Shown here: piece by piece, positions 1-64,000 of the stretch
Layout of the letters: each line of letters begins with the position of its first letter
How positions within the stretch are numbered: the stretch's first letter is position 1
Source: Salinirarus marinus
GTDB taxonomy: Archaea > Halobacteriota > Halobacteria > Halobacteriales > Haloferacaceae
NCBI GenBank assembly: GCA_030734185.1
Contig: CP132292.1
Location: forward strand, 2,833,203 to 2,897,202
DNA: 64,000 nt
Reading direction: 5' to 3'
Made by a program: the position numbers and the translations under genes
The notes under the pieces: generated by a model
Told to the model about the DNA's origin: nothing
Database searches by the model: none
The model's input: the letters and a program-made list of their open reading frames with translations, nothing else

Positions 1-556
1 GCACCGTCCCCGGTTCGGGCGCTTCGGGGAACAGACAGCGATAACACGGCCCGTCGGGACTGAGCGTCGTCAGTTGCCCTTCGAACTTGTAGATGGCTCC
101 GTGGGCGATGGGTACCTCGGCGATGCGGCAGGCGTCGTTGAGCATGTACCGCGTCGGGAAGTTGTCGCTGGCGTCGACGACGACGTCGTACCCCGCGACG
201 ACGTCCTCGACGTCGTCGGGATCGAGGCGCATCTCGTACGCCTCGACGTCGACGTCGGGGTTCAGCCGCTCGACGAACGCCTTCGCGCTCTCGACTTTCG
301 GCTTCCCCACGTCGGCGTCGGCGTGGATCACCTGACGCTGGAGGTTGCTCCGTTCGACCACGTCGTCGTCGACGATGCCGAGGTGGCCCACGCCCGCCGC
401 CGCGAGGTACTGGATGACGGGCGCGCCGAGGCCGCCCGCGCCGACGATCAGCGCTCGCCCGTCGAGGAGCCGTTTCTGTCCCTCCGGCCCGACTTCGTCC
501 ATGATGATGTGTCGAGAGTACCGGTCCAGTTGCGTCGCATCGAGCGAGAGGCTCAT
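1..556 (-). CDS. ubaA: SAMP-activating enzyme E1 (UbaA/ThiF/MoeB family), partial
   Basis: This leftward gene starts at the ATG complementary to 554-556 and runs off the left edge, so only about the first 185 residues are visible. They show the ThiF-fold start (LDRYSRHIIMDEVGPEGQ), the nucleotide-binding GAGGLG loop at residues 39-44, the E1 signature SNLQRQV, VVVDASDNFPTRY, and the first zinc CxxC (C171-C174). The family adenylates the C-terminus of a ubiquitin-like or sulfur-carrier protein. In haloarchaea the single E1-like enzyme UbaA serves both sampylation and sulfur transfer to tRNA and molybdopterin. The catalytic cysteine lies beyond the edge. MoeB or ThiF is the alternative name. 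The tRNA-thiolation gene at the far end of the window belongs to the same pathway but is not adjacent. Confidence 0.9.
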   Translation of the reverse strand, partial: MSLSLDATQLDRYSRHIIMDEVGPEGQKRLLDGRALIVGAGGLGAPVIQYLAAAGVGHLGIVDDDVVERSNLQRQVIHADADVGKPKVESAKAFVERLNPDVDVEAYEMRLDPDDVEDVVAGYDVVVDASDNFPTRYMLNDACRIAEVPIAHGAIYKFEGQLTTLSPDGPCYRCLFPEAPEPGTV

Positions 557-1502
557 GCTCTTCCTCCGTCGTCCGGACGGATAAATCCGTGCTGGTGAGA
601 TTCTCCGATATCCCGGTTCGCGTGCAGATCGTCGCTCCGTTTCGGGACGTGAATCGGCGGCTTCCTGATGGGGTGTTGGATCTCTCCCGGCTGTAACATC
701 GACAACATACTCCGGCCTCGCTGTCGGTTCACTCGTTCGTGGTGACTGTCGGCATCTCCGCCGGCGTTTACGTCGCGGTGGCGCTACCGCGAGATCGGGC
801 GTGCCGTCTGAGTGTCGTCTATAAACCACTATCCGCGATACCAAACCACGGCTGACGTCTCACTGACTTCATCGGGTGTCTCGACGAAATCGACGAGACG
901 GCGGCTACGAGGCGTGGCCCGGAACCGATGCCGGCGGAATACCGCCCCCGACGCCCCGTAGGACGCGTATTTTCTCCGACGCTCTCGCCGTGCGTTCCCG
1001 ACCGCGCTGGGATTCGACTGCGCCCCCCGCGGGCCATCTTGGCGCGGATGTGCCTGCCGGCGGGCACATCCGACGGGTAGCCGCGCTATCGGCGAATCGT
1101 ACGGGACTCGCCCGGCGTTTCACGTCGAGACGGACGGCCGACCCGCAGGTGGAACTCACGGCGTGCAACGTTGCGGGCGTTGTACGCGTAGCGGTTACAG
1201 GTCACGGGAACGCCGACATCGGCTTCGACGTCCCGTCGACGAAACCGTTACGCACCGCGGGCGTCCGGGTATCACCGCGCCGTCGGGTGAGGATCCGCCT
1301 CGTAGTCGGCTGGAGACCAGGCCGCCCTCGTCATCATCCGACTACCGTTTTCGACGCCCGACGCGCCAGCCGAAATCTCGGCTCTCGTCTCCGATTTGCT
1401 ATCGCGATATCGGATTTATCGTACTGTGATGCCGGCGTTGCTGGAGCGCGTGACCGGGAGCCGCACGGCTCGTCGGGTGCGAAAAACGGAGAAAACGGCG
1501 CG
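557..1502. other. 945-bp region without a recognisable gene
   Basis: Between ubaA and rpl15e I find no convincing coding region on either strand. Open frames cross it but show no haloarchaeal acidic bias and no family motif. It contains a TATA-like CTATAAACC near 827-835 and a 28-nt inverted repeat at 1045-1072. I looked for RNase P RNA, SRP RNA and tRNA signatures by eye and did not find them. A non-coding RNA remains possible. Confidence 0.5.
1045..1072. repeat. 28-nt near-perfect inverted repeat
   Basis: The two 14-nt halves, CGGATGTGCCTGCC and GGCGGGCACATCCG, are reverse complements except for one wobble-compatible pair. As RNA this folds into a long GC-rich hairpin. It sits in the middle of the gene-free stretch, so it could be a terminator-like hairpin, part of a structured RNA or a protein-binding palindrome. 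Confidence 0.6.
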
Positions 1503-2093
1503 TTACTTGCCGCGTCGACGGTCGCCCGAGATGCTCGGCCGCGTGTGCTCGGTGCCTTTGCCGCGCTTGCGCTGACCGCGTCCTTTCGTCCCGGCGCTGG
1601 TCAGGCCGCGGAAGGTCCGGCCCTTGTGCTTGGGTTCGCAGATCCAGTTGAGGTCGTCGTCGTTCTCGATAGCGGGGTGGTTCGGGTCCAGAAGGATCAC
1701 TTCGTGCCACTTCTGGGAGCCGTCCTCGCCGACCCAGTAGGAGTTGAGCACCCGGAGGTTCGGATATTTCCGGGAGGCGCGCTCCTCGGAGATGCGCTGG
1801 ATGCTCTTGCGTCGACCGATGCGGTTGACGCCCTGGCGTTTCGTGCGGCGGCCGGCCTTGTGTCGGCGCTTTCGCGCTCCGCCCTTGCGGACGGAGGCGC
1901 GGACGACGACGACGCCCTGTTTGGCCTTGTAGCCGAGTTCGCGAGCCTTGTCGAGACGCGTCGGGCGGTCGATTCGTTCGAGTGCGCCCTGCTCGCGCCA
2001 CTCCTGTTTTCGTTGCCACTGCAGTTCGGCGAGCTGCCCCTCGTCGGGGTCACGCCACGCCTCTCGGATGTGCGAGTAGAAGCTTCGTGCCAT
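1503..2093 (-). CDS. rpl15e: 50S ribosomal protein L15e
   Basis: The 196-residue, Arg/Lys-rich protein begins [13 protein letters not shown] and carries the L15e core ([61 protein letters not shown]). This is the full family length. L15e is a large-subunit rRNA-binding protein of archaea and eukaryotes. An upstream in-frame start exists, but the MARSFY start matches the conserved N-terminus. It is transcribed leftward, with the gene-free region downstream. Confidence 0.97.
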
Positions 2094-2309
2094 TGGTATC
2101 ACCACGGGCGCTTGCGATTCAGCCGGGGTGGTCCGACCACCCGGCCACATTTCGTCCCGTTCTCACAGGTGCCCGCTGGTGCCCGTCTCCCAGCGAGTTG
2201 TCGACTCTACCGCCGGACTGCCTTTAAGGACTTCGAATCGGAATCCGGTTCGGTCGTTTTCTCTCGTCCCCGCCGGTGGGCTCAAGACCCCTCCCGACGA
2301 GCGTCCGCC

Positions 2310-2684
2310 ATGGACGTCCACACCCTTGATCACCTCGTCCTCTACGCGACGGACGTCGACGAGACCTGCGCGTTCTACGAGCGCCTCGGGATGGAACGCC
2401 GGGAGTTCGGCGACGGCCGAGTCGCCCTCCACTTCGGCGACTACAAGATCAACCTCCACCGGGCGGGCGACGAGTACGACCCGCACGCACGCGACCCGAC
2501 GCCCGGCGCGGCGGACCTCTGTCTCGTCACCGACGACGTGGACGACGTCGCCGCCGAACTCGACGACGCCGGCATCGACGTCGTCGAAGGCCCCGTCTCC
2601 CGGACGGGAGCGCGCGGCGAACTGCGCTCGGTCTACGTCTACGATCCCGACGGGAACCTGGTCGAGATCGCCGCCTACCGGTAG
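2310..2684 (+). CDS. VOC family protein (glyoxalase/bleomycin-resistance fold)
   Basis: This 124-residue single-domain vicinal-oxygen-chelate protein begins MDVHTLDHLVLYATD and ends DPDGNLVEIAAYR. Candidate metal ligands are the N-terminal His of LDHLVL and the C-terminal Glu of NLVEIA, with a further His in LHFGDY or INLHRAG. VOC proteins dimerise to form the metal site and include glyoxalase I, FosA-like thiol transferases and dioxygenases. The sequence does not settle the substrate. It is divergent from rpl15e across a 216-bp gap and is a stand-alone gene. Confidence 0.85.
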   Translation: MDVHTLDHLVLYATDVDETCAFYERLGMERREFGDGRVALHFGDYKINLHRAGDEYDPHARDPTPGAADLCLVTDDVDDVAAELDDAGIDVVEGPVSRTGARGELRSVYVYDPDGNLVEIAAYR

Positions 2685-2863
2685 CGCCCCCGCCTCGCTA
2701 CCCCCTCGTGCCGGCGATTAGGGTCCTGATTAGGGACACACGATTTGCCAGCCCAAGCAGTCTTTCCGCACCACCGGACCGGCCGGACGGCCGCTCGTAG
2801 CAGCTGTACGGGCACCGGGGACGACCCCGCTACGACGCCCCGCGGCCGGTGTGGGACAGGACT

Positions 2864-5020
2864 ATGACACGAACACGCCTCCAGAGCGGATTCGTGACGG
2901 TGCTGCTGGTGTGCTCTCTCGTGGGGACGTTCGCGGCTCCCGCGACGGCGACAGCCGGCAGTGTTACGGTCGCGGACGTCGGGACCGGGCAGGGATCGGT
3001 CACACAGACGGTCTCCGTCGTCGGGCGGTCGACGGACGGGGAGACGCCGAATCGCTACGTCGTCGACGTCGCCGCCGCCGTCGATCAGGGGGCCGCGGTG
3101 CGGGACGTCGCCTTCGAGAACGCGGGCGACGACGTCCTCGAACGCGGCCCCGAATACCACGCCGACGACGGGACGGTAACGCTCTCGGTCGGCGAGGGCG
3201 ACGGGGGCGACGACCGGGTCACGTTCGACGTGACGCTCACCCTCGACACGGACCGCGCGACGCCCGCCGGCGGACTCGAGTACGCCGTCCGGCAGTACGA
3301 CACGGCGAGAGAAGAGAACGAACGGGGGTCGTGGAACGCCCGGTTCGACCTCCTCGGGACCACCGCGCTCGACGTGGCCAGTACGAACGCCAGCGCGGAC
3401 GCCGGCGTCGTGACGCACACGTTCTCGTTCGAGATGACCGGCGCGACGACCGCCGAGCGGATCGCCGTCGACACGCCCGGGGCCGACTACAGCAACGTCG
3501 AGGGACGCGACGTCAATCTGACCGTCGGGGGCGAGGAGGTCGCGGTCGACTCGGTCAGCGGTGCCGACGGCTCACTGACCGTCGCCCTCGACGGGGCGTC
3601 GCTCGACGACGGCGAGGCGGTGACGCTCGACGTAGACGACGCGCGAAACCCGACGAGGTCGATCAAATCGCGCGTCTCGGTCGGCGACGGGCCGCACGCG
3701 TTCACCGGGAGCGACGCCATGGTGATCCGGGAGCCGTCGGACGATCCCGACGGGCCGCCCGTCTGGAACACCACGGACGAATCGTCGGCCGACGCGTCGA
3801 CGGACGGCGTCGCCAGCGTCGAGGAGTTCGGCCTCCGTTCGAGCGACGGCGACGTCACGCTCGTCCTCGCGACGACCGAACCACTCGAGAACGTCTCCGT
3901 CGACGTCTCCGGGGAGCACGACACGACGCTCGTCCGGAGCAACTTCAAGTTGGAACAGCGCGGCGGCGTCTTTCGCTACACCGCCGCCGTCGACACGGGG
4001 ACGTGGGGAACGTACGTCGCCGAGTTACGGAGGGGGCGTTCGATCGACGGCGACGAGCTCGGGGGCGGACAGCGGGCCAAAATCACGGTCACACCGCCGG
4101 ACGTCGGCCGGTTCGAACTCGTCGCTTCCGGCCGGGACGTCGACCTGGTCGTGCGCCTCGGCTCTCCGGTGGAGTCCGCGACGGTACGGATGGGCGGCGG
4201 CGCGGTGGGGACGCTCGATCTGTCGGAGTTCACCCGCCGGCGGAACGGATCGCAGTACGTCTACCGCGCGGACGTCGTCACCGGCTACAACGGCCGGTTC
4301 GAGGCGTCGCTGACGTCGCTGAACGGACTGTCGACGGGCGACGGCGCGGTCGCGTCGGACGCCCTCACCGTCGACGTCGTTTCGGCGTCGGCGAACGCGA
4401 CCCCGAGCGCGCCGAACGCGACTGCCAGCCACCGATACACCGTCAAAGTGCCGCCCGGTGCGAACGTGACGAGAAACCCGCTGACGTCGCTCGCCGTGTC
4501 CTACTCCGACTCGTTCCGCGCCGCCGACGGCCGGATCTCGCCGGTGAACCGCTCGGACGTCACGCTACAGGTCGTCTCCGTGAACGGCACCACCACCCTC
4601 GACGGGGCGAACGGCCTCGCGACCACTCTCGACGACGGCGTCCTCACCGTCTCCCTCTCCGGGGTCGATCGGTCGGTGCGCCCGACGCTCCACGCCGGCG
4701 ATCGGGTCACGGTCACGATCCGTTCGATCCGGAACGCCGACGAACGGGGGACGTACCCCGTCGAACTCCGGTTCGTCGACAGCGCGAGCGGACGGACGGA
4801 CGCCGAGCTGCAGCTCGACGTGAGCGGACGATCCGACCGACAGCGCGCGACGGCGACGGCCGAACCGACGCCGGCGGCGATGCCCGCTGGTCCGACCCGG
4901 CGGACGCGAGTGGGCGCTCCCGCAGCGCAGTCGCCGCCGATACCGAATCACGCCCCGGGAGTCGCGCCGTTCGTCGCGTTCGCCGCCGGCGTCGTCGCGA
5001 CGGTGTGGCGCTTCAACTGA
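2864..5020 (+). CDS. Large secreted surface protein with C-terminal membrane anchor
   Basis: The 718-residue protein has a Sec-type signal peptide (residues about 8-28, ending AAPATATA), a long beta-rich ectodomain with many N-x-S/T glycosylation sequons, and a Pro/Thr-rich linker. It ends in a short hydrophobic C-terminal helix (PFVAFAAGVVATVWRF). This layout matches haloarchaeal S-layer-like or surface glycoproteins, but the C-terminus lacks an obvious PGF archaeosortase motif. The start MTRTRLQ was chosen over an upstream in-frame codon because the signal peptide then begins normally. The ectodomain repeats a beta-sandwich-like pattern (for example VTLDVDDARNPT, LTVDVVSASANAT). No enzymatic motif is seen. 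Confidence 0.75.
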   Translation: MTRTRLQSGFVTVLLVCSLVGTFAAPATATAGSVTVADVGTGQGSVTQTVSVVGRSTDGETPNRYVVDVAAAVDQGAAVRDVAFENAGDDVLERGPEYHADDGTVTLSVGEGDGGDDRVTFDVTLTLDTDRATPAGGLEYAVRQYDTAREENERGSWNARFDLLGTTALDVASTNASADAGVVTHTFSFEMTGATTAERIAVDTPGADYSNVEGRDVNLTVGGEEVAVDSVSGADGSLTVALDGASLDDGEAVTLDVDDARNPTRSIKSRVSVGDGPHAFTGSDAMVIREPSDDPDGPPVWNTTDESSADASTDGVASVEEFGLRSSDGDVTLVLATTEPLENVSVDVSGEHDTTLVRSNFKLEQRGGVFRYTAAVDTGTWGTYVAELRRGRSIDGDELGGGQRAKITVTPPDVGRFELVASGRDVDLVVRLGSPVESATVRMGGGAVGTLDLSEFTRRRNGSQYVYRADVVTGYNGRFEASLTSLNGLSTGDGAVASDALTVDVVSASANATPSAPNATASHRYTVKVPPGANVTRNPLTSLAVSYSDSFRAADGRISPVNRSDVTLQVVSVNGTTTLDGANGLATTLDDGVLTVSLSGVDRSVRPTLHAGDRVTVTIRSIRNADERGTYPVELRFVDSASGRTDAELQLDVSGRSDRQRATATAEPTPAAMPAGPTRRTRVGAPAAQSPPIPNHAPGVAPFVAFAAGVVATVWRFN

Positions 5021-5064
5021 GCACGGACCGGCTCTCCCGGTTTGCTATCGCGACATACGGTGTA

Positions 5065-5970
5065 TCAGTGGTCCCGAACCGAGTCGAACTCCCCGGTCGC
5101 GATGGCAGCGGCGACGGCGGCGTCGTCGACCGAATCGGGCGCTTCGCCCGGGTATTTCCGCTGGAAATACCGGACGACGTTCGACACGTCGCGTTCGAGG
5201 AGTTCGCGCGCGTTCTCGTGGTCGGTCGCGACCGCCTGTGGCCAGTCGAAGATGGTGATGCCGTCCTCGTGGACGGCGACGTTGTACTCGCTCATGTCGA
5301 CGTGGACGTAGCCCGCGTCGTAGGCGCGTTCGAGTTCGCGCAACACCAAGTCGAGTATCGGGACGACCTGTTCGGCGGTGAGTTTCGCCCGCGAGAGTTC
5401 GACGCCGGCGAGTTTCTCCATCACGATGGCGTGGCGGTTCTGGTCGACGGGCCGGGGAACGGAGACGTTGGGGTAGAGCGCCTCCAGCACCTCGTGTTCG
5501 CGTTCGGCGGCCTTGCGCGCCGTGTAGAACCACGAGACGTGGTGATGATCGGCGGTGTACTCGCGTTCGCGGTTCACCTCGCGGAAGTTGGTGTACCCCT
5601 CGCGGTGGAACTTCAGCGCGAACGGCTGGTAGGACTGCACCTCGAAGACGTCGCTCTCCTTGCCGACGCCGAGCGGCGCGCCGACGCCCTGGACGGTCTC
5701 GCGTTCGGCGAACGCCCGCAGCGCGAGCGCGTCGTACCCCTCGAAGGTGAGCTGGTAGCCCTCGTACTGCATCGTCTTGCGGCGAATCAGGTCGCGTTCC
5801 ATACACCGATCCAGTCGGTAGCCGACCTCCTCGCCGGTCAGCCCCGCGTACTCCGGGAGTTCCCCCCGATTCACCCACTCGCTGAAGCGCATCCCCTGCT
5901 CGACGCCCGAGAGGAGATAGAAGTCCTCGGACTCGAGTTCGCGCATCACGCCCGCGACGTTCTGGACCAT
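5065..5970 (-). CDS. rio2: RIO2-type serine/threonine protein kinase
   Basis: The 301-residue protein has the RIO2 winged-helix N-terminus (residues 1 to about 90), then the atypical kinase domain: the nucleotide loop GVGKESDVFEV, the catalytic loop HVDMSEYN near residue 222 and the metal motif DWPQ near residue 240. RIO2 is an ATPase/kinase acting in late maturation of the small ribosomal subunit in archaea and eukaryotes. It is full length. A TATA-like CCTTTTAGG lies about 25 bp upstream of the start (plus-strand 5992-6000), which fits a leaderless transcript. It converges on the surface-protein gene with a 44-bp gap. Confidence 0.95.
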   Translation of the reverse strand: MVQNVAGVMRELESEDFYLLSGVEQGMRFSEWVNRGELPEYAGLTGEEVGYRLDRCMERDLIRRKTMQYEGYQLTFEGYDALALRAFAERETVQGVGAPLGVGKESDVFEVQSYQPFALKFHREGYTNFREVNREREYTADHHHVSWFYTARKAAEREHEVLEALYPNVSVPRPVDQNRHAIVMEKLAGVELSRAKLTAEQVVPILDLVLRELERAYDAGYVHVDMSEYNVAVHEDGITIFDWPQAVATDHENARELLERDVSNVVRYFQRKYPGEAPDSVDDAAVAAAIATGEFDSVRDH

Positions 5971-6183
5971 ACTGAGCGTGGGTGGGCGAGCCCTAAAAGG
6001 AAACCGCGTCGGGTGATGTATCGCATGTCGCTACATCGAATCGCCCGGTCTCCCTCCGCGTTCGCTCCCGGCCGTGGACGTTCGCCTCGCGACCGTGCCG
6101 TCGACCGACTGCAGGAGGTCCTTGCCCCGGGCTATATTGACCCCGCCGCCGAATCCAGCCCACATGAACCGGAGCCTGGGACG

Positions 6184-7170
6184 GTGACCGACTCCACGTC
6201 GACCGACGTCGCGGCGTCTCCCGACGAACTTCCGCTCTCCGACGACGACCGCGAGGCGTTCGAGGCCGTGCTGACCGGGCGGGCACCCGGCCCGCTCGCC
6301 GTCGTCGGCGCGCCCTTCGCGGGCCGGGAGCGACTCCTCGACCACGCGGAAGAGCGCCTCGACGCGACCCGGATCCGACTCGCTCCCGGCGACGACGCCG
6401 GCTCGATCGACGACGCGATCGGGGAGACGCCGGTCGTCGTCGACGACTGCCACCACCTCTACAGACGGGCTATCGGCGGATTCGACTCGCTGGAGGCGTT
6501 TCTCGGCCGCGTCGTCGGTGCCGACGCGCCTGTCGTGACGGGATGGAACCGCTACGCGTGGGCGTATCTCTCGGCGGTGAAGGCGCTCGACCGGGCGTTC
6601 CCCGCGCGCGTCGACGTCGGCCCGGAGACGGCCGAGCGGCTGGCCGAACTCCTGCTCTCGCGCTACGACGAACTGCCGTCGTTCGTCGACGAAAAAGCCG
6701 AGCAGTCGGGGGCGGTCGCCGTCCGCCGATTCGAGTTCGGATGGGGCGACCGGTCGTTCTCGGTGCCGATCCCCGTGCCGACGTTTCTCGCGGCGTCGCG
6801 TACGGGGGCTCGTCCCGATCCGAAAGACGTCGTTTTCGAGCGGCTCGCGGCCGTCTCGGGGGGAAACGTCGGCGTCGCCACCGCCCTCTGGGAACGGGGC
6901 CTCGACGACGTGGTCCGCCCGAGCGACGTCGGCGCGACCGGGACCGACCTGTCGTTCGACCGCGAGGAGGCGTTCTGTCTGCGCATCGTCCTCTCGAAAG
7001 AGCGCGTCGAGCGCGCGGAACTGGCCGCCGTCGTCGACGCCGATCTCGATCGGGTGCTGCCCCGATTCGTCCGCGAGGGCGTCGTCACCGTCTCCGACGG
7101 CGTCGTCGCGCTCGACCCGGCTGCCGTGCCGACCGCCGCCACGGCGACCGAACGGAGGCGGTTCCAGTGA
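6184..7170 (+). CDS. Degenerate P-loop (STAND/AAA-like) ATPase with C-terminal winged helix
   Basis: I chose the GTG at 6184, which has GGAG about 10 bases upstream; the short ATG frame just before it ends in a stop overlapping this GTG. The 328-residue protein looks like an ORC/STAND-type nucleotide switch. It has a P-loop-like GAPFAGRERLL (residues about 42-52) in which the usual GK[T/S] is replaced by GRE, a Walker-B-like VVVDDCHHLY, a sensor-like VVTGWNRYAW and a C-terminal winged-helix-like region. The GTGA overlap with the MscS gene implies co-translation. Its function is unknown. ATP binding without the P-loop lysine would be unusual, so it may bind nucleotide weakly or act structurally. 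Confidence 0.7.
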   Translation: MTDSTSTDVAASPDELPLSDDDREAFEAVLTGRAPGPLAVVGAPFAGRERLLDHAEERLDATRIRLAPGDDAGSIDDAIGETPVVVDDCHHLYRRAIGGFDSLEAFLGRVVGADAPVVTGWNRYAWAYLSAVKALDRAFPARVDVGPETAERLAELLLSRYDELPSFVDEKAEQSGAVAVRRFEFGWGDRSFSVPIPVPTFLAASRTGARPDPKDVVFERLAAVSGGNVGVATALWERGLDDVVRPSDVGATGTDLSFDREEAFCLRIVLSKERVERAELAAVVDADLDRVLPRFVREGVVTVSDGVVALDPAAVPTAATATERRRFQ

Positions 7171-7988
7171 GCGCCCCGCCCGCGATCGCCCTGCAGACCG
7201 GCTCCGAATCGCTCGGTGTCGACCCCGCGATGCTCGTCAGTGCGGCCGGGGTGCTGGTCGCCGCCTACGTGTTGGCCCGCGTCGTCTCGTACGTGCTCTC
7301 GACGGCCGCCGAGCGGAGCGCCCGTCGACGCATCACCATCAAGATGTTCATCCCGCTCACGAAGGTCCTCATCTACGGGACGGCGGTGTATCTCGTCCTC
7401 GGTCCGCTGTTTCGGCTCTCGGCGGCCCAACTGCTCGCCGTCTCCGGTCTCGTCGGCGCGGCGCTCGGCTTCGGGCTCAGAGACCTCTTCGGCGGCGTCG
7501 TCGGCGGTCTGGTGCTCGTCGTCGAGAAGCCGTACCAGATCGGCGACAAGGTCACCGTCGGCGAGCATTACGGCGAGGTGACGGGCATCGGCCTCCGGTC
7601 GACGACGCTCGTGACGCCCGACGACACGGCCGTCGTCGTCCCCAACGACGCGATGTTCACGTCGAACGTCGCCAACGCCAACGACGGCCGTCCGGAGATG
7701 ATGGTCGTCGTCGAGGTGGCCGTCGCCCCGGACGCCGACGTCGCGCGGGCGACGGAGGTGATGGAAGACGCCATCGTCACCTCGCAGTACGTCTACGTCG
7801 ACGACGACCACCCGGTCGCCGTCCTCGTCGACGACGAGGCGTACTACCGGACGATTCGCGGGAAGGCCTACGTCGCCGACCTGCGCGACGAGTTCGCCTT
7901 CGAGTCGGACGTGACCCGGCGGACGCTGGCCGCCTTCGCCGAGCGCGGCATCGAGACGCCGACCGTCCCGCCCCGACTCGGGGAGTGA
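7167..7988 (+). CDS. mscS: MscS-family mechanosensitive ion channel
   Basis: The 273-residue membrane protein has three predicted helices (residues about 20-45, 60-83, 88-118). The third carries the pore-lining pattern GLVGAALGFGLRDLFGG, followed by the beta domain (EKPYQIGDKVTVGEHYGEVTGIGLRSTTL) typical of MscS. Such channels open under membrane tension to release solutes on osmotic downshock. It starts at a GTG overlapping the stop of the ATPase gene, so the two form a translationally coupled pair. It is full length for a short MscS. Confidence 0.9.
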   Translation: MSAPPAIALQTGSESLGVDPAMLVSAAGVLVAAYVLARVVSYVLSTAAERSARRRITIKMFIPLTKVLIYGTAVYLVLGPLFRLSAAQLLAVSGLVGAALGFGLRDLFGGVVGGLVLVVEKPYQIGDKVTVGEHYGEVTGIGLRSTTLVTPDDTAVVVPNDAMFTSNVANANDGRPEMMVVVEVAVAPDADVARATEVMEDAIVTSQYVYVDDDHPVAVLVDDEAYYRTIRGKAYVADLRDEFAFESDVTRRTLAAFAERGIETPTVPPRLGE

Positions 7989-8038
7989 ACGCTTTTCACG
8001 CCGGCCGCGATAGTGACCGAGTCGAGTCACCTCGCGCT

Positions 8039-8956
8039 ATGACCGACGACGCCGCGGCCGCCGAAGCGTACTTCGAGTCGCTCGCCGACCCGACGCGGAT
8101 ACGCATCCTCGCCGTCCTCGCCCGGGCGGATGCGGCGGGCGAGACGCCGCTTCCGTACTCCGATCTCCAGTCGCGCGTCGGCGTCCGCGACAACGGCCGC
8201 CTGAACTACCACCTCTCCCGTCTCGACGGGCGCTTTCTCGCCCGCGACGACGGCGAGTACGCGCTCCGCCCGTCCGGGCGATTCGCCCACCTCGTCGCCG
8301 TCCGGTGTTGCCGCGACGCGGATCGCTCGCCGGTCGAGACCGACGCCGACTGTCACGCCTGTGGCGGCCGCCTCGTCGCCCGACGGGACGACGGGGCGTT
8401 CGTCGTCGCCTGTTCGGAGTGCGAGCGGACGGCCGCGCGCGCCGCCACGCCGTTCGTCACCCCGTCGGAAGTCGGCCGCGCGGCGTTTCTCGACGCCCTC
8501 GACCGGACGATCCGGGAACGCGCGGGGTTCCTGTCGCGCGGCCTCTGTCCGTGGTGTCGGTCGCCGACGGCGCTCTCGGCGGACGCCGACGGTCGATTCT
8601 GTCACCGGTGTGCGTCCTGTTCCGGCGTCCACCGCACCACGCCCGGCGAACTGCTCGTCGACCACCCCGAAGTCGTCGCCTTCCACCGGCGACACGGCGT
8701 CGACGTCGGCGAGCGACGGGTGTGGACGCTCCCGTTCGTGGCGAGCGAGGCGGCGTCCGTCCGCTCCCGCGATCCGTGGCGCGTCGCCGTCGCCGTCTCC
8801 GTCGACGGGAGCGACCTGACCTGCGTCCTCGACGGCGACGGGGCGGTGGTCTCTACGTCGCGCCGGACGTCTCTCCGCGGGATCTGCCGTACCGCTCGAC
8901 CACGGCGTCGGCGAGGGTGTCCCGATGGCCCTCGTTCGGGCCGCCCGCGATGGTGA
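8039..8956 (+). CDS. ArsR-like winged-helix protein with zinc-ribbon cysteines
   Basis: Residues 10-90 form an ArsR-type winged helix (ESLADPTRIRILAVLARAD, NGRLNYHLSRLDGRFL). Downstream are three Cys clusters, CHACGG/CSEC and CPWC/CHRCASC, which probably form two zinc ribbons. This combination occurs in haloarchaeal transcription regulators of unknown target. The last 104 bases overlap the 3' end of the convergent acyl-CoA dehydrogenase gene, and the Arg/Pro-rich tail there (RTARPRRRRG) is unlike the rest. The true protein may therefore end near 8855, or a small indel may hide its stop. Confidence 0.75.
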   Translation: MTDDAAAAEAYFESLADPTRIRILAVLARADAAGETPLPYSDLQSRVGVRDNGRLNYHLSRLDGRFLARDDGEYALRPSGRFAHLVAVRCCRDADRSPVETDADCHACGGRLVARRDDGAFVVACSECERTAARAATPFVTPSEVGRAAFLDALDRTIRERAGFLSRGLCPWCRSPTALSADADGRFCHRCASCSGVHRTTPGELLVDHPEVVAFHRRHGVDVGERRVWTLPFVASEAASVRSRDPWRVAVAVSVDGSDLTCVLDGDGAVVSTSRRTSLRGICRTARPRRRRGCPDGPRSGRPRW

Positions 8957-10013
8957 GCAGGCGGGCGTCGCGGAGATATCGCTCCGCGTCGCGTTCGGTC
9001 GTGTAGCCGACGCCGCCGTGGAGTTGCATCGCCTCGTTGGCGTTTTCGACGGCGGCCTCAGTGGCGTGGATTTTGGCCATGCTGAACTCGCGCGTGGCGT
9101 CGCGGCCCCGGTCGGCCCGGTCGGCCGCACGGAGCGTGAGCAACCGGGCCGTCTCGACGCGTTCGGCCATCTCGCCGAGTCGCCAGCGGAGGCCCTGGAA
9201 ATCTGCCACCGGGTGGCCGAACTGCTCGCGCTCGGTCGTGTAGGCGACGGTGTCTTCGAGGGTGGCGCGGGCGATGCCCACCGCTCGCGCGGGGACGTTC
9301 ACGCCCGTCGTGAGGTCGCCGCGGTCGACGTAGCCTTCGCCGACGTCGCCGACGCGCGCCTCGTCGGACACGCGGACGCCCGAGAGCGACACTTTCGGCG
9401 ACTCGACGCCGTGGGCACCGAGGGTGTCCCAGATGTGTTCGACCTCGAAGGCGTCGGTCGGGACGAGGAAGGCGGTGACGTCGTGCGGGGGGTCGCCGCC
9501 CGTCTTGGCGTAGGTCAACACCACGTCGGCGTCGAAGTAGTTCGTCACCCAGCGCTTGTGGCCGTCGAGGACCCACTCGTCGCCCGCTTTTCTCGCTTCG
9601 GTCTCCATCGAGCGCTTGTCGCTCCCGGCGTTCGTCTCGCTCAACCCCAGCGCGCCGACCGTCTCGAAGCGCGCCATCTCCGGGAGGTACGCCTCGCGCT
9701 GGGCCTCGGTGCCGAACCGCTCGATCGCTTCCGCGACGCCGAGGTGGAGGCCCATCGCGCTCGCGACGGGCATCATCGCCGCCGACAGCTCCTCGGTCAC
9801 CAGCGCGAGTTCGACCGTCCCCTCGCCGCGGCCGCCGTACGCCTCCGGAATCGTCAGCCCCGTCAGCCGTCGCTCGCCGAGTTCGCCCAGGATCTCGGCG
9901 GGGTACTCCCGATTCCGGTCGAGTTCGCTCGCTCGCGGGGCGATCTCCGTCCGGGCGAACTCGCGGGCCTCGTCCCGGAGCGCCGCCCGGTCGTCGGTCA
10001 ACTCGAAGTCCAT
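8853..10013 (-). CDS. Acyl-CoA dehydrogenase
   Basis: This 386-residue flavoenzyme shows the family pattern: N-terminal helical domain (MDFELTDDRAALRDEAREFA), FAD/substrate motifs ALGLSETNAGSD and KRWVTN, and the C-terminal helical domain with QLHGGVGYTTE. The enzyme oxidises acyl-CoA to trans-2-enoyl-CoA and passes electrons to ETF. The start MDFELTDD was chosen over upstream in-frame codons because it matches the conserved N-terminus. No ETF or other beta-oxidation genes are adjacent. Its stop lies inside the 3' end of the convergent winged-helix gene. Confidence 0.92.
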   Translation of the reverse strand: MDFELTDDRAALRDEAREFARTEIAPRASELDRNREYPAEILGELGERRLTGLTIPEAYGGRGEGTVELALVTEELSAAMMPVASAMGLHLGVAEAIERFGTEAQREAYLPEMARFETVGALGLSETNAGSDKRSMETEARKAGDEWVLDGHKRWVTNYFDADVVLTYAKTGGDPPHDVTAFLVPTDAFEVEHIWDTLGAHGVESPKVSLSGVRVSDEARVGDVGEGYVDRGDLTTGVNVPARAVGIARATLEDTVAYTTEREQFGHPVADFQGLRWRLGEMAERVETARLLTLRAADRADRGRDATREFSMAKIHATEAAVENANEAMQLHGGVGYTTERDAERYLRDARLLTIAGGPNEGHRDTLADAVVERYGRSRGETSGAT

Positions 10014-10194
10014 GAACGGGCCGTCGACGGGGAGGGAGAAAGGTGTTCGGAGAAGGAGCGTTCTCCCGCGACGACACACGACCGGCGCGAACCGCGCACC
10101 GTCTACGGGACCGCCCACCGCCGACGCCCGCCCGTCGCGGCGGCGCGCGGGAGGTCCCCGTCTGTTTATCCGCCTCGCCCGCGTACCGACGCCC

Positions 10195-11124
10195 ATGCCT
10201 TCCGACATCCCCGGTATCCACCACGTCACTGCGATCGGCAGCGACCCCGCCCGGAATCTCGCGTTCTACACCGAGACGCTCGGCCTCCGTCTCGTCAAGC
10301 GGAGCGTGAACCAGGACGACGTCTCCGTCTACCACCTGTTCTACGGCGACCACGGCGGTTCGCCGGGGACGAGCATGACCTTCTTCCCGTACCAGAACGC
10401 CCGGCCCGGACAGGTCGGCCAGGGGCAGGTCAGCACGACGCAGTTTCTGATCCCCGACTCGGCGGTCGACTACTGGGTCGACCGCTTGGCGGCCGAGGGC
10501 GTCGACGCCGACGACCCCCACGAGCGATTCGGCGACACCGTCGTCCCGTTTCGCGACCCGGACGGCCTCCCGCTGGAACTCGTCGCGCGCGCTGACGCGC
10601 CCGCCGGCGACCCGCCAGCCGGCCCCGTCCCTGCGGACCACGCGATCCGGGGCTTTTTCGGCGTCGATCTCGCCCTCGCCAGCACGGAGTGGTACGAGTC
10701 GATGCTGGCCGACATGGGGTACGAGGCGACGGCGCAGGCGGGCGACCGACAGCGGTTCGAGGCCGACGGCGATCTGGGCTACGCCGTCGACCTCCTCGAA
10801 GACCCGCAGGCCCAACGGGGCGCCCCCGGTGCCGGCACCGTCCACCACGTCGCCTTTCAGGTGACCGAGGAAGAACAGGAGGCCTGGCGACAGGTCCTCA
10901 CGGACCACGGCCTCCGGCCGACCGAAATCATCGACCGCAAGTGGTTCAAGTCGGTCTACGCCCGTACGCCCGGCGGCGTCCTCTTCGAGTTCGCGACCAA
11001 GTCGCCGGGCTACACGGTCGACGAGGACCTCGACTCCCTTGGCGACCGACTCGTCCTCCCCGAGTGGCTGGAGGACCGGCGCGACGAGATCCAGGCCGGT
11101 CTCCCCGCCTTACCGTCCCGGTGA
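10195..11124 (+). CDS. Ring-cleaving dioxygenase of the VOC family (two VOC domains)
   Basis: The 309-residue protein contains two vicinal-oxygen-chelate domains (residues about 5-130 and 150-290). It has IHHVTAIGSDPARNLAFYTETLG at the front, and TVHHVAFQV plus GVLFEFATKSPGY in the second half, giving the His-His-Glu metal triad of extradiol-type dioxygenases such as MhqA/MhqO-like proteins. It would open hydroquinone- or catechol-like rings or act as a thiol-dependent detoxifier; the substrate cannot be told from the sequence. It is divergent from the acyl-CoA dehydrogenase gene across about 180 bp. Confidence 0.85.
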   Translation: MPSDIPGIHHVTAIGSDPARNLAFYTETLGLRLVKRSVNQDDVSVYHLFYGDHGGSPGTSMTFFPYQNARPGQVGQGQVSTTQFLIPDSAVDYWVDRLAAEGVDADDPHERFGDTVVPFRDPDGLPLELVARADAPAGDPPAGPVPADHAIRGFFGVDLALASTEWYESMLADMGYEATAQAGDRQRFEADGDLGYAVDLLEDPQAQRGAPGAGTVHHVAFQVTEEEQEAWRQVLTDHGLRPTEIIDRKWFKSVYARTPGGVLFEFATKSPGYTVDEDLDSLGDRLVLPEWLEDRRDEIQAGLPALPSR

Positions 11125-11179
11125 CGGAAGGTTCTGCTCGGTGGCGACAATTTAACACGATGGCCGCCGACCGTCCACT

Positions 11180-11766
11180 ATGGCTGATGTCCTCGTCGTC
11201 GGCGGTGGCCCCGCCGGCCTCAGCGCGGCACTGTTCGCCGGGAAGAACGGCCTCGACGTCACTGTCTTCGACACCGACAAGACGTGGATGCACAAGGCGC
11301 ACCTGTTCAACTACCCCGGTATCGGCTCGATCGACGGGTCGAACTACCTGAGCGTCCTCCGCGAACAGGTCGACGACTTCGGCGTCGACCGGCAGCAAGG
11401 CGTCGCCGTCGACGGCGTCGAGTCGACCGGCGACGGCTTCACCGTCGCGACCGAGGAGGGGAGTTCGACGGCGACTATCTCGTCCTCGCGACGGGGGCGA
11501 ACCGCGACCTCGCCGAGGGCCTCGGCTGTGAACTCACCGACGAGGGCATCGTCGACGTCGACGTGACCATGGAGACGTCCGTCGAGGACGCCTACGCGAC
11601 GGGCGCGATGGTCAGAGCCGAGGAGTGGCAGGCCGTCATCTCGGCCGGCGACGGTGCCGCCGCCGCTCTCAACGTCCTCTCGAAGGAGAAAGGCGAACAT
11701 TACCACGACTTCGACGTGCCCGCCGACGCGACCGAACTGTTCGGGTCGCTGGTCGACGCCGAGTAG
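11180..11766 (+). CDS. FAD-dependent thioredoxin-reductase-like oxidoreductase (one frameshift)
   Basis: The N-terminus has the dinucleotide-binding VGGGPAGLSAALFA, and later DYLVLATGANRDLAEG and EDAYATGAM match the second FAD motif. At about 195 residues this is a short single-domain flavoprotein of the thioredoxin reductase superfamily without a separate NADPH domain. The reading frame breaks at the GGGG run 11458-11461. Adding one G restores a continuous protein (TEEG then EFDGDYLVLATG). I read this as a missing base rather than a dead gene. No redox CxxC is visible. Confidence 0.75.
11458..11461. other. Apparent 1-nt deletion in a G run
   Basis: One extra G in this GGGG run joins the two halves of the flavoprotein gene. 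This is one of a series of similar shifts in the window. Confidence 0.7.
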
Positions 11767-11770
11767 TCGG

Positions 11771-11929
11771 TCACGGTCCCGCGCGCGTCTCGTCCTGGCC
11801 CGTGTGTCCGAGCAGCGCGTAACAGTTCGGACACTGCACCGGCCGCGCCCCGTTGGCGTCTCGGTCGCCGAGAAACCGGCTCCGACTGTACCCGCGGCCG
11901 CAGTCGGGACAGGAGAAGACGATGACCAT
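11771..11929 (-). CDS. Small zinc-ribbon protein
   Basis: This 52-residue protein begins MVIVFSCPDCGRGY and has a second pair, VQCPNCYALL, so two CxxC knuckles 28 residues apart bind one zinc. Similar short zinc-ribbon proteins are common in haloarchaea and have no assigned function. It converges on the flavoprotein gene with a 4-bp gap. The internal ATG at 11929 was preferred to an upstream one because the zinc ribbon starts directly after it. Confidence 0.65.
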   Translation of the reverse strand: MVIVFSCPDCGRGYSRSRFLGDRDANGARPVQCPNCYALLGHTGQDETRAGP

Positions 11930-12046
11930 ACCGGTACTTTCGCTCGAACGGGTTGACCCCATCGATGTCCGGTCGTCGTGTGGACCGACGGCGTCGCGTC
12001 TCGACCGTCGCCACGCACCGTCCTCGACGGATCGCTCACGGCTCCG

Positions 12047-12060
12047 AAAATTTATATCGC
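12047..12060 (+). promoter_or_regulatory. TATA box of the amidase gene
   Basis: The A/T-rich AAAATTTATATCGC is centred about 27 bp upstream of the amidase ATG at 12082, the usual haloarchaeal spacing for a transcript with almost no leader. Confidence 0.6.
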
Positions 12061-12081
12061 GGTGCGTAATGTCCCACGACG

Positions 12082-13581
12082 ATGACGCTTCGACCGCCGA
12101 CGGCGGACGACGTTCGGGAACTCGGGGAGCAACTCCATCTGGACCTCGACGAATCGGAAGTGGAAGACTTCAGACGGCTCGTGACCGAGGGGCTCGCGTC
12201 GTACGAGACGGTCCGAAAACGCGCCGGATCGACGTCGGCGACGATCTCCGACAGGTCGGTCAGCGGTCGTCCGTCGCCGGACTCGGACCCGCTCAACGCG
12301 TGGATCACCCGCTGTGAGGTGTCGGGCGACGCTGACGGTCCCTTGGACGACACCCGCATCGGCGTCAAAGACAACGTCGCCGTCGCGGGCGTCGAGATGA
12401 CCTGCGGGTCGACGGTGATGGAGGGGTACGTCCCCGACCGCGACGCGACGGTCGTCGACCGACTGCTCGGCGCGGGCGGGCGAATCGTCGGGAAGACCAA
12501 CATGGACGACTTCGCGTTCACCGGCAACGGGCATTCGAGCGCGTTCGGGCCGACGCTGAATCCACACGACCCCGAGCGACTCGCGGGCGGGTCGTCGGGC
12601 GGGAGCGCCATCGCCGTCGCGACGGGCGACGTCGACCTCGCCGTCGGCTGCGACCAGGGCGGCAGCGTCCGCGTCCCCGCCGCCTGGTGTGGCGTCGTCG
12701 GTCACAAGCCGACCCACGGGCTCGTTCCGTACACCGGTATCGTCGGCATCGAGAACACCATCGACCACGTCGGCCCCATCGCGCCGGACGTCGAATCCGC
12801 CGCCCGGATGCTCGACGTCGTGGCCGGCAAAGACCCGGCCGACCCCAGACAGCCCGACTCCGTCCCCGTCGATGACTACGCGGCCGCGCTCGGCGGCGAC
12901 GTCTCCGACCTCTCCGTCGCCGTCGTCGAGGAGGGTTTCGAACGCCCCGAAAGCGACGAGGCGGTCAACGAACGAATCCGGGAGGCGCTCGACGCCCTCG
13001 CGGCGGCCGGTGCGACCGTCGACTACGTCTCGATACCGATGCACCACGACGCCGTCGACATCTACACCGTCGCGCTGAACGAAGGGACGGTCGCGGCGTT
13101 CCGCGGCGAAGGCGTCGGCCACAACTGGGAGGGGTGGTACAACACGTCCTGGGTCCAGGCGTTCGGCAAATACCGGCGCGCACAGGGCGGAGACCTGCCG
13201 CCGTCGGTCAAGTACACGCTCCTGATCGGTGCCTACACGTCCGAGGCGTACCACTCGAAATACTACGCGGAGGCGATGAACCTCCGCCGGGACGTCACCG
13301 ACGCGTACGACGACGTCCTCTCGGAGTACGACGTCATCGCGACGCCGACGACGCCCCAACTCCCGCACGAGTACACGCCCGACCAGGACCGCTTTGCGTT
13401 TCTCGACGACGCCTGGGGGAGTCTCGGCAACACCTGTCAGTTCAACGCGACCGGCCATCCCGCCGTGAGCGTCCCGGTCGATCCGGTCGACGGTCTGCCG
13501 GTCGGCGTCCAGTTCGTCGGATCGCAGTTCGACGACGCGACCGTCCTGAACGCCGGATACGCCGTCGAGCGACTGGCGTGA
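12082..13581 (+). CDS. Amidase (amidase-signature family)
   Basis: The 499-residue enzyme has the Ser-cisSer-Lys triad of the amidase-signature family: Lys96 in GVKDN, Ser171/172 in GGSSGGS and Ser195 in DQGGSVRVP. It hydrolyses C-N amide bonds to acid plus ammonia or amine. GatA is unlikely because no gatB/gatC partner is near. It is clearly paralogous to the amidase at 41633-43204 over the whole length (for example VPYTGI, IDHVGP). Its stop is 1 bp from the stop of the convergent dppF-like gene, so it sits beside the oligopeptide transporter genes. A role in hydrolysing imported peptides or amides is an inference from this context. Confidence 0.9.
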   Translation: MTLRPPTADDVRELGEQLHLDLDESEVEDFRRLVTEGLASYETVRKRAGSTSATISDRSVSGRPSPDSDPLNAWITRCEVSGDADGPLDDTRIGVKDNVAVAGVEMTCGSTVMEGYVPDRDATVVDRLLGAGGRIVGKTNMDDFAFTGNGHSSAFGPTLNPHDPERLAGGSSGGSAIAVATGDVDLAVGCDQGGSVRVPAAWCGVVGHKPTHGLVPYTGIVGIENTIDHVGPIAPDVESAARMLDVVAGKDPADPRQPDSVPVDDYAAALGGDVSDLSVAVVEEGFERPESDEAVNERIREALDALAAAGATVDYVSIPMHHDAVDIYTVALNEGTVAAFRGEGVGHNWEGWYNTSWVQAFGKYRRAQGGDLPPSVKYTLLIGAYTSEAYHSKYYAEAMNLRRDVTDAYDDVLSEYDVIATPTTPQLPHEYTPDQDRFAFLDDAWGSLGNTCQFNATGHPAVSVPVDPVDGLPVGVQFVGSQFDDATVLNAGYAVERLA

Positions 13582-13582
13582 G

Positions 13583-14547
13583 CTACCGTTTGATGCAGTC
13601 GACCTGATGGTCGGGGTCGCCCTCGAAGGGTTCCAGCCCCATCTCGGCCGTCTCGCAGCGCGCTTCGGCTTCCGGACACCGGGGCGCGAACCGACAGCCG
13701 TCTCCGATGTCTATCGGGTCGGGGATCGTCCCTTCGAGCGGGATGCGCTCCCGGTCGACCGTCGGATCGGGGATCGGATTGGCCGACAGCAGCGCCTGCG
13801 TGTACGGATGCTGCGGATCCTCGAAGATCGTCTCCGCGTCGCCGTACTCGACGATGGTCCCGAGATACATGACCCCGACCTTGTCGCTTATCTTCCGGGC
13901 GACGCTGAGGTTGTGCGTGATGTAGACCAGCCCGAGGTTGTACTCCGCCTGGAGGTCCATGAGGAGGTTCAGTATCTGCGCCTGCACGGAGACGTCCAGC
14001 CCCGAGACGGGTTCGTCGGCGACCAGGAGTCGCGGGTCGACGGCGAGGCTTCGCGCCAGCGAAATCCGCTGTTTCTGCCCCCGCTGAAATCCGACGGATA
14101 TTTGTTCGCGTCCCCGGGTGAGATGCCCACTTCGGAGAGGAGTTCGCTGACGCGTTCGTCGACGGTCCGGTCGCCCGCCGTCCCGTGGTGTCGAATCGCC
14201 TCCGCGATGGCGTCGCCGATGCGGATTCGCGGATTGAGCGTCCGCTGCTGGTCCTGATACATCATCTGGGCCTCGCTACGGAGTCGCTTCCGCGAATACG
14301 ATTCGATGTCCCGGCCGTCGAACCTGACCGTTCCGGCCGTCCGGGGGATGTGGTCGAGCGCGGCGAGCGCGGCGGTCGATTTGCCACAGCCGGACTCCCC
14401 GACGAGCGTCAGCGCCTCGCCTTCGTCCACGGAGAAGTCGATGCCGTCGACCGCCTGCACCGTCTTCGTCCGGCCGAGGAGTTCGCCCAGCAGTCCGGTG
14501 TTCTGCGCGAAGTGCTTTTTCAGATTCTCGACTTCGAGCAGCGTCAT
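13583..14547 (-). CDS. dppF: Oligopeptide ABC transporter ATP-binding protein, DppF/OppF type (one frameshift)
   Basis: The first part has Walker A GESGCGKST and the Q-loop YQDQQRTLNPR. The second part has the H-loop VYITHNLSVA and the C-terminal oligopeptide-transporter cysteine motif (CRFAPRCPEAEARCE) that binds an iron-sulfur or structural site. The frame breaks at the CCCCC run 14078-14082, exactly in the ABC signature. Adding one base gives FSGGQKQRISLARSLA. The repaired length is 321 residues, normal for DppF. Its start overlaps the stop of dppD by 4 bp. Confidence 0.88.
14078..14082. other. Apparent 1-nt deletion in the ABC signature of dppF
   Basis: The C run (G run on the coding strand) is one base short. 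Restoring it regenerates the invariant SGGQ motif, so the break is unlikely to be ancient decay. Confidence 0.75.
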
Positions 14548-15674
14548 CGGCTGTCACCGTCCGTCTGCGCGGAGCGGTGTGTTGGTCCCCCGTCTTCGAC
14601 GTCCGAGTCGCCGCCCACGACGAACTCGCCGTTCTCCATCCGGATATCCGTCGGTGCGCTCGGCGAGGGCGGGACGCGCGGCTGGTCAGCGTGGAGGAAG
14701 CATTTCGCGAGATGTTCGTCCTCTCGTTCGGTGTCGAACCGGTAGTACTGCGGTCGGTGTTCCCCGCAGATGTCCATCTCGTCCGGACAGCGGTCCTGAA
14801 ACACGCAGCCGGTCGGCAGGTCGCTCAGATCCGGCGGCGACCCGCTGATGGTGTTGAACCGCTCGCTCCTGTCTCTGTCGTGTCGCGGAACCGTTTCGAG
14901 GAGCGCCCGCGTGTACGGATGTTTCGGAGCCTCGAAGATCTCTCGCACCGGCCCGTACTCGACGACGTTCCCCGCGTACATGACCGCGACCGTGTCGCTC
15001 ACCTCGGCGACGACGCCCATGTCGTGAGTGACCCAGATGATGGACATGTCTAACTCGTCTTGTAGGTCACTCAGCAGGTCGATGATCTGGGCCTGGATCG
15101 TCACGTCGAGGGCGGAGGTCGGCTCGTCGGCGAGCACGAGGTCGGGTTGGCAGATCAGCGCCATCGCGATCGCCACCCGCTGGGCCATGCCGCCGCTGAA
15201 CTCGTGGGGGTAATTTTTCGCCCGTTCCTCCGGGGCGGGGATGCCGAGCTGTTCGAGCGTCGTGTGGATTCGATCCCACCGCTCGGCTTCGTCGAGGTCG
15301 GTGTGGGCCTGCAGGACGTCTTCGATCTGGTCGCCGATGGTGTACGCGGGGTTCAGGTGGGAGATGGGGTGCTGGAAGATCATACTGATCTCGTTGCCCC
15401 TGATCTCCCGGAGGTCGGATTCGCTCATCTCCGAGAGGTCTCTCCCCTTGAATCGGGCCGCCCCGTCGACGATGTCACCGTTGTCCGGGAGGAGTCGCAT
15501 AATCGACCGAATGAGCGACGACTTACCCGATCCGGACTCGCCGACGACGCCCAGCACTTCGCCCTCGTCGACGGTGATCGAGTTGTCGTCGACGGCTCTG
15601 ATCGGGCCGCTGTCCGTTCGATACTGTGTGCTCAGTCCTTCGACCGCGAGGAGCGTGTTGGTGTTTTCGGTCAT
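14544..15674 (-). CDS. dppD: Oligopeptide ABC transporter ATP-binding protein, DppD/OppD type
   Basis: The intact 376-residue ATPase has Walker A GESGSGKSS, signature FSGGMAQRVAIAMAL, Walker B LVLADEPTSALD, and the C-terminal CVFQDRCPDEMDICGE cysteine motif of the Dpp/Opp subfamily. It pairs with DppF to energise peptide import through DppB/DppC. It lies 10 bp downstream of dppC and overlaps dppF by ATGA, so the three are one operon. The Asp/Ser-rich C-terminal tail is a halophilic extension. Confidence 0.95.
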   Translation of the reverse strand: MTENTNTLLAVEGLSTQYRTDSGPIRAVDDNSITVDEGEVLGVVGESGSGKSSLIRSIMRLLPDNGDIVDGAARFKGRDLSEMSESDLREIRGNEISMIFQHPISHLNPAYTIGDQIEDVLQAHTDLDEAERWDRIHTTLEQLGIPAPEERAKNYPHEFSGGMAQRVAIAMALICQPDLVLADEPTSALDVTIQAQIIDLLSDLQDELDMSIIWVTHDMGVVAEVSDTVAVMYAGNVVEYGPVREIFEAPKHPYTRALLETVPRHDRDRSERFNTISGSPPDLSDLPTGCVFQDRCPDEMDICGEHRPQYYRFDTEREDEHLAKCFLHADQPRVPPSPSAPTDIRMENGEFVVGGDSDVEDGGPTHRSAQTDGDSR

Positions 15675-15684
15675 CTCGCAGCAG

Positions 15685-16599
15685 TTACCCCATGATATCT
15701 TCTGTCTCGACGGCGTCTCGTTTGTAGAGGAAGATCTCCCGCAGCCCCATCCCGAGGAGATTGAACCCGACGACCGTGATGGCGATGGCGATGGTCGGGA
15801 AGACGATGAAGTGCGGGCTGACCAGCAGATACTCCTGTGCCGTGTGCGCCATCGCGCCCCAGGACGGATGCGGTGGCTGGATGCCCAGACCGAGGAAACT
15901 GAGCGTCGCGACGTCGATCAACGCGTACGCGACGTCGGTCGTTCCGAGGACGACGATGGGCGGAACCGCGTTCGGAAGGATGTGTTTCACCATCACTCGC
16001 TGGTCGCTGTACCCCAGATTCTGGGCGGCCTTGACGTACGTCTCCTCGCGCAACGACAGCGTCGAAGACCGGACGGTCCGTGACATCATCGGGATGTACA
16101 CGATGGATATCGCGAGCATGGCGTTCCAGATGTTCACCCCGAACGACGAGACGATGACCATCGCTAGCAACAGCGACGGGATCGAGACCAGGACGTCGAG
16201 CGCCCGCATGATGGTCTCGTCTACCTTCCCCCTGTAGTAGCCCGAGGCTAGTCCCAGCGAGACGCCGATGAGCGTCTCCAACGAGACGACGAACACGGCG
16301 ATGGCGAGGGCGTATCGCGTCCCGTAGAGGATGCGCGTGAACACGTCGCGGCCGAGGTGGTCCGTCCCCAGCAGGTGGGTCGCACTCGGCCCGTCGAGTT
16401 CGTTTCCGAGGTCCTGTTCGGTCGGGGTGTACGGGGTGAGAACGGGGGCGAAAATCGCACAGAACACGAGTCCGAGGACGATAGCCGCGCCGACCGTCGC
16501 CAGCGGGTCCAGTCGGACGAGACGATACAGCCGCCTGGGCGTCTGGAGGATCCTCCCCAGCGTCGATGATTCGGGCTGGCGAGCAGCGGACCCGGACAT
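15685..16599 (-). CDS. dppC: Oligopeptide ABC transporter permease, DppC type
   Basis: The 304-residue membrane protein has the DppC N-terminal segment (PYTPTEQDLGNELDGPS, HLLGTDHLGRDVFTRILYG) and six predicted helices. It also has the ATPase-coupling EAA loop near VKAAQNLGYSDQRVMVKHILPN. The start MSGSAARQ was preferred to an upstream in-frame codon because a TATA box lies 23-31 bp upstream of it. It forms the permease dimer with DppB, which is encoded separately at 21242-22203 on the other strand. Confidence 0.93.
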   Translation of the reverse strand: MSGSAARQPESSTLGRILQTPRRLYRLVRLDPLATVGAAIVLGLVFCAIFAPVLTPYTPTEQDLGNELDGPSATHLLGTDHLGRDVFTRILYGTRYALAIAVFVVSLETLIGVSLGLASGYYRGKVDETIMRALDVLVSIPSLLLAMVIVSSFGVNIWNAMLAISIVYIPMMSRTVRSSTLSLREETYVKAAQNLGYSDQRVMVKHILPNAVPPIVVLGTTDVAYALIDVATLSFLGLGIQPPHPSWGAMAHTAQEYLLVSPHFIVFPTIAIAITVVGFNLLGMGLREIFLYKRDAVETEDIMG

Positions 16600-16621
16600 A
16601 TCGTATCCGTTTGCGGTCCGG

Positions 16622-16630
16622 TATTTAAAT
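16622..16630 (-). promoter_or_regulatory. TATA box of dppC
   Basis: On the minus strand ATTTAAATA lies 23-31 bp upstream of the dppC ATG, so the dppCDF genes can be transcribed independently of the serine hydrolase upstream, as a leaderless mRNA. Confidence 0.6.
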
Positions 16631-16746
16631 TTGTGGATACGGTCTCCACGCCGTCGACACATTCTCCCGAAGAGGCGGCCGCTGTGCGGTCCTCGGGGAG
16701 TTAGCTGTCGGATCGCTTCCCGCTTTCGACGCGATCCCGAACCCTC

Positions 16747-18137
16747 TCAATTCGAGTCTACTTTCCGCAGTCGCCACCGCTGGAAGCGCAGGTCGACGTC
16801 GCCGTCGTCGACCTCGAATTTCGCGGGGAGTCGGGTCCCGTCCGGTGCGATCGTATAGAACGACCGGTCGGTGGGGTCGTCCGTCTCGGGGAGGAGACGG
16901 TACGTGGCCGTTTCGAGGAGGTCGTCGAGTTCGAGCGAGAGGGCGGCCCCGTCGGCCGTTACCGTCGCTCGCGCGACGCCCCGTCGGGATTCGTACTCCC
17001 CGGAAGCGGCCGGCGTTTCTCCCGTAATCCGAAGTACGAGACCGCTCGCTCGGGCGTCTCGCCGTTCAGCAGCGCGAGGACGCCCTTCCCGACGTTGATC
17101 GGGTGACACGGCGGGGCCGTGTTACAGGAGACGGCGATGCCGACCTGCTGTTGTTCGAGGAAGCCGACGTACGACGTCGAGACGGTCACGTCTCCCAGAT
17201 GGCCGACGAGTCGGTCGCCGTCGAACGGCCCGACCATCCATCCGTATCCGTACCCCTGTTCCGTCCCGTCGATGGCCCGGTTCCACGTCGCGTGGTGCTC
17301 GTGCATCTCCGCGACGGCCTCGTCGGAGACGAGGGCACAGTCGTCCCCGAGGAAACACTGGAGATACGCCCCGAGCTCTTCGACCGACGCGAGCAGACCG
17401 CCGGCCGCCTGCACGACGTCGTAAAACGGGAACGTCGCCGGCGTCGGCGTCCCCTCGTCCAGCAGGTAGGGCGTCATGCGATCGGGGTCCGATTCGAACT
17501 CGTCGCGTGTGAACGTCGCGCGTTCCATGCCGAGCGGTTCGAGGACGTTCTGGCGGACGTAGTCGTCGTATTCCTGGCCGGTGATCTCCTCGACGACGCA
17601 TCCGAGCACGAAGTAGCCGGAGTTGTAGTAGAAGAACGCGTCGTCGTCGCTGACGCGGTCGCCGGCCGTGGCGCGAAGATACCGGTAGTAGTCGTCCCGG
17701 CTACTCAGCGGGATCGGGAACGGATCGGCCCCGATCCCCCGGCTGAGGAGGACGTGCGCGCTCCCGTCGCTCGGCAGTCCCGACGAGTGGGTCAGGAGGT
17801 CGGCGATCGTTATCTCCCCGTCCGCTTCGAGGGCGCGGAGTTCCGGGAGATGATCGGCGATCGAATCCGAAACCGACAGCTCCCCGCGCTCGGCGAGCTG
17901 CAGTATCGAGAGGGCGGTCATCGACTTCGTGATGGAGCCGATCCCGTACAGCGTCCGCGGCGTCGACGGGTCGTTCGCGCGGAGGTCCCGCGCGCCGTAC
18001 CCTCGCGTGTACAGCGACTCCTCGGCCGTGACGAGCGCGATGCTCGCCCCCGGGACGCCGTTCTCCGACAGCCAGTCGCAGACGAACGCGTCGATCGCGT
18101 CCGTCGTCTCCGCGTCTACGTCTCCCCGTTCGGGCAT
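16747..18137 (-). CDS. Beta-lactamase-family serine hydrolase (class C / D-aminopeptidase-like; one frameshift)
   Basis: This belongs to the penicillin-binding-protein-like serine hydrolases. The catalytic SxxK is SITK at residues 68-71 and the YxN is at residues 170-172 (FFYYNSGY), with VGHLGD as the likely third motif. A C-terminal beta domain follows (LSLELDDLLETATYRLLPE). The frame breaks at 16998-17001, where one extra G joins the domains into a 463-residue protein. Family members include esterases, D-Ala-D-Ala peptidases and D-aminopeptidases. There is no signal peptide, so it acts in the cytoplasm. Between a peptide transporter and a dipeptide epimerase, a D-peptidase role is attractive but inferred. 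Confidence 0.85.
16998..17001. other. Apparent 1-nt deletion in the serine hydrolase gene
   Basis: One extra C in this CCCC run (G on the coding strand) restores the frame between the catalytic and C-terminal domains. Confidence 0.7.
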
Positions 18138-18197
18138 GGGCTCGGATTTACGATTTCGGACCTTAGACCTATCGCCGGACTCCTTCGTCCGACCGGG

Positions 18198-19266
18198 TTA
18201 CAGCTCCGTGCGTAGATGGGGCGCGTCGATTCCGTGTCCCGGGCCCTCGGGTTCGATGTCCGGGGTCAGTTGCAGGTCGACGACGTCGTCACCGAGCAAC
18301 AGGTTCCCGTCGAGGTCGACATACGAGAACGCCCCGATGCCCGAGACCAGATGGGCGGCCGTGTGGAGGCCGATCGAACTCTCCAGCATACAGCCGACCA
18401 TGAGGTCGAGATTCGCCGCCAGCGCGATCGACGCGATAGATTGCGCCCCGAGAACGCCCGATTTCCCGAGTTTGACGTTGAGGACGTCCGCGGCTTCGTT
18501 CCGGACGATCCGCATCGCGTCGGTCGGCGTGAACACGCTCTCGTCGGCGGCGACGGGGATTCGAATCTGCCGTCGGACCTGCGCCATGCCGTCGACGTCG
18601 GTTCGGTGGACGGGCTGTTCGAGCAGCGCGAGATCGACGCCCCGTTCACGCATCGCGTCGGCGAACCGCACGGCTTCTTTCGGCCGCCAGCCCTGATTCG
18701 CGTCGACTTTGAGTTCGGCGTCGGGCGCGGCGTCCCGGACGGCGACTACGCGGTCGACGTCGTCCGCGACCGTTCCGCCGGTTTTGATCTTCAGTTCGGT
18801 GAACCCCGCGTCGACGAACGTTTCCGCTCGCTCCGCCGCCGTCTCCGGTCCCGCCATGTCGATGGTCACGTCGGTGGTGACCGTCGACGGGTCGCCGCCG
18901 AACAGCATCGAGAGGGGAACGTCGTGTTCCCGCCCGACGGCGTCGAGCAGCGCCGTTTCGATGGCGGTCGTCGCCGACACCGCCCCGCGGTATCGGTCCC
19001 GCACCGCCTCCACGAGCCGTCGATACTCCCCGAGCGGTTCGCCTCTCAGCAGGTCCGCCGCCTCACGGACGACTTCCATCGACGCGTTCCGACTGTCGCC
19101 GGTGATCGGGGGATCGGCGCTCCTCTCCGAGCCCCGTCGTTCCGGTGTCCGTGTGGACGACGACCGCGAAATTGTCCGCGCTCGACTGCGCTTCGAGCGA
19201 GATCGTGAACGATTCGCGCATCGCCAACTCCAGCGGCCGGACCGTGACGTCAGAGATCACTGCCAT
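18198..19266 (-). CDS. Dipeptide epimerase (L-Ala-D/L-Glu epimerase type, enolase superfamily; frameshifted)
   Basis: The protein has the enolase-superfamily barrel with the paired lysine motif ELKIKTGG, metal ligands in ELKVDANQGW, LLEQPVH and PVAADESVF, and the second catalytic lysine in NVKLGKSG. This arrangement is that of the muconate-lactonising subgroup and fits AE epimerases, which racemise one residue of dipeptides. The N-terminal capping domain starts at MAVISDVTVRPLEL. Near 19110-19130 the frame is off by two missing bases (or one extra). Restoring a G and a C gives GLGEGAPIPPITGDS, the usual loop. The repaired length is 356 residues. It is the first gene of the leftward series through the serine hydrolase to dppCDF. 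Confidence 0.85.
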
Positions 19267-19504
19267 ACGGCCCGAGTCGGACACCACGGTTATAACGATG
19301 CGGTGGGGCTCCTGCCGACCCGCGGATCGACCGCCTGCGGTCGGATGAGTGCCGCCGTGTCGGTCGCTCTCCGCGCCGCGTCGGCGCGTGGCCGAATCCG
19401 CCGCTGACCCGCCCGCGGTGACGGTTCTCGCGGTCGTCCGTCTCCCATCTCCGGAGGGCGTTGGCCGCCCGATCATTTCACCTGTGATTAGTTACATACC
19501 CTGC

Positions 19505-19533
19505 AGTATCGGGACGCTCGCGATACTATTAAG
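19505..19533 (+). promoter_or_regulatory. Operator-like inverted repeat and TATA box of dppA
   Basis: AGTATCG (19505-19511) and CGATACT (19521-19527) form perfect 7-bp arms around a 9-bp spacer. The right arm runs into the TATA-like ACTATTAAG (19525-19533), 25-33 bp upstream of the dppA start. A factor bound here would block TBP. The site lies in the 290-bp divergent promoter region of the two peptide-utilisation transcripts. Confidence 0.5.
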
Positions 19534-19557
19534 ACGTCCCCTCGTCCTGATTTAGCT

Positions 19558-21237
19558 ATGCCTGACGACACCGAGGTAGGCAGTGAACGCCGCCGAAGGT
19601 TTCTCAAATATTTGACGGCTACGGCCGGCGCGGGTTCGCTGGCGGGCTGTTTCGGGGGCGAGGAAGCCGGGACGCCGACGAGCGGCGGGGCGACTGACCA
19701 GGGTGGCCAGACCGACAGCGGCCAGGACGGATCCTCTGAGAGCGGTGGGGCGAGTTTCACGTACGCGCTCGGTTCGCAACCGGTGAACCTCTCGTGGTGG
19801 AAGGCGTACGACGACATCACGAACCCCATCACCGTTCACCTGTACGACACCCTCCTCGAGTTCAACCGGCCGGATATGGAACTGACTCCGGCGCTGGCGA
19901 AAGACTGGACCATCGACGACCCGACACATTACGTGTACAATCTGCGGGAAGGCGTGACCCTCCACAACGGCGACGAGATGACCGTCGACGACGTCGTCGC
20001 GAGCGCGAACCTGACGACGTCGTCGGAAGCCTCCTCGCCGCTCGCGTGGATGCTCAGCAGCGTCGACAGCTACAACAAAGTCGACGACTACACGCTCGAA
20101 ATCGTGCTGAGCGAACCCGACGCCACGTTCCAGTACGTGCCGGCGACGCAGGCGATGGGCATCGCGCCGAAAGCAGCGATCGACGAGAAGGGGACGGACC
20201 TCGGTCAGGAACCCGTCGGCTCGGGGCCGTTCAAATTCGAGAACTGGCAGAGCGGAAGCCAGGTGACGCTGAGTCGCTTCGAGGAGTACTGGGACGACGA
20301 CCTGCCGAACCTCGACGAGGTGACGTTCCAGATCGTCCCGGGCGGGACCGGTCGCCTGACGGGGCTGCGACAGGGCGATTTCCACGGCTCCCACTCGCTC
20401 TCGACGGACCAGTATTCGGTCGTCGAGCAGATGCAGAACGTCGACCTCCACCGGACGACGTCGTTCCAGACGACGTTTCAGGTCATGAATCTGGAGATGG
20501 AGCCGTTCGACAACCCCACGGTCCGCCGGGCCATCAACTTCGCGACCGACACCAAGGCGATCACCGAGAGCGTCGTCGGGAAGTACGGGACGCCGGCCAT
20601 CAGCATGCTCCCCGAGAACATGTTCGGCCACGTGACCCCGGACGACCTCGAGTACGGCGGCTACCAATACGATCCGGACAGGGCGCGCTCGATGCTCGAC
20701 GAGGCCGGCCTGACGGGCGACCCTCGCTTCGAGTTCACGCTGATGACGACGAACGCGACGTTCCTTCGGAAACCGTCGATCATCATGCAAGAGCAACTCG
20801 GCGAAGTCGGCATCAAGGTGAACATCAATCAGGTCGAGCAGTCGAAGATGCTGAGCGTCTCCCGGGCCCCCCTCGACGAGCATCCGGGTATGATCACGTC
20901 GTGGTGGGCGTCCGACTTCCCGGACCCGGGCGGCATCCTGAACCCCGTGTTCCACTCGGACTTCATCGTCCCCGACGGGAACAACTGGTTCGGCTACAGC
21001 AACCCCGACGTCGACGAACTGCTGAACACGTTGCGGACGAGCGTCGACCAGGCGGAACGGGAACAGGCTGCCAAGGAGGCGAACAAGCTCATCGTGGACG
21101 ACGCGCCCGCCGTGTTCATGGTGCACCCCGACACGACCCGCGCCCTGAACCAGAACGTCCAGAACTTCGAAGGCGCGATGCCCTCGTTCGTCACCCACTT
21201 CAACACGTTCCTCCGCGACGTCGCACTCGAACAGTAG
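19558..21237 (+). CDS. dppA: Oligopeptide ABC transporter substrate-binding lipoprotein
   Basis: The 559-residue protein belongs to the SBP_bac_5 family. It starts with a twin-arginine signal (ERRRRFLKYLTATAGAGS) and a lipobox LAGC, so it is Tat-exported folded and lipid-anchored outside the membrane. A Gly/Ser/Asp-rich linker follows, then the binding protein with typical blocks (PALAKDWTID, YVYNLREGVTLHNGD, VGSGPFKFENW, NPTVRRAINFATD, DVDELLNTLRTS). It opens the rightward dppA-dppB operon with dppB 4 bp downstream. Confidence 0.95.
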   Translation: MPDDTEVGSERRRRFLKYLTATAGAGSLAGCFGGEEAGTPTSGGATDQGGQTDSGQDGSSESGGASFTYALGSQPVNLSWWKAYDDITNPITVHLYDTLLEFNRPDMELTPALAKDWTIDDPTHYVYNLREGVTLHNGDEMTVDDVVASANLTTSSEASSPLAWMLSSVDSYNKVDDYTLEIVLSEPDATFQYVPATQAMGIAPKAAIDEKGTDLGQEPVGSGPFKFENWQSGSQVTLSRFEEYWDDDLPNLDEVTFQIVPGGTGRLTGLRQGDFHGSHSLSTDQYSVVEQMQNVDLHRTTSFQTTFQVMNLEMEPFDNPTVRRAINFATDTKAITESVVGKYGTPAISMLPENMFGHVTPDDLEYGGYQYDPDRARSMLDEAGLTGDPRFEFTLMTTNATFLRKPSIIMQEQLGEVGIKVNINQVEQSKMLSVSRAPLDEHPGMITSWWASDFPDPGGILNPVFHSDFIVPDGNNWFGYSNPDVDELLNTLRTSVDQAEREQAAKEANKLIVDDAPAVFMVHPDTTRALNQNVQNFEGAMPSFVTHFNTFLRDVALEQ

Positions 21238-21241
21238 CGCA

Positions 21242-22203
21242 ATGGTCTCGATCCAATCGCTTCGCTATCTGGGCAAACGCCTGATATTCGGCGTGTTCAC
21301 CGTCTGGGCCGTCACCGCCCTGGTGTTTCTCCTCATGCATCTCGCTCCGGGATCGATCGTCGATACGGTTCTCGGCGGCGGCGTCATCACCGACGAGATG
21401 CGCCAGCGCATCATCGAGCAGTACCACCTCGACGAGCCGGTTTACGTCCAGTATCTTCTCTGGGCCGGCGACCTTCTCCGGGGAACCTCGGCCAGCCGTA
21501 CGCGACCGGACAGCCAATCGCGAAGTTGCTCGCGGACCGATGGGTGATCACGGCACAGATCACGTCGGTGAGTCTGGTGTTCGCGACGCTGCTGTCGATA
21601 CCGACCGGTATCCTCGCCGGCTACAAACACGGCACCCTGTTGGACCGCGTCCTCACCGTCATCGCGATCCTCGGCGTGAGCGTCCCGGTGTTCGTCAGCG
21701 GCGTGCTGGCGCTTCTGGTGTTCTCGTATCACCTCCGACTCGTCCCGCCGTCCGGTGCCGGCGTGGGCGTCGTCGATCGGTTACAGCGACTCGTGCTCCC
21801 GTGTCTGCTGTTGGGTGGGACGATCGGAGCCCTGATGTTCCGGATGATGCGGGCGGGGATGCGCGACGTCCTCGAGAAAGATTACATCGAGACGTCCAGA
21901 GCGATGGGAATCTCGACCCGGAAGACGGTCGTCAAACACGCCGCCAAGAACGCGCTGGCCCCCGTCCTCACCGTTTCGGCGCTGTGGATCGGATTTCTCA
22001 TCATCTACGGGATGGTCGTCGAGTACATCTTCGGGATGTCGGGATTCGGACGACTCATCATCAACGCCGTTCAGCAGCGGGACTACCCCATCGTCCTCGT
22101 CGGCACGATCGTCACCGCCGTCGTCTTCATCCTCGCGAACATCGTGGTCGACTTCCTCTACACGTGGGTCGACCCCCGGGTCGTCGTCGGTGACAGCGAG
22201 TGA
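21242..22203 (+). CDS. dppB: Oligopeptide ABC transporter permease, DppB type (one frameshift)
   Basis: The N-terminus (YLGKRLIFGVFTVWAVTALVF, then YHLDEPVYVQYLLWAGDLLRG) and the six-helix core with the EAA loop (YIETSRAMGISTRKTVVKHAAKNAL) identify DppB. The frame breaks at the GGGG run 21480-21483. Adding one G gives LLRGNLGQPYATGQPIAKLL, the expected periplasmic-loop sequence, and a normal 320-residue protein. It is co-transcribed with dppA and should pair with DppC encoded leftward at 16599. Confidence 0.88.
21480..21483. other. Apparent 1-nt deletion in dppB
   Basis: This G run needs one more G to keep the permease in frame. The sequence on both sides is well conserved. Confidence 0.75.
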
Positions 22204-22370
22204 GGCGCGCTCCGACTCGGGGCGCGGACCCACGCGCTTCGGGGACGGCGTCCTCGCGGCGTGACGGAAGCGAGCGGCGTAGCTCACAGCGGTAGCGCGA
22301 AACCGCGCACTCTACGACACCGCACACAGCGGACCTGACTTTTACTTGCCTGAGGACCGGGAGTAGATGC

Positions 22371-24875
22371 ATGGCACTACTTCGAACCGCTCGACAGCCA
22401 CGCGTCGACGACTTGCCGGGGGCGGCCGTCGTAGCGCTCGGTGTGCTCGTGTCCCTGATTCCGCTGTACGACACCTGGGACGACGTCTCGAACCTCTCGT
22501 GGGCGCTCGTCACGACGTTGCTCGAGAACGCCCCGCTTTTCTTTCTCGCGTTCGGCCTCGTCGGCGGCGGCGTCTGGCTCTCGCGGCGGGACTGGGACCC
22601 CAAATACGCCTGGACCGTCGCGAAGTGGAACGTCGGCGGCTTCGCCGCTGTCGTCCTCCTGTACGGTCTCGTCATCTCGCTCCAGCTCTGGTCGATGCAC
22701 GCGCTCAAGCCGTGGGTACTCGTCCTCGACGGCGTGTTGTTCGGTGCCGTCGCCACGTTCGGGGTCGGCCTCAACAGCGCGCTCCAGCAACGCGCCCGCG
22801 ACGACCTCGAACGGAGTCGGGAACGCTACCGGACCATCACCGACGACGTCCTCGACGAGACGGAGGTGGCGACGTTCATCTTCGACGACCGGTTCCAGGT
22901 CGTCTGGCTCAACGAGGCGGCCGCCGACTACTTCGATCTGGATCGCGAGGCGGCCGTGGGGAGCGACCAGCGCGAACTCGTCGAGGACCACATCGCCGAC
23001 CGCGTCGCGGAGCCGGCGCAGTTCCGCGAGCGAATCCTCGCCACCTACGACGACAACAGCGACACCGAGCGGTTCGAGTGCCGCGTCGTGGGGACCGACG
23101 GCGAGGAGCGCTGGCTCGAACACCGGAGCCAACCCGTCGGGTCGGGGCTCTACGAGGGCGGCCGCGTCGAACAGTACGCGGACGTCACCTCGCTGAAGCG
23201 CCGCGAGCAGGAACTCGACATGCGGGAGCGCAAACTCCGGGAACTGTACGACGTCGTCTCGGACACGGCGCTCACGTTCCGAGACCAGGTCGGCTGTCTC
23301 GTCGACATCGGCCGCGACCTGTTCGACGCCGAGTACGGCTCGTTCGCGCACATCGACCGGGAGTCCGACGAGTATCGCCTCGAAGTCGTCGAGAGCGAGC
23401 GGGGCGACATCGAAGCGGGCGACGTCGTCCCGTTCACTCAGACCCACTGCGAGCGGATGGTACGCGAGGACCGAACGCTCCAGTTCGAGACGCGCCCCTT
23501 CGACGTCGATGCCAAGGCGTACGGCACGGACGCCGGCTTCGAGATGTACGTCGGGACGCCCGTCTACGAGAACGACGCGCTCTACGGGGCGCTCTGCTTT
23601 CTCGACCGCGAGGAGGCCGACCCATTCGACGACTGGCAGCTCACGATGGTCGAGCTGATGGGGAACTGGATGGGGTACGAACTCAACCGGAAACACCTGC
23701 TCGAGGAGAGCCAGCAGCGGATTCGCGAACAGGAGTCCAAATTCGAGGAGTTCGTCGCCGCCGTCGACAACTACGCGATCTTCAGCCTCGACACGGAGGG
23801 GCTGGTCACGTCGTGGAATCGGGGGGCGAAACGGATCATCCAGTACACCGCCAGCGAGATCGTCGGCGAACACGTCTCGGTGTTCTATCCGGACGAGGCG
23901 GTCGCCGACGGCAAGCCGGCGGCGCTGTTGGACGAAGCCGCAGAGACCGGCGAGGCGCGCGACGAAGGCTGGCGGATCCGCGAGGACGGCACGCGCTTCT
24001 GGGCCGACGTCACGATCGCCGCCCGCTACGACGAGTCGGGCGACCACCTCGGCTACACGAAGATCGTCCGGGATCTGACCGACCAGCGGGAGTACGAACG
24101 CGCCATCGAACACGAACGCGAGCGCCTGGAGTTCGTGAACCGCATCGTCCGCCACAACATCCTCAACGGCCTGAACCTCGTCGACGCCCGGACGGACATA
24201 CTCGACGCCCAGTTCGTGGCGTCTCCGGACGCCCGACGCCACATCGAGACGATCCGGGACCGCGTCGCGGACATGTCGTCGTTCATCGACACGATCCGGA
24301 CGTTCATGGACGCCGCCGTCGGCGAGGCGACGCACGAACTTCAGCCGGTCGACCTCCGGGACGCGCTCGACGAGGCCGTCTCGCGCGTTCGGGAGTCGCA
24401 CCCGGACGCCGTCTTCGACTCGCACGACCTGCCCGACGAGGAGTGCGTCTACGCCGACGAACTCCTCGTCGAGGTGCTGGAGAACGTCCTCTCGAACGCC
24501 GTCGTCCACAACGACGAGGAGGTGCCCCGCGTCGAGGTGTGGGCGACCGAGACGACCCGGACCGTCCGCGTCGACGACGAGACGGGAGAGCCCGTTCGCC
24601 CGCCGAACGTTCGAGAGACCGAGACCGACGTCGAAGAGCGACCCGCCGTCGCCGTTCACGTCGCCGACAACGGGCCCGGTATCCCCGACGACGAGAAGGA
24701 AGCGGTCCTCCAGAAAGGCGTCGCCGAACTGTCCCGTCCCGGAAACGGATTCGGGCTCTACCTCGTGAAGGAGATGCTGCAGATGTACGGGGGGACGGTC
24801 GACGTTCGGGACAACGAGGGCGCGGGGACGACGTTCGAGTTGATCTTCCTGCGGGCGGAGTCGGCGGGCGACTGA
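22371..24875 (+). CDS. Membrane sensor histidine kinase with PAS-GAF-PAS input
   Basis: The 834-residue protein has about four N-terminal membrane helices (residues 15-135). These are followed by a PAS domain (about 150-265), a GAF domain (about 290-440, with GTPVYENDALYGALCFLDRE), a second PAS (about 455-570), the phospho-acceptor box NRIVRHNILNGLN near residue 595, and a HATPase domain with DNGPGIPD and GNGFGLYLVKEML. This is the usual haloarchaeal hybrid sensor layout without a receiver. The ligand is unknown, and there is no adjacent response regulator. A TATA-like CTTTTACTT lies 24-32 bp upstream. Confidence 0.92.
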   Translation: MALLRTARQPRVDDLPGAAVVALGVLVSLIPLYDTWDDVSNLSWALVTTLLENAPLFFLAFGLVGGGVWLSRRDWDPKYAWTVAKWNVGGFAAVVLLYGLVISLQLWSMHALKPWVLVLDGVLFGAVATFGVGLNSALQQRARDDLERSRERYRTITDDVLDETEVATFIFDDRFQVVWLNEAAADYFDLDREAAVGSDQRELVEDHIADRVAEPAQFRERILATYDDNSDTERFECRVVGTDGEERWLEHRSQPVGSGLYEGGRVEQYADVTSLKRREQELDMRERKLRELYDVVSDTALTFRDQVGCLVDIGRDLFDAEYGSFAHIDRESDEYRLEVVESERGDIEAGDVVPFTQTHCERMVREDRTLQFETRPFDVDAKAYGTDAGFEMYVGTPVYENDALYGALCFLDREEADPFDDWQLTMVELMGNWMGYELNRKHLLEESQQRIREQESKFEEFVAAVDNYAIFSLDTEGLVTSWNRGAKRIIQYTASEIVGEHVSVFYPDEAVADGKPAALLDEAAETGEARDEGWRIREDGTRFWADVTIAARYDESGDHLGYTKIVRDLTDQREYERAIEHERERLEFVNRIVRHNILNGLNLVDARTDILDAQFVASPDARRHIETIRDRVADMSSFIDTIRTFMDAAVGEATHELQPVDLRDALDEAVSRVRESHPDAVFDSHDLPDEECVYADELLVEVLENVLSNAVVHNDEEVPRVEVWATETTRTVRVDDETGEPVRPPNVRETETDVEERPAVAVHVADNGPGIPDDEKEAVLQKGVAELSRPGNGFGLYLVKEMLQMYGGTVDVRDNEGAGTTFELIFLRAESAGD

Positions 24876-24961
24876 GACGGGCCGCTCACGGGGCGGCGGA
24901 CTCGACGGGCCGCCTCGCCATGTCCGAACGTTCTTTCTCCTCGCCGTCCGAGGTACGGACG

Positions 24962-25159
24962 ATGACCGACGACGACCCCGAGGTGCCCATCGTTTGCGAA
25001 GCCTGTGGGACGACGACGAGAATTCCCCTCGCCGACGTGGCCGAGATGCTCGACCGACACAACGAACAGCGACACGACGGCGCGGACGTCGCGCAGGTCG
25101 ACCCCGAACTCGCCGACCAGTTGGCCGACATGGTCGCCGAAGATTTGGGGTTGCTGTGA
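24962..25159 (+). CDS. Small zinc-binding protein
   Basis: The 65-residue, very acidic protein has one CEACG knuckle near the start (VPIVCEACGTTTRIPL) and a possible His pair (DRHNEQRH), forming a CxxC...HxxxxxH C2H2-like site. The rest is an acidic helix (DPELADQLADMVAEDLG). It is a haloarchaeal small protein of unknown function, about 86 bp downstream of the kinase gene. Coding character is supported by acidic bias and third-position GC. Confidence 0.6.
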   Translation: MTDDDPEVPIVCEACGTTTRIPLADVAEMLDRHNEQRHDGADVAQVDPELADQLADMVAEDLGLL

Positions 25160-25193
25160 GGGCCGTCGCGCCCCGCGGCCGTCCGGCCTCGCG

Positions 25194-26039
25194 TCACTCC
25201 GTCCGTCGACTTTCGGGGCCGTCGCTTCCGGGTTCGCCGGACGTTTCGTCCGAATCGCCGGACGCGTCGCCCTCGGATTCGCCGGATGCCTCGTTTGAAT
25301 CACCAGTCGATTCGTCCGAATCGCCGGACGTCTCTCCGGCCGAGTCGGTAGACGCGCCGCCTCCCGTGCCGTCGTGGGCCCGAATCTCGTCGCGCACCAC
25401 GTCGGCGAACTCGGCGGGGTCGTACACCTCGTCGACGGAGACGGTCAGGTCGCCGCTGGCTCCGGAGCGAACCGCGACGTTGCCGAGGCCAAACAGGGAG
25501 TCCCACGCGCTCCGCCGTTCCTCGACGGCTCGTACCTTCTCGTGGGGCACCTCGTTGCGGATCAGCGAGATGAAGCGGTACTCCTCGATGACGCGCTGAT
25601 TGGTCACGAAGTACGTCGTCAGGGTGTTTCGCCAGTAGCGATGGACGCCGCGCGAGAACAGGTACAGCCCCAGCGCGAGCACCGCCGTCGGGTAGACCAG
25701 CGGCGTCTGCGTGAAATACAGCAGGTAGCCGCCGACCCCGAGAAACGGCACGGAGACGAACGCCTCCGCGAGGGCGTTCCGCTGGGCGGGGTCGCGCTCG
25801 TCGACGACGGCCTCGTTTTCCCGCATCCGCGGGGCCTCGGGGGCCGCGACGAAGTGGACGTACAGCCCGACCCCGAAGACGAAGAGGCCGAAGACGATCA
25901 GCAGCATTCCGACGATCGGCGGCGTCTCCGGTCGCGGTCCGACCACCGGATACCCCCCGGCCAGATACGCGCCGACGACCACCAGCGGCAGCGCAAAGAG
26001 CGTGCTCCAGACGGCCGGGAGTCCTCGCGCCACTGTCAC
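25194..26039 (-). CDS. Membrane protein with bacterial PH (YdbS-like) domain and acidic Ser/Asp tail
   Basis: The 281-residue protein has four hydrophobic helices (residues about 8-28, 40-65, 90-110, 113-130). The PH-like domain follows (YFVTNQRVIEEYRFISLIRNEVPHEKVRAVE). It ends in a roughly 55-residue low-complexity tail made of repeated SGDSDE-like units (GETSGDSDEST, GDASGDSDETSGE). Bacterial PH-domain membrane proteins of this type have no defined role. Its start overlaps the stop of the upstream CARDB protein gene by 4 bp, so both are one transcript. Confidence 0.75.
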   Translation of the reverse strand: MTVARGLPAVWSTLFALPLVVVGAYLAGGYPVVGPRPETPPIVGMLLIVFGLFVFGVGLYVHFVAAPEAPRMRENEAVVDERDPAQRNALAEAFVSVPFLGVGGYLLYFTQTPLVYPTAVLALGLYLFSRGVHRYWRNTLTTYFVTNQRVIEEYRFISLIRNEVPHEKVRAVEERRSAWDSLFGLGNVAVRSGASGDLTVSVDEVYDPAEFADVVRDEIRAHDGTGGGASTDSAGETSGDSDESTGDSNEASGESEGDASGDSDETSGEPGSDGPESRRTE

Positions 26040-27400
26040 TCACCCCTGAAGAGTTCGACGAGGATGGCCAGAATCGAGGTGATCGTTCCGATGATCGTCA
26101 GCGTCGTCTGATCCAGCGGCGTGTCCCCACACCGGGTGAAGAACCCGCGCTGACAGGTCGGCGCGGGCGTCGCGGTCGGCGTGAGTGTCGGCGTGGGCGT
26201 CGCGGTCGGCGTGAACGCCGGCGTGGGCGTCGGCGTCGCGGTCGGCGTCTCGACCCCGTCCTCGACGGTCACGGGCCGGCTGACGATCGATTCGTTGGCG
26301 ACCCAGACGCTCTGGTCGGTTCGGTGCGCCGACAGCGGGAAGGCCGCGCGCTCGACCTGTTCGTAACTGATCCGGAAGACGACCGTCTCGCGCTCGCCGG
26401 GAGGGACCGACGCGCGCTCCGTGGCGACGACGGCCCCGTCGAGCCGGTACGTCAGTCGGCCGTCGAACGCGACCGTGTCGACGTTCCGGACGGTGACGTT
26501 GGCGACGTACGTCTCCCCGCGGCGCACGTCGTCGGGGCCGTTGAACGCTTCCGTGACCAGCGCCGAGGCGTCCCCGGTCGGCTCCCCGACGAAACGGACG
26601 GCGTCGCCGTCGCGGCGGCCGCCGTCGGCGACGACGGCGTGGTCGTACGTCGTCCCCTCCCGGAGGGTCGCGCCGGCGGCTTCGAGGGCGGAAACCGTAA
26701 CCGCGAACGCGACCCGCTCTTCCTCGTCGTCCGCGACGGTCACCGTCTTGGTGGTCACGTTCGCCCCGTCGAAGCGGTACGTGACGCGGCGCGTGATCGT
26801 CGTGTTCGCGGGGTTCGACAGCGTCGCGAGCACGACGAACGACCGGTTGCGCGTGATCTCGGCGGGTGCGCCGAACCCGCTCACCGCGAGATCGACGTCG
26901 GGCGTCACGCGCAGATAGCGGGCGACGCCCGTCCCGCTCTCGTTGCGAACGCCGTGGACGTACGTGCCGACGGCCACCGACTCGTTCGTCGACCGCAGCG
27001 ACGCGAATCGGACGTCGAACGCCGTGGTCCGCGTCTCGCCGGCGTCGACGGTGACGTTCCGAACGGCGACCGCCGTTCCGTCGAACACGTACTCGATCGA
27101 CTCCGTTCCCGTGACGTTGCCCCGGTTCGTCACCGTCGCCGTGACGCTGACGTTCTCGCCGCGCCGCACCCGCTCGGGTGCGGTGACGTCGCTGACGACG
27201 ATCGGCGCGTCCGTCGTTCCGTTCGCCGACGGCTGTGTCGTTCCGTTCGCCGACGGCTGTGTCGTTCCGTTCTCCACCGGCTGTACCGTCGTCGCCGACG
27301 GCTGACCGGATGCGGAGACGGGGGCTCCCGAGACGAGGACGAGCGTGACTGCGACGCCGAGGATCACGAGGGAAGGGAACCGTTCAGGGTCTGCGGGCAC
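26036..27400 (-). CDS. CARDB-type cell-surface protein with C-terminal anchor
   Basis: The 454-residue protein has a signal peptide (LVILGVAVTLVLVSGAPVSA), three tandem NGTTQPSA-like repeats, and three CARDB/Ig-like beta domains, each with the pattern VRRGENVSVTATVTNRGN. A Thr/Pro-rich stalk (TPTATPTPTP) leads to a short hydrophobic C-terminal helix (TLTIIGTITSILAILVELF). It is an outward-facing glycoprotein-like stalk protein. It starts at a GTG with a TATA-like TTTTATAA about 25 bp upstream (plus-strand 27424-27431). Confidence 0.75.
   Translation of the reverse strand: MPADPERFPSLVILGVAVTLVLVSGAPVSASGQPSATTVQPVENGTTQPSANGTTQPSANGTTDAPIVVSDVTAPERVRRGENVSVTATVTNRGNVTGTESIEYVFDGTAVAVRNVTVDAGETRTTAFDVRFASLRSTNESVAVGTYVHGVRNESGTGVARYLRVTPDVDLAVSGFGAPAEITRNRSFVVLATLSNPANTTITRRVTYRFDGANVTTKTVTVADDEEERVAFAVTVSALEAAGATLREGTTYDHAVVADGGRRDGDAVRFVGEPTGDASALVTEAFNGPDDVRRGETYVANVTVRNVDTVAFDGRLTYRLDGAVVATERASVPPGERETVVFRISYEQVERAAFPLSAHRTDQSVWVANESIVSRPVTVEDGVETPTATPTPTPAFTPTATPTPTLTPTATPAPTCQRGFFTRCGDTPLDQTTLTIIGTITSILAILVELFRGE
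26163..26257. repeat. Degenerate GTCGGCGTGGGCGTC-type repeat coding the Pro/Thr stalk
   Basis: A run of related 12- to 18-bp units based on GGCGTG/GGCGTC encodes the Thr-Pro stalk of the surface protein. Such runs change length by slippage. Confidence 0.6.
27217..27288. repeat. 24-bp tandem repeat, three units
   Basis: Two identical 24-bp units starting GTTCCGTTCGCCGACG (27217-27240 and 27241-27264) and a third with five changes (27265-27288) encode NGTTQPSA, NGTTQPSA and NGTTQPVE-like octapeptides. Each unit carries an N-glycosylation sequon at the mature N-terminus of the surface protein. Confidence 0.75.
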
Positions 27401-27496
27401 GCGTCCAGTTTCCAGCCGACTCGTTATAAAACTCCGAGTGAGCGGGGTGGTCGCATCGGTGGCGAGGTGGCGCGTCGGACCGAGCCGTCATCGCCC

Positions 27497-27534
27497 GATT
27501 ATCCATCTAGATAATCACGGACGAATTTTAAATA
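27497..27534 (+). promoter_or_regulatory. Inverted repeat plus TATA box upstream of the pilus operon
   Basis: GATTATC (27497-27503) and GATAATC (27510-27516) are perfect 7-bp inverted arms with a 6-bp spacer. They sit directly in front of the TATA box TTTTAAATA (27526-27534), 23-31 bp from the pilB start. The position over the BRE/TBP-binding region suggests an operator or activator site, shared with the divergent surface-protein promoter. Confidence 0.5.
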
Positions 27535-27556
27535 CGAGCGCGCGGGATCGCGTGCC

Positions 27557-29809
27557 ATGTCCGACGGACCGTCGCTAGAGATCGGTCGCGTCCCCGAGGA
27601 AGACGGGGAGGAAGCCGTCCCTCCGCCGCTGCCCCCGGGCGATCCGGACGCGTGGTACGCGACCGACGTCCGCTCGCAGTACGAGATCCACCCGGGCGTC
27701 GTCGCCACGATCCTCGAAACCGAACGAGGCTTCGAGTATCGAATCCGAGAACCGAGTCTCGGTCCGCGCGTCGACCGAGCGCTCTCGCGGGTTCGCGACC
27801 ACTTCACCGTCGTCAACCGCCGCCGGCCGCTGACCCGGGAGGGTGCTGTCGAGCGTGCGGCGCGCGGATTCGAGCCGAAATACCGGCGCGTCCTCGACCG
27901 CCTGCTCGACGTGTCGCCCTCGGCGTGGCGGCGCGTCACCTACCACGCGCTCTGTGAACTCCGGTTGCTCGACGAACTGACGCCGCTGGCGCTCGACGAC
28001 CGCATCGACGTCGTGGACGTCGTCGAGGACGACGGTCGGGTGGTCGTCCACACCGAAAACTACGCGCCGGCGACGACGCGATACGACGCCGACGCGCCGT
28101 TCGTCGACCGGGTGGCCGGCGAGCGCCTCCGGAAGTACACCGTCGACTTCGCGGGCTTCGACGTCGAGGTGGTCATCTACCGCGAGAACCTCCTCGGCAA
28201 CGACCACTTCTCGACCAAGTACGCCGTCCTCGAACCCGACCTGCTGCCGGGCGACGAGAACCTCATCGACGAATGCAAGGAGCGCATCTGGGAGGCGAAC
28301 GTCGACGACGTAGTCGAGAACCGACACGCTTTCGTCCGCGAGCGTGCGCGACAGTTCCTCTCCCGTCGGCTCACCGCCCGGAACACGCGGGCGTGGCTCG
28401 AGGCGACCCGCTACCGGATACGGGCCGCTCTCGCCGAGTACGGCCTCGCGCTCCCGCCGGTCGACAGTCGGTACGCCACCGACCGCCTCGACGACCTGGT
28501 CTACTACGTCCTCCGCGACTACGTCGGCTACGGTGCGCTGACGATCCCGATTCGGGACTCGCATCTCGAAGACGTCGAGGCCAACCGCGTCGGGGAACGC
28601 GTGAAGGTCATCCCGCGCGCGGACGAACTCCCGGTCGGTCGCGTGCCGACGAATCTCTCGTTCGACGACGAGACGGAGTTCGTCAACATCGTCACGCAAC
28701 TCGCCGCCCACGACGGCACCGAACTGAACGCGAGTCGCCCGAGCGCGAAGGTGAATCTCGACCCGCCGGGCGTCGAGGAGACCATCCGCTGTGCCGTCGC
28801 CCTCCCGGTCATCTCCGAGGACGGCCCGCACGTCTCCGTCCGCAAACAGGCCAGCGACGCCATGACGCCGGTCGACCTCGTGGGTCACGGGGCCATCTCG
28901 ACCGAGCTCGTGACGCTCCTGTGGCTGCTCTACGAACACCACGGCGTCGTCCTCTTTTCGGGACCGACCGGCGTCGGCAAGACGACGCTCATGAACGCCC
29001 ACATGCCGTTCGTCCCCTACGACGACCGACCGGTCAGCATCGACGAGGGGTCCCGGGAAGTCCGACTCCCCCACGAGACGGGCATCTCGCTCACGACGCG
29101 CGACCACGAGAACGAGTACAAGCGCGTCTCGATGGCGAAACTGATGACCGAAACCAACTACCTCAATCCGGACGTCGAGGTCATCGCCGAAATCAACACT
29201 CCCGCGAGTTTCGAGACGTTCGGCGAGACGCTCAACACAGGCCACGGCGTCATCGGCACGACCCACGCCGAGAACGTCGACACGCTCATCAACCGCGTCA
29301 TCGAGCAGGGACTCCCGCCGTATCTGCTGCGCGAGATCGACCTGGTGGTCTTCCCGCACCACGTCGACGGCGACCGGTACGTCAGCGAGGCCGTCGAACT
29401 CCTCTCGGAGTCGGAGTACGAGACGCTGGACGACCGTGACGGGACCGGCCACCTCCGCTCCGGCGTCGTCGAGAAGGGCGGGCGGACGCTCTACTGGAAC
29501 AGCGTCGCCGAACGCGACACCGACGGCACCTTCCGCCTCGATTACGACCACCCGCAACTCGACGACGATCGGCGGGCGCTCGGCTTCCGCCTCTTTCACC
29601 GCATCGCCGACCGGACCGACCGGGACGTCAAGGCCGTCGAAGCCGAGTTCCACCGCAAGCACCGCTACGTCAAGTATCTCGTCCGCGAGGACGTCACCGA
29701 CTTCGACCGGCTGTTCGGATTCATCTCGGATCTGCGGACCGACGAGGCGGCGACGGTCGAACGCATCCGGCGGCAACGCGCCGACGGCGAACGGGGCGGA
29801 TCGGCGTGA
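27557..29809 (+). CDS. pilB: Type IV pilus assembly ATPase, PilB/GspE family
   Basis: The 750-residue secretion ATPase has an N-terminal domain of about 300 residues with haloarchaeal character. The RecA-like core follows: Walker A GPTGVGKTT near residue 472, an Asp-box VSIDEGSREVRLPH, Walker-B-like DVEVIAEINT and the His box GTTHAEN. The PDVEVIAEINTP pattern is that of haloarchaeal pilus and archaellum-like ATPases. It powers assembly of pilins at the membrane base with PilC. The stop overlaps the GTG start of pilC. Confidence 0.92.
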   Translation: MSDGPSLEIGRVPEEDGEEAVPPPLPPGDPDAWYATDVRSQYEIHPGVVATILETERGFEYRIREPSLGPRVDRALSRVRDHFTVVNRRRPLTREGAVERAARGFEPKYRRVLDRLLDVSPSAWRRVTYHALCELRLLDELTPLALDDRIDVVDVVEDDGRVVVHTENYAPATTRYDADAPFVDRVAGERLRKYTVDFAGFDVEVVIYRENLLGNDHFSTKYAVLEPDLLPGDENLIDECKERIWEANVDDVVENRHAFVRERARQFLSRRLTARNTRAWLEATRYRIRAALAEYGLALPPVDSRYATDRLDDLVYYVLRDYVGYGALTIPIRDSHLEDVEANRVGERVKVIPRADELPVGRVPTNLSFDDETEFVNIVTQLAAHDGTELNASRPSAKVNLDPPGVEETIRCAVALPVISEDGPHVSVRKQASDAMTPVDLVGHGAISTELVTLLWLLYEHHGVVLFSGPTGVGKTTLMNAHMPFVPYDDRPVSIDEGSREVRLPHETGISLTTRDHENEYKRVSMAKLMTETNYLNPDVEVIAEINTPASFETFGETLNTGHGVIGTTHAENVDTLINRVIEQGLPPYLLREIDLVVFPHHVDGDRYVSEAVELLSESEYETLDDRDGTGHLRSGVVEKGGRTLYWNSVAERDTDGTFRLDYDHPQLDDDRRALGFRLFHRIADRTDRDVKAVEAEFHRKHRYVKYLVREDVTDFDRLFGFISDLRTDEAATVERIRRQRADGERGGSA

Positions 29810-31719
29810 CGGAGGGGACCGTCGCCGCCGCCGAGCCCGCGCCCGCCGCGGCCTCGCTGTCGGCGCTCGATCGGGTGCTGTACGCCCTGTTCGCCCGTAA
29901 CGCCGACAGCGGACGCCACGCCCGCGACCGACGCCACTACCGCGGCACCGACCTCCGGATCAGTTTCGACGTCTTCCTCGCCCGCGTCTACGGCGCGTCG
30001 TGGGTCGTCGCCGTCGTCGTGGCCCTGGTGACGGGACTCGTCGTCGTCACGGCGTCGCCCGACCTGCCGGACGCGATCGCCGCGGTTCTCGAAGCCAGTC
30101 TCCCGGTCGTTCGACGGGACGGCCTCCCGTACGTCCCGCGGATCGCCGTCGCTGTCGCCGCCGCCCTCGTCGTCGCTGGCGCTGCCAAGGCGGCGACCGT
30201 TCGCCTCGGCGGGCGCTATCTCGCGTGGCGTGCGTCGGCCCGCCGAAGCGACGTCGAACGCACGATGCCCGGTGCGGTGCGGTATCTGTACGTCCTCTCG
30301 TCGGGGAGCGACGGCCACCGCGAGATGCTCCGAAAGGTGGCGAGTACGGACGCCTACGGCGAGACCGCGGTGGCGACCCGGAAGGTGTTGAACACGACGG
30401 CGCTCACCGGGAGCCTGAACGAGGGACTGCGACGGGTCGCCCGCGATACGCCGTCCCGCGAACTGCTCTCGCCGTTCCTGTTGAAGTTCCGCGAGCACGC
30501 CGAACAGGGCGAGGAGGAACTGGCGACGTATCTCCAGATGGAGAGCCGGATGCTCGGCCACCGGCAGGACCGGGCCAGGCAGCGCGCACAGGGCTTTCTC
30601 GAACTGCTCTCCGAGATGTTCATGGTCCTGCTCGTGTTGCCGACGCTGCTGGTCATCGTGTTGACCGTCCTCGCGGTCATCGCTCCCGGACTCTCCGAAC
30701 CGGTCGCGACGCCGCTGGGCACGATTTCCGCGCGCGCCGTCGTCGTCTACACGAGCGCCGCGTTCGTGTTCGTCCTCGGCGTCGGCGCGAGCGCCGTCGT
30801 CGGCGAACTCCGGCCGCCGGGACAGACCGTCGCGTACGAACGACCGGCGTCGGCGTCCGACGTCGTGCTGACGGCCGCTATCAACCCGGCGAGCGCGGCC
30901 GCCGTCGGCGTCTTCGTCGCCGTCGCCGCGGCCGGCGCGCTCTGGTACGAGGGCTACCGGCCGACGAACGTGGTCTTGCTCGGCTACGTCGCCTACGCGG
31001 TGCCGGTCGGCCTCGTCTCCGTCCGCCGGGCGCGACTCGACGACGCGAAAGACCGGCAGATAAAGGATTTCGCCCACGCCGTCTCGGGGCACGTCAACCT
31101 CGGGCGGCCGTTTCAGGAGGCCGTCGAGATCGTCGCGCGCGACGTCGACTTCGGCGCGCTGAACCCCGACGTGGCCGATTTGGCGCTGAATCTGAGCTTC
31201 GCGACCCGCGAACCCACCGACGTGGACGTGCGGGCCGCGGCGCTCGATCGGTTCGTCTCCCGGGTCGGAACGCCGCTGGCCGAACAGTCGGTCGGGCTGG
31301 TGACTGGCGCGCTCGACGCCGGGAGCGACGCCGGCGCGGTGTTCGACACGCTCCAGACCGAAATCGGCCGCCTCTACCACGAGAAGCGCGAACTCCGGTC
31401 CAATCTCCTCGTCTACGTCGCCGTCGGATGGACGACGGCGTTGCTCGTCATCGGCATCGCCGTCGCCGTCGGGATGCAGGTGTTCGACGGGTTCGCACAG
31501 CTCTCCTCCGTCGAGGGACCGGGCGGGTACGTCCTCAACGCGACGGCCATCGACCTGCCACGGGAGCGCTTTCGCATCTACGTCGTCACGCAGGCGACGA
31601 TGCTCGCCTCGGGGTGGTTCGCGGGGACGGCGAGCCGCGGTCGGTACGAGGCGCTGTTGCACTCGGGCTCGCTCGTCGCGGTCTGTTACGCCGTCTTTGC
31701 CGGGGTGGGTATGATATGA
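29806..31719 (+). CDS. pilC: Type IV pilus platform protein, PilC/TadC family
   Basis: The 637-residue protein contains two type II secretion F (T2SF) modules (about 150-330 and 370-570). Each has a cytoplasmic helical bundle (MPGAVRYLYVLSSGSDGHREML; IKDFAHAVSGHVNLGRPFQEAVEIVARD) followed by paired membrane helices. It has about eight or nine helices overall. It is the inner-membrane platform that couples PilB to pilin insertion. It begins at GTG within the pilB stop and overlaps the next gene by ATGA. Confidence 0.9.
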   Translation: MTEGTVAAAEPAPAAASLSALDRVLYALFARNADSGRHARDRRHYRGTDLRISFDVFLARVYGASWVVAVVVALVTGLVVVTASPDLPDAIAAVLEASLPVVRRDGLPYVPRIAVAVAAALVVAGAAKAATVRLGGRYLAWRASARRSDVERTMPGAVRYLYVLSSGSDGHREMLRKVASTDAYGETAVATRKVLNTTALTGSLNEGLRRVARDTPSRELLSPFLLKFREHAEQGEEELATYLQMESRMLGHRQDRARQRAQGFLELLSEMFMVLLVLPTLLVIVLTVLAVIAPGLSEPVATPLGTISARAVVVYTSAAFVFVLGVGASAVVGELRPPGQTVAYERPASASDVVLTAAINPASAAAVGVFVAVAAAGALWYEGYRPTNVVLLGYVAYAVPVGLVSVRRARLDDAKDRQIKDFAHAVSGHVNLGRPFQEAVEIVARDVDFGALNPDVADLALNLSFATREPTDVDVRAAALDRFVSRVGTPLAEQSVGLVTGALDAGSDAGAVFDTLQTEIGRLYHEKRELRSNLLVYVAVGWTTALLVIGIAVAVGMQVFDGFAQLSSVEGPGGYVLNATAIDLPRERFRIYVVTQATMLASGWFAGTASRGRYEALLHSGSLVAVCYAVFAGVGMI

Positions 31720-32431
31720 CCGCTCGCCGGGGGCAGACGGCCGTCGTCGGCGTCGCGTTGCTCCTCGCGATGACCGTGTTGAGTCTCGCCGCGCTCACGG
31801 CGACGATCGGCACCGTCGTCGAGGATAGCTCGCGGGCGGCGGAGACGGGACGGGTCGTCCGCGGCTTCGACGCCGCCCTCGACCCTCACGCCGGGACGCC
31901 CCACGAACGACGGATCGCCGTCTCAGCGGCCAGTTCCGAACCGCCGCCCGAACGGTCCGTCTCGTCGACGGCCCACGAACGCTCGCTGTCTGGCGGGCGG
32001 ACGCCCTCGTCTACGGCGAGCACTCCGCTCGCGTCGCTTACCTCGGCGGTGCCGTCGTCACGGGGCGTCCCGGGAGCGCGAACCTCCGCGTCGAGCCACC
32101 CATCTCGACGGGCGAGGGGGGCCTGTTCGTCGGTGTCCCGACGCTCGGGACCGACGGCGTAACCGGATTCGCCCCCGGGGCGGACGGCGCGATCCTCCGC
32201 ACGAACGCCACCCACGACCGTCGGACGTTCACGAAGCAGGTGGGGTACGGTCTCGCCGTGGAGACGGCGACGCCCGGCGTCTGGGAGCGGTTCTTCGAGG
32301 ATCGCGGCGCGAGCACCTCTCGCCGGGAGTTCGACGACGACGGCGTCGTCAGCGTCGTCGCTCGGTTCCCCGCCGTCGACGAGGCGTCCGTCACCGTTCA
32401 CGACCTGGGGCTGGTGATTCGGCGTGCCTGA
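31716..32431 (+). CDS. Pilus-locus prepilin-like membrane protein 1 (one frameshift)
   Basis: The start MTARRGQTAVVGVALLLAMTV has a short charged lead, RGQ, then a hydrophobic helix, as in archaeal class III signal peptides cut after RG. The frame breaks near 31928. Adding one G (GCGGCC to GCGGGCC) gives AVSAGQFRTAARTVRLVDGPRTL and a 238-residue protein continuing through VVTGRPGSANLRVEPP to the stop at 32429-32431. The ectodomain is beta-rich with no known motif. It overlaps pilC upstream and the next gene downstream, so it belongs to the pilus operon. Confidence 0.75.
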
Positions 32432-32861
32432 CCGCGCCGTCGCGCCCGTCGTCGGCAAACTGCTCGAAGCCGGCATCGTCGTCCTCTTTATCGTCCTGTT
32501 GACGACGGTGCTCTACGGCGGCGTCGTGCCGTCCTACCGGGCGGCCGTCGGTGCCGAACTCGGCGATCGGACGCTCGTCTCGGCGGCGGACCGCGTCGAA
32601 TCGGCCGTCCCGGAGACGGGCGACGCCGTGTCGGTCGAACTCCGCGTCGACCTCCCCGAGACGCTCCGCGGCGCGGGCTATTCGATCCGCGCCCGCGGGC
32701 GGGCGCTCGTGCTCGACCACCCGCATCCGCGAATCGGCGGCGAGACGGCCCTCGGCCTTCCGTCGAGGGTCGTCCGCGTCGAGGGCGAGTGGGAGAGCGC
32801 TCGGCCGGCCACCGTCGCCGTTCGGGGAAGCGGGGACGGGCTTCGGGTGACGTTACGATGA
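32424..32861 (+). CDS. Pilus-locus prepilin-like membrane protein 2
   Basis: The 145-residue protein begins at a GTG as MPDRAVAPVVGKLLEAGIVVLF. RAVAPVVG resembles the N-terminus of haloarchaeal pilins (R-A-V-S-P-V-I-G), followed by a hydrophobic helix and a beta-rich domain (VSVELRVDLPETLRGAGYSI). It would be processed by PibD and held in the membrane or built into a filament. It overlaps its neighbours on both sides by 4-8 bp. Confidence 0.75.
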   Translation: MPDRAVAPVVGKLLEAGIVVLFIVLLTTVLYGGVVPSYRAAVGAELGDRTLVSAADRVESAVPETGDAVSVELRVDLPETLRGAGYSIRARGRALVLDHPHPRIGGETALGLPSRVVRVEGEWESARPATVAVRGSGDGLRVTLR

Positions 32862-33544
32862 ACGCGCCGTCCCGCAGGGCTCAGGCGAACCTCTTCGCGC
32901 TGGTCGTCGCCCTCGTGTTGCTCACGACGGTGACGACGCTGGGCGTCGCCGTCGCCGACGGCGCGCTGGCGGGTGCGGACCGCAGCCCCGCGGAGCGCCA
33001 CGCAGCGGCCGCCGTCGCAGACCGCCTCGTCGTGGCCGACGCGCCGTGGACCGCCGAGGCGAACGTCGTGAACGGGAGCAGCGTCGAACGGCTGACGGCC
33101 GCGGACGTCGACCGTCTCGCACCGGCCGCGGAGGGGCGTCCGCTCCGGATCGCCCTCGACGACGAGACGGTGGTGCAGCGACGAACGCCCGTCTCCGGCG
33201 TCACCGTTCGTCGGGGCGTCCTCGTCGCGACGTGGACGCCCGTCAATCGGACGGTGAACGTCTCGCGTAGTCGAACCGTTCGCCTGCCGCGCGGCGTCGA
33301 ACGCGTCCGCCTGCGGATCGATGCGGGCGCGGATGCGACGGTGAAGTCGGTCCGAGCGAACGACCGCGTCGTTCTCCACGCACAGCGAGGCGTGGTGGGG
33401 ACGACGACGGTTTCGCTCTCCGCGACCGGGCCGACGACGCTCCGGCTGGTGACGGCGACGCAGAACAGTTCCGGGACGGTCGCGCTCGCGTATCGTCGCC
33501 GGGAGACCACGGCACGGACGCTCACGGTGACCGTCGATGGCTAG
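32858..33544 (+). CDS. Pilus-locus prepilin-like membrane protein 3
   Basis: The 228-residue protein begins MNAPSRRAQANLFALVVALVLLTT, again a charged lead, R-A-Q and a hydrophobic segment. The remaining residues are a beta-rich ectodomain with several N-x-T/S sequons (VNGSSV, VNRTVNVS, QNSSGT). There is no catalytic motif. The ATGA overlap with the gene before, and an 8-bp overlap with the one after, place it in the pilB-pilC operon. Confidence 0.72.
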   Translation: MNAPSRRAQANLFALVVALVLLTTVTTLGVAVADGALAGADRSPAERHAAAAVADRLVVADAPWTAEANVVNGSSVERLTAADVDRLAPAAEGRPLRIALDDETVVQRRTPVSGVTVRRGVLVATWTPVNRTVNVSRSRTVRLPRGVERVRLRIDAGADATVKSVRANDRVVLHAQRGVVGTTTVSLSATGPTTLRLVTATQNSSGTVALAYRRRETTARTLTVTVDG

Positions 33545-33941
33545 GGGACAGCTCTCGCTGTCGGTGTTCGAGGCGGGCGTCGGCGTCCTCCTGATTCTCG
33601 GCGTCGCCGCGGGGTTCGGCCTCGGCCTCGCCGGCCCGCCCACCGACTCGGCACAACTCGATCGGTACGCGGACGACGCGGCGACGACGCTCGGAGCGAC
33701 GCCGGCGACGGCCGGAAACCGGACGCTCCTCGAAGCGCTCGCGCACACGCCGGCGTCGTTCGAGCGCGAACGGCCCGCGGCTCGGTCGCATCTCACGAAA
33801 CTCGTCCCGGCGACGGTTCGGATCCACGTCCGGACGCCGGTCGGGACGTTCGGCCCCGCGCCGCCGTCGACGGTGGCCGTCGGCCGGACGACGGCGTCGA
33901 CGCGGCACGGACCCGTCACCTTGGAGGCGTGGTACGGATGA
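33537..33941 (+). CDS. Pilus-locus prepilin-like membrane protein 4
   Basis: This 134-residue protein begins MARGQLSLSVFEAGVGVLLILGV. RGQ followed directly by a hydrophobic stretch is the same junction seen in archaellins (RG|QVGIG). A short ectodomain follows with no recognisable domain. It overlaps both neighbours. A minor pilin is the most likely role by context. Confidence 0.72.
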   Translation: MARGQLSLSVFEAGVGVLLILGVAAGFGLGLAGPPTDSAQLDRYADDAATTLGATPATAGNRTLLEALAHTPASFERERPAARSHLTKLVPATVRIHVRTPVGTFGPAPPSTVAVGRTTASTRHGPVTLEAWYG

Positions 33942-34649
33942 CGGACGCTCCGCGGGGACAGCTCGTCCTCGTGGCCGCCGTCGCCGTGGCCGTCGCCTTC
34001 GTTCCGATGCTCGTCGCCTACGTCCAGTTGGGACACCATCCCGACGTCCGGTCGAGCGTCGACGACGCCGACGCCCTCGCGGACGCCGACGGCTATCTCC
34101 AGCGGTCGGTCCGGGCGGCCACGGCTGCCACGGCGGGCCAGTACGCGAACGGCAGCGAAGACGTCGTCGCGACGCGGGTCCGTGACCGACTCGCCGCCGA
34201 CCTGCGCCGACTGGACGACGCCGGCGCTCGACGGGGTCGACTACGCCGTCGCGTTCAACGACACGGCGGCCGATCGGTTCGCCGAGACGCACTGTCCCGG
34301 CGGGGAACTGCGCGAGTTCGAACCGTGCGCGGCCACCGGCGGCGTCGTCGCGCAGTCGCGGGCGAACCAGACCGTCGTCGTCGCTGCGGCGTTCGACGTC
34401 ACCGCCCGGAGCGCCCGCGGCCACGCGTCGGCGACGTACGTCTACTGGGGCGTCAACGGGAGCGTCGCCTCGACTCACGTTCCTGGGGTGCACGGACGCG
34501 TCGTGAACGCGGGCGTCGACCCCCGATCCACCGTCGCTCCCGGACCCGCCGAGCGGACGGCGTTCCAGCGGAGCGGTCCGTCCCGTCGCCGTCGCTCCGC
34601 TCGCCACGAGATGGATTATATTTCCGAAGAAACGAGAAAATGGGGCTGA
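33938..34649 (+). CDS. Pilus-locus prepilin-like membrane protein 5 (frameshifted)
   Basis: The N-terminus MTDAPRGQLVLVAAVAVAVAFV is a fifth RGQ-type signal. The frame fails near 34219-34230: to move from DRLAADLRRLDDA into LDGVDYAVAFNDTAADRFAE, either one base is extra or two are missing. The rest, including two Cys (HCPGG, FEPCAAT) and a beta-rich end (GHASATYVYWGVNGSV), matches a single protein of about 236 residues. The last 20 residues (HEMDYISEETRKWG) may lie beyond the true stop if a further shift exists. Confidence 0.65.
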
Positions 34650-34744
34650 ACGCACTATTCAGAGCGGATTAATTGAATCAAATTTCATTGTTTCATGGTT
34701 TAGCCAAAGATTAATCAGGGGTGGATCAGTGATTGGCATATAGC
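34650..34744 (+). promoter_or_regulatory. A/T-rich promoter region with GATTAAT elements
   Basis: The region is sharply A/T-richer than its surroundings. It contains GATTAATTGAATC (34667-34679) and the perfect 8-bp palindrome GATTAATC (34709-34716) about 42 bp apart. The second element is centred about 32 bp upstream of the aminotransferase start, so it coincides with the expected TATA position. Regulation by the Lrp/AsnC protein encoded next door is an inference. Confidence 0.45.
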
Positions 34745-36097
34745 ATGTCGGAACAAGAGCCTACGAGCGGTTCAGAACTGAACGAAGTCGAGCAGACGGA
34801 CAAAGAGCACGTCTTTGGGACGTGGTCGTTCCAGAAGGAGGTGAGTCCGACCCAGGTCGTCGACTCGGACGGCGTTCGCTTCACGACGGCGGCCGGCGAC
34901 GAGTATATCGACTTTTCGGGTCAGTTGATGTGTTCGAACCTCGGCCACTCGGCCGACGCCGTCGCGGACGCGATCGACGAGCAGGTACGCGAGACGGCGT
35001 ACATCGCGCCGAACTACACGACCGAGGCCCGTTCGGAACTCGGCCGGAAGCTCGCGGAGGTGACGCCGGGTGACCTCTCGAAGACGTTCTTCTCGACGAG
35101 CGGAACGGAAGCGACCGAAGCGGCGATAAAGATCGCGCGCGCCTACACCGGCAAGCAGAAAATCGTCTCGCGCTACCGCTCGTATCACGGCGCGACCTAC
35201 GGTTCGATCAGCGTCACTGGCGACCCCCGCCGACTGAAAGCGGAGCCGGGGATTCCGGGGACGATCAAGGCCCCCGACCCGTACGCCTACGGGTCGACGC
35301 TCGATCCGATGGAGAGCGTCGAATACATCGACGAGATGCTCGAACTCGAGGGCGATACGGTCGCCGCGGTGCTCGTCGAACCGATCGTGGGTTCGAACGG
35401 CATCCTCGTGCCGCCGGACGAGTATCTCCCGCGACTCAAAGAGATCGCCCACGATCACGGGGCTCTGCTCATCTGCGACGAGGTGATGGCCGGATTCGGC
35501 CGGACCGGCGAGTGGTTCGGCTGCGACGTCTTCGACGTCGAACCCGACATCATGACGATGGCGAAAGGGCTGACCGGCGCTTACCAGCCGCTCGGCGCGA
35601 CGATCGTCACCTCCGAGATCGCCGAGCATTTCGAGGAGAACATGTTCTGTCACGGCCACACGTACGCCGGCCATCCCGCGGCCGTCGCGGCGGGGAACGC
35701 GGCGATCGACACCTACCGCGAGGAGAACCTCATCGAACGCGCGAGCGAGGTGGGCGAGTACCTCGGCGAGCGGATCGAGGACCTCGCGGAGAAACATCCG
35801 AGCGTCGGCGACACGCGAGGCGTCGGTCTGTTCCGCGGCATCGAACTCACGAAACACCCGGAGAAACGCGTCCCGTTCGGTACGCGAGAGGACAAGATCA
35901 GCCCCGGTAGCACGGTCGTCGACGAGGTGTCCGCGCGGGCCAAAGAACACGGCACGTACGTCGCGAACATGATCAACACCCTGATCATCGCGCCGCCGTT
36001 GACGATCACCGAAGACGAAATCGACGAGGCGATCGACGCGATCGACGCCGCGCTCGAAGTCTCCGACGCCGCCATGGATTCGGTCTCTACGACGTAG
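34745..36097 (+). CDS. Class III PLP-dependent aminotransferase
   Basis: The 450-residue enzyme is a class III aminotransferase. It has FFSTSGTEATEAAIKIARAYTG, SYHGATYGS, ALLICDEVMAGFGRTGEW (the Asp that contacts the pyridine nitrogen) and the PLP lysine in TMAKGLTGAYQPLGA. Members move amino groups from omega-amino acids, amines or beta-alanine-like donors to keto acids. The substrate is not evident. It opens a group read in one direction: regulator, amide ABC transporter and amidase. A role in using the amine freed by the amidase is inferred. Confidence 0.88.
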   Translation: MSEQEPTSGSELNEVEQTDKEHVFGTWSFQKEVSPTQVVDSDGVRFTTAAGDEYIDFSGQLMCSNLGHSADAVADAIDEQVRETAYIAPNYTTEARSELGRKLAEVTPGDLSKTFFSTSGTEATEAAIKIARAYTGKQKIVSRYRSYHGATYGSISVTGDPRRLKAEPGIPGTIKAPDPYAYGSTLDPMESVEYIDEMLELEGDTVAAVLVEPIVGSNGILVPPDEYLPRLKEIAHDHGALLICDEVMAGFGRTGEWFGCDVFDVEPDIMTMAKGLTGAYQPLGATIVTSEIAEHFEENMFCHGHTYAGHPAAVAAGNAAIDTYREENLIERASEVGEYLGERIEDLAEKHPSVGDTRGVGLFRGIELTKHPEKRVPFGTREDKISPGSTVVDEVSARAKEHGTYVANMINTLIIAPPLTITEDEIDEAIDAIDAALEVSDAAMDSVSTT

Positions 36098-36123
36098 GCG
36101 CTTCGTCCGAAGTTCTCTCTCCT

Positions 36124-36645
36124 ATGAACGACACATTACGGTCGATACCCGACCTCGACGAGACCGACCTCGCCATCCTCGAACGAATCGAGGACGATTT
36201 CGACGTCAGCCTGAAGACGCTCTCGGACGAACTCGACATCTCCCAGTCCGCGATCCACTACCGACTGAACAAACTCAAGGAGAAAGGCGTCATCGAGGGC
36301 GTCACTGCCGACGTCGACCCGCTCGCGTTCGGCCTGGAGATGGTCGCGATCACCGACGTTTCGGTCACTCACGAGACGGGCTACTCACAGAACATCGGCG
36401 AGAAACTGGTCGATATCCGCGGGGTCGAACGGGTCTACTACACGATGGGCGACGTCGATTTCGTCGTTCTGAGCCGCGTCCAGACGCGCGATCAGTTGAA
36501 CGACCTCGTCGACCGCGTCGTCGCGCTCGAGGGCGTCAACGAGACGTCGTCGAAGTTCGTGATGCAGGAGTTCGACAGCGACGCCGCGGTGGTGGCGAAC
36601 CTCACTCCGGAAGCGCGGGACGCCGTCCTCGACGCCGACGGGTGA
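36124..36645 (+). CDS. Lrp/AsnC-family transcriptional regulator
   Basis: The 173-residue protein has the Lrp winged helix (LDETDLAILERIEDDFDVSL, LSDELDISQSAIHYRLNKLKEKGVIEG) and the RAM/AsnC ligand domain (VDIRGVERVYYTMGDVDFVVLSRV). Such regulators form octamers and respond to amino acids or amides. It is 26 bp downstream of the aminotransferase and upstream of the transporter operon, so local control is likely. Confidence 0.92.
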   Translation: MNDTLRSIPDLDETDLAILERIEDDFDVSLKTLSDELDISQSAIHYRLNKLKEKGVIEGVTADVDPLAFGLEMVAITDVSVTHETGYSQNIGEKLVDIRGVERVYYTMGDVDFVVLSRVQTRDQLNDLVDRVVALEGVNETSSKFVMQEFDSDAAVVANLTPEARDAVLDADG

Positions 36646-36772
36646 GGAGCCGTCGGCCGTCGACCGGAAATATTGATCTTTGTTCTAGGTTTGGCGATAT
36701 AGTGACACAATTTTGCTAATGTCGGCTCCTGTCGCTAAATTACTCTGATAATCGAGATGGTGGATCAGCAAA

Positions 36773-36779
36773 TTTAAAT
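36773..36779 (+). promoter_or_regulatory. TATA box of the amide ABC operon
   Basis: TTTAAAT lies 26-32 bp upstream of the ATG at 36805 in an A/T-rich 159-bp gap. A leaderless operon transcript should start here. Confidence 0.6.
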
Positions 36780-36804
36780 GGCGCTATGGTAGATAGGCGA
36801 ACCG

Positions 36805-38160
36805 ATGTCACGAGAGACAACCGCAAGCGATAGCACCGAGAAAGGCGACCCGACCGGTCAGAGCGGGAACACCCGACGTCGGTTCCTGAAATCCGTCGCG
36901 GTGAGTACGGGCGCGGTCTCGATCGCCGGCTGTACGGGACAGTTCGGCGGTGGAGGCGGCGCAGAGCCGATCAAGATCGGGACGCTCTACGACAACAGCG
37001 GCCCCATGGGATTCGTCGGCAAGGGGAAGGACGCGGCCACGAAGATGTGGCTCGAAGAGCAGAATCACACGCTCCTCGACCGGGAAGTCGAGTGGATCGA
37101 CTACAACCCCGCGGGCGACAACACGAAGTACAAGAACCTGACCCGGAAGCTCATCCAGCAGGACGACGTCGACATGATCTTCGGAGCGCTGCTGAGCTCG
37201 AACCGGGAGGCGCTCCGTCCGATCGTCGACGAGAACAAACAGCTGTTCAGCTACAACGGCTGGTACGAGGGCGGCGTCTGCGACGAGTTCATGGTCCTCA
37301 ACACGACCCTCACCTCCCAGCAGCGCCCCCTGATCGACTTCATGGTCGAGAACTTCGGCTCCGACTACTACGCGCTCGTCGCGGACTACAACTACGGGCG
37401 CGTCAGCAACCGCTACGCGCGACATTACGCCCAAGAGAACGGGGCCGAGCCGGTCGGCGAGGAGTTCATCCCGCTCGAAGTCTCCGAGTTCGGCTCGACG
37501 ATAAACCGCATCAAAGAGGAGGACCCCGACTGGATCCTCAGCCTGCTCGTCGGCTCGTCGCAGCTGTCCTTTTTCAAGCAGGCCGAATCCGCCGGAGTAG
37601 ACCTCCCGTACGGGTCGCTCGCGAACATCGCGGGGACGTACGAACACGTCAAATTCGAGCCGCCGGTGATGTCCGACACGTACTCCTGTTTCAGCTACTT
37701 CCAGGAGATTCCCACCGAGCGAAACCGGCAGTTCGTCCAGAAGTTCCAGGAGAACAACCCGGATTACACGAAGGAGAACGGCGGGTACGTCTTCCTCTCG
37801 ATCGCGGACGCGTGGAACGCGATCAGGTTCTACTGGAAGGCAGTCGAGAAAGCGGGCACCGTCGATCAGCAGGAGGTTCTCGCGGCCTACGAGGACGGTC
37901 TCGAACTCGAATCGCCGAAAGGGACGATCACGTTCAACGGCGAGACGCACCACGCCACGCAGAACATGTGGCTCGCGAAGGTCAACGACGACCACAGCAT
38001 CACCTTCCTCGACCAGGGCGGCAACGAGACGGATCAGCCGATCGCCGAGAACGTCCAGACGAGCGAGTGGTTCCGCAACCAGTGTAACCTGGTCGAAGAC
38101 AGCACGTGGGACGACCCGAAGACGGAGTATCTGACTCCTGACGAGGGTGATCTCGCTTAA
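36805..38160 (+). CDS. Amide/urea-type ABC transporter substrate-binding lipoprotein
   Basis: The 451-residue protein has a Tat signal (TRRRFLKSVAVSTGAVS) and lipobox IAGC, followed by a type I periplasmic-binding fold of the AmiC/UrtA/FmdD class. Signatures are IKIGTLYDNSGPMGFVGKG, VDMIFGALLSSNREALRP and LFSYNGWYEGGVCDEF. This subgroup binds short amides or urea rather than branched-chain amino acids. The neighbouring amidase supports an amide ligand. The stop overlaps the permease start by one base. Confidence 0.88.
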   Translation: MSRETTASDSTEKGDPTGQSGNTRRRFLKSVAVSTGAVSIAGCTGQFGGGGGAEPIKIGTLYDNSGPMGFVGKGKDAATKMWLEEQNHTLLDREVEWIDYNPAGDNTKYKNLTRKLIQQDDVDMIFGALLSSNREALRPIVDENKQLFSYNGWYEGGVCDEFMVLNTTLTSQQRPLIDFMVENFGSDYYALVADYNYGRVSNRYARHYAQENGAEPVGEEFIPLEVSEFGSTINRIKEEDPDWILSLLVGSSQLSFFKQAESAGVDLPYGSLANIAGTYEHVKFEPPVMSDTYSCFSYFQEIPTERNRQFVQKFQENNPDYTKENGGYVFLSIADAWNAIRFYWKAVEKAGTVDQQEVLAAYEDGLELESPKGTITFNGETHHATQNMWLAKVNDDHSITFLDQGGNETDQPIAENVQTSEWFRNQCNLVEDSTWDDPKTEYLTPDEGDLA

Positions 38161-39026
38161 TGGCAGTCGTCGAGGAACTTTTCCGATTCCTCGTGTTGAT
38201 GCTGAGTTTCTTCGGGACGCTCGCACTGGCGGGCATCGGCCTCGCCATCATCTTCGGCATCATGGGCATCATCAACTTCGCCCACGGGGAGTTCATCATG
38301 ATCGGCGCGTACTCGACCTCGATGGCCTACCAGTTCGGACTCCCGCTGATCGCGGCGATCGGCGTCGGCGGACTCGCGACGGGCGTCTTCGGACTCGTCG
38401 TCGAGCGCCTGCTCATCCGCCACATGTACGACCGGCTGATCGACACGCTGGTCGCCACCTGGGGATTGAGCCTCATACTGACGCAGGTGGTCCGGATCCA
38501 GTTCGGCGGCTCGTTCGCCGGCGTTCCGGTTCCGTTCGGAACCTTCCAGTACGGGGGATTCAGCGCCTCGATGTACAAAATCGTGCTCGGGTTTGCGGCC
38601 ATCGCACTGTTCGCTCTCGCCTACGTCATCCTCATGTACACCGACTACGGACTGCAGGCGCGTGCCGCGATGCAGAACAAGGACATGGCGCGGAGTTTGG
38701 GCGTCCAGACCGACCGCGTCTACATGCTGACGTTCTTCTTCGGATCGGTGCTCTCCGGCGTCGCGGGCGGCCTGTTCGCCCCGCTGACGGTGTTGACACC
38801 GTCGATGGGGAGCGACTACATCGTCAAGGCGTTCGTCACCGTCATCGTCGGCGGCGCGAACGTCATCGTCGGCACCTCGGGGGCCGCGCTGTCGCTGGGG
38901 TTCATTCAGACGCCAGCGTCCCAGATCTTCGGAACGCTCGGCGGCCGCGTCGCGCTCCTCGTCACGACGATTCTCATCATTCGCATCCTGCCGGAAGGCA
39001 TCTCAGGGGTGGTTACGCGTGACTGA
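38160..39026 (+). CDS. Branched-chain/amide ABC transporter permease, LivH/UrtB type
   Basis: The 288-residue permease has about eight helices and the LivH hallmark GLAIIFGIMGIINFAHGEFIMIGAY, followed by LQARAAMQNKDMARSLGVQTDRVYMLTF near the ATPase-contact loop. It pairs with the LivM-type permease encoded next. It begins at the last base of the preceding stop codon. Confidence 0.93.
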   Translation: MAVVEELFRFLVLMLSFFGTLALAGIGLAIIFGIMGIINFAHGEFIMIGAYSTSMAYQFGLPLIAAIGVGGLATGVFGLVVERLLIRHMYDRLIDTLVATWGLSLILTQVVRIQFGGSFAGVPVPFGTFQYGGFSASMYKIVLGFAAIALFALAYVILMYTDYGLQARAAMQNKDMARSLGVQTDRVYMLTFFFGSVLSGVAGGLFAPLTVLTPSMGSDYIVKAFVTVIVGGANVIVGTSGAALSLGFIQTPASQIFGTLGGRVALLVTTILIIRILPEGISGVVTRD

Positions 39027-39061
39027 GAACGCGCTCGCCGTCCGAACCGAGGTGGAGCGCC

Positions 39062-40168
39062 GTGACTGAGGACGTCACCGACGAGTCGACGGGCCGCATC
39101 GCTCGCGTCCGCGATCTGCTCGAAGGGCAAAACACCCTCGGGAACTCGACGAAGTTCTGGTACGGGTTTCTCGTCGTCGTCGGCGTCGTCTTCGTCTACC
39201 CGCTCTTTACGAACCCGTATATCCTCAAGGTCAACACCAACTACTTCATCTGGATTCTCCTCGCGCTCAGCCTCGCGGTCGTCTGGGGCTACACCGGGAT
39301 CTTCAACTTCGGACAGACGGCCTTCTTCGGCGTCGGTGGCTACACCTTCGGCATCGTCGGGATCACCCTCATCGACGTCACCGGCGGGACGAACGTCGCG
39401 ATCGTCGCCGCCGTCGTCGTCGCCGCGATCGCCAGCGCGTTGCTCGGCTATTTCATGTTCTACGGCGAGATCAGCGGCCTCTACGTCGCTATCCTCACTC
39501 TCGCCGTCGCGCTGACCGGGAATCTCATCCTCACCCGGACGACGAACACGACCATCGGCGCGGCGGAACTCGGGGGGAACAACGGCATTACCGGCATCCC
39601 GTCGCTGACGTTGGGTGCCGGACCGATGTCGTTCAAACTGGGGATCACCGTCCAGTACTACCTCGTCGCGGCCCTCCTCGTCGCGACGTATCTCGGGCTC
39701 AGGATCCTCCTGAACTCCTACTACGGCTACGTGCTCCTCGCGATTCGGGAGGACGAAGACAGGACTCGAATGTTCGGCTACGACGTCCGGAATCTGAAAC
39801 TGATATCGTTCTCGCTCACCGCCAGCCTCGCCGGGTTCGCCGGCGCGCTCTACGCCGCGTGGGGGAACTTCATCGACCCGAGCATCATGGGACTGACGCT
39901 CGCGTCGCTGCCGATCATCTGGGTCACGGTGGGCGGTCGCGATACGCTCATCGGACCGATAGTTGCGGCCTACGCCCTGCAGTCGATGTCGACGAAGTTG
40001 TCGACGGTCGGCAGCGGCTACACGAACATCTTCCTCGGAGCCGTGTTCGTGCTCGTCGTCCTCTTCTTCCCGGACGGGCTGATTCCGGCCATCGTGAACT
40101 GGTGGGAGGACCGCAAACAGGGCGCGGCCGAATCCGACAGCAGGCGATCCGCGGAGGTCGACGCATGA
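39062..40168 (+). CDS. Branched-chain/amide ABC transporter permease, LivM/UrtC type
   Basis: The 368-residue permease has about ten helices and the LivM motif WGYTGIFNFGQTAFFGVGGY, then LLAIREDEDRTRMFGYDVRNLKLISF near the coupling loop. The GTG start at 39062 lies 35 bp after livH. The stop overlaps the start of the first ATPase gene (ATGA), so translation is coupled. Confidence 0.92.
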   Translation: MTEDVTDESTGRIARVRDLLEGQNTLGNSTKFWYGFLVVVGVVFVYPLFTNPYILKVNTNYFIWILLALSLAVVWGYTGIFNFGQTAFFGVGGYTFGIVGITLIDVTGGTNVAIVAAVVVAAIASALLGYFMFYGEISGLYVAILTLAVALTGNLILTRTTNTTIGAAELGGNNGITGIPSLTLGAGPMSFKLGITVQYYLVAALLVATYLGLRILLNSYYGYVLLAIREDEDRTRMFGYDVRNLKLISFSLTASLAGFAGALYAAWGNFIDPSIMGLTLASLPIIWVTVGGRDTLIGPIVAAYALQSMSTKLSTVGSGYTNIFLGAVFVLVVLFFPDGLIPAIVNWWEDRKQGAAESDSRRSAEVDA

Positions 40169-40929
40169 CATCACGAGAGCAACCGACATCCGAGACGGAC
40201 GAGCGACTCATCCTCGAGACGGACGGGCTGACGAAACGATTCGGCGGACTGACCGCCGTCGACGACGTCGACTTCGAGTTACCCGAAGGCGAACTCCGCT
40301 GCCTCATCGGGCCGAACGGGGCGGGCAAGAGCACGTTCCTCAAACTGGTGACGGGCGCACACTCCCCGACGAGCGGAACGGTTCGATTCGACGGGGAGGA
40401 CATCACCGGCCTCGAACCCCACGACCGGGTTCGCCGGGGGATGAGTCTGAAGTTCCAGCAGATCAGCACGTATCAGGCGCTCACGGTCGAACAGAACCTC
40501 CGGGTTCCCACCCAGCGGATACGCAGCGGTCAGGAGGCGACCGACCGAGTCGAGGAACTACTCGACATCATCGGGTTGTCGGACCGCCGCACGGAGCGCG
40601 CGGGGAGTCTGGCCCACGGGGACCAGCAGTGGCTCGAAATCGCCATGGCGATGGCGACCGATCCGAAGCTACTGTTGCTGGACGAGCCGACGGCCGGAAT
40701 GACCGTCGAGGAGACCCAGGAGACCGGCGAACTGATTCAGGACCTCGTCGACGAGGGGGTCACGATTCTGGTCGTCGAACACGACATCAACCTCGTCAGA
40801 CAGATCGCGGACCGCGTGACGGTGTTACACCAGGGTCGGATCTTCACCGAGGGAACCGTCGAGGAGATCACCGCCGACGAGGACGTCAAACGGATCTACC
40901 TCGGGAAAGCCGCGGAGGGTTCGGCATGA
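40165..40929 (+). CDS. ABC transporter ATP-binding protein, LivG/UrtD type
   Basis: The 254-residue ATPase has Walker A GPNGAGKST, an H-loop VVEHDINLV, and an ABC signature altered to LAHGDQQWLEIAMAMA. The SLAHGxQQWLEI form is characteristic of the UrtD urea-transporter ATPase rather than LivG (SGGQ). Walker B is LLLLDEPTAGM. That variant supports urea or short amides as the cargo of this operon. Confidence 0.92.
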   Translation: MTSREQPTSETDERLILETDGLTKRFGGLTAVDDVDFELPEGELRCLIGPNGAGKSTFLKLVTGAHSPTSGTVRFDGEDITGLEPHDRVRRGMSLKFQQISTYQALTVEQNLRVPTQRIRSGQEATDRVEELLDIIGLSDRRTERAGSLAHGDQQWLEIAMAMATDPKLLLLDEPTAGMTVEETQETGELIQDLVDEGVTILVVEHDINLVRQIADRVTVLHQGRIFTEGTVEEITADEDVKRIYLGKAAEGSA

Positions 40930-41630
40930 GCCTGCTCGCTCTGGAAGACGTCAACGCGGGCTACGGGCGAACGCCCGTCCTCCACGACATCTCCATGGAC
41001 ATTCAGGAGGGGGAAATCGTCTCCCTCATCGGCCGTAACGGGGCCGGGAAGTCGACGCTGATGAAGACGATCATCGGGTTGCTCTCGCCCACGAGCGGCG
41101 AGATCAGCTTCCGCGGTGAGGCCGTCACCGACGATCCGGCGGAGCGCCGCGCCCGACGCGGCATCGGCTACGTCCCGCAGGACAAGGAAATATTCCCCCG
41201 CCTCACCGTCCACGAGAACCTCAAGGTCGGCCGCTTGGTCAACGAACGCAGCGACGAAGAACTGTTCGAAGAGATGTACGACTACTTCCCGATCCTGGAC
41301 GAGCGCCGCCAGCAGCGAGCGGGTACGATGAGCGGTGGGGAACAGCAGATGCTGGCCATCGCTCGCGCGCTGGTCGGAGCGCCGGACCTCCTCCTGCTGG
41401 ACGAACCCTCGGAGGGCGTCCAGCCGACCATCGTCGAAGAGATCAGCGACGCCGTCAAAGAGATCAACGACGACATCGGGACGACGATCTTCTTCGTCGA
41501 ACAGCACCTCGAGTTCACCATCAACACCACGGAACGGTGTTACGTGATCGAGACCGGCGAAATCGTCAACGAACTCCCGCCGGACGAGCTCCGGGATTCG
41601 GAGGTCGTCCAGCAACACATCACGGTGTAA
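40926..41630 (+). CDS. ABC transporter ATP-binding protein, LivF/UrtE type
   Basis: The 234-residue ATPase has Walker A GRNGAGKST, signature TMSGGEQQMLAIARALV and Walker B LLLLDEPSEGVQPTIVEEI. The phrase DEPSEGVQP(T/S)I is typical of UrtE and LivF. It overlaps the UrtD-like gene by ATGA and is followed within 2 bp by the amidase gene. Confidence 0.92.
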   Translation: MSLLALEDVNAGYGRTPVLHDISMDIQEGEIVSLIGRNGAGKSTLMKTIIGLLSPTSGEISFRGEAVTDDPAERRARRGIGYVPQDKEIFPRLTVHENLKVGRLVNERSDEELFEEMYDYFPILDERRQQRAGTMSGGEQQMLAIARALVGAPDLLLLDEPSEGVQPTIVEEISDAVKEINDDIGTTIFFVEQHLEFTINTTERCYVIETGEIVNELPPDELRDSEVVQQHITV

Positions 41631-41632
41631 CG

Positions 41633-43204
41633 ATGCCGTCCGAAACGTATCCCACGATCCATCGCCCGCCGCCGGAACGGGTGGCGGCCATCGCCGAACA
41701 GTTGGGGCTGGAGTTGACCGACGAGGAACTGGCGGATTACGCCGAACTCCTCGACGGCGCGTTAGCCGACGTCGAACGCATCGTGGAGCTTCCGTCCCCC
41801 GAGTTCGAACTCCACCGCCGCACGTACACGGACCGCCCGGCGGGACACCGGCCGACGGACGACGACAACCCGTGTAACGTCTGGATTACGAAATGCACCG
41901 TCGAAGGGGACGAACGCGGACCGCTCGCGGGGCGGACGGTCGGACTGAAAGACAACATCGCGCTCGCGGGCTACGAGATGACCTGTGGATCGCGTCTGCT
42001 GCGGGGATACGCCCCGCAGATCGACGCGACGGTAGTCACTCGGCTGCTCGACGCCGGGGCGACCATCTCCGGGAAGCTGAACATGGAGGCGTTCGCCTGG
42101 TCGGGTTCCAGCGACATCTCGGACTACGGCACCGTCCCCAACCCGCACGACCCGTCGCGACTGGCTGGCGGATCGTCGAGCGGGAGCGGGGCGGCCGTCG
42201 CACTCGGCGAGTGCGACATCGCCCTCGGCGGCGATCAGGGCGGATCGATTCGCATTCCGGCGTCGTGGTGTGGCATCGTCGGCCTCAAACCGACGACCGG
42301 GCTCGTCCCGTACACGGGAATTTTCCCGCTCGACCCGACGATCGACCACGTCGGACCGATGACACAAAGCGTCGAAGACGCGGCGGTCGCCACGGAGGTC
42401 CTCGCCGGCGAAGACCGCCAGAACGGCGTCAAGATGGACGCCAGACAGCCCCGCGGCGTCTCGGCTGACGACTACACCGCCGCTCTCGACGAGGCCGTCG
42501 ACGGGATGACCCTCGGCGTCCTCGAGGAAGGGTTCGACTGGGACGAGTCGAATCCGGCGGTCGACCGGACGGTTCGCGGCGTCGTCGACGAGCTCGAATC
42601 CCGGGGCGCGAACGTCGAGTCGGTGAGCGTCGACTACCACCGGGACATCCTCTCGCTCATCACGCCGATGGAGATTCAGGGCGGAACGCGACTCGTCGAG
42701 GAGGCGGGAGTCGGAACGCACCACACCGGGTGGTACTGGTCGGATCTGATCGACGCGTTCGAACCGCGCAAGGAGTCCCGCGCGGACGAACTCCCGCCGA
42801 CGGCGAAAAACTCGCTCATCGTGGGGACGTATCTCGCCGACGAGTTCGGCATCGAGTTCTACGCCAAAGCCAAGAACGTCATCCTCGAACTCGAGCGCCA
42901 GTTGAACGAGCACCTCGACCGCTGTGACGCGCTGGTGATGCCGACGATTCCGATGTTGCCCTACGAGCGAGACGAGTCGTTGAGTCGGGTAGAGCGAGTC
43001 GGACGCATCGTCGAGAACCACCGGAACACCGCCACCTTCGATCACACGCACCACCCGGCGTTGACCCTGCCGTGTGGGAGCGTCGACGGGTTCCCCGTCG
43101 GGATGCAGTTGGTGGGGAGTCACTTCGACGAACGGACGCTGTTCACCGTCGCCCAGACGGTCGAGGAAATCGCCGACGCCCCCGAACTGCCGGTCTCGCC
43201 GTAG
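41633..43204 (+). CDS. Amidase (amidase-signature family), transporter-linked
   Basis: The 523-residue enzyme has Lys106 in GLKDN, Ser181-183 in GGSSSGS and nucleophile Ser205 in DQGGSIRIP, the complete amidase-signature triad. It starts 2 bp after the transporter ATPase gene and is therefore the last gene of the amide operon. The expected path is import of an amide and hydrolysis to a carboxylate plus ammonia. Its close relative at 12082-13581 sits beside a peptide transporter. The start ATG at 41633 replaces an upstream in-frame codon that lies inside the previous gene. Confidence 0.93.
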   Translation: MPSETYPTIHRPPPERVAAIAEQLGLELTDEELADYAELLDGALADVERIVELPSPEFELHRRTYTDRPAGHRPTDDDNPCNVWITKCTVEGDERGPLAGRTVGLKDNIALAGYEMTCGSRLLRGYAPQIDATVVTRLLDAGATISGKLNMEAFAWSGSSDISDYGTVPNPHDPSRLAGGSSSGSGAAVALGECDIALGGDQGGSIRIPASWCGIVGLKPTTGLVPYTGIFPLDPTIDHVGPMTQSVEDAAVATEVLAGEDRQNGVKMDARQPRGVSADDYTAALDEAVDGMTLGVLEEGFDWDESNPAVDRTVRGVVDELESRGANVESVSVDYHRDILSLITPMEIQGGTRLVEEAGVGTHHTGWYWSDLIDAFEPRKESRADELPPTAKNSLIVGTYLADEFGIEFYAKAKNVILELERQLNEHLDRCDALVMPTIPMLPYERDESLSRVERVGRIVENHRNTATFDHTHHPALTLPCGSVDGFPVGMQLVGSHFDERTLFTVAQTVEEIADAPELPVSP

Positions 43205-43296
43205 ACGACGTTCGTCCGCGCGACGGTCGGTGCGTTTTTCGGGGAACCGGTCGTACGCCCGCGTACGACGCGGTCGTACTCACCGGACGCGAAACC

Positions 43297-43506
43297 ATGC
43301 TACTCGACGCAATCCGCGAGACGCTCCGGCCCAACCGACGGAACGTCGCCGCCCTCTGTGCGCTCGTCGCGTTCGGCCTCGCGGTGCAGTTCGTCTCGAA
43401 CACAGCCCTCAGATACGGCATCTATCTCCTCGCGTTCGTCGCGTGGATGGCGTGGTTCGTCGAGACGTGCGTCGAGGTGCTACGCCGCTGGGACGAGGTA
43501 GCGTAA
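43297..43506 (+). CDS. Small two-helix membrane protein
   Basis: The 69-residue protein has a basic start (MLLDAIRETLRPNRRN), a hydrophobic segment (VAALCALVAFGLAVQFV) and a second one (YGIYLLAFVAWMAWFV), then a short acidic tail. No family is recognised. It lies 92 bp downstream of the amidase in the same direction. Confidence 0.55.
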   Translation: MLLDAIRETLRPNRRNVAALCALVAFGLAVQFVSNTALRYGIYLLAFVAWMAWFVETCVEVLRRWDEVA

Positions 43507-43649
43507 TTCGAAGACCGTCTACTTCTTGGACTATATCAGGGTGTTATTTTTGAATATTGGATCAGTATTCGACGAACATCGTGACATCGGCGACGATTGG
43601 TTAGTAATCAGAACACCTATTTCCCCCTGACCCGTACCGCGTGACTCGA
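43507..43649. promoter_or_regulatory. A/T-rich intergenic promoter region
   Basis: The 143-bp gap is A/T-rich (ATTTTTGAATATTGG, GATTGGTTAGTAATC). It should contain the promoter of the next gene, but no single TATA box stands out. TGGATCAG at 43558-43565 also occurs upstream of 34745 and 36805. Confidence 0.4.
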
Positions 43650-44162
43650 ATGGAGCTAACCGATCGCCAACAGGAGATCCTCGCCGAACTCGTCGACGGA
43701 TACCGGTCGACGGAGGAACCGATGACGGGTGAAGACGTCGCCGAGGCCGTCGGGCGGACGACGGGATCAGTTCGCGGACAGATGCAGAGCCTCACCGCGC
43801 TCAATCTGGTCGAGGGCATCCCCGGTCCCGGTGGCGGATACAAGCCCACGGTGAACGCCTACGAGGCGCTCGACGAGCAGTCGCTGGACGACGCCGAATC
43901 GCTCGTCCTCGCGCGCGAATACGAACGTCGGGACGTCGTCGTCGACGAGATCGACTTCGTCGACGTCAATCATCCGGAGGAGTGTCGTGCCCGGCTCACG
44001 CTCGATCAGCCGGTCACGCAGTTCGAAGTCGGCGACGCCGTCGTCGTCGGCCCCACGCCGCGGACGCGTCTCGTCGTCGCCGGCCAGGTCGAGTCCTTCG
44101 ACGAAGGCACCAACGAACTCCGCCTCGACGTGGCCAAACTCGAAGCGCCGCTCGAAGCCTGA
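43650..44162 (+). CDS. HTH regulatory protein (Rrf2/TrmB-like winged helix)
   Basis: The 170-residue protein begins with a winged helix (ELTDRQQEILAELVDGYRS, GEDVAEAVGRTTGSVRGQMQSLTALNLVEG). A C-terminal beta domain follows (PVTQFEVGDAVVVGPTPRTRLVVAGQVESF) that may bind a ligand. It is a putative transcription regulator. An in-frame GTG three codons upstream (43641) is possible, but the ATG fits the helix start better. Confidence 0.7.
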   Translation: MELTDRQQEILAELVDGYRSTEEPMTGEDVAEAVGRTTGSVRGQMQSLTALNLVEGIPGPGGGYKPTVNAYEALDEQSLDDAESLVLAREYERRDVVVDEIDFVDVNHPEECRARLTLDQPVTQFEVGDAVVVGPTPRTRLVVAGQVESFDEGTNELRLDVAKLEAPLEA

Positions 44163-44338
44163 CCTGCGCCCCGCGTTCGGCGTCCGTCGGCCGTACGGAC
44201 TTTCGGCGACGATCGCCGAGTCGTTCGCGCCCGCGACGCCGAAGCCGGACGCGTCGGGGGATTCCCGCGTCCCCGACGGCGGTCCCGTCGCGCCGAACGC
44301 GGCCGTTGTCGCGTACGCAGTTGCCCCGGCGCGGGGCG
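44163..44338. other. Short intergenic region, no feature recognised
   Basis: Two genes converge here. The 176-bp gap has ordinary base composition, and I see no clear hairpin, poly-T tract or small gene. Confidence 0.4.
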
Positions 44339-45070
44339 TTACTCGTCCGATTCGGTCGTCCGTTCGCGGTCCCGCACGTCCGGCAGGTTCGGGTCGCGAT
44401 ACGGGTTTCGCCCGAGAGCGACCCCGCCGACGCCCCGCGACTCGACCTCCTCGCGGAGCGTCCGGTGGAGGCGGTTCAGACTCGTCTTGTCCAGGTCGTG
44501 GGCGTCCAGGAGGTCCTCGAAGGCGGCCTCGTCTTTGACGGAGTCGAAGCGGTCGTACAGCGACTGCAACTCCTCGGGCGAGCGGTCGTTCACCCACTCG
44601 GTGTCGTGCAGGCCGAGCCGTCGTTTCCGGTCGTCGTCGACGACGTAGCGGATGGCGACCAGCGCCACCTTCTCGATCGCGCGCTGGCTGCCGAACGCCG
44701 AGAAGTCCAGGTCGCGGACGATACCGAGGGCGCGGTCACGCTGCCACGGCGTCAGCGACAGGTGACTGCACAGCGCGTGGGTGATGCGGAGTTTGTCGAG
44801 GCGGTGCATCCGTTCGCCGTGACCCGCCATCGCGGCGTGGCGCTCGTCGTGTAACTGCCGTACCGTCTCGGAGACGTCCGCGGACGGCGACTCCGCGCGA
44901 CCGATGAGCGTCGCCGCGGGCGAGACGACGCCCCAGCGCCGCGTGTGGACGTCGCGGTTGGCCGCGGACCGCGCGAGCGCGCCCGAACCCGGACGAACGT
45001 CGAGACGAGCGTGCTGCTCCGCCGAGTTTGCCGACGGCCGCGAGCGAGTCGGGATTCCGCGGTCGGTCAT
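44339..45070 (-). CDS. DNA-directed RNA polymerase subunit epsilon (haloarchaeal)
   Basis: The 243-residue protein matches from memory the haloarchaeal protein annotated as RNA polymerase epsilon. It has RRWGVVSPAATLIGR near residue 45, a helical middle (LDKLRITHALCSHLSLTPWQRDRALGIVRDLDFSAFGSQRAIEKVALV) and the tail GRNPYRDPNLPDVRDRE. The function is not well defined. An N-terminal Arg/Ser-rich extension of about 40 residues is less conserved, so the true start may be downstream. A duplicated promoter-like element lies about 110-150 bp upstream. Confidence 0.65.
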   Translation of the reverse strand: MTDRGIPTRSRPSANSAEQHARLDVRPGSGALARSAANRDVHTRRWGVVSPAATLIGRAESPSADVSETVRQLHDERHAAMAGHGERMHRLDKLRITHALCSHLSLTPWQRDRALGIVRDLDFSAFGSQRAIEKVALVAIRYVVDDDRKRRLGLHDTEWVNDRSPEELQSLYDRFDSVKDEAAFEDLLDAHDLDKTSLNRLHRTLREEVESRGVGGVALGRNPYRDPNLPDVRDRERTTESDE

Positions 45071-45175
45071 TCGGTACGGACTCGTCGCTCGCCGTAGTTC
45101 AAACTTCGGTCGCGGGCGCGGCGGCCGGCACGCCCGGCGGCGCGAGCGCTCGAAGCGTGCGGTTCCCGCGAGAAA

Positions 45176-45218
45176 CTCCCTCTATATCTTCCCGTTGTGA
45201 CGAGAACGACTTAAAGGA
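45176..45218 (-). repeat. Copy A of a duplicated promoter/leader element
   Basis: On the minus strand this reads CCTTTAAGTCGTTCTCGTCA then CAACGGGAAGATATAGAGGG. It matches copy B (45439-45481) over about 40 bases with only two or three differences. CTTTAAGT looks like a TATA box and the following sequence would be a transcript leader. It lies upstream of the epsilon-subunit gene. Confidence 0.7.
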
Positions 45219-45234
45219 ACGCGGGTCCCCCGAC

Positions 45235-45372
45235 TCACGCGACTTTCGTCACCGCGTAGTGGGTGCCGACGTCGTGTGCGTTCCGGTCGGCGGCGACCCG
45301 TTTGGCCTCGGCGCGCGTCTCGAACGGCCCGTCGACTCGCCGTCCGTCACAGGTGACGTAGTATTCGCCCAT
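45235..45372 (-). CDS. Small conserved-looking protein of 45 residues
   Basis: This short gene encodes MGEYYVTCDGRRVDGPFETR followed by a helix (AEAKRVAADRNA) and a strand ending YAVTKVA. A beta-beta-alpha-beta pattern weakly recalls the DUF2188 fold. It sits downstream of copy B of the duplicated element, while copy A begins just past its stop. I have no function for it. An upstream in-frame extension is possible. Confidence 0.5.
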   Translation of the reverse strand: MGEYYVTCDGRRVDGPFETRAEAKRVAADRNAHDVGTHYAVTKVA

Positions 45373-45438
45373 GGTTCCGTACAGCGGCGTCGTGACCTTG
45401 ACTGTAGCGGCGTCGTCGAAAACGAAGCGCCCGCGAAC

Positions 45439-45481
45439 GCCCTCTATATCTCTCCGTTGTGACGAGAACGACTTAAAGGCG
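45439..45481 (-). repeat. Copy B of the duplicated promoter/leader element
   Basis: On the minus strand this reads CCTTTAAGTCGTTCTCGTCA then CAACGGAGAGATATAGAGGG, nearly identical to copy A 260 bp away. It overlaps the 3' end of the gene at 45444-46349, whose stop codon is the TAG of ATATAG. It lies about 70-110 bp upstream of the 45-residue gene. Confidence 0.7.
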
Positions 45482-46349
45482 ACCGCCCGGCGACGTAGTC
45501 GACGGTGAGAAATCGCTGGCCGAGGACCCACATCGCGTGGCGGGCGAGCACCGCGTCGCAGTCGTCCGACGTATCGCGGTCGACTCGACGCGCGAGCGAC
45601 CGTACGCTGTCGGGGGCGGGTGCGTCGGCCGTCGAGGGCCACACTCGGAATCGCTGGTCCATCGGCGCGGCGGCCGCTCCGCGGCGGGTCACGAGGTAGA
45701 GGCCGGGGTGGCCGGGACGGCGCGTGGTGAGTTCGACGCCGCCCGCGTCGAGCTGTTCCGGACGGAGCACGGTGCTCAGATTACAGTACGGGAGCGGAAC
45801 GGCGATGTTGACGTCGCGGATCCCGTCGTGGACGTGGCTCGCATAAAGGGCGACGAAGACGGCGTTTCCCGTCGCGGCATCGGTTCGAATCCACGCCCGC
45901 GCACCGTCGCGCGGGTCACAGTCGGTGCGGAGCGGGACGAAACGGCTCTCGAGGTGACGCACCTCCGCGTCGCCCGGGCCGGGGAGGTTCAGCTGACGGA
46001 GGCGACTCGTGAGCCGGGTAGCAGCGGCCGCGCCGAGGCGGAAGCCGCGGTGCCACCGCACGCGGTAGGCCATCCGGTAGTCGGCCGTCTCCTCGTAGAA
46101 GCGGCGGACTGCGGGGGCAACGGCGTCGGGGTCGAACCCCGGCCGTGCGTAGGCCGACAGGTCGTCCATCTCGCCGCGAACCGTCCCCTCGGCGGCGAGC
46201 TCGGTTCGGTCGACGAAGTCCGCACCGACGCGACCGCGGGCGACCACCGGCGAGAACGGCACGCCGTCGGGGACGCGACTGTGCGAGAGACTGATCGCCC
46301 CCGCCCCGACGCCGAGGGCGGCCGCGAAGAGCCGACGGCGTCGATCCAT
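45444..46349 (-). CDS. Uncharacterised exported or membrane-anchored protein
   Basis: The 301-residue protein begins MDRRRRLFAAALGVGAGAIS, a basic cluster followed by a hydrophobic stretch, so it is probably exported or N-terminally anchored; the twin-arginine form is possible. The remainder is a soluble domain (DYRMAYRVRWHRGFRLG, NIAVPLPYCNLSTVLRPEQLDAGGVELTT, AMWVLGQRFLTVDYVAG) with no recognised motif. It is 11 bp downstream of htpX. Its last 12 codons are formed by the duplicated promoter element, which is unusual. Confidence 0.6.
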   Translation of the reverse strand: MDRRRRLFAAALGVGAGAISLSHSRVPDGVPFSPVVARGRVGADFVDRTELAAEGTVRGEMDDLSAYARPGFDPDAVAPAVRRFYEETADYRMAYRVRWHRGFRLGAAAATRLTSRLRQLNLPGPGDAEVRHLESRFVPLRTDCDPRDGARAWIRTDAATGNAVFVALYASHVHDGIRDVNIAVPLPYCNLSTVLRPEQLDAGGVELTTRRPGHPGLYLVTRRGAAAAPMDQRFRVWPSTADAPAPDSVRSLARRVDRDTSDDCDAVLARHAMWVLGQRFLTVDYVAGRSPLSRSRHNGEI

Positions 46350-46360
46350 CGTCGCCGCGT

Positions 46361-47179
46361 TCACTCCCGGAGGCGGTCGATGCGCTTCTCGACCGGCGGA
46401 TGCGTCGCAAACAGGGAGCGCAGGAGACCGCGCTCTCCACCGAAAATACAGAGGGCGTTCACGTTCGATTCGACGTCCGCGCCGCCCCGTGCGCCGCGCT
46501 GGATCTTCTCCAGGGCGCGAGCGAGGGGGTCGCCGCCGCCGATGGCGTCCGCGGCGTCGCTGTCGGCGACGTACTCGCGGTAGCGCGAGATGGCGAGGAC
46601 GAACACCATCACGACCAACTGGCTCAGCGTTCCGGCGACCATGCTCAGGGCGAAGTCCGCGATGTCGTTGTCGCCGGTGAGCAAGATGCTCCACTGGACG
46701 GCGATGCCGACGAGCGACGCGATGCTCTGTCCGAGGACCATCATCACCACGTCCCGGTTGCGGATGTGCGCGAGTTCGTGTGCGAGGACGCCCTCCAGTT
46801 CGTCCGGTTCGAGCAGCCGGAGGAGTTCCGACGAGACGACGACGACGCCCGCGCCCTTGCGCCCGACCGCGAAGGCGTTCGGCACGCCCATGTCGGCCAC
46901 CATCAGCCGGGGTTTCTCGATACCCATCTCGTCGCTCAGGCGGTCGACCCGGTCGTGAACCGTCCGGTGTCGCTCTTCGGACAGCTCCTCAGCGCCGACG
47001 CTCCAGAGCGCGACTTTCTTCCCGAGGACGTACTGGACGCCGACGAACAGCACCGATCCGGCGAGGACGATGGGGAGCCCCACGCCCATGGCGAACGCCA
47101 CGGCGGCGAGTAGCGCGTAGAAGCCGAACAGGATGCTGCCGACGACGACCATTCGGACCTTCAGCCCGAGATGTCGCAT
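46361..47179 (-). CDS. htpX: HtpX-like M48 membrane metalloprotease
   Basis: The 272-residue protein has two N-terminal helices, the zinc motif HELAH (in VLAHELAHIRNRDVVMMV), two further helices, and the third ligand region YREYVADSDAA. The end FATHPPVEKRIDRL is the family C-terminal signature. HtpX degrades misfolded membrane proteins and is linked to envelope stress in bacteria. Haloarchaea have several copies. Confidence 0.95.
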   Translation of the reverse strand: MRHLGLKVRMVVVGSILFGFYALLAAVAFAMGVGLPIVLAGSVLFVGVQYVLGKKVALWSVGAEELSEERHRTVHDRVDRLSDEMGIEKPRLMVADMGVPNAFAVGRKGAGVVVVSSELLRLLEPDELEGVLAHELAHIRNRDVVMMVLGQSIASLVGIAVQWSILLTGDNDIADFALSMVAGTLSQLVVMVFVLAISRYREYVADSDAADAIGGGDPLARALEKIQRGARGGADVESNVNALCIFGGERGLLRSLFATHPPVEKRIDRLRE

Positions 47180-47394
47180 GGTCGAATCCAGCGGTTCTCG
47201 GACTTTATGTCCACTGACTCGGGACGAAACGCGACCGGTCGTCCGCGGAGGCGACGCTCGACCGGATACAAAACCCGGGTCCGCCGTGCTACTATTATTT
47301 CACGAACCGACCTCTATATCGGGATTTGATATTGAATCATTTAAGAATATTAAGAGTAGGTTTATATCCGAGAACGAAAAGCTCGGTACGAGTT

Positions 47395-47541
47395 ATGGTC
47401 CGATCGGATTCGCACCCGTCGACGGACGAACAGCAGTTCGAATGCATCGATTGTCTGGAACGCGTCGTCTCGGACGACCGCGTCAGCGTCTGTCCGGTGT
47501 GTGGGTCGCGGATGCAGAACGTATCGCTCCCGCGCGAGTGA
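47395..47541 (+). CDS. Rubrerythrin-like zinc-ribbon small protein
   Basis: The 48-residue protein has two knuckles, FECIDCLERV and VCPVCGSRM, 20 residues apart, forming a rubredoxin/rubrerythrin-like zinc ribbon. Such very short proteins are widespread in haloarchaea and may be regulatory. A TATA box GTTTATATC lies about 27-35 bp upstream in an A/T-rich stretch (47290-47390), which supports the start. Confidence 0.7.
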   Translation: MVRSDSHPSTDEQQFECIDCLERVVSDDRVSVCPVCGSRMQNVSLPRE

Positions 47542-47602
47542 TGACGACGACGTGCGTTTGAGCTACGAGCAGGCATTTATGCGTTCCTCGCCGAGAGGGC
47601 GT

Positions 47603-48591
47603 ATGTCAGATTCCCCTCCCTCCCGACGGCGATTTCTGTCGGCGGTCGTCGCGTCGACCGTGGCTACGGCGCTCTCCGGATGTCTCGGCGCGTTCGACGG
47701 GGGCGACGCCGACGACTCGACGCGGGTGCTGGCGCTCACGCTCTCCCGCGACGGCCGATCGCTACGCGAACAGTTCGTCGACGACCTCTCGGAGACTCGG
47801 CTCACCCACGACGAACGAGCGTTCGAGGCGGCCCGCGACGGCCGGCCCTACACGACGCGGTACCGGACGCCGTTCGATTCGACTCCGGAGGACCCAACCT
47901 ACACCGAACGGAACGGCACCTACTACCGCCTCGACTCGGTCGTCGTCGACGAAGCGACGGCGACCCGTCCGGTCCTTCGACTGTCGGACGTCGGCGATCC
48001 GAACGACTCGGCGACGCCCGACGGCGTGGCCGCCTCCCGCCTTCCCGCGGTCGACCGGAAAGCCGTCGAAGTCGCGTACTTCGCCGCCCGGGCGCGCGGC
48101 AACGAAGGCGGCGTGCCGTGGGGATTGGTCCGGCGCGGCGGCTACGTCTACGGGAGCGGCGAGGCCGTCGACGCGAGCAGGCTGCTGGCCGACGACGGCC
48201 CGACTCACGTCACGTACCGTGAGACGGTCTACGCGGTCGAAATCGACCGCGAACAGTTTCACGGACCCGTCTACCGGGCGACAGTCGAACCGGTCGCGGA
48301 GTCGCCCGAGCGCATGGAGGCGATTCTCCGGGCGAAGTTCGTCGACGCCCGTATCTCGCGAGACGCTCTCTCGCCGGCGGCGCGGAACGTGATGGAGTCG
48401 GCGCGAACCGGGGGTTACAGCGAGTCCCACCCCTACTCGTCGGGCTACCGGGACGTGTTGCGAGCGATGCACGAACGGGCCTACCTCGACGGCGACGTCC
48501 GGAAGGACGCTGGCGTCGACGACGAGGACGCCGGATGCTCCGCTACGACGGCGCGTACTACGACTATCGGCTTCGGTTCCGGACGGAGTGA
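47603..48591 (+). CDS. Tat-exported lipoprotein of unknown function (one frameshift)
   Basis: The N-terminus SRRRFLSAVVASTVATALSGC is a twin-arginine signal ending in a lipobox, so the protein is anchored outside. The ectodomain has no recognised family (YRLDSVVVDEATATRPVL, THVTYRETVYAVEIDREQFHG). The frame breaks near 48533-48536. One added base yields ARMLRYDGAYYDYRLRFRTE and a stop at 48589-48591, for 329 residues. It precedes the MinD-like gene by 50 bp, in the same direction. A TATA-like GCATTTATG lies about 28 bp upstream. Confidence 0.7.
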
Positions 48592-48641
48592 CCGGCGCGG
48601 GAGGCGAAGCTTTATTCGCGGGCGGACGGGAGTCCACGCCA

Positions 48642-49415
48642 ATGGTCGAGGCGTTCGCGGTGGCGAGCGGGAAAGGTGGGACCGGCAAGACCACCAGCAC
48701 GCTCGCGCTGGGGATGGCGCTCGCGGAGCAGTACGACGTGACGGTGGTAGACGCCGACACGGGCATGGCGAACCTCCTCTTTCATACGGGTCTCGACGAC
48801 GTCGACGTGACGCTGCACGACCTGCTCGTCGAGGACGTCGCCACCGACGTCTCGGCGGCCGTCTACGAGCGATTCGGGATGCACGTCGTCCCCTGCGGGA
48901 CGAGTCTCGCCGCGTTTCGGGCGGCAGACCCCGAACGCCTCCGCGGCGTCGTCGCCGACCTCGCCGCCGACACCGACGTCCTCCTGCTCGACTCGCCGGC
49001 CGCCCTCGGCTCGAAGAGCGCCGTCCTGCCCGTCGTGCTCGCCGACCGCACGGTCGTCGTCCTCCAGCCGACGATCCCCTCGCTCAGCGACGGCCTGAAG
49101 GTCCAGGAGTACGCCCGGTCGTACGGGACGGAGACGGCGGGCATCCTGTTCAACCGCATCCGCGACGACGCGGACGTCGACCGCGTGGTCGACCGGGCGG
49201 AACGCTACTTCGGCGGTCGGACGCTCGGCGTCGTCCCCGAGAGCGACGTCGCCAGCGACGCCCGGCGCGCCGGCGAACCCCTGCTCTCGTACGCGCCGGA
49301 GTCGACGGCGGCCGAGGCCTTCCGCGACGCCGCCGCCCGCATCGACGTCCGCGCCGGCGACAGCGAGGACGTGGCCGACCGCTTCCGGAGCGCCGTCGTT
49401 CCCGACGAAGTATGA
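48642..49415 (+). CDS. MinD/ParA-family ATPase
   Basis: The 257-residue protein has the deviant Walker A KGGTGKTTSTLALG, a switch I VDADTGMANLLF, and a Walker-B-like VLLLDSPAALG. These are features of the MinD/ParA/SIMIBI class, which act as dimeric nucleotide switches on membranes or DNA. It has no C-terminal amphipathic targeting helix that I can see. Haloarchaeal MinD homologues position archaella and chemosensory arrays rather than FtsZ. The next gene overlaps by ATGA and is probably its partner. A TATA-like GCTTTATTC lies about 27-35 bp upstream. Confidence 0.9.
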   Translation: MVEAFAVASGKGGTGKTTSTLALGMALAEQYDVTVVDADTGMANLLFHTGLDDVDVTLHDLLVEDVATDVSAAVYERFGMHVVPCGTSLAAFRAADPERLRGVVADLAADTDVLLLDSPAALGSKSAVLPVVLADRTVVVLQPTIPSLSDGLKVQEYARSYGTETAGILFNRIRDDADVDRVVDRAERYFGGRTLGVVPESDVASDARRAGEPLLSYAPESTAAEAFRDAAARIDVRAGDSEDVADRFRSAVVPDEV

Positions 49416-49952
49416 GAATCCCACGTGGCCGTCTCGTCCGATCGCGGGTCGTCAGCGACCCCGGCGTCGCCCTCGCGTCGGCGCTCGACCGCGAACTCAC
49501 GGGGTACGCCGTCTTCGAACCGCAGGACGCGCTCCTCCTGACGAGGGGACCGCCGGCATCGTCACCTTCGACTCGGGGGTGCCGGTGCTCGCGTACAACA
49601 CGGAGACTGACCGCGGCGGCGCGGACGCCCTCGCCGACCTCGCGGTCCCGGCCCGTACAGCGTCGAACTCTACGAAGTCGACGCCGCGGCCCTCGAAGAC
49701 ACCCACGACACCCCCGAGCTCCGGGTCGCACCCGACGTCCCCGCCGACCGCCTCGCGGGCGACCTGGCTCTCGCCGAACGCACTCGCGAGGCGGCCCCCG
49801 ACGACCGACTCGACGCCGGCGACCCGGCCGATCCCGTGGAGGCGTTTCTCGAAGACGAGGAGAAAATCGAGGCCATCCGCGAACAAGCCCGGGAGGAAGC
49901 CCGGACCCGCGCCGAGGAGTGGGGACTCTCAGCCGCATTGGACGACGGGTGA
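49412..49952 (+). CDS. Uncharacterised partner protein of the MinD-like ATPase (two frameshifts)
   Basis: Translationally coupled to the ATPase gene, this would be a 180-residue protein beginning MRIPRGRLVRSRVVSDPGVA. Two shifts break it: at 49540 (one G missing gives LLLDEGTAGIVTF) and at 49650-49651 (one G missing gives VPGPYSVELYEVDAAAL). The C-terminal part is an acidic coiled helix (FLEDEEKIEAIREQAREEARTRAEEWG). No family is recognised. The continuous repaired frame argues for a real gene. Confidence 0.65.
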
Positions 49953-49977
49953 GTGGGGACTCTCGGCCGCATTGGAC
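49917..49977. repeat. 27-nt direct repeat at the 3' end of the MinD-partner gene
   Basis: GAGTGGGGACTCTC(A/G)GCCG continues with CATTGGAC in both copies, at 49917-49943 and 49951-49977, with one mismatch and a 34-bp period. The first copy encodes the last residues (EWGLSAALDDG), and the second lies after the stop. It looks like a recent tandem duplication. Confidence 0.75.
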
Positions 49978-50035
49978 CACTCCGCCGACACGGGCCTGCG
50001 GTAGCATTTAGTTCGTGGCAATCGTCCCCGGACGT

Positions 50036-50484
50036 ATGTCGGAGCAGAATCTCGTTTCGTTCGGCACCGAGGCAGTGAGCGACAACGCGACCAAGACGAC
50101 GGTCGAGGTCCGCGATTTCGAACTGGTAATCGACGAACCCGAGTCCCTCGGCGGCACCGACGACGGCCCCAATCCGCTCGAGTACGTCCTCGCCTCCTCT
50201 CGGGGTGTCTCAACGTCGTCGGACATCTCGTCGCCGACGAGATGGACATCGACGTCCGCTCGATGTCGTTTTCGGCCGAGGGCGACGTCGACCCGCGGAA
50301 GTTCCAGGGAACGTCGGACGAACCGCGTGCGGGCTACGAGGAGATTCGCGTCACCGTCGACGTGGACACCGACGCCGATGAGGAGACGCTCGACGACTGG
50401 ATCGCGACGGTCGAAGAGCGATGTCCGGTCACGGACAACCTCAGATACGAGACGCCTCTCGACATCAGCGTCTCGACGGCGTGA
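50036..50484 (+). CDS. OsmC-family protein (one frameshift)
   Basis: The repaired 149-residue protein has the OsmC pattern, including NPLEYVLASLSGCLNVVGHL with the conserved first Cys of the peroxidase-type site, and VEERCPVTDNLR with the second. The frame fails at the CC at 50196-50197, where one more C restores the strictly conserved SLSGC motif. OsmC/Ohr proteins reduce organic hydroperoxides with dithiols. Some relatives lack this activity. Confidence 0.85.
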
Positions 50485-50538
50485 CCACCCACATACTTAT
50501 GTATCCTTCCACTGCACTGACTGACGAGACGACTCCCT

Positions 50539-50862
50539 ATGCGCCAAGAAAGCGATGATCCGGGCCGGGTAGTTCCCGAATACGACTCCGAACGACGGGT
50601 GTACGCGGTCGATTACGAGAAAACGGGCGACACGGAACTCAGCGTGACCGTGGTCCACGCCGTGATGGACGTCACGGGTCGCGACCCGACGCAGGTACAT
50701 CTCAACGACGTCGTCCAGCCGGACGCCCTCAACGCCATCTTCGAGGACAAACACGACGGCACGCCGCGCCGAGGCGGAGACCTGTCGTTCGTCCTCGCGG
50801 GGTGTAAAGTCGAGATCACCAACGACGGCGAACTGCTGATCGACCCGTCGTTCGAGGAGTAG
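50539..50862 (+). CDS. HalOD1-type output-domain protein
   Basis: The 107-residue protein consists of one small domain, with VVHAVMDVTGRDPTQVHLND and LSFVLAGCKVEITNDGELLI. This is the pattern of the haloarchaeal output domain HalOD1, found alone or fused to sensor and regulator proteins. Its activity is unknown. It converges with the next leftward gene with a 6-bp gap. Confidence 0.75.
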   Translation: MRQESDDPGRVVPEYDSERRVYAVDYEKTGDTELSVTVVHAVMDVTGRDPTQVHLNDVVQPDALNAIFEDKHDGTPRRGGDLSFVLAGCKVEITNDGELLIDPSFEE

Positions 50863-50868
50863 CCGCCG

Positions 50869-51834
50869 TCACTCGGAGAACTCTTCGACGTACTGCCTGA
50901 GCCGTCGATTCCGCCTCGCCGCCGGCGAGAGGGTCACCTCTTTCCCGTCGGTGTCGAACTCCACGAGGCCGGCGTTCTGTAACTGCGGGAGGTGTGAGGC
51001 CGCCAGCGCCGTGTACACCCGGTCGCACTCTAACGACGTGAGATCGTCGACCTCGGCGTCGTTCTCGGTGGCGGCGACGCCGGCGGCGAGCGCGCGCAGT
51101 CCGACCGGGTTCTCGTGATCGTAGAGGTACGCGAGGATGTAGCGCCGCCGCGGATTGCGAACGACGTCGCGTTCGACGTCCGCGGCCGACGACCGCTCGG
51201 CCCCGGCGTCCGTCTCGGACCCACAGACGTCGTCGAACAGCGGCTCGAGCGTCTTTATCGTCCGGTCGTCGTGTCGGGTTGGGTCGAGGTGGACGTGTAC
51301 ACACGCGTCCGCTCGCTTGACGTATCCCGTGAGGACGTGGAGGAACTGGAACACCTGCTCGGTGCCGCGTTCGCGGAGCATCGGGGTCAGCGAGTCGACA
51401 CAGACGACCGTTCGCCGGCCGTCGTCGGCCCAGTCGTCGAGATACAGCGTGATGGCCGTCCCGAGGCCCTGCAGGTCGCCCGGGTCATTCATCGCCGTGA
51501 GCGTGACGTTGCTCCCGGGGAGAGACGTCGGCGTCGACGGTGACCGGGCGGCCGAACGAGTGGACTCGGCGAAACTGATGAGGCCGAACGCAGCGGGCAT
51601 CGCCCCGGAGACGTCACGCCAGCGGTCGAGTACGTCGTCGACCAACTGCGTGTACGTGACCACCAGTACGTTCTCCTCGGCGGGGTCGGCGGCCGTCAGT
51701 CGGTGGGCGCAGGCGTCCGCCGCCCCGAGTTCGCTTCGTGACGTGAGCACGAGCGCCGTCGCCGGCTCGGGGTCGCCCTGCCAGTCGTCGCGTTGCCCCG
51801 TGGATTCGTCGTCGACGTCGTTCGGGCCCACCAT
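50869..51834 (-). CDS. KaiC/RecA-like signalling protein with C-terminal winged helix
   Basis: The protein has an N-terminal RecA/KaiC-like domain without a clear Walker A (ALVLTSRSELGAADACAHRL, VVCVDSLTPMLRERGTEQVFQFLHVLTGYVKRADACVHVHLDP). A C-terminal winged helix follows (NPRRRYILAYLYDHENP, SLECDRVYTALAASHLPQLQNAGLVEFD). This combination occurs in haloarchaeal regulators. I start it at the ATG at 51834 (321 residues) because a TATA-like ATTTATTAG lies about 45 bp upstream. A start 23 codons further up (51903) is the alternative. Confidence 0.7.
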   Translation of the reverse strand: MVGPNDVDDESTGQRDDWQGDPEPATALVLTSRSELGAADACAHRLTAADPAEENVLVVTYTQLVDDVLDRWRDVSGAMPAAFGLISFAESTRSAARSPSTPTSLPGSNVTLTAMNDPGDLQGLGTAITLYLDDWADDGRRTVVCVDSLTPMLRERGTEQVFQFLHVLTGYVKRADACVHVHLDPTRHDDRTIKTLEPLFDDVCGSETDAGAERSSAADVERDVVRNPRRRYILAYLYDHENPVGLRALAAGVAATENDAEVDDLTSLECDRVYTALAASHLPQLQNAGLVEFDTDGKEVTLSPAARRNRRLRQYVEEFSE

Positions 51835-51930
51835 ATCGAACGTCCTGTCGGGAAGACATTCCTGTGGACGGACTAATAAATGTGCCGTGTCGACTGTTGG
51901 CATCCTCCCTTTCCCGACGCAATCGGGTCA

Positions 51931-52197
51931 CTAGCGATCGGTTCCGTCGCCGCGCACGTCGAGGTCGGTTCCGTCGCGCGGACAGTAGTCGTACGACGGG
52001 TTCCGGGTGGTGAATCCACACGTCGGACACTCCCTGACGGGCGGTGGCTCCGCCTCGTTCCCTCGGCGGAAGAGCAGCGGCACGAACGGGACGAACAGAA
52101 ACACCAGCAGGGTGTCGAAGTAGTACCACGCGGCGACGCTCGCGGCGAGGCTGACGGCGAATCCCAGGAGTGCGGTGAGTGTCCGCGACCCGACCAT
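51931..52197 (-). CDS. Small membrane protein with zinc ribbon
   Basis: The 88-residue protein has two closely spaced hydrophobic segments (ALLGFAVSLAASVAAWYYF and TLLVFLFVPFVPLLF) and a C-terminal rubredoxin-like knuckle pair (ECPTCGFTTRNPSYDYCPRDG). Domains of this type are widespread small haloarchaeal membrane proteins. No function is assigned. Confidence 0.65.
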   Translation of the reverse strand: MVGSRTLTALLGFAVSLAASVAAWYYFDTLLVFLFVPFVPLLFRRGNEAEPPPVRECPTCGFTTRNPSYDYCPRDGTDLDVRGDGTDR

Positions 52198-52276
52198 GGT
52201 CGGCGATTGTCGGGACACGGACAAGTGCGTGCCGGTACGTCAGTGGCCGGCGGGGGCTCGAACCCGAGCGGCGCGC

Positions 52277-52630
52277 TCACTCCGGCGCGTACGCCTCGTG
52301 GATCCGGTCCATCCGCGCCGCCATCACGAAGTCGGTCTCGTGTAGCCCGTCGATTTTGTGCGTCCACATCTCGACTCGCACCTCGCCCCACGACAGGTGG
52401 AGGTCCGGGTGGTGCCATTCCTCCTCGGCCAGCTCGCCGACGTCGTAGGTGAACTCCAGCGCGTCGCGGAAGTCGTCGAACGCGTAGGTCCCTTCGAGAT
52501 GGTGGTCGTCGACTACCTCCCAGACGTCGCCGTCGAGTTCCGCGAGATAGTCGGCGTACTCCGCCTCCGTGAGCGGTTCGTCCTCCGAGGTGCAGGCCTC
52601 GCACTCGTAGTCCGCCAGTGCCTTGTCCAT
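52277..52630 (-). CDS. Pterin-4a-carbinolamine dehydratase family protein
   Basis: The 117-residue protein has the PCD/DCoH signature ([60 protein letters not shown]), including the paired His and the Asp-Phe catalytic region. A short N-terminal zinc-like CEACTSED precedes it. PCD dehydrates 4a-hydroxy-tetrahydropterins. In archaea lacking phenylalanine hydroxylase it may act on pterin or molybdopterin metabolism. Confidence 0.88.
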
Positions 52631-52768
52631 GCCTCCCCGTACGGGAGCCCCGCGCTTGTATTTCACCCCTCGCGTGAGGCAGATTCCGGCGTCGAGCCAC
52701 CGCAGCGCTCGACGAAGACGCCGCGTCGGTGCGACCCGCGGACGTCGTGGTGGCCGATCCGTCGCCGT

Positions 52769-53475
52769 TCACACCGGCGAGACGTCCGCCCGGCCCTCGG
52801 TGACGACGCCGTGGTCGGCGTCGGCGACGGCGTCGGGGAAGTCGTCGTCGGGATACCGGGAGGCGAGGCTTGCGCGGAGGGCGTCGCGGACGCAGACGCG
52901 CGCGGCGTGGCCCACCTCGGTGGCACTCCCGGAGAACGACGTCGGCTCGCCCGACGGGTCGCAGGCGACGACGACGGCGTCGCTGGTCGTCCCCGTGAAG
53001 CCGGTGGTGGCGAGCAACGTCGCCGTCCGCGCCTCGGCGACGAGGGCCAGCAGGTTCGCCTGCGCGCCGGCGTCGAGCGCGCGCGTCGTCCCGAGGACGA
53101 CGTTCACCGTCCCGGGCGTCGGCGTGTCGTCATCGGCGCGGGGGACGGCCGTGCCCGCGAGTCGGCGTCGACCGGGAGCGCCGCGGGGTTCGAGAGCCCT
53201 GCCGTGACGACGGCCTCGACGGGGCCGAAGCGGGCACACCGGGCGTGGCGCTGGTCGACGCCGGTCAGCAGGGCGGGGCCCTCGTCGTCGAAGCCGGCGT
53301 CGGTGCACCGTTCGGCGACGAACGCCCCGAGGTCGGTGCGCGAGAACCCCTCGGGGACGGTGACGTTGTAGGCGGCCGGTGCGTCGGTAAAGCCGCCGCC
53401 GAAGCCGGTCGAGAGCCACCGCGCTCCCTCGCGCCGGAGGCGACAGACGCCGCGGGCGCGCGTCGCCTCAAACAT
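52769..53475 (-). CDS. cbiZ: Adenosylcobinamide amidohydrolase CbiZ (one frameshift)
   Basis: The repaired 235-residue protein matches CbiZ, with WLSTGFGGGFTDAPAAYNV, VEAVVTAGLSNPAAL, TVNVVLGTTRALDAGAQANLLALVAEAR and TGTTSDAVVVACD. The frame breaks at the CCC run 53154-53156 and needs one more base there. CbiZ removes the nucleotide tail side chain from salvaged corrinoids to give adenosylcobyric acid. It overlaps the cobD stop by 8 bp and is the last gene of the cobalamin operon. Confidence 0.85.
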
Positions 53476-54478
53476 CCGACAGCGCGTCGAGCAGGCAGTC
53501 GTTCTGTGAGGGGCGTTTGACGGCGACGCGGACGTGCGAGTCGAGGCCGGGAAACGTCGTCGCGTCGCGGAGGACGATGTCGCGTTCCCGCGCGGCGTCG
53601 ATCACCGTCGACGCGTCGTGCGGGGAGACGTCGAGGAGGAGGAAGGGGGCGTCCGAGGGGTGGACGTCGAACCGCGTCGACAGCGCCGCTCGCATCCGTT
53701 CGCGCTCCGACTCGACGCGGCGGCGCGTCCGCTCGACGAACTCGGTCTGTTTCATGCAGTATGCGCCGACGTCGGCACAGGGCGTCGAGAGCGTCCACGT
53801 CAGCCGCGCCGTCTCCAGGCGGTCGCGCAGGTCGCCCGTGGCGACGGCGAACCCCGCCCGCAACCCCGGGAGGCCGAACATCTTGGTGAGCGACCGCGCG
53901 ACGACCACGCCCGGCTCGCCCGCGAGGCTGGGGCGGTTGGTGAAATCGAGGAACGCCTCGTCCGCGACGAGGGTCGTCCCGGCCCGCCGGCAGCGCTCGG
54001 CGAACCGGACGAGTTCGTCCGTCGGGTAGGCGTCGCCGGTCGGGTTGTTCGGGTTGCAGACGATGGCGGCGGCGTGGTCAGACGGATCGGCGTCGAGGAG
54101 TTCGTCGTACGGGACCGCCTCCGGGAGTCCGCCCTGAAGCCTGATCTCCCGGTCGTACTCGCCGAAACTCGGCGTCGGGACCAGCACCGACTCGCCGGCT
54201 TCGACGACGACGTTCAGCGCGAGACGGATGGCGGCCAGACCGCCGCTGGTCGGGACGACATCTCGGGGTTCACAGCCGACGTAGGCCCCGGCCGCCGTCC
54301 GGAACTCGCAGTAGTCGTCGGCGGGGTACTCGCTCGCGGCCCCGAACGCGGACTCGTAGATTCCGACGACACCCGACGGTCGCTCGGGGTTCGTGTTCGC
54401 GCTGAAATCGAGCAGGCGCAGATCGGCTGCCCCCCCGTGTGCCACGCGCTCGACCCCAGCGACGGCTTCAGGATCCAT
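53468..54478 (-). CDS. cobD: L-threonine-O-3-phosphate decarboxylase CobD/CobC-type aminotransferase
   Basis: The 336-residue PLP enzyme has DFSANTNPERPSG, PTSGGLAAIRLAL, VCNPNNPTGDAYP and the PLP lysine in VARSLTKMFGLPGLRAGFAV, which is the histidinol-phosphate aminotransferase-like fold of CobD. It supplies aminopropanol phosphate for the cobinamide side chain. HisC is the alternative by fold, but the setting between cbiZ and cobY fixes CobD. The start MDPEAVAG was chosen because a longer frame upstream has no conserved sequence. Confidence 0.88.
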   Translation of the reverse strand: MDPEAVAGVERVAHGGAADLRLLDFSANTNPERPSGVVGIYESAFGAASEYPADDYCEFRTAAGAYVGCEPRDVVPTSGGLAAIRLALNVVVEAGESVLVPTPSFGEYDREIRLQGGLPEAVPYDELLDADPSDHAAAIVCNPNNPTGDAYPTDELVRFAERCRRAGTTLVADEAFLDFTNRPSLAGEPGVVVARSLTKMFGLPGLRAGFAVATGDLRDRLETARLTWTLSTPCADVGAYCMKQTEFVERTRRRVESERERMRAALSTRFDVHPSDAPFLLLDVSPHDASTVIDAARERDIVLRDATTFPGLDSHVRVAVKRPSQNDCLLDALSDV

Positions 54479-54632
54479 GGGTGCGGGTGATGTACTGCAA
54501 TGCCTCAAGTGTTCCGTCCGCGACAACGATTCGCACACACTCCCTCCGCGAGCCAGTGCACGCGGCCGGCGTCCGGACTCGGCGGCCCCGACCCCGTCGT
54601 CGTCCGCGACGATCCCTGTCCCGCATCGGGGC

Positions 54633-55199
54633 CTACGCACACAACGCCGCCGCGAGTTCGACGTCGGACGGTCGGTTCACGTTCACGGCGAGTCGGGCGT
54701 CGTAGCTCACGTACGTGGCGTCGTCGGCCTCGCCGACCACGTTGAGCCCGGTCGGCGCGAACTCCCTCCCGTCGCGTTCGAACGCCGAATCCGCGCTCGC
54801 GCCGAGTCGGCGTTTCAGTTCCGCCGGCACGACAACGGTGAGCGACCCGCCACCGGCGACGGCCAGAGTGCGGTCGACGAGGATCGGTTCGAGCAGTGGG
54901 AGGTCCGCGACGGCGGTGAGGACGGGGCGCTCGACCCGGTCGAGCGCGTACTGCAGATCGGCGACGTAGCCCTCGCCTGGGGCGTCGATAACGGCCACGC
55001 CCCGGTCGACGAGGTGGCTCCGCGTCGCCGGCGTCTGCGGCGAGACGACGGCGAAGACGTCGTCGGCGTGGCTCGCCGCGAGGGCTTCGATCACCCGGTC
55101 GACCATGGGTATCCCGCCGACGTCGACGAGCGGTTTCTCCGCCTCGTACTCGGGACGGAGGCGCGTCCCCTCGCCGCCGCACATCACGAGAGCGTCCAC
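54633..55199 (-). CDS. cobY: Adenosylcobinamide-phosphate guanylyltransferase CobY
   Basis: The 188-residue nucleotidyltransferase begins MDALVMCGGEGTRLRPEYEAEKPLVDVGG, the NTP-transferase loop, and continues with LTAVADLPLLEP and LNVVGEADDATYVSY. CobY is the archaeal replacement for CobU. It activates cobinamide phosphate as a GDP derivative for CobS. It lies 4 bp downstream of the cobS stop. Confidence 0.88.
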   Translation of the reverse strand: MDALVMCGGEGTRLRPEYEAEKPLVDVGGIPMVDRVIEALAASHADDVFAVVSPQTPATRSHLVDRGVAVIDAPGEGYVADLQYALDRVERPVLTAVADLPLLEPILVDRTLAVAGGGSLTVVVPAELKRRLGASADSAFERDGREFAPTGLNVVGEADDATYVSYDARLAVNVNRPSDVELAAALCA

Positions 55200-55203
55200 G
55201 CGA

Positions 55204-56029
55204 TCACCCCGCGTGGACGGCGACGACCCGCCCGAGTTCGTTCGTCGCGCCGAGGACGTCGCCGCTCACGCCGCCGAGCCGCCGACGACTCCACCGGGCG
55301 ACGGCCAGCGCGACGACGGGACCGGCGGCGACGGCCACGACCAGGGCCGGCGTACTGCCGGCCGGCGCGAACGCCGCGGCCGGAAGCGCCACGAGGAGGG
55401 CGGGCAGGAGCGACGCCGGTCCGGATTCGTCGACGACGGCGGAGCCGAGCCCTTCGTGTGCCGCGTCGCCGAGGCAGACGACGGTGGCGACGCCCGCCTT
55501 TGCGCCCACCTCGGCGGCGAGAGCGAGACGGACCCCGACCGCCGGCGTCGCTTCGGCCATCCCGAGCGCGCCGAACGCGAGCGCCACGAGCGCGAGCGAG
55601 AGCGCGAGGACGCCCCGACGCCGGTAGCGGAGTCTTTCAGGACGGCCCGTCGGCGGTCGGTCGCCGACGGCGCGTCGTCTCCGCCGCCGGTGCTGTGGAC
55701 GGCCGCCGCGTCGCCAGGGTCGGCGAGGCCGTCGGCGTGGGTGACGCCGGTGACGAGATAGAGGCCGACGAGATAGAGGACGGCCACGGCGGTGACGGGT
55801 GCCGCGAGCAGAAACGGGAGCGCGGCGAGCGCCCCGACGACGTAGCCGGCGAGGGTGAACGCGGCGGGGGTTCGACGGAAGGCGTCCCACGCTGCGCGCC
55901 GCCGACGGGCAGGCGCGTGAGGAACGCGAGCGCGCCCCGAAGTGCAGCGGGCACAGCGCGGAGCGTAGTAAGCACAGCGCGGAGCGTAGTAAGCACACCG
56001 CGGAGCGTAGTAAGCACACCGCGAAGCAC
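55204..56029 (-). CDS. cobS: Adenosylcobinamide-GDP ribazoletransferase CobS (two frameshifts)
   Basis: The repaired protein of about 275 residues is a polytopic membrane enzyme with GALAFLTRLPVGG, AWDAFRRTPAAFTLAGYVVGALA, LYLVTGVTHADGLADPGDA (the Mg-binding Asp motif) and KDSATGVGGVLALSLALVAL. Shifts lie near 55895-55905 and at the CCCC run 55613-55616; each needs one base. The N-terminus carries an unusual repeated LTTLRAV stretch coded by a 21-bp tandem repeat. The GTG at 56029 is the likeliest start, with GTG at 56041 possible. CobS joins cobinamide-GDP with alpha-ribazole. Confidence 0.83.
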
Positions 56030-56034
56030 GCTCA
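55951..56034. repeat. 21-bp tandem repeat in the 5' end of cobS
   Basis: Three near-identical units of GCACA(G/C)CGCGGAGCGTAGTAA start at 55951, 55972 and 55993, and a degenerate unit follows at 56014. On the coding strand they encode LTTLRAV/LTTLRGV heptads. The in-frame 21-bp unit lets copy number change without a frameshift. Confidence 0.85.
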
Positions 56035-56952
56035 GAACCACGCTCGCACCCCCGGCGGGAGACACGCTGCGACGCCGAACGCGAGCAGTCCGGCGCGGCC
56101 GACGACGCGGACGCCGCGTCTCGCGTCGTCGACGGACGGGAGTCCTTCCCGCCGTCGAGCGCGTAGTGGCCCGGTTTCTCGAGGCGGACGCCGAGGACGA
56201 CGGCGAGCGTCGCCATCGGCCACCCGGAGTTCGGCGACGCCGGCGCGCGGGCCTCGCGGCGGGCGGCGACCAGCGACCCAGGTCGCCCGGCCGCGACGGC
56301 GACGAGGACGGCGCTCGCGCGGGCGGGAAGCCACATGACGGCGTCGTCGAGGCGGGCGCTGGCCCAGCCGACCGGTTTCGAGCGGTAGCCGAGCACGGAG
56401 TCGAGCGTGTTGACGGTCTTGACCCACGTCGCGCCCGCGGCGGCGGGGAGCGAGGCGGAGCGACGAGCGCGAAGGCCGCGAGCGGAGCCACCAGCCCGTC
56501 GGCGAGGTTCTCGGCGGCGCTCTCGACGGCGGCGCTCGGACCTCGGCGGCGGACAGCGTCGACGCGTCCCGTCCGGCCAGGGCTCGCAGGTCCGTCCGGG
56601 CGGCGTCGAGATCGGCGTCCGACGCCGCGGTGACGCCTCTCGCGGTGTCGAGCAGCAGTCGACGGCTCGTCGCGGAAAACAGGACGAGGCCGGCGGCGAC
56701 GGCGGCGACGGCCGGGTGGGCGCGCTCGGCGACGGCGACGCCCGCGCCGACGAGGCCGGCGGCGCTCAGCGGCAGGAGGACGGCCACGGCGACGCCGACG
56801 AGGCGCGGCCGCGTCCAGCGTCGATCGACGCGTGTGATCGCCCGGCCGATCCACGCCACGGGATGGGCGCGGGCCGGTGGCTCGGCGACCAGTCGGTCGA
56901 GCGCGGCCGCCAGCAAGACGGCCGTCGCCACTCCCCCGGGAAACGGCGTCAC
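56032..56952 (-). CDS. cbiB: Adenosylcobinamide-phosphate synthase CbiB (three frameshifts)
   Basis: The repaired protein of 307 residues is the membrane-bound CbiB. It has DRLVAEPPARAHPVAWIGRAIT, VESAAENLADGLVAPLAAFALVAP, NTLDSVLGYRSKPVGWASARLDDAVMWLPARASAVL and GVRLEKPGHYALDGG. Shifts lie at 56538 (one base), 56457-56458 (one base) and 56148-56150 (one base). All three repairs give the expected conserved sequence. CbiB attaches aminopropanol phosphate to cobyric acid. It starts at GTG within a 4-bp overlap with the HAD gene, and its stop precedes cobS. Confidence 0.85.
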   Translation of the reverse strand: MTPFPGGVATAVLLAAALDRLVAEPPARAHPVAWIGRAITRVDRRWTRPRLVGVAVAVLLPLSAAGLVGAGVAVAERAHPAVAAVAAGLVLFSATSRRLLLDTARGVTAASDADLDAARTDLRALAGRDASTLSAAEVRAPPSRAPPRTSPTGWWLRSRPSRSSLRLAPRRRGRDVGQDRQHARLRARLPLETGRLGQRPPRRRRHVASRPRERRPRRRRGRATWVAGRRPPRGPRAGVAELRVADGDARRRPRRPPRETGPLRARRREGLPSVDDARRGVRVVGRAGLLAFGVAACLPPGVRAWF

Positions 56953-57571
56953 GGCGTCGCCTCCAGTCGCTGTGGGAGTTCGGCGAGCGGGGCGTCGGAC
57001 ACGTCGACGTAGCAGCCGCCGACCGACTCGACGCCGCCGTCGGTTCGTTCGTCGTCGCCGACGTGGACGAGGTCGTCCGCACGCACGCCGAGTTCGGCGG
57101 CGACGGCGTGGAAGGCGCGTTCGTCCGGTTTCCGCCAGCCACACCCGACGCTGGTGACGACGGCGTCGAACGCGTCGCGGTCGAGTTCTGCGCGGGCCAG
57201 CGCGCGGGAGACGAGACCAGGGACGCTACAGTTCGAACAGAGGGCGACCGGACCGGCGGTGCGCGCGGCGTCGAGGGCGACGGCCGCTCCCTCTCGTGTT
57301 CGAACGTCCGGGTCGAAGGCGGCGGCGACGGCGCGGCGGACGACGGCGCCCGGCGCGTAGACGCCGCGGCTCCGGAGCGCGGCCGCGACGTGTGCCGGCA
57401 GGGTGTCTCCGCGCCCGGCGGCGCGTCGACGTGTCGTTCGCGATAGGCGTCGTCCCAGTCGGCGGGGACGGGGACGCCTCGCTCGTCGAGGGCGTCGCCG
57501 ACGGCGGCCGCCGGGTCCGACGGAGACGGGACGCACACGAGCGTTCCGAAGAGGTCGAACGAGACTGCCAC
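56949..57571 (-). CDS. HAD-superfamily hydrolase of the cobalamin operon (one frameshift)
   Basis: The N-terminus MAVSFDLFGTLVC has the catalytic Asp (DLFGTL), CSNCSVPGLV carries the second motif, and KPDERAFHAVAAELG with VHVGDDERTDGG the third and fourth. One base is missing at 57409-57410, giving about 207 residues once repaired. HAD enzymes remove phosphate. Because it heads the cobalamin operon and overlaps cbiB, a phosphatase step such as alpha-ribazole or aminopropanol-phosphate turnover is plausible but not shown. Confidence 0.78.
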
Positions 57572-57581
57572 TGCCTCGTAG

Positions 57582-59223
57582 TTAGCGAAAACGAACTTGA
57601 ATATGCTGGTGCGAGCGCGCGCCGCTGCTCGACGCCGGCGCGAATCGCTCGCCCCGGCGTCTCGCCCGTCGTCTCGCCGTCGCGGACGACGAACTCGCCG
57701 TCGACGAGGACGTGGTGGATTCCCTTCGGATGCCGGCGCGGGTCGTCGAACGTCGCGGTGCTACGCACGGTGGCGGGGTCGAAGACGACGAGGTCGGCGT
57801 CCATGCCTGGCGGACGAGACCCTTGCGGTCGAGTCCCATCGCCCGCGCCGGAAGCGACGTCATCTTCCGCACGGCTTCTTCGAGCGTGAGCAGGTTCTCC
57901 TCGCGGACGTACGTCCCCAGGATTCGGGGGTACGTGCCGTACACGCGCGGGTGTGGTTTGCCGCCGAAGAGGCCGTCCGTGGCGACGCAGACGCGCTCGT
58001 TCGACAGGATCTCTCGCACGTCGCCTTCCTCGAGCATGTGGGCGACGATGCTGACGCCGAGTTCCTCCTCCGCGAGGAGGTCACAGACTGCGTCCGTGGC
58101 CCGGACGCCGCGTTCGTCGGCGATCTCCGCGATGCTCTTCCCCTGGGGCGGCGTTCGCCTCGCTCTCGACGTTCGAGACGACGAGGTTCTCCCACCCGGT
58201 CAGCGCCCCGAAGTTCTCCCAGCCGTCGATGCGCCAGCGTTCGACGTCGGCGTGGATGCGGTCGCGGGACTGCTCGTCGGTCAGGTGTTCTATCGTCCCG
58301 TCCGGGCCGTCGGCGTGGACCCACGGCGGTAACACGACGGAGAGCATCGTGCTGGCCGCGGTGTAGGGGTACTGCTCGACGGTGAGGTCGACGCCGCGGT
58401 CGCGCGCCGCCTCGACGAGCGCCAGCGCCCGGTCGGCTTTCCCCTGTTGTTGGGTCCCGGCGACCTTGCAGTGCGAGAGGTGGAGCGGGATGCCCGCCTC
58501 GGCACCGACGTCGACGAACTCGTCGAGCGCGTCCCAGAGCCACCGCCCTTCGCTCCGGACGTGTGCGACGAACGGGCGACCGTACGGCCCGAGGCGGGCG
58601 GCGAGTCGTTGCACCTCCGCTCGGTTGGCGTACGTACACGGCGTGTAGATGAGACCGGTCGAGAAGCCGAGCGCGCCGTCTTCGAGGCCTTCGGTCACGA
58701 GTTCCGCCATCTCTTCGAATTCGGCGTCGGTCGGATCGCGGTCCGCCATGCCGAGGACGTTGAACCGGACCGTCCCGTGGCCGACGAGGAGGCCGACGTT
58801 CAGCGGCACGCCCGCGGCGTCGACGGCGTCGAGGTAGTCCGCGACGCTCCCCCAGGTCCAGTCCACGTTGACGTCGCCATCCAGCGCGCGCAACTGCCGT
58901 TGCCACTCGTCCGCGCCGCCGTCCCGGTACATCGGGGCCATCGAGAATCCGTCCTGTCCCAGTATCTCGGTGGTGATTCCCTGCCGAACCTTGGGTTCGA
59001 GAAGCGAGTCGAACAGCATCAGATCGGAGTGTGAATGCGTGTCGACGAACCCCGGACAGAGCACCCGGTCGTCCACGTCGACGGTCACGCTGGCGTCGAC
59101 GTCGGGGGTCGACTCCCTCGAGACGGCTGAGACGACCCCGTCCCGCACGACGACGGAGCCTCGGAACCACGGTGCGCCCGTTCCGTCGACGACGCGAGCG
59201 CGTTCGAAGACGACGTCCGACAT
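57582..59223 (-). CDS. N-acyl-D-amino-acid deacylase (D-aminoacylase) family amidohydrolase (frameshifted)
   Basis: The amidohydrolase starts MSDVVFERARVVDGTGAPWF and has the metal motif FVDTHSHSDLMLF, LGQDGFSMAPMY, GFSTGLIYTPCTYAN, IPLHLSHCKVAG and VATDGLFGGKPHPRVYGTYPRILG. This is the D-aminoacylase subgroup, which releases D-amino acids from N-acyl derivatives. Shifts occur near 58145-58155 (two bases short or one extra) and at 57809-57810 (one base short, giving GLVRPGMDADLVVFDP). The C-terminus is uncertain: no natural stop appears in the last frame before the HAD gene, so 57582 is an approximate end. Confidence 0.8.
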
Positions 59224-59281
59224 ACTACTCGGTTCGGCGAGCGCCGTGAAAAGTACTCCCGTGGTCCTCGCCGGTAGCTTG

Positions 59282-59298
59282 ATGTGAACGATTCACAT
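59282..59298. promoter_or_regulatory. 17-bp palindrome in a divergent promoter region
   Basis: ATGTGAA, CGA, TTCACAT is a perfect inverted repeat with 7-bp arms in the 127-bp gap between the divergent D-aminoacylase and amidohydrolase genes. It is about 55-70 bp from either start and could be the operator of a dimeric repressor controlling both. Confidence 0.5.
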
Positions 59299-59350
59299 TG
59301 AGGCGACTGATGCGCGAGACACGCTCCGAGCGCACCGGCGGTGAGTCGGG

Positions 59351-60534
59351 ATGAGCGACGACGTCGTTCTCCACGGCGACGTGTGGGACGCGAAACACGG
59401 CCTCCGACCGGACCGGGGTCGTCGTCTCCGACGGTGAGATTCGGGAGGTTTGCGAGGACGCTCCGTCGTCGTCCGCCGAGGCGTACGACGTCGGCTTTCT
59501 GTCGCCCGGTCTCGTCGACATGCACGTCCACTACGTCTGGGACGGGAGCGCAGACCCGGTCGCGTCCCTCCGCGCCCAGTCGCGTGCGGAGACGGTCGTC
59601 GAGGCGGTCCAGAACGCGCGCCGGCAGCTACGGGCGGGCGTCACGACGGTTCGCGACGTCGGGAGCACCGACGACGTCGCGATAACCGTCGGCGCGGCGA
59701 TACGCGAGGGACAGATTCCGGGGCCGCGCACGTTCGCCAGCGGTCGGACGATCATCATCACCGGCGGACACGACCCGTTCTGGGGCATCGAGTCCGACGG
59801 CGTCGACGCGGTTCGGTCGGCCGTCAGAACGCTCCGGAGTCGCGGGGCGGATCTGATCAAAGTGAGTGCGACGGGCGGCGTCTACGGGCAGGCCGTCGGG
59901 GAGGACCCGGGTGCGAGCGAACTCTCGTTCGAGGAACTCGACGCCGTCGTCGACGAGGCGCACCGCTTCGACCTGCAGGTAGCCGCTCACGCGGTCGGCA
60001 CCGAAGGGATCCGAAACGCCGTCGAGGCCGGCGTCGACACCGTCGAGCACGGCAACCTCATGGACGACGAGACGCTCTCGCTCCTGATAGAGAAGGACGT
60101 CGCCTACGATCCGACGGTGTTCATCTACCGCGACATCGCCCGGAGCGACTCGATACCCGGATACGCCGCCGAGAACGCACGGTCGGTTTACGAGCGCCAC
60201 GCCGAGGTGTTCGCGCGCGCCGTCGAGAACGACGCCCGGATCGTCGCCGGGAGCGACGCGGGGTCACCGAACCTCCCGCACCCGGGCCTCCACCGGGCTC
60301 GAGTGCATGGTCGAGTTCGGACAGGATCCCGAGGACGCACTCGCGGCCACGACGTACAACGCGGCCGTCCAGCTGGACCACCCCGACCTCGGCGTCGTCG
60401 AGGCGGGGACGCCGGCGGACGTCGTCGGCTACTCGCGGGACCCACGCGACGATATCGGTGCGGTCGGCTCGCCGTCGCTCGTCGTGAAAGACGGCGAGGT
60501 GTACCGTTCGCCGCGCGGATGCTCTCGCGTATGA
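59351..60534 (+). CDS. Imidazolonepropionase/prolidase-like metal-dependent amidohydrolase (two frameshifts)
   Basis: The protein has the metal motif LSPGLVDMHVHYVWDG, GVTTVRDVGSTDD, LIKVSATGGVYG (the carboxylated-Lys region), LQVAAHAVGTEGIRNA and DARIVAGSDAGSP. These are the landmarks of the COG1228 amidohydrolases. Related enzymes cleave Xaa-Pro dipeptides, N-acyl amino acids or imidazolonepropionate. The frame is off near 59405-59415 and near 60295-60300, each by two missing or one extra base. The repaired protein has 393-395 residues. It is divergent from the D-aminoacylase gene. Confidence 0.78.
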
Positions 60535-60603
60535 CGCGCGGGAAGCCGTCCGCTCGCTTCGGTCGAGGACGCTTCTCGCTGCTCGTTTCGTTCGCAAGAG
60601 AAG

Positions 60604-60677
60604 TCCGCTCTCCCCGAATTGAACGGGGGGCAAGCCGATCTACAGTCGGCTGCTCTACCAGGCTGAGCTAAGAGCGG
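60604..60677 (-). tRNA. tRNA-Tyr (GTA anticodon)
   Basis: The 74-nt gene on the minus strand has the acceptor CCGCTCT paired with AGAGCGG and discriminator A, the D-arm with AGCTCAGCCTGGTAGAGC, the anticodon stem-loop CCGACTGTAGATCGG with anticodon GTA, and the T-arm CCCCCGTTCAATTCGGGGG-like. The C1-G72 pair is the archaeal tyrosine identity element. There is no intron and no encoded CCA. Confidence 0.95.
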
Positions 60678-60740
60678 ACGGCTACAGGTAGCGAGGATTC
60701 GCGCTTAAAAATTGCCATTCGCGTCCGTCGGATGTCCGCT

Positions 60741-60789
60741 GACAGACGAGCGACAGACAGTCGTCAGACAGGTGGGAAGATTCAAATAA
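60741..60789 (+). promoter_or_regulatory. Promoter region of cdrL with GACAGAC repeats
   Basis: GACAGAC occurs at 60741-60747 and 60752-60758, and a related TCAGACA follows. Downstream, TTCAAATAA at 60781-60789 is the TATA box, 23-31 bp from the cdrL ATG. The repeats, placed before the TATA box, may be autoregulatory sites. Confidence 0.45.
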
Positions 60790-60811
60790 TCCCCGGTCGC
60801 ATGAGCTAACG

Positions 60812-61346
60812 ATGAGCAAGATAACGTTCCGCGCCGACGACGACCTCGTCGAACGGCTGGAGGCGTTCGACGCCTCCAAGAGCGAGGTCATGCGCGAAGC
60901 GTTGCGCTCGTATCTCGACGACGCTGAGGAGGGCACCGCCGACTCGTCGGTCGACGACGCGCTCGCCTCGCGCGTGGACGCACTCATCGCGGAACGGCTG
61001 GACGCGGTCGGTGGCCGCGCGTCGCCTGCCGCGCCCGATATCAACGTAAACGTCACGCTCGACGGCGCTACGTCCGATTCACCCGACGCCTCAGTCGAAC
61101 GTGAGACGGCTGACACGCCGCGTAAGACGCGGGCCGAAAACGCGGGGGAGACGTCGAACGCGTCGCGTAAAACGTGCGGGCAATGCGGCGAGAATCTGGA
61201 TGGCGAGCACGTTTACTGCCCGAACTGCGGGGAAGACGTCCCACCGGGTGTTCTGTGAATGCGGGGACGAAATCCGGTCAGACTGGGCGTTCTGTCCCAG
61301 CTGTGGTCGCCGTACCCCCGCTGCTGACGTCCTCGACAGGCCCTAA
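60812..61346 (+). CDS. cdrL: RHH/zinc-ribbon cell-division regulator CdrL (one frameshift)
   Basis: The N-terminal 40 residues form a ribbon-helix-helix domain (KITFRADDDLVERLEAFDAS, SEVMREALRSYLDD). After a disordered acidic linker come two zinc ribbons (CGQCGENLDGEHVYCPNCG and CECGDEIRSDWAFCPSCG). In haloarchaea this long RHH protein lies just upstream of cdrS-ftsZ2 and is known as the cell-division regulator CdrL. The frame breaks at the CCC at 61240-61242, where removing one C joins the two ribbons. The repaired protein has 177 residues. If the frame were real, the protein would end after the first ribbon. Confidence 0.8.
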
Positions 61347-61396
61347 ACCCCGAGTAAACGCGCTATACTCCGTGTATACGCGACTTCCGAGGATGT

Positions 61397-61553
61397 GTAA
61401 GACAACCGCCGTTACTTTTATAATGTATCCCCCTGTCAATACGATTGCGTAAGACGGCCCGTCTTACATAGCCGGAAATCGCACGGGGACGACCCCAGTG
61501 CGGCCGATTTCGGCGTGTAAGACAAATCACGGGGCGCGTCCCTGCCGTCTTAC
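61397..61553 (+). promoter_or_regulatory. cdrS-ftsZ2 promoter with five GTAAGAC sites
   Basis: The heptamer GTAAGAC occurs at 61397-61403, 61449-61455 and 61517-61523, and in reverse (GTCTTAC) at 61461-61467 and 61547-61553. The middle pair forms the palindrome GTAAGACG-GCC-CGTCTTAC (61449-61467). The TATA box TTTTATAAT at 61416-61424 puts the transcription start at about 61448-61452, on the palindrome itself. This arrangement is what an RHH-type repressor site would look like. The leader is then about 115 nt, unusual for a haloarchaeon. Confidence 0.65.
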
Positions 61554-61567
61554 CGGGGAATGAAACA

Positions 61568-61744
61568 ATGGAGCGTGTGACACTACGAATTCCGAAGCAG
61601 CAGATCGAGGAAGTAGAGCAGATGGTCGAGACGGGAGAGTTCCCGAATCGGAGCGAGGCGATTCGCTCGGCCGTCCGTGAGATGCTCAACGAACAGAACG
61701 AGTCCCGCGAGTCGCGGAGCAACCGCAGCTGGGCGAAGGTGTAA
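61568..61744 (+). CDS. cdrS: Ribbon-helix-helix cell-division regulator CdrS
   Basis: The 58-residue protein begins [20 protein letters not shown] and has the RHH strand, [16 protein letters not shown] helix pair and a short Ser/Arg tail. CdrS is the short RHH regulator of haloarchaea, co-transcribed with ftsZ2 and controlling division genes. It ends 2 bp before the ftsZ2 start. Together with CdrL it likely acts on the GTAAGAC sites just upstream; which of the two binds is not shown here. Confidence 0.92.
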
Positions 61745-61746
61745 CG

Positions 61747-62933
61747 ATGCAGGGATTCGTTCAGGAGGCGATCGAGCACGAAGAAGCCGAACAACAGCGC
61801 GACCTCGACGACGAGGACGACCAGTTCGGCGATCCGCGCATCGTCATCGTCGGCTGTGGCGGCGCGGGTAACAACACCGTCAACCGTCTCTACAACATCG
61901 GCGTCGACGGCGCGGACACGATCGCGATCAACACGGACAAACAGCACCTCAAGATGGTCGAGGCCGACACGAAGATCCTGGTCGGCAAGTCCCTCACGCA
62001 GGGTCTCGGCGCTGGCGGCGACCCCTCCATGGGCGAGCGCGCCACCGAAATGGCCCAGGGCACCATCAAAGAGGTCCTCGGCGAAGCGGACCTCGTGTTC
62101 GTGACCGCCGGCATGGGAGGTGGCACCGGTACCGGTGCCGCCCCCGTCGTCTCGAAGATCGCCAAAGAACAGGGCGCGATCGTCGTCGGCATGGTCTCCA
62201 CGCCGTTCAACGTCGAACGCGCGCGGACGGTCAAGGCCGAGGAGGGCCTCGAAGAAGCTTCGCGGCGAGGCCGACTCGATCATCGTCCTCGACAACAACC
62301 GCCTGCTCGACTACGTCCCGAACCTGCCCATCGGCAAGGCCTTCTCCGTGATGGATCAGATCATCGCGGAGACGGTCAAGGGCATCTCCGAGACCATCAC
62401 CCAGCCCTCTCTCATCAATCTGGACTACGCGGACATGTCCACGATCATGAATCAGGGCGGCGTCGCGGTGATGCTCGTCGGCGAGACGCAGGACAAGAAC
62501 AAGACCCAGGAGGTGGTGAACGACGCGATGAACCACCCACTGCTCGACGTCGACTACCGGGGTGCCTCCGGCGGTCTCGTCCACATCACGGGCGGCCCCG
62601 ACCTCACGCTGAAAGAGGCCGAAGGCATCGCCAACAACATCACCGAACGCCTGGAAGCCAGTGCCAACGTCATCTGGGGCGCGCGCATTCAGGACGAGTA
62701 CAAGGGCAAGGTCCGCGTCATGGCCATCATGACGGGCGTCCAGAGCACAGGTCCTCGGCCCGAGCACGCAAAAGCAGGCGGACCGCTCCCGCCAGAGCCT
62801 CAACGGTGGCGGGTCGGAGTTCGACGCGAACGCCGGCGATAGCGCCAACGCCGACTCCAGCACTGCGTCGTGGCAGTCCGACGGCGGACACGACCAGCTC
62901 GAACAGCGAAACGGCGTCGACGTCATCAAATAA
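61747..62933 (+). CDS. ftsZ2: Cell division protein FtsZ2 (two frameshifts)
   Basis: The protein has [42 protein letters not shown], the GTP box [16 protein letters not shown] and [19 protein letters not shown], which is FtsZ, of the FtsZ2 group by linkage to cdrS. Two shifts break it. Near 62255-62262 an extra base (or two missing) sits before [15 protein letters not shown]. Near 62746-62750 two bases (GC) are missing before [18 protein letters not shown]. The repaired protein of 395 residues keeps a Ser/Asp-rich linker and ends at RNGVDVIK. FtsZ2 is a tubulin-like GTPase that drives constriction with FtsZ1. Confidence 0.93.
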
Positions 62934-62979
62934 CGTCGCCGTCGATCGGTTTCTTCGAGCCCAGCGCCGCCAGCGACGC

Positions 62980-63958
62980 TCAGAGCGCTTCCAGTAGCCG
63001 GCATTTCCGACAGACGTCTCCGCTGGTCGTCGACCCACAGCGCTCGCAGTCGGTCAGGTCGGCTCCCGTCCCGTCGTCGCGGTAGCGCTGGGCCGCGAGC
63101 GCGGCGAGTTCCTCGTAGCCCGCCATAATCGAGTGTCGCGTCCCTGGGTGGTTCTCTTCGAGTTCGAGGAGCAGTTCCTGAATCTCGCCGCGGTAGGCCT
63201 CCGAGGCGTGGGGACACTCCGCCATATGCGTCGGGAGGTCCATCAGATGCGCGTAGAGGGCGATCTCCTTCTCGGGCACGTCGCGCAGGGTTTCGCCCGG
63301 GGGACGAACCGGTCGGACGCCGGGCGTTCGCGGAGGTCGTCGTCGCCGGCGGCGAAGGGGCCGATGCTCGCGTCGAAATGCTTGGCCATCTGTTCGAGGT
63401 CGCCCTCCAGGAAGTTCATCAGCGCGGTCTGGGCCTCGTCGTCGAGATTGTGACCGGTGAGGAGTTTGTCCGCGCCGAACTCGTCGGCGTAGCGTTCGAG
63501 GAGGTCGCGCCGGAAGACGCCGCAGTAGGCACAGGCGGCCATGTCCATCGGGTCCGACTCCACCACGTCGTCCATGCGGACGCCGAACTCGTCGTCGTAG
63601 GCGACCACCTCGTGGCGCATCTCCAGCGCCTCGACAGTTCGAGACAGGCGTCGAGGCTCTCGTCGCGGTAGCCCTCGATGCCCTCGTGGATGGTGAGGGC
63701 GACGAGGTCGATTCGCGGGTCGCGCCCGAACGTCTCGTCCAGGATGTGCGTGAGGACGACGCTGTCTTTTCCCTCCGGAGAGACCGACGACCCACGTCTG
63801 GGGTTCTCGGGCGACGCATCGGACGGAACCAGGGCGTCGCTTCGGATGCGCCGCCGGACGCGTTTCTCGACGGACGTACAGAAGTGGGCGTCACAGAGGT
63901 GGGCCCCGGAGTACGCCGCGTGCATGACGGCCTCGCGGTCGCACTTGTCGCAGTCCAT
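62980..63958 (-). CDS. ncsA: tRNA 2-thiolation protein NcsA (frameshifted)
   Basis: The protein has N-terminal zinc cysteines ([17 protein letters not shown]), the PP-loop [55 protein letters not shown], and a C-terminal zinc knuckle pair ([16 protein letters not shown]). This is the archaeal NcsA/Ncs6/TtuA family, which thiolates wobble uridine of tRNA with sulfur carried on a SAMP. Four shifts occur: near 63800 one base missing, 63770 one A extra, 63640 one base missing and 63290 one base missing. The repaired protein has 326 residues. It converges on ftsZ2 with a 46-bp gap. Confidence 0.88.
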
Positions 63959-64000
63959 GCCTCCGATTGTCTCGGCGCGGGTATGTCGGTTTCGTTGTCG

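Follow-up and report, generated by a model that had tools for sequence, protein, structure and literature searches.

The window, by which we mean the whole 64-kb stretch of DNA that was analyzed, is the final portion of contig C1 (C1:2833203-2897202), and it carries cdrL, cdrS, and ftsZ2 near its end (Table 1). A tRNA-Tyr gene lies at 60603-60677 on the minus strand, divergent from cdrL. The gene order cdrL-cdrS-ftsZ2 given in the original prediction is right, but the window copies of cdrL and ftsZ2 are frame-shifted. The cdrS locus recurs near the start of the same contig, at C1:62914-65932 (L001), with 99.7% identity and with both genes intact. The CdrL protein encoded there matches Pfam families PF01402, PF24252, and PF12773. 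Because the L001 copy has both genes intact, sequence errors at the contig end most likely account for the shifted frames seen here, and the broken genes should not be read as pseudogenes. The apparent second exact palindrome in this genome (G000) likewise reflects assembly redundancy of the contig ends and is not a separate site.

An exact word search located GTAAGAC between cdrL and cdrS at 61397, 61449, and 61517 on the plus strand and at 61461 and 61547 on the minus strand. All five sites that had been predicted, three forward and two reversed within 157 bp, are therefore where they were expected. A sixth copy (61122, plus strand) lies within the cdrL coding region, and all six copies in the window belong to the cdrS locus. 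Over the whole 64 kb, six copies are unremarkable (3.42 expected; at least six in 14 of 100 shuffles). By arithmetic from the 64-kb expectation, about 0.008 copies are expected in the 157-bp stretch, which was chosen after the fact. The improbable feature is the clustering of the heptamers, not their number over 64 kb. Site B reads GTAAGACGG-C-CCGTCTTAC (61449-61467), and begins 32 bp downstream from the first base of the TATA-like box TTTATAAT (61417-61424). Judged by this distance, the inverted pair covers the predicted +1, which bears out the earlier claim that it overlaps the expected transcription start. A bacterial promoter and terminator scan, a type of scan unsuited to archaea, returned nothing.

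Table 1. Features of the cdrS-ftsZ2 locus in the window
Feature	Coordinates	Strand	Remarks
cdrL (RHH + CdrL_M + double zinc ribbon)	60812..61346	+	frame broken in window; intact 178 aa in L001
Site A, GTAAGAC	61397..61403	+	upstream of TATA box, 52 bp before B1
TATA-like box TTTATAAT, cdrS-ftsZ2 promoter	61417..61424	+	from sequence
Site B, inverted pair GTAAGAC-N5-GTCTTAC	61449..61467	.	over expected transcription start
Leader hairpin HP2 (RNA, predicted)	61471..61514	+	between B and C1
Site C1, GTAAGAC in leader	61517..61523	+	68 bp after B1
Site C2, GTCTTAC	61547..61553	-	just 5' of G-rich stretch preceding cdrS start codon
cdrS, 58 aa RHH protein	61568..61744	+	PF01402
ftsZ2	61747..62932	+	frame-shifted in window copy; intact 395 aa in L001

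Conservation of the Heptamer Array

The original prediction had proposed looking for GTAAGAC upstream of other haloarchaeal cdrS-ftsZ2 operons, with a lack of conservation counting against it. We fetched 139 cdrS loci from across the class (11 families by label), the window's own genome among them. This non-random sample was chosen by CdrS similarity and genus spread, without use of the motif, and comprises the 30 best CdrS matches (window genome included), 80 genomes hand-picked for genus spread (1 overlapping), and 30 more that were hand-picked from the list of CdrS matches. In all 139, ftsZ2 lies downstream of cdrS and at least two exact GTAAGAC heptamers occur within 250 bp before cdrS, so the heptamer is present class-wide and the prediction withstands this check. 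The loci contain 601 copies, compared with a shuffle mean of 5.0, and in an unsupervised 7-mer count GTAAGAC ranks first among repeated words (139/139 sequences). As is typical of RHH-type operators, several half-sites gather at one promoter, with at least three heptamers within 200 bp in 136 of the 139 loci.

At the level of genomes, 380 of the 391 from Halobacteria contain the palindrome GTAAGAC-N2-6-GTCTTAC and 377 contain it exactly once, compared with 7 of 391 for the reversed control pattern (counted from the table). Outside the class, the palindrome is found in 3 of 241 genomes of the phylum and the control pattern, again by counting, in 17. All 30 loci returned by the pattern alone have the palindrome within 250 bp before cdrS. 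Two copies occur in G000, owing to the contig redundancy described above, in G240, where the second is not near cdrS, and in G364. The 11 genomes that were missed include three with one- or two-base variants (G014, G018, and G286) and three with only weak cdrS matches (G230, G349, and G363); the remaining ones are G124, G174, G346, G314, and G317. Among named species (the best 80 of 282 relatives found, 19 of them identical over the last 200 bp to earlier loci), 79 of 80 loci carry the exact B pair, including those of all eleven Haloferax species looked up under their names. The one miss is Halorientalis marina (L360), in which GTATGAC replaces the second half of B. A literature search by title and abstract start, with supplements and bioRxiv preprints outside its scope, gave no report of GTAAGAC at cdrS among the matches listed.

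The arrangement of the sites is conserved along with the word. The B pair is exact (spacer 2-6) in 136 of 139 loci. By best match, and with the three inexact-B loci included, its spacer is 4 in 117 of 139 and 5 in 16. A spacer of 4 places the half-sites 11 bp apart, centre to centre, or about one helical turn, as in RHH-type operators. In 118 of the 136 loci with an exact palindrome, the distance from the start of TTTA to B1 is 32 or 33 bp, and in 7 of the 136 no TTTA was found within the range scanned. Because of this distance, B is predicted to begin where transcription is expected to start. Site A, taken as an exact heptamer between 40 and 80 bp ahead of B1, is present in 99 of 139 loci. 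When each locus is represented by its first heptamer in this range, 57 lie at -52/-53, of which 55 are on the minus strand; the others are mostly on the plus strand at -61 to -65, a position used by other lineages. Another 17 loci carry, at -51 to -53 on the minus strand, a version of A with one mismatch, which is GTCATAC in 13. C1 is exact in 95 of 139 loci, at an offset of 62-68 from B1 in 94. For C2, 126 of 139 loci have the exact word, positioned at -19 to -32 relative to the ATG and ending before the G-rich stretch. The near-fixed spacing across the TATA box and the occurrence of A on either strand speak for recognition as DNA. Its near-fixed layout across many genera makes the array a probable control switch.

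A Sister Word at CdrS Targets and in Relatives outside the Class

A CdrS relative was found in 27 of 80 genomes searched outside the class, with ftsZ directly downstream in 26 loci. These 26 loci contain no cdrL, and searches of the same 26 genomes gave no CdrL; in five of them, matches extended only over the zinc-ribbon part. The leaders at these loci contain 47 copies of GTCAGAC or GTCTGAC (GTCWGAC), distributed over 25 of the 26 loci (shuffle mean 0.6), and one copy of GTAAGAC. The GTCWGAC repeats in these leaders (L182-L207) follow a TATA-like box; they possibly represent an ancestral CdrS auto-operator.

Within the class, the same word is found at genes reported to be bound by CdrS. In Hfx. 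volcanii, ftsZ1 is a CdrS ChIP target, at -50, and dacZ is also in the target list (PMC8406309). Of the 50 ftsZ1 loci fetched, from 60 genomes with ftsZ1, 42 have GTCWGAC just before the promoter (35 of the 42 that were parsed and 7 of the 8 read by eye), and GTAAGAC occurs once in the 42 parsed loci. These 42 contain ten exact GTCWGAC pairs, all with a spacer of 4, as in most B sites. At dacZ, 14 of 30 regions have GTCWGAC and none has GTAAGAC (30 loci from 39 genomes); in 11 of the 30 it falls at -47 to -71 relative to the assigned ATG, which was taken as the first ATG after a stop and is surely wrong in some cases. The heptamer at these CdrS targets is thus GTCWGAC, whereas that at the cdrS promoter is GTAAGAC. 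Because GTCWGAC occurs at ftsZ1 and dacZ and in the leaders of relatives without CdrL, it is most likely the word that CdrS reads, in line with the published ChIP-seq if, as we infer, it corresponds to the published motif.

In family f4 (probably Natrialbaceae), GTCTGAC is also seen in 24 of 35 cdrS leaders (e.g., L028, L035, and L135), nearly always between C1 and C2, compared with 1 of 104 cdrS leaders outside this family. It may be a lineage-specific CdrS input.

Distribution of CdrL and CdrS

In ChIP-seq of CdrL in Halobacterium, the one reproducible site is the promoter region of cdrS-ftsZ2, and CdrL was said to be restricted to the class and present in all sequenced Halobacteria (PMC7439475). 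The near single copy and taxonomic range of the palindrome fit CdrL as its reader. The published CdrS list for Hfx. volcanii comprises 18 sites, and the text of its Table 1 does not name the cdrS promoter (PMC8406309), which counts against CdrS as a reader. A CdrS match is present in 391 of 391 genomes, although it is weak in four (G230, G333, G349, and G363). The RHH strand of CdrS is R-x-T-x-R in 139 of 139 loci, and R comes first in the strand in 24 of 26 CdrS relatives outside the class. The CdrL strand is K-x-T-x-R in 131 of 131, with a search pattern that already demanded K/R/Q, T/S, and R at the three positions and that covered the same 131 loci as tblastn. From the RHH fold, these strand positions are expected to face the DNA.

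Eight of the 139 loci lack a CdrL gene near cdrS. Whole-genome searches found no convincing CdrL in these eight genomes or in G007, giving nine genomes from seven genera (L071, L079, L084, L100, L101, L107, L138, L143, and L159), contrary to the statement that all sequenced Halobacteria encode it (PMC7439475). Seven of the nine lack any CdrL match, and two have weak partial matches, G093 (E 1.1e-4, zinc part) and G002 (E 3.1e-4). The best E value with the RHH profile is 2e-4 or worse in the nine genomes (no hit in G138 and G183), as compared with 1e-21 to 1e-25 in 8/8 controls. B and C2 are nonetheless exact in 8/8 CdrL-less loci, and G007, whose upstream region is nearly identical to that of G001, also keeps B. 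Between two species of the CdrL-less genus g6, the heptamer bases agree at 35 of 35 positions, compared with 133 of 188 other alignment columns.

The palindrome is therefore class-restricted yet kept in nine genomes without detectable CdrL. Because these genomes keep an exact B, CdrL alone is insufficient to account for its conservation, and CdrL is probably not the sole reader. CdrS is the likeliest candidate for a second reader, since it is always found, has the same fold, and appears to read a sister word whose inner halves and spacing are the same. A dependence of A and C1 on CdrL is not claimed. Exact A occurs in 97 of 131 loci with CdrL versus 2 of 8 without, and C1 in 94 of 131 versus 1 of 8, but these counts ignore kinship and are only suggestive, because many CdrL-bearing loci also lack A or C1. 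In genome G021 (family f5), a second CdrL-like RHH stretch lies just upstream of cdrL (G021:C81:15720-15908).

Folding of the Leader Transcript

The window leader has a predicted folding energy of -56.2 kcal/mol (z -4.47), with predicted pairing of B1 with C2 and of B2 with C1. For HP2, the mean folding z is -2.05 in loci with C1 (n = 94) and -1.57 in loci without it (n = 42), as compared with -0.65 to +0.36 in four control sets. When HP2 arms were swapped in three groups, the native arms were more stable in 77, 70, and 69% of cases, versus 43-61% in controls; the three inexact-B loci were left out of both HP2 tests. HP3 is weakly supported, because its weakest arm-swap result (61%) equals the largest control (61%). 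Consensus folding of HP2 and HP3 by ViennaRNA alignment folding returned an empty structure. A match to the guanidine-II riboswitch (RF01068) at 61450-61497 was rejected, since it scores 23.1 bits against an Rfam gathering cutoff of 32. This sub-threshold match perhaps stems from the HP2 loop, ACGA. The tendency of the leader transcript to fold suggests a possible second, RNA-level layer of control. A comparison of RNA-seq with Ribo-seq indicated that the cdrS-ftsZ2 operon is probably post-transcriptionally regulated (PMC8303175).

Proposed Mechanism and Alternatives

We consider it probable that the GTAAGAC array is an operator of the Cdr RHH regulators and has more than one reader. Its basis is the conservation, layout, near single copy, and class restriction computed here, together with the published binding of CdrL at the promoter. 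In our proposal, the half-sites would be read by Cdr-system RHH regulators that set cdrS-ftsZ2 transcription. The B pair, with its half-sites usually 11 bp apart centre to centre, would lie over the expected +1 to about +18, and each heptamer would take one RHH dimer. CdrL would read the heptamers where it exists, alongside a second reader, most likely CdrS itself. Judged by position, occupancy of B would hinder RNA polymerase or initiation and thereby feed back on CdrS and FtsZ2 levels, with A and C possibly adding cooperative contacts. The position of B suggests repression, but deletion of cdrS in Halobacterium is reported to lower ftsZ2 mRNA 1.3-2.2-fold, a result more readily explained by activation or by a polar effect than by simple self-repression. 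The original prediction, an operator by which CdrL or CdrS controls its own operon, is well supported as far as the Cdr system is concerned, by class-wide conservation and published CdrL binding. The choice between the two proteins is complicated by the different word at CdrS targets and by the nine CdrL-less genomes that keep the site.

Were CdrL the sole reader, these nine genomes would have to reflect recent loss, an assembly gap, or an unrecognized substitute. Several details lean this way: G001 and G007 are nearly identical upstream and amount to one case, the G183 assembly is only 94% complete, and G093 and G002 retain weak partial CdrL matches. The single reproducible ChIP site (PMC7439475), a class-restricted palindrome found once in 377 of 391 genomes, and a strand residue that differs from that of CdrS also point to CdrL. 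We nevertheless regard exclusive reading by CdrL as unlikely. The nine genomes span seven genera and families f1, f2, f3, and f10, their RHH-profile E values are far poorer than those of all eight controls, none of the eight fetched loci has CdrL beside cdrS, and in genus g6 the heptamers stayed while the flanks diverged. Conversely, CdrS alone might read GTAAGAC with altered affinity, as autoregulation, the CdrL ChIP signal then being indirect via CdrS. The match to CdrS in every genome, the inner halves of B (GAC-N4-GTC), which are those of the ftsZ1 pair, and the GTCWGAC arrays at cdrS-ftsZ in relatives without cdrL are all consistent with this idea. It appears quite improbable given that the cdrS promoter is missing from the CdrS sites named in the list in PMC8406309 and that GTCWGAC is nearly absent from cdrS promoters outside family f4 (1 of 104 loci).

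A third, unrelated DNA-binding protein would account for conservation without CdrL, but it would demand an unknown widespread factor, and the heptamer resembles known or inferred RHH words and adjoins two RHH genes; we consider such a protein very unlikely. That the heptamers are merely stem arms of an mRNA leader is scarcely credible, even though they are mutually complementary and the window leader folds well with B1-C2 and B2-C1 pairing. Site A precedes the TATA box and can have either orientation, conservation of B extends to its sequence and not just to its pairing, and C1 or C2 occurs without the other in many loci; the RNA-only reading was rejected.

The two words suggest a tentative history. 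At the origin of the Halobacteria, the cdrS-ftsZ operator may have changed by one base, from GTCWGAC to GTAAGAC, as CdrL arrived. The division operon would thereby have escaped from the broader regulon of CdrS and acquired an operator of its own, one per genome, with Arg3 of CdrS versus Lys3 of CdrL reading the changed base. After later loss of CdrL, CdrS or another RHH protein could have retaken the site.

For the timing of FtsZ-based division in archaea, cdrS-ftsZ2 is of interest as a division operon for which a direct regulator has been reported. A map of its putative operator, exact to the letter and applicable to all 139 fetched loci and the eleven named Haloferax species, makes this control testable by point mutations. 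The pair GTAAGAC/GTCWGAC offers a natural experiment in which related RHH proteins may split their targets by one base, and CdrL-less species could reveal other readers of the site.

Comparison with Known Systems

RHH proteins such as Arc, MetJ, CopG, and omega autoregulate through short half-site repeats, about one helical turn apart, at their own promoters. In contrast to these operators, the cdrS sites lie both before the TATA box and far into the leader, and they are kept nearly letter for letter over the whole class. NikR of E. coli, also an RHH protein, has the operator GTATGA-N16-TCATAC (PMC7055735), in which a closely similar half-site word is likewise inverted. Its spacer is 16, as compared with usually 4 in B, and it is nickel-controlled and serves other genes. 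With heptamer and spacer both different, the GTAAGAC array was rejected as a NikR operator.

In Hfx. volcanii, the motif of the RHH protein CdrS (Liao et al. 2021, PMC8406309) is symmetric, like B. GTCWGAC, seen here at ftsZ1 and dacZ, both targets in that study, and often paired with a spacer of 4 at ftsZ1, putatively matches the published logo. The B word differs from this putative CdrS word by one base (GTA versus GTC), and cdrS is not among the targets named there. The CdrL peak reported ahead of cdrS-ftsZ2 (Darnell et al. 2020, PMC7439475) lies in the same place as the array. The main text of that study gives no motif, and our analysis supplies the half-site, its layout, and its class-wide conservation.
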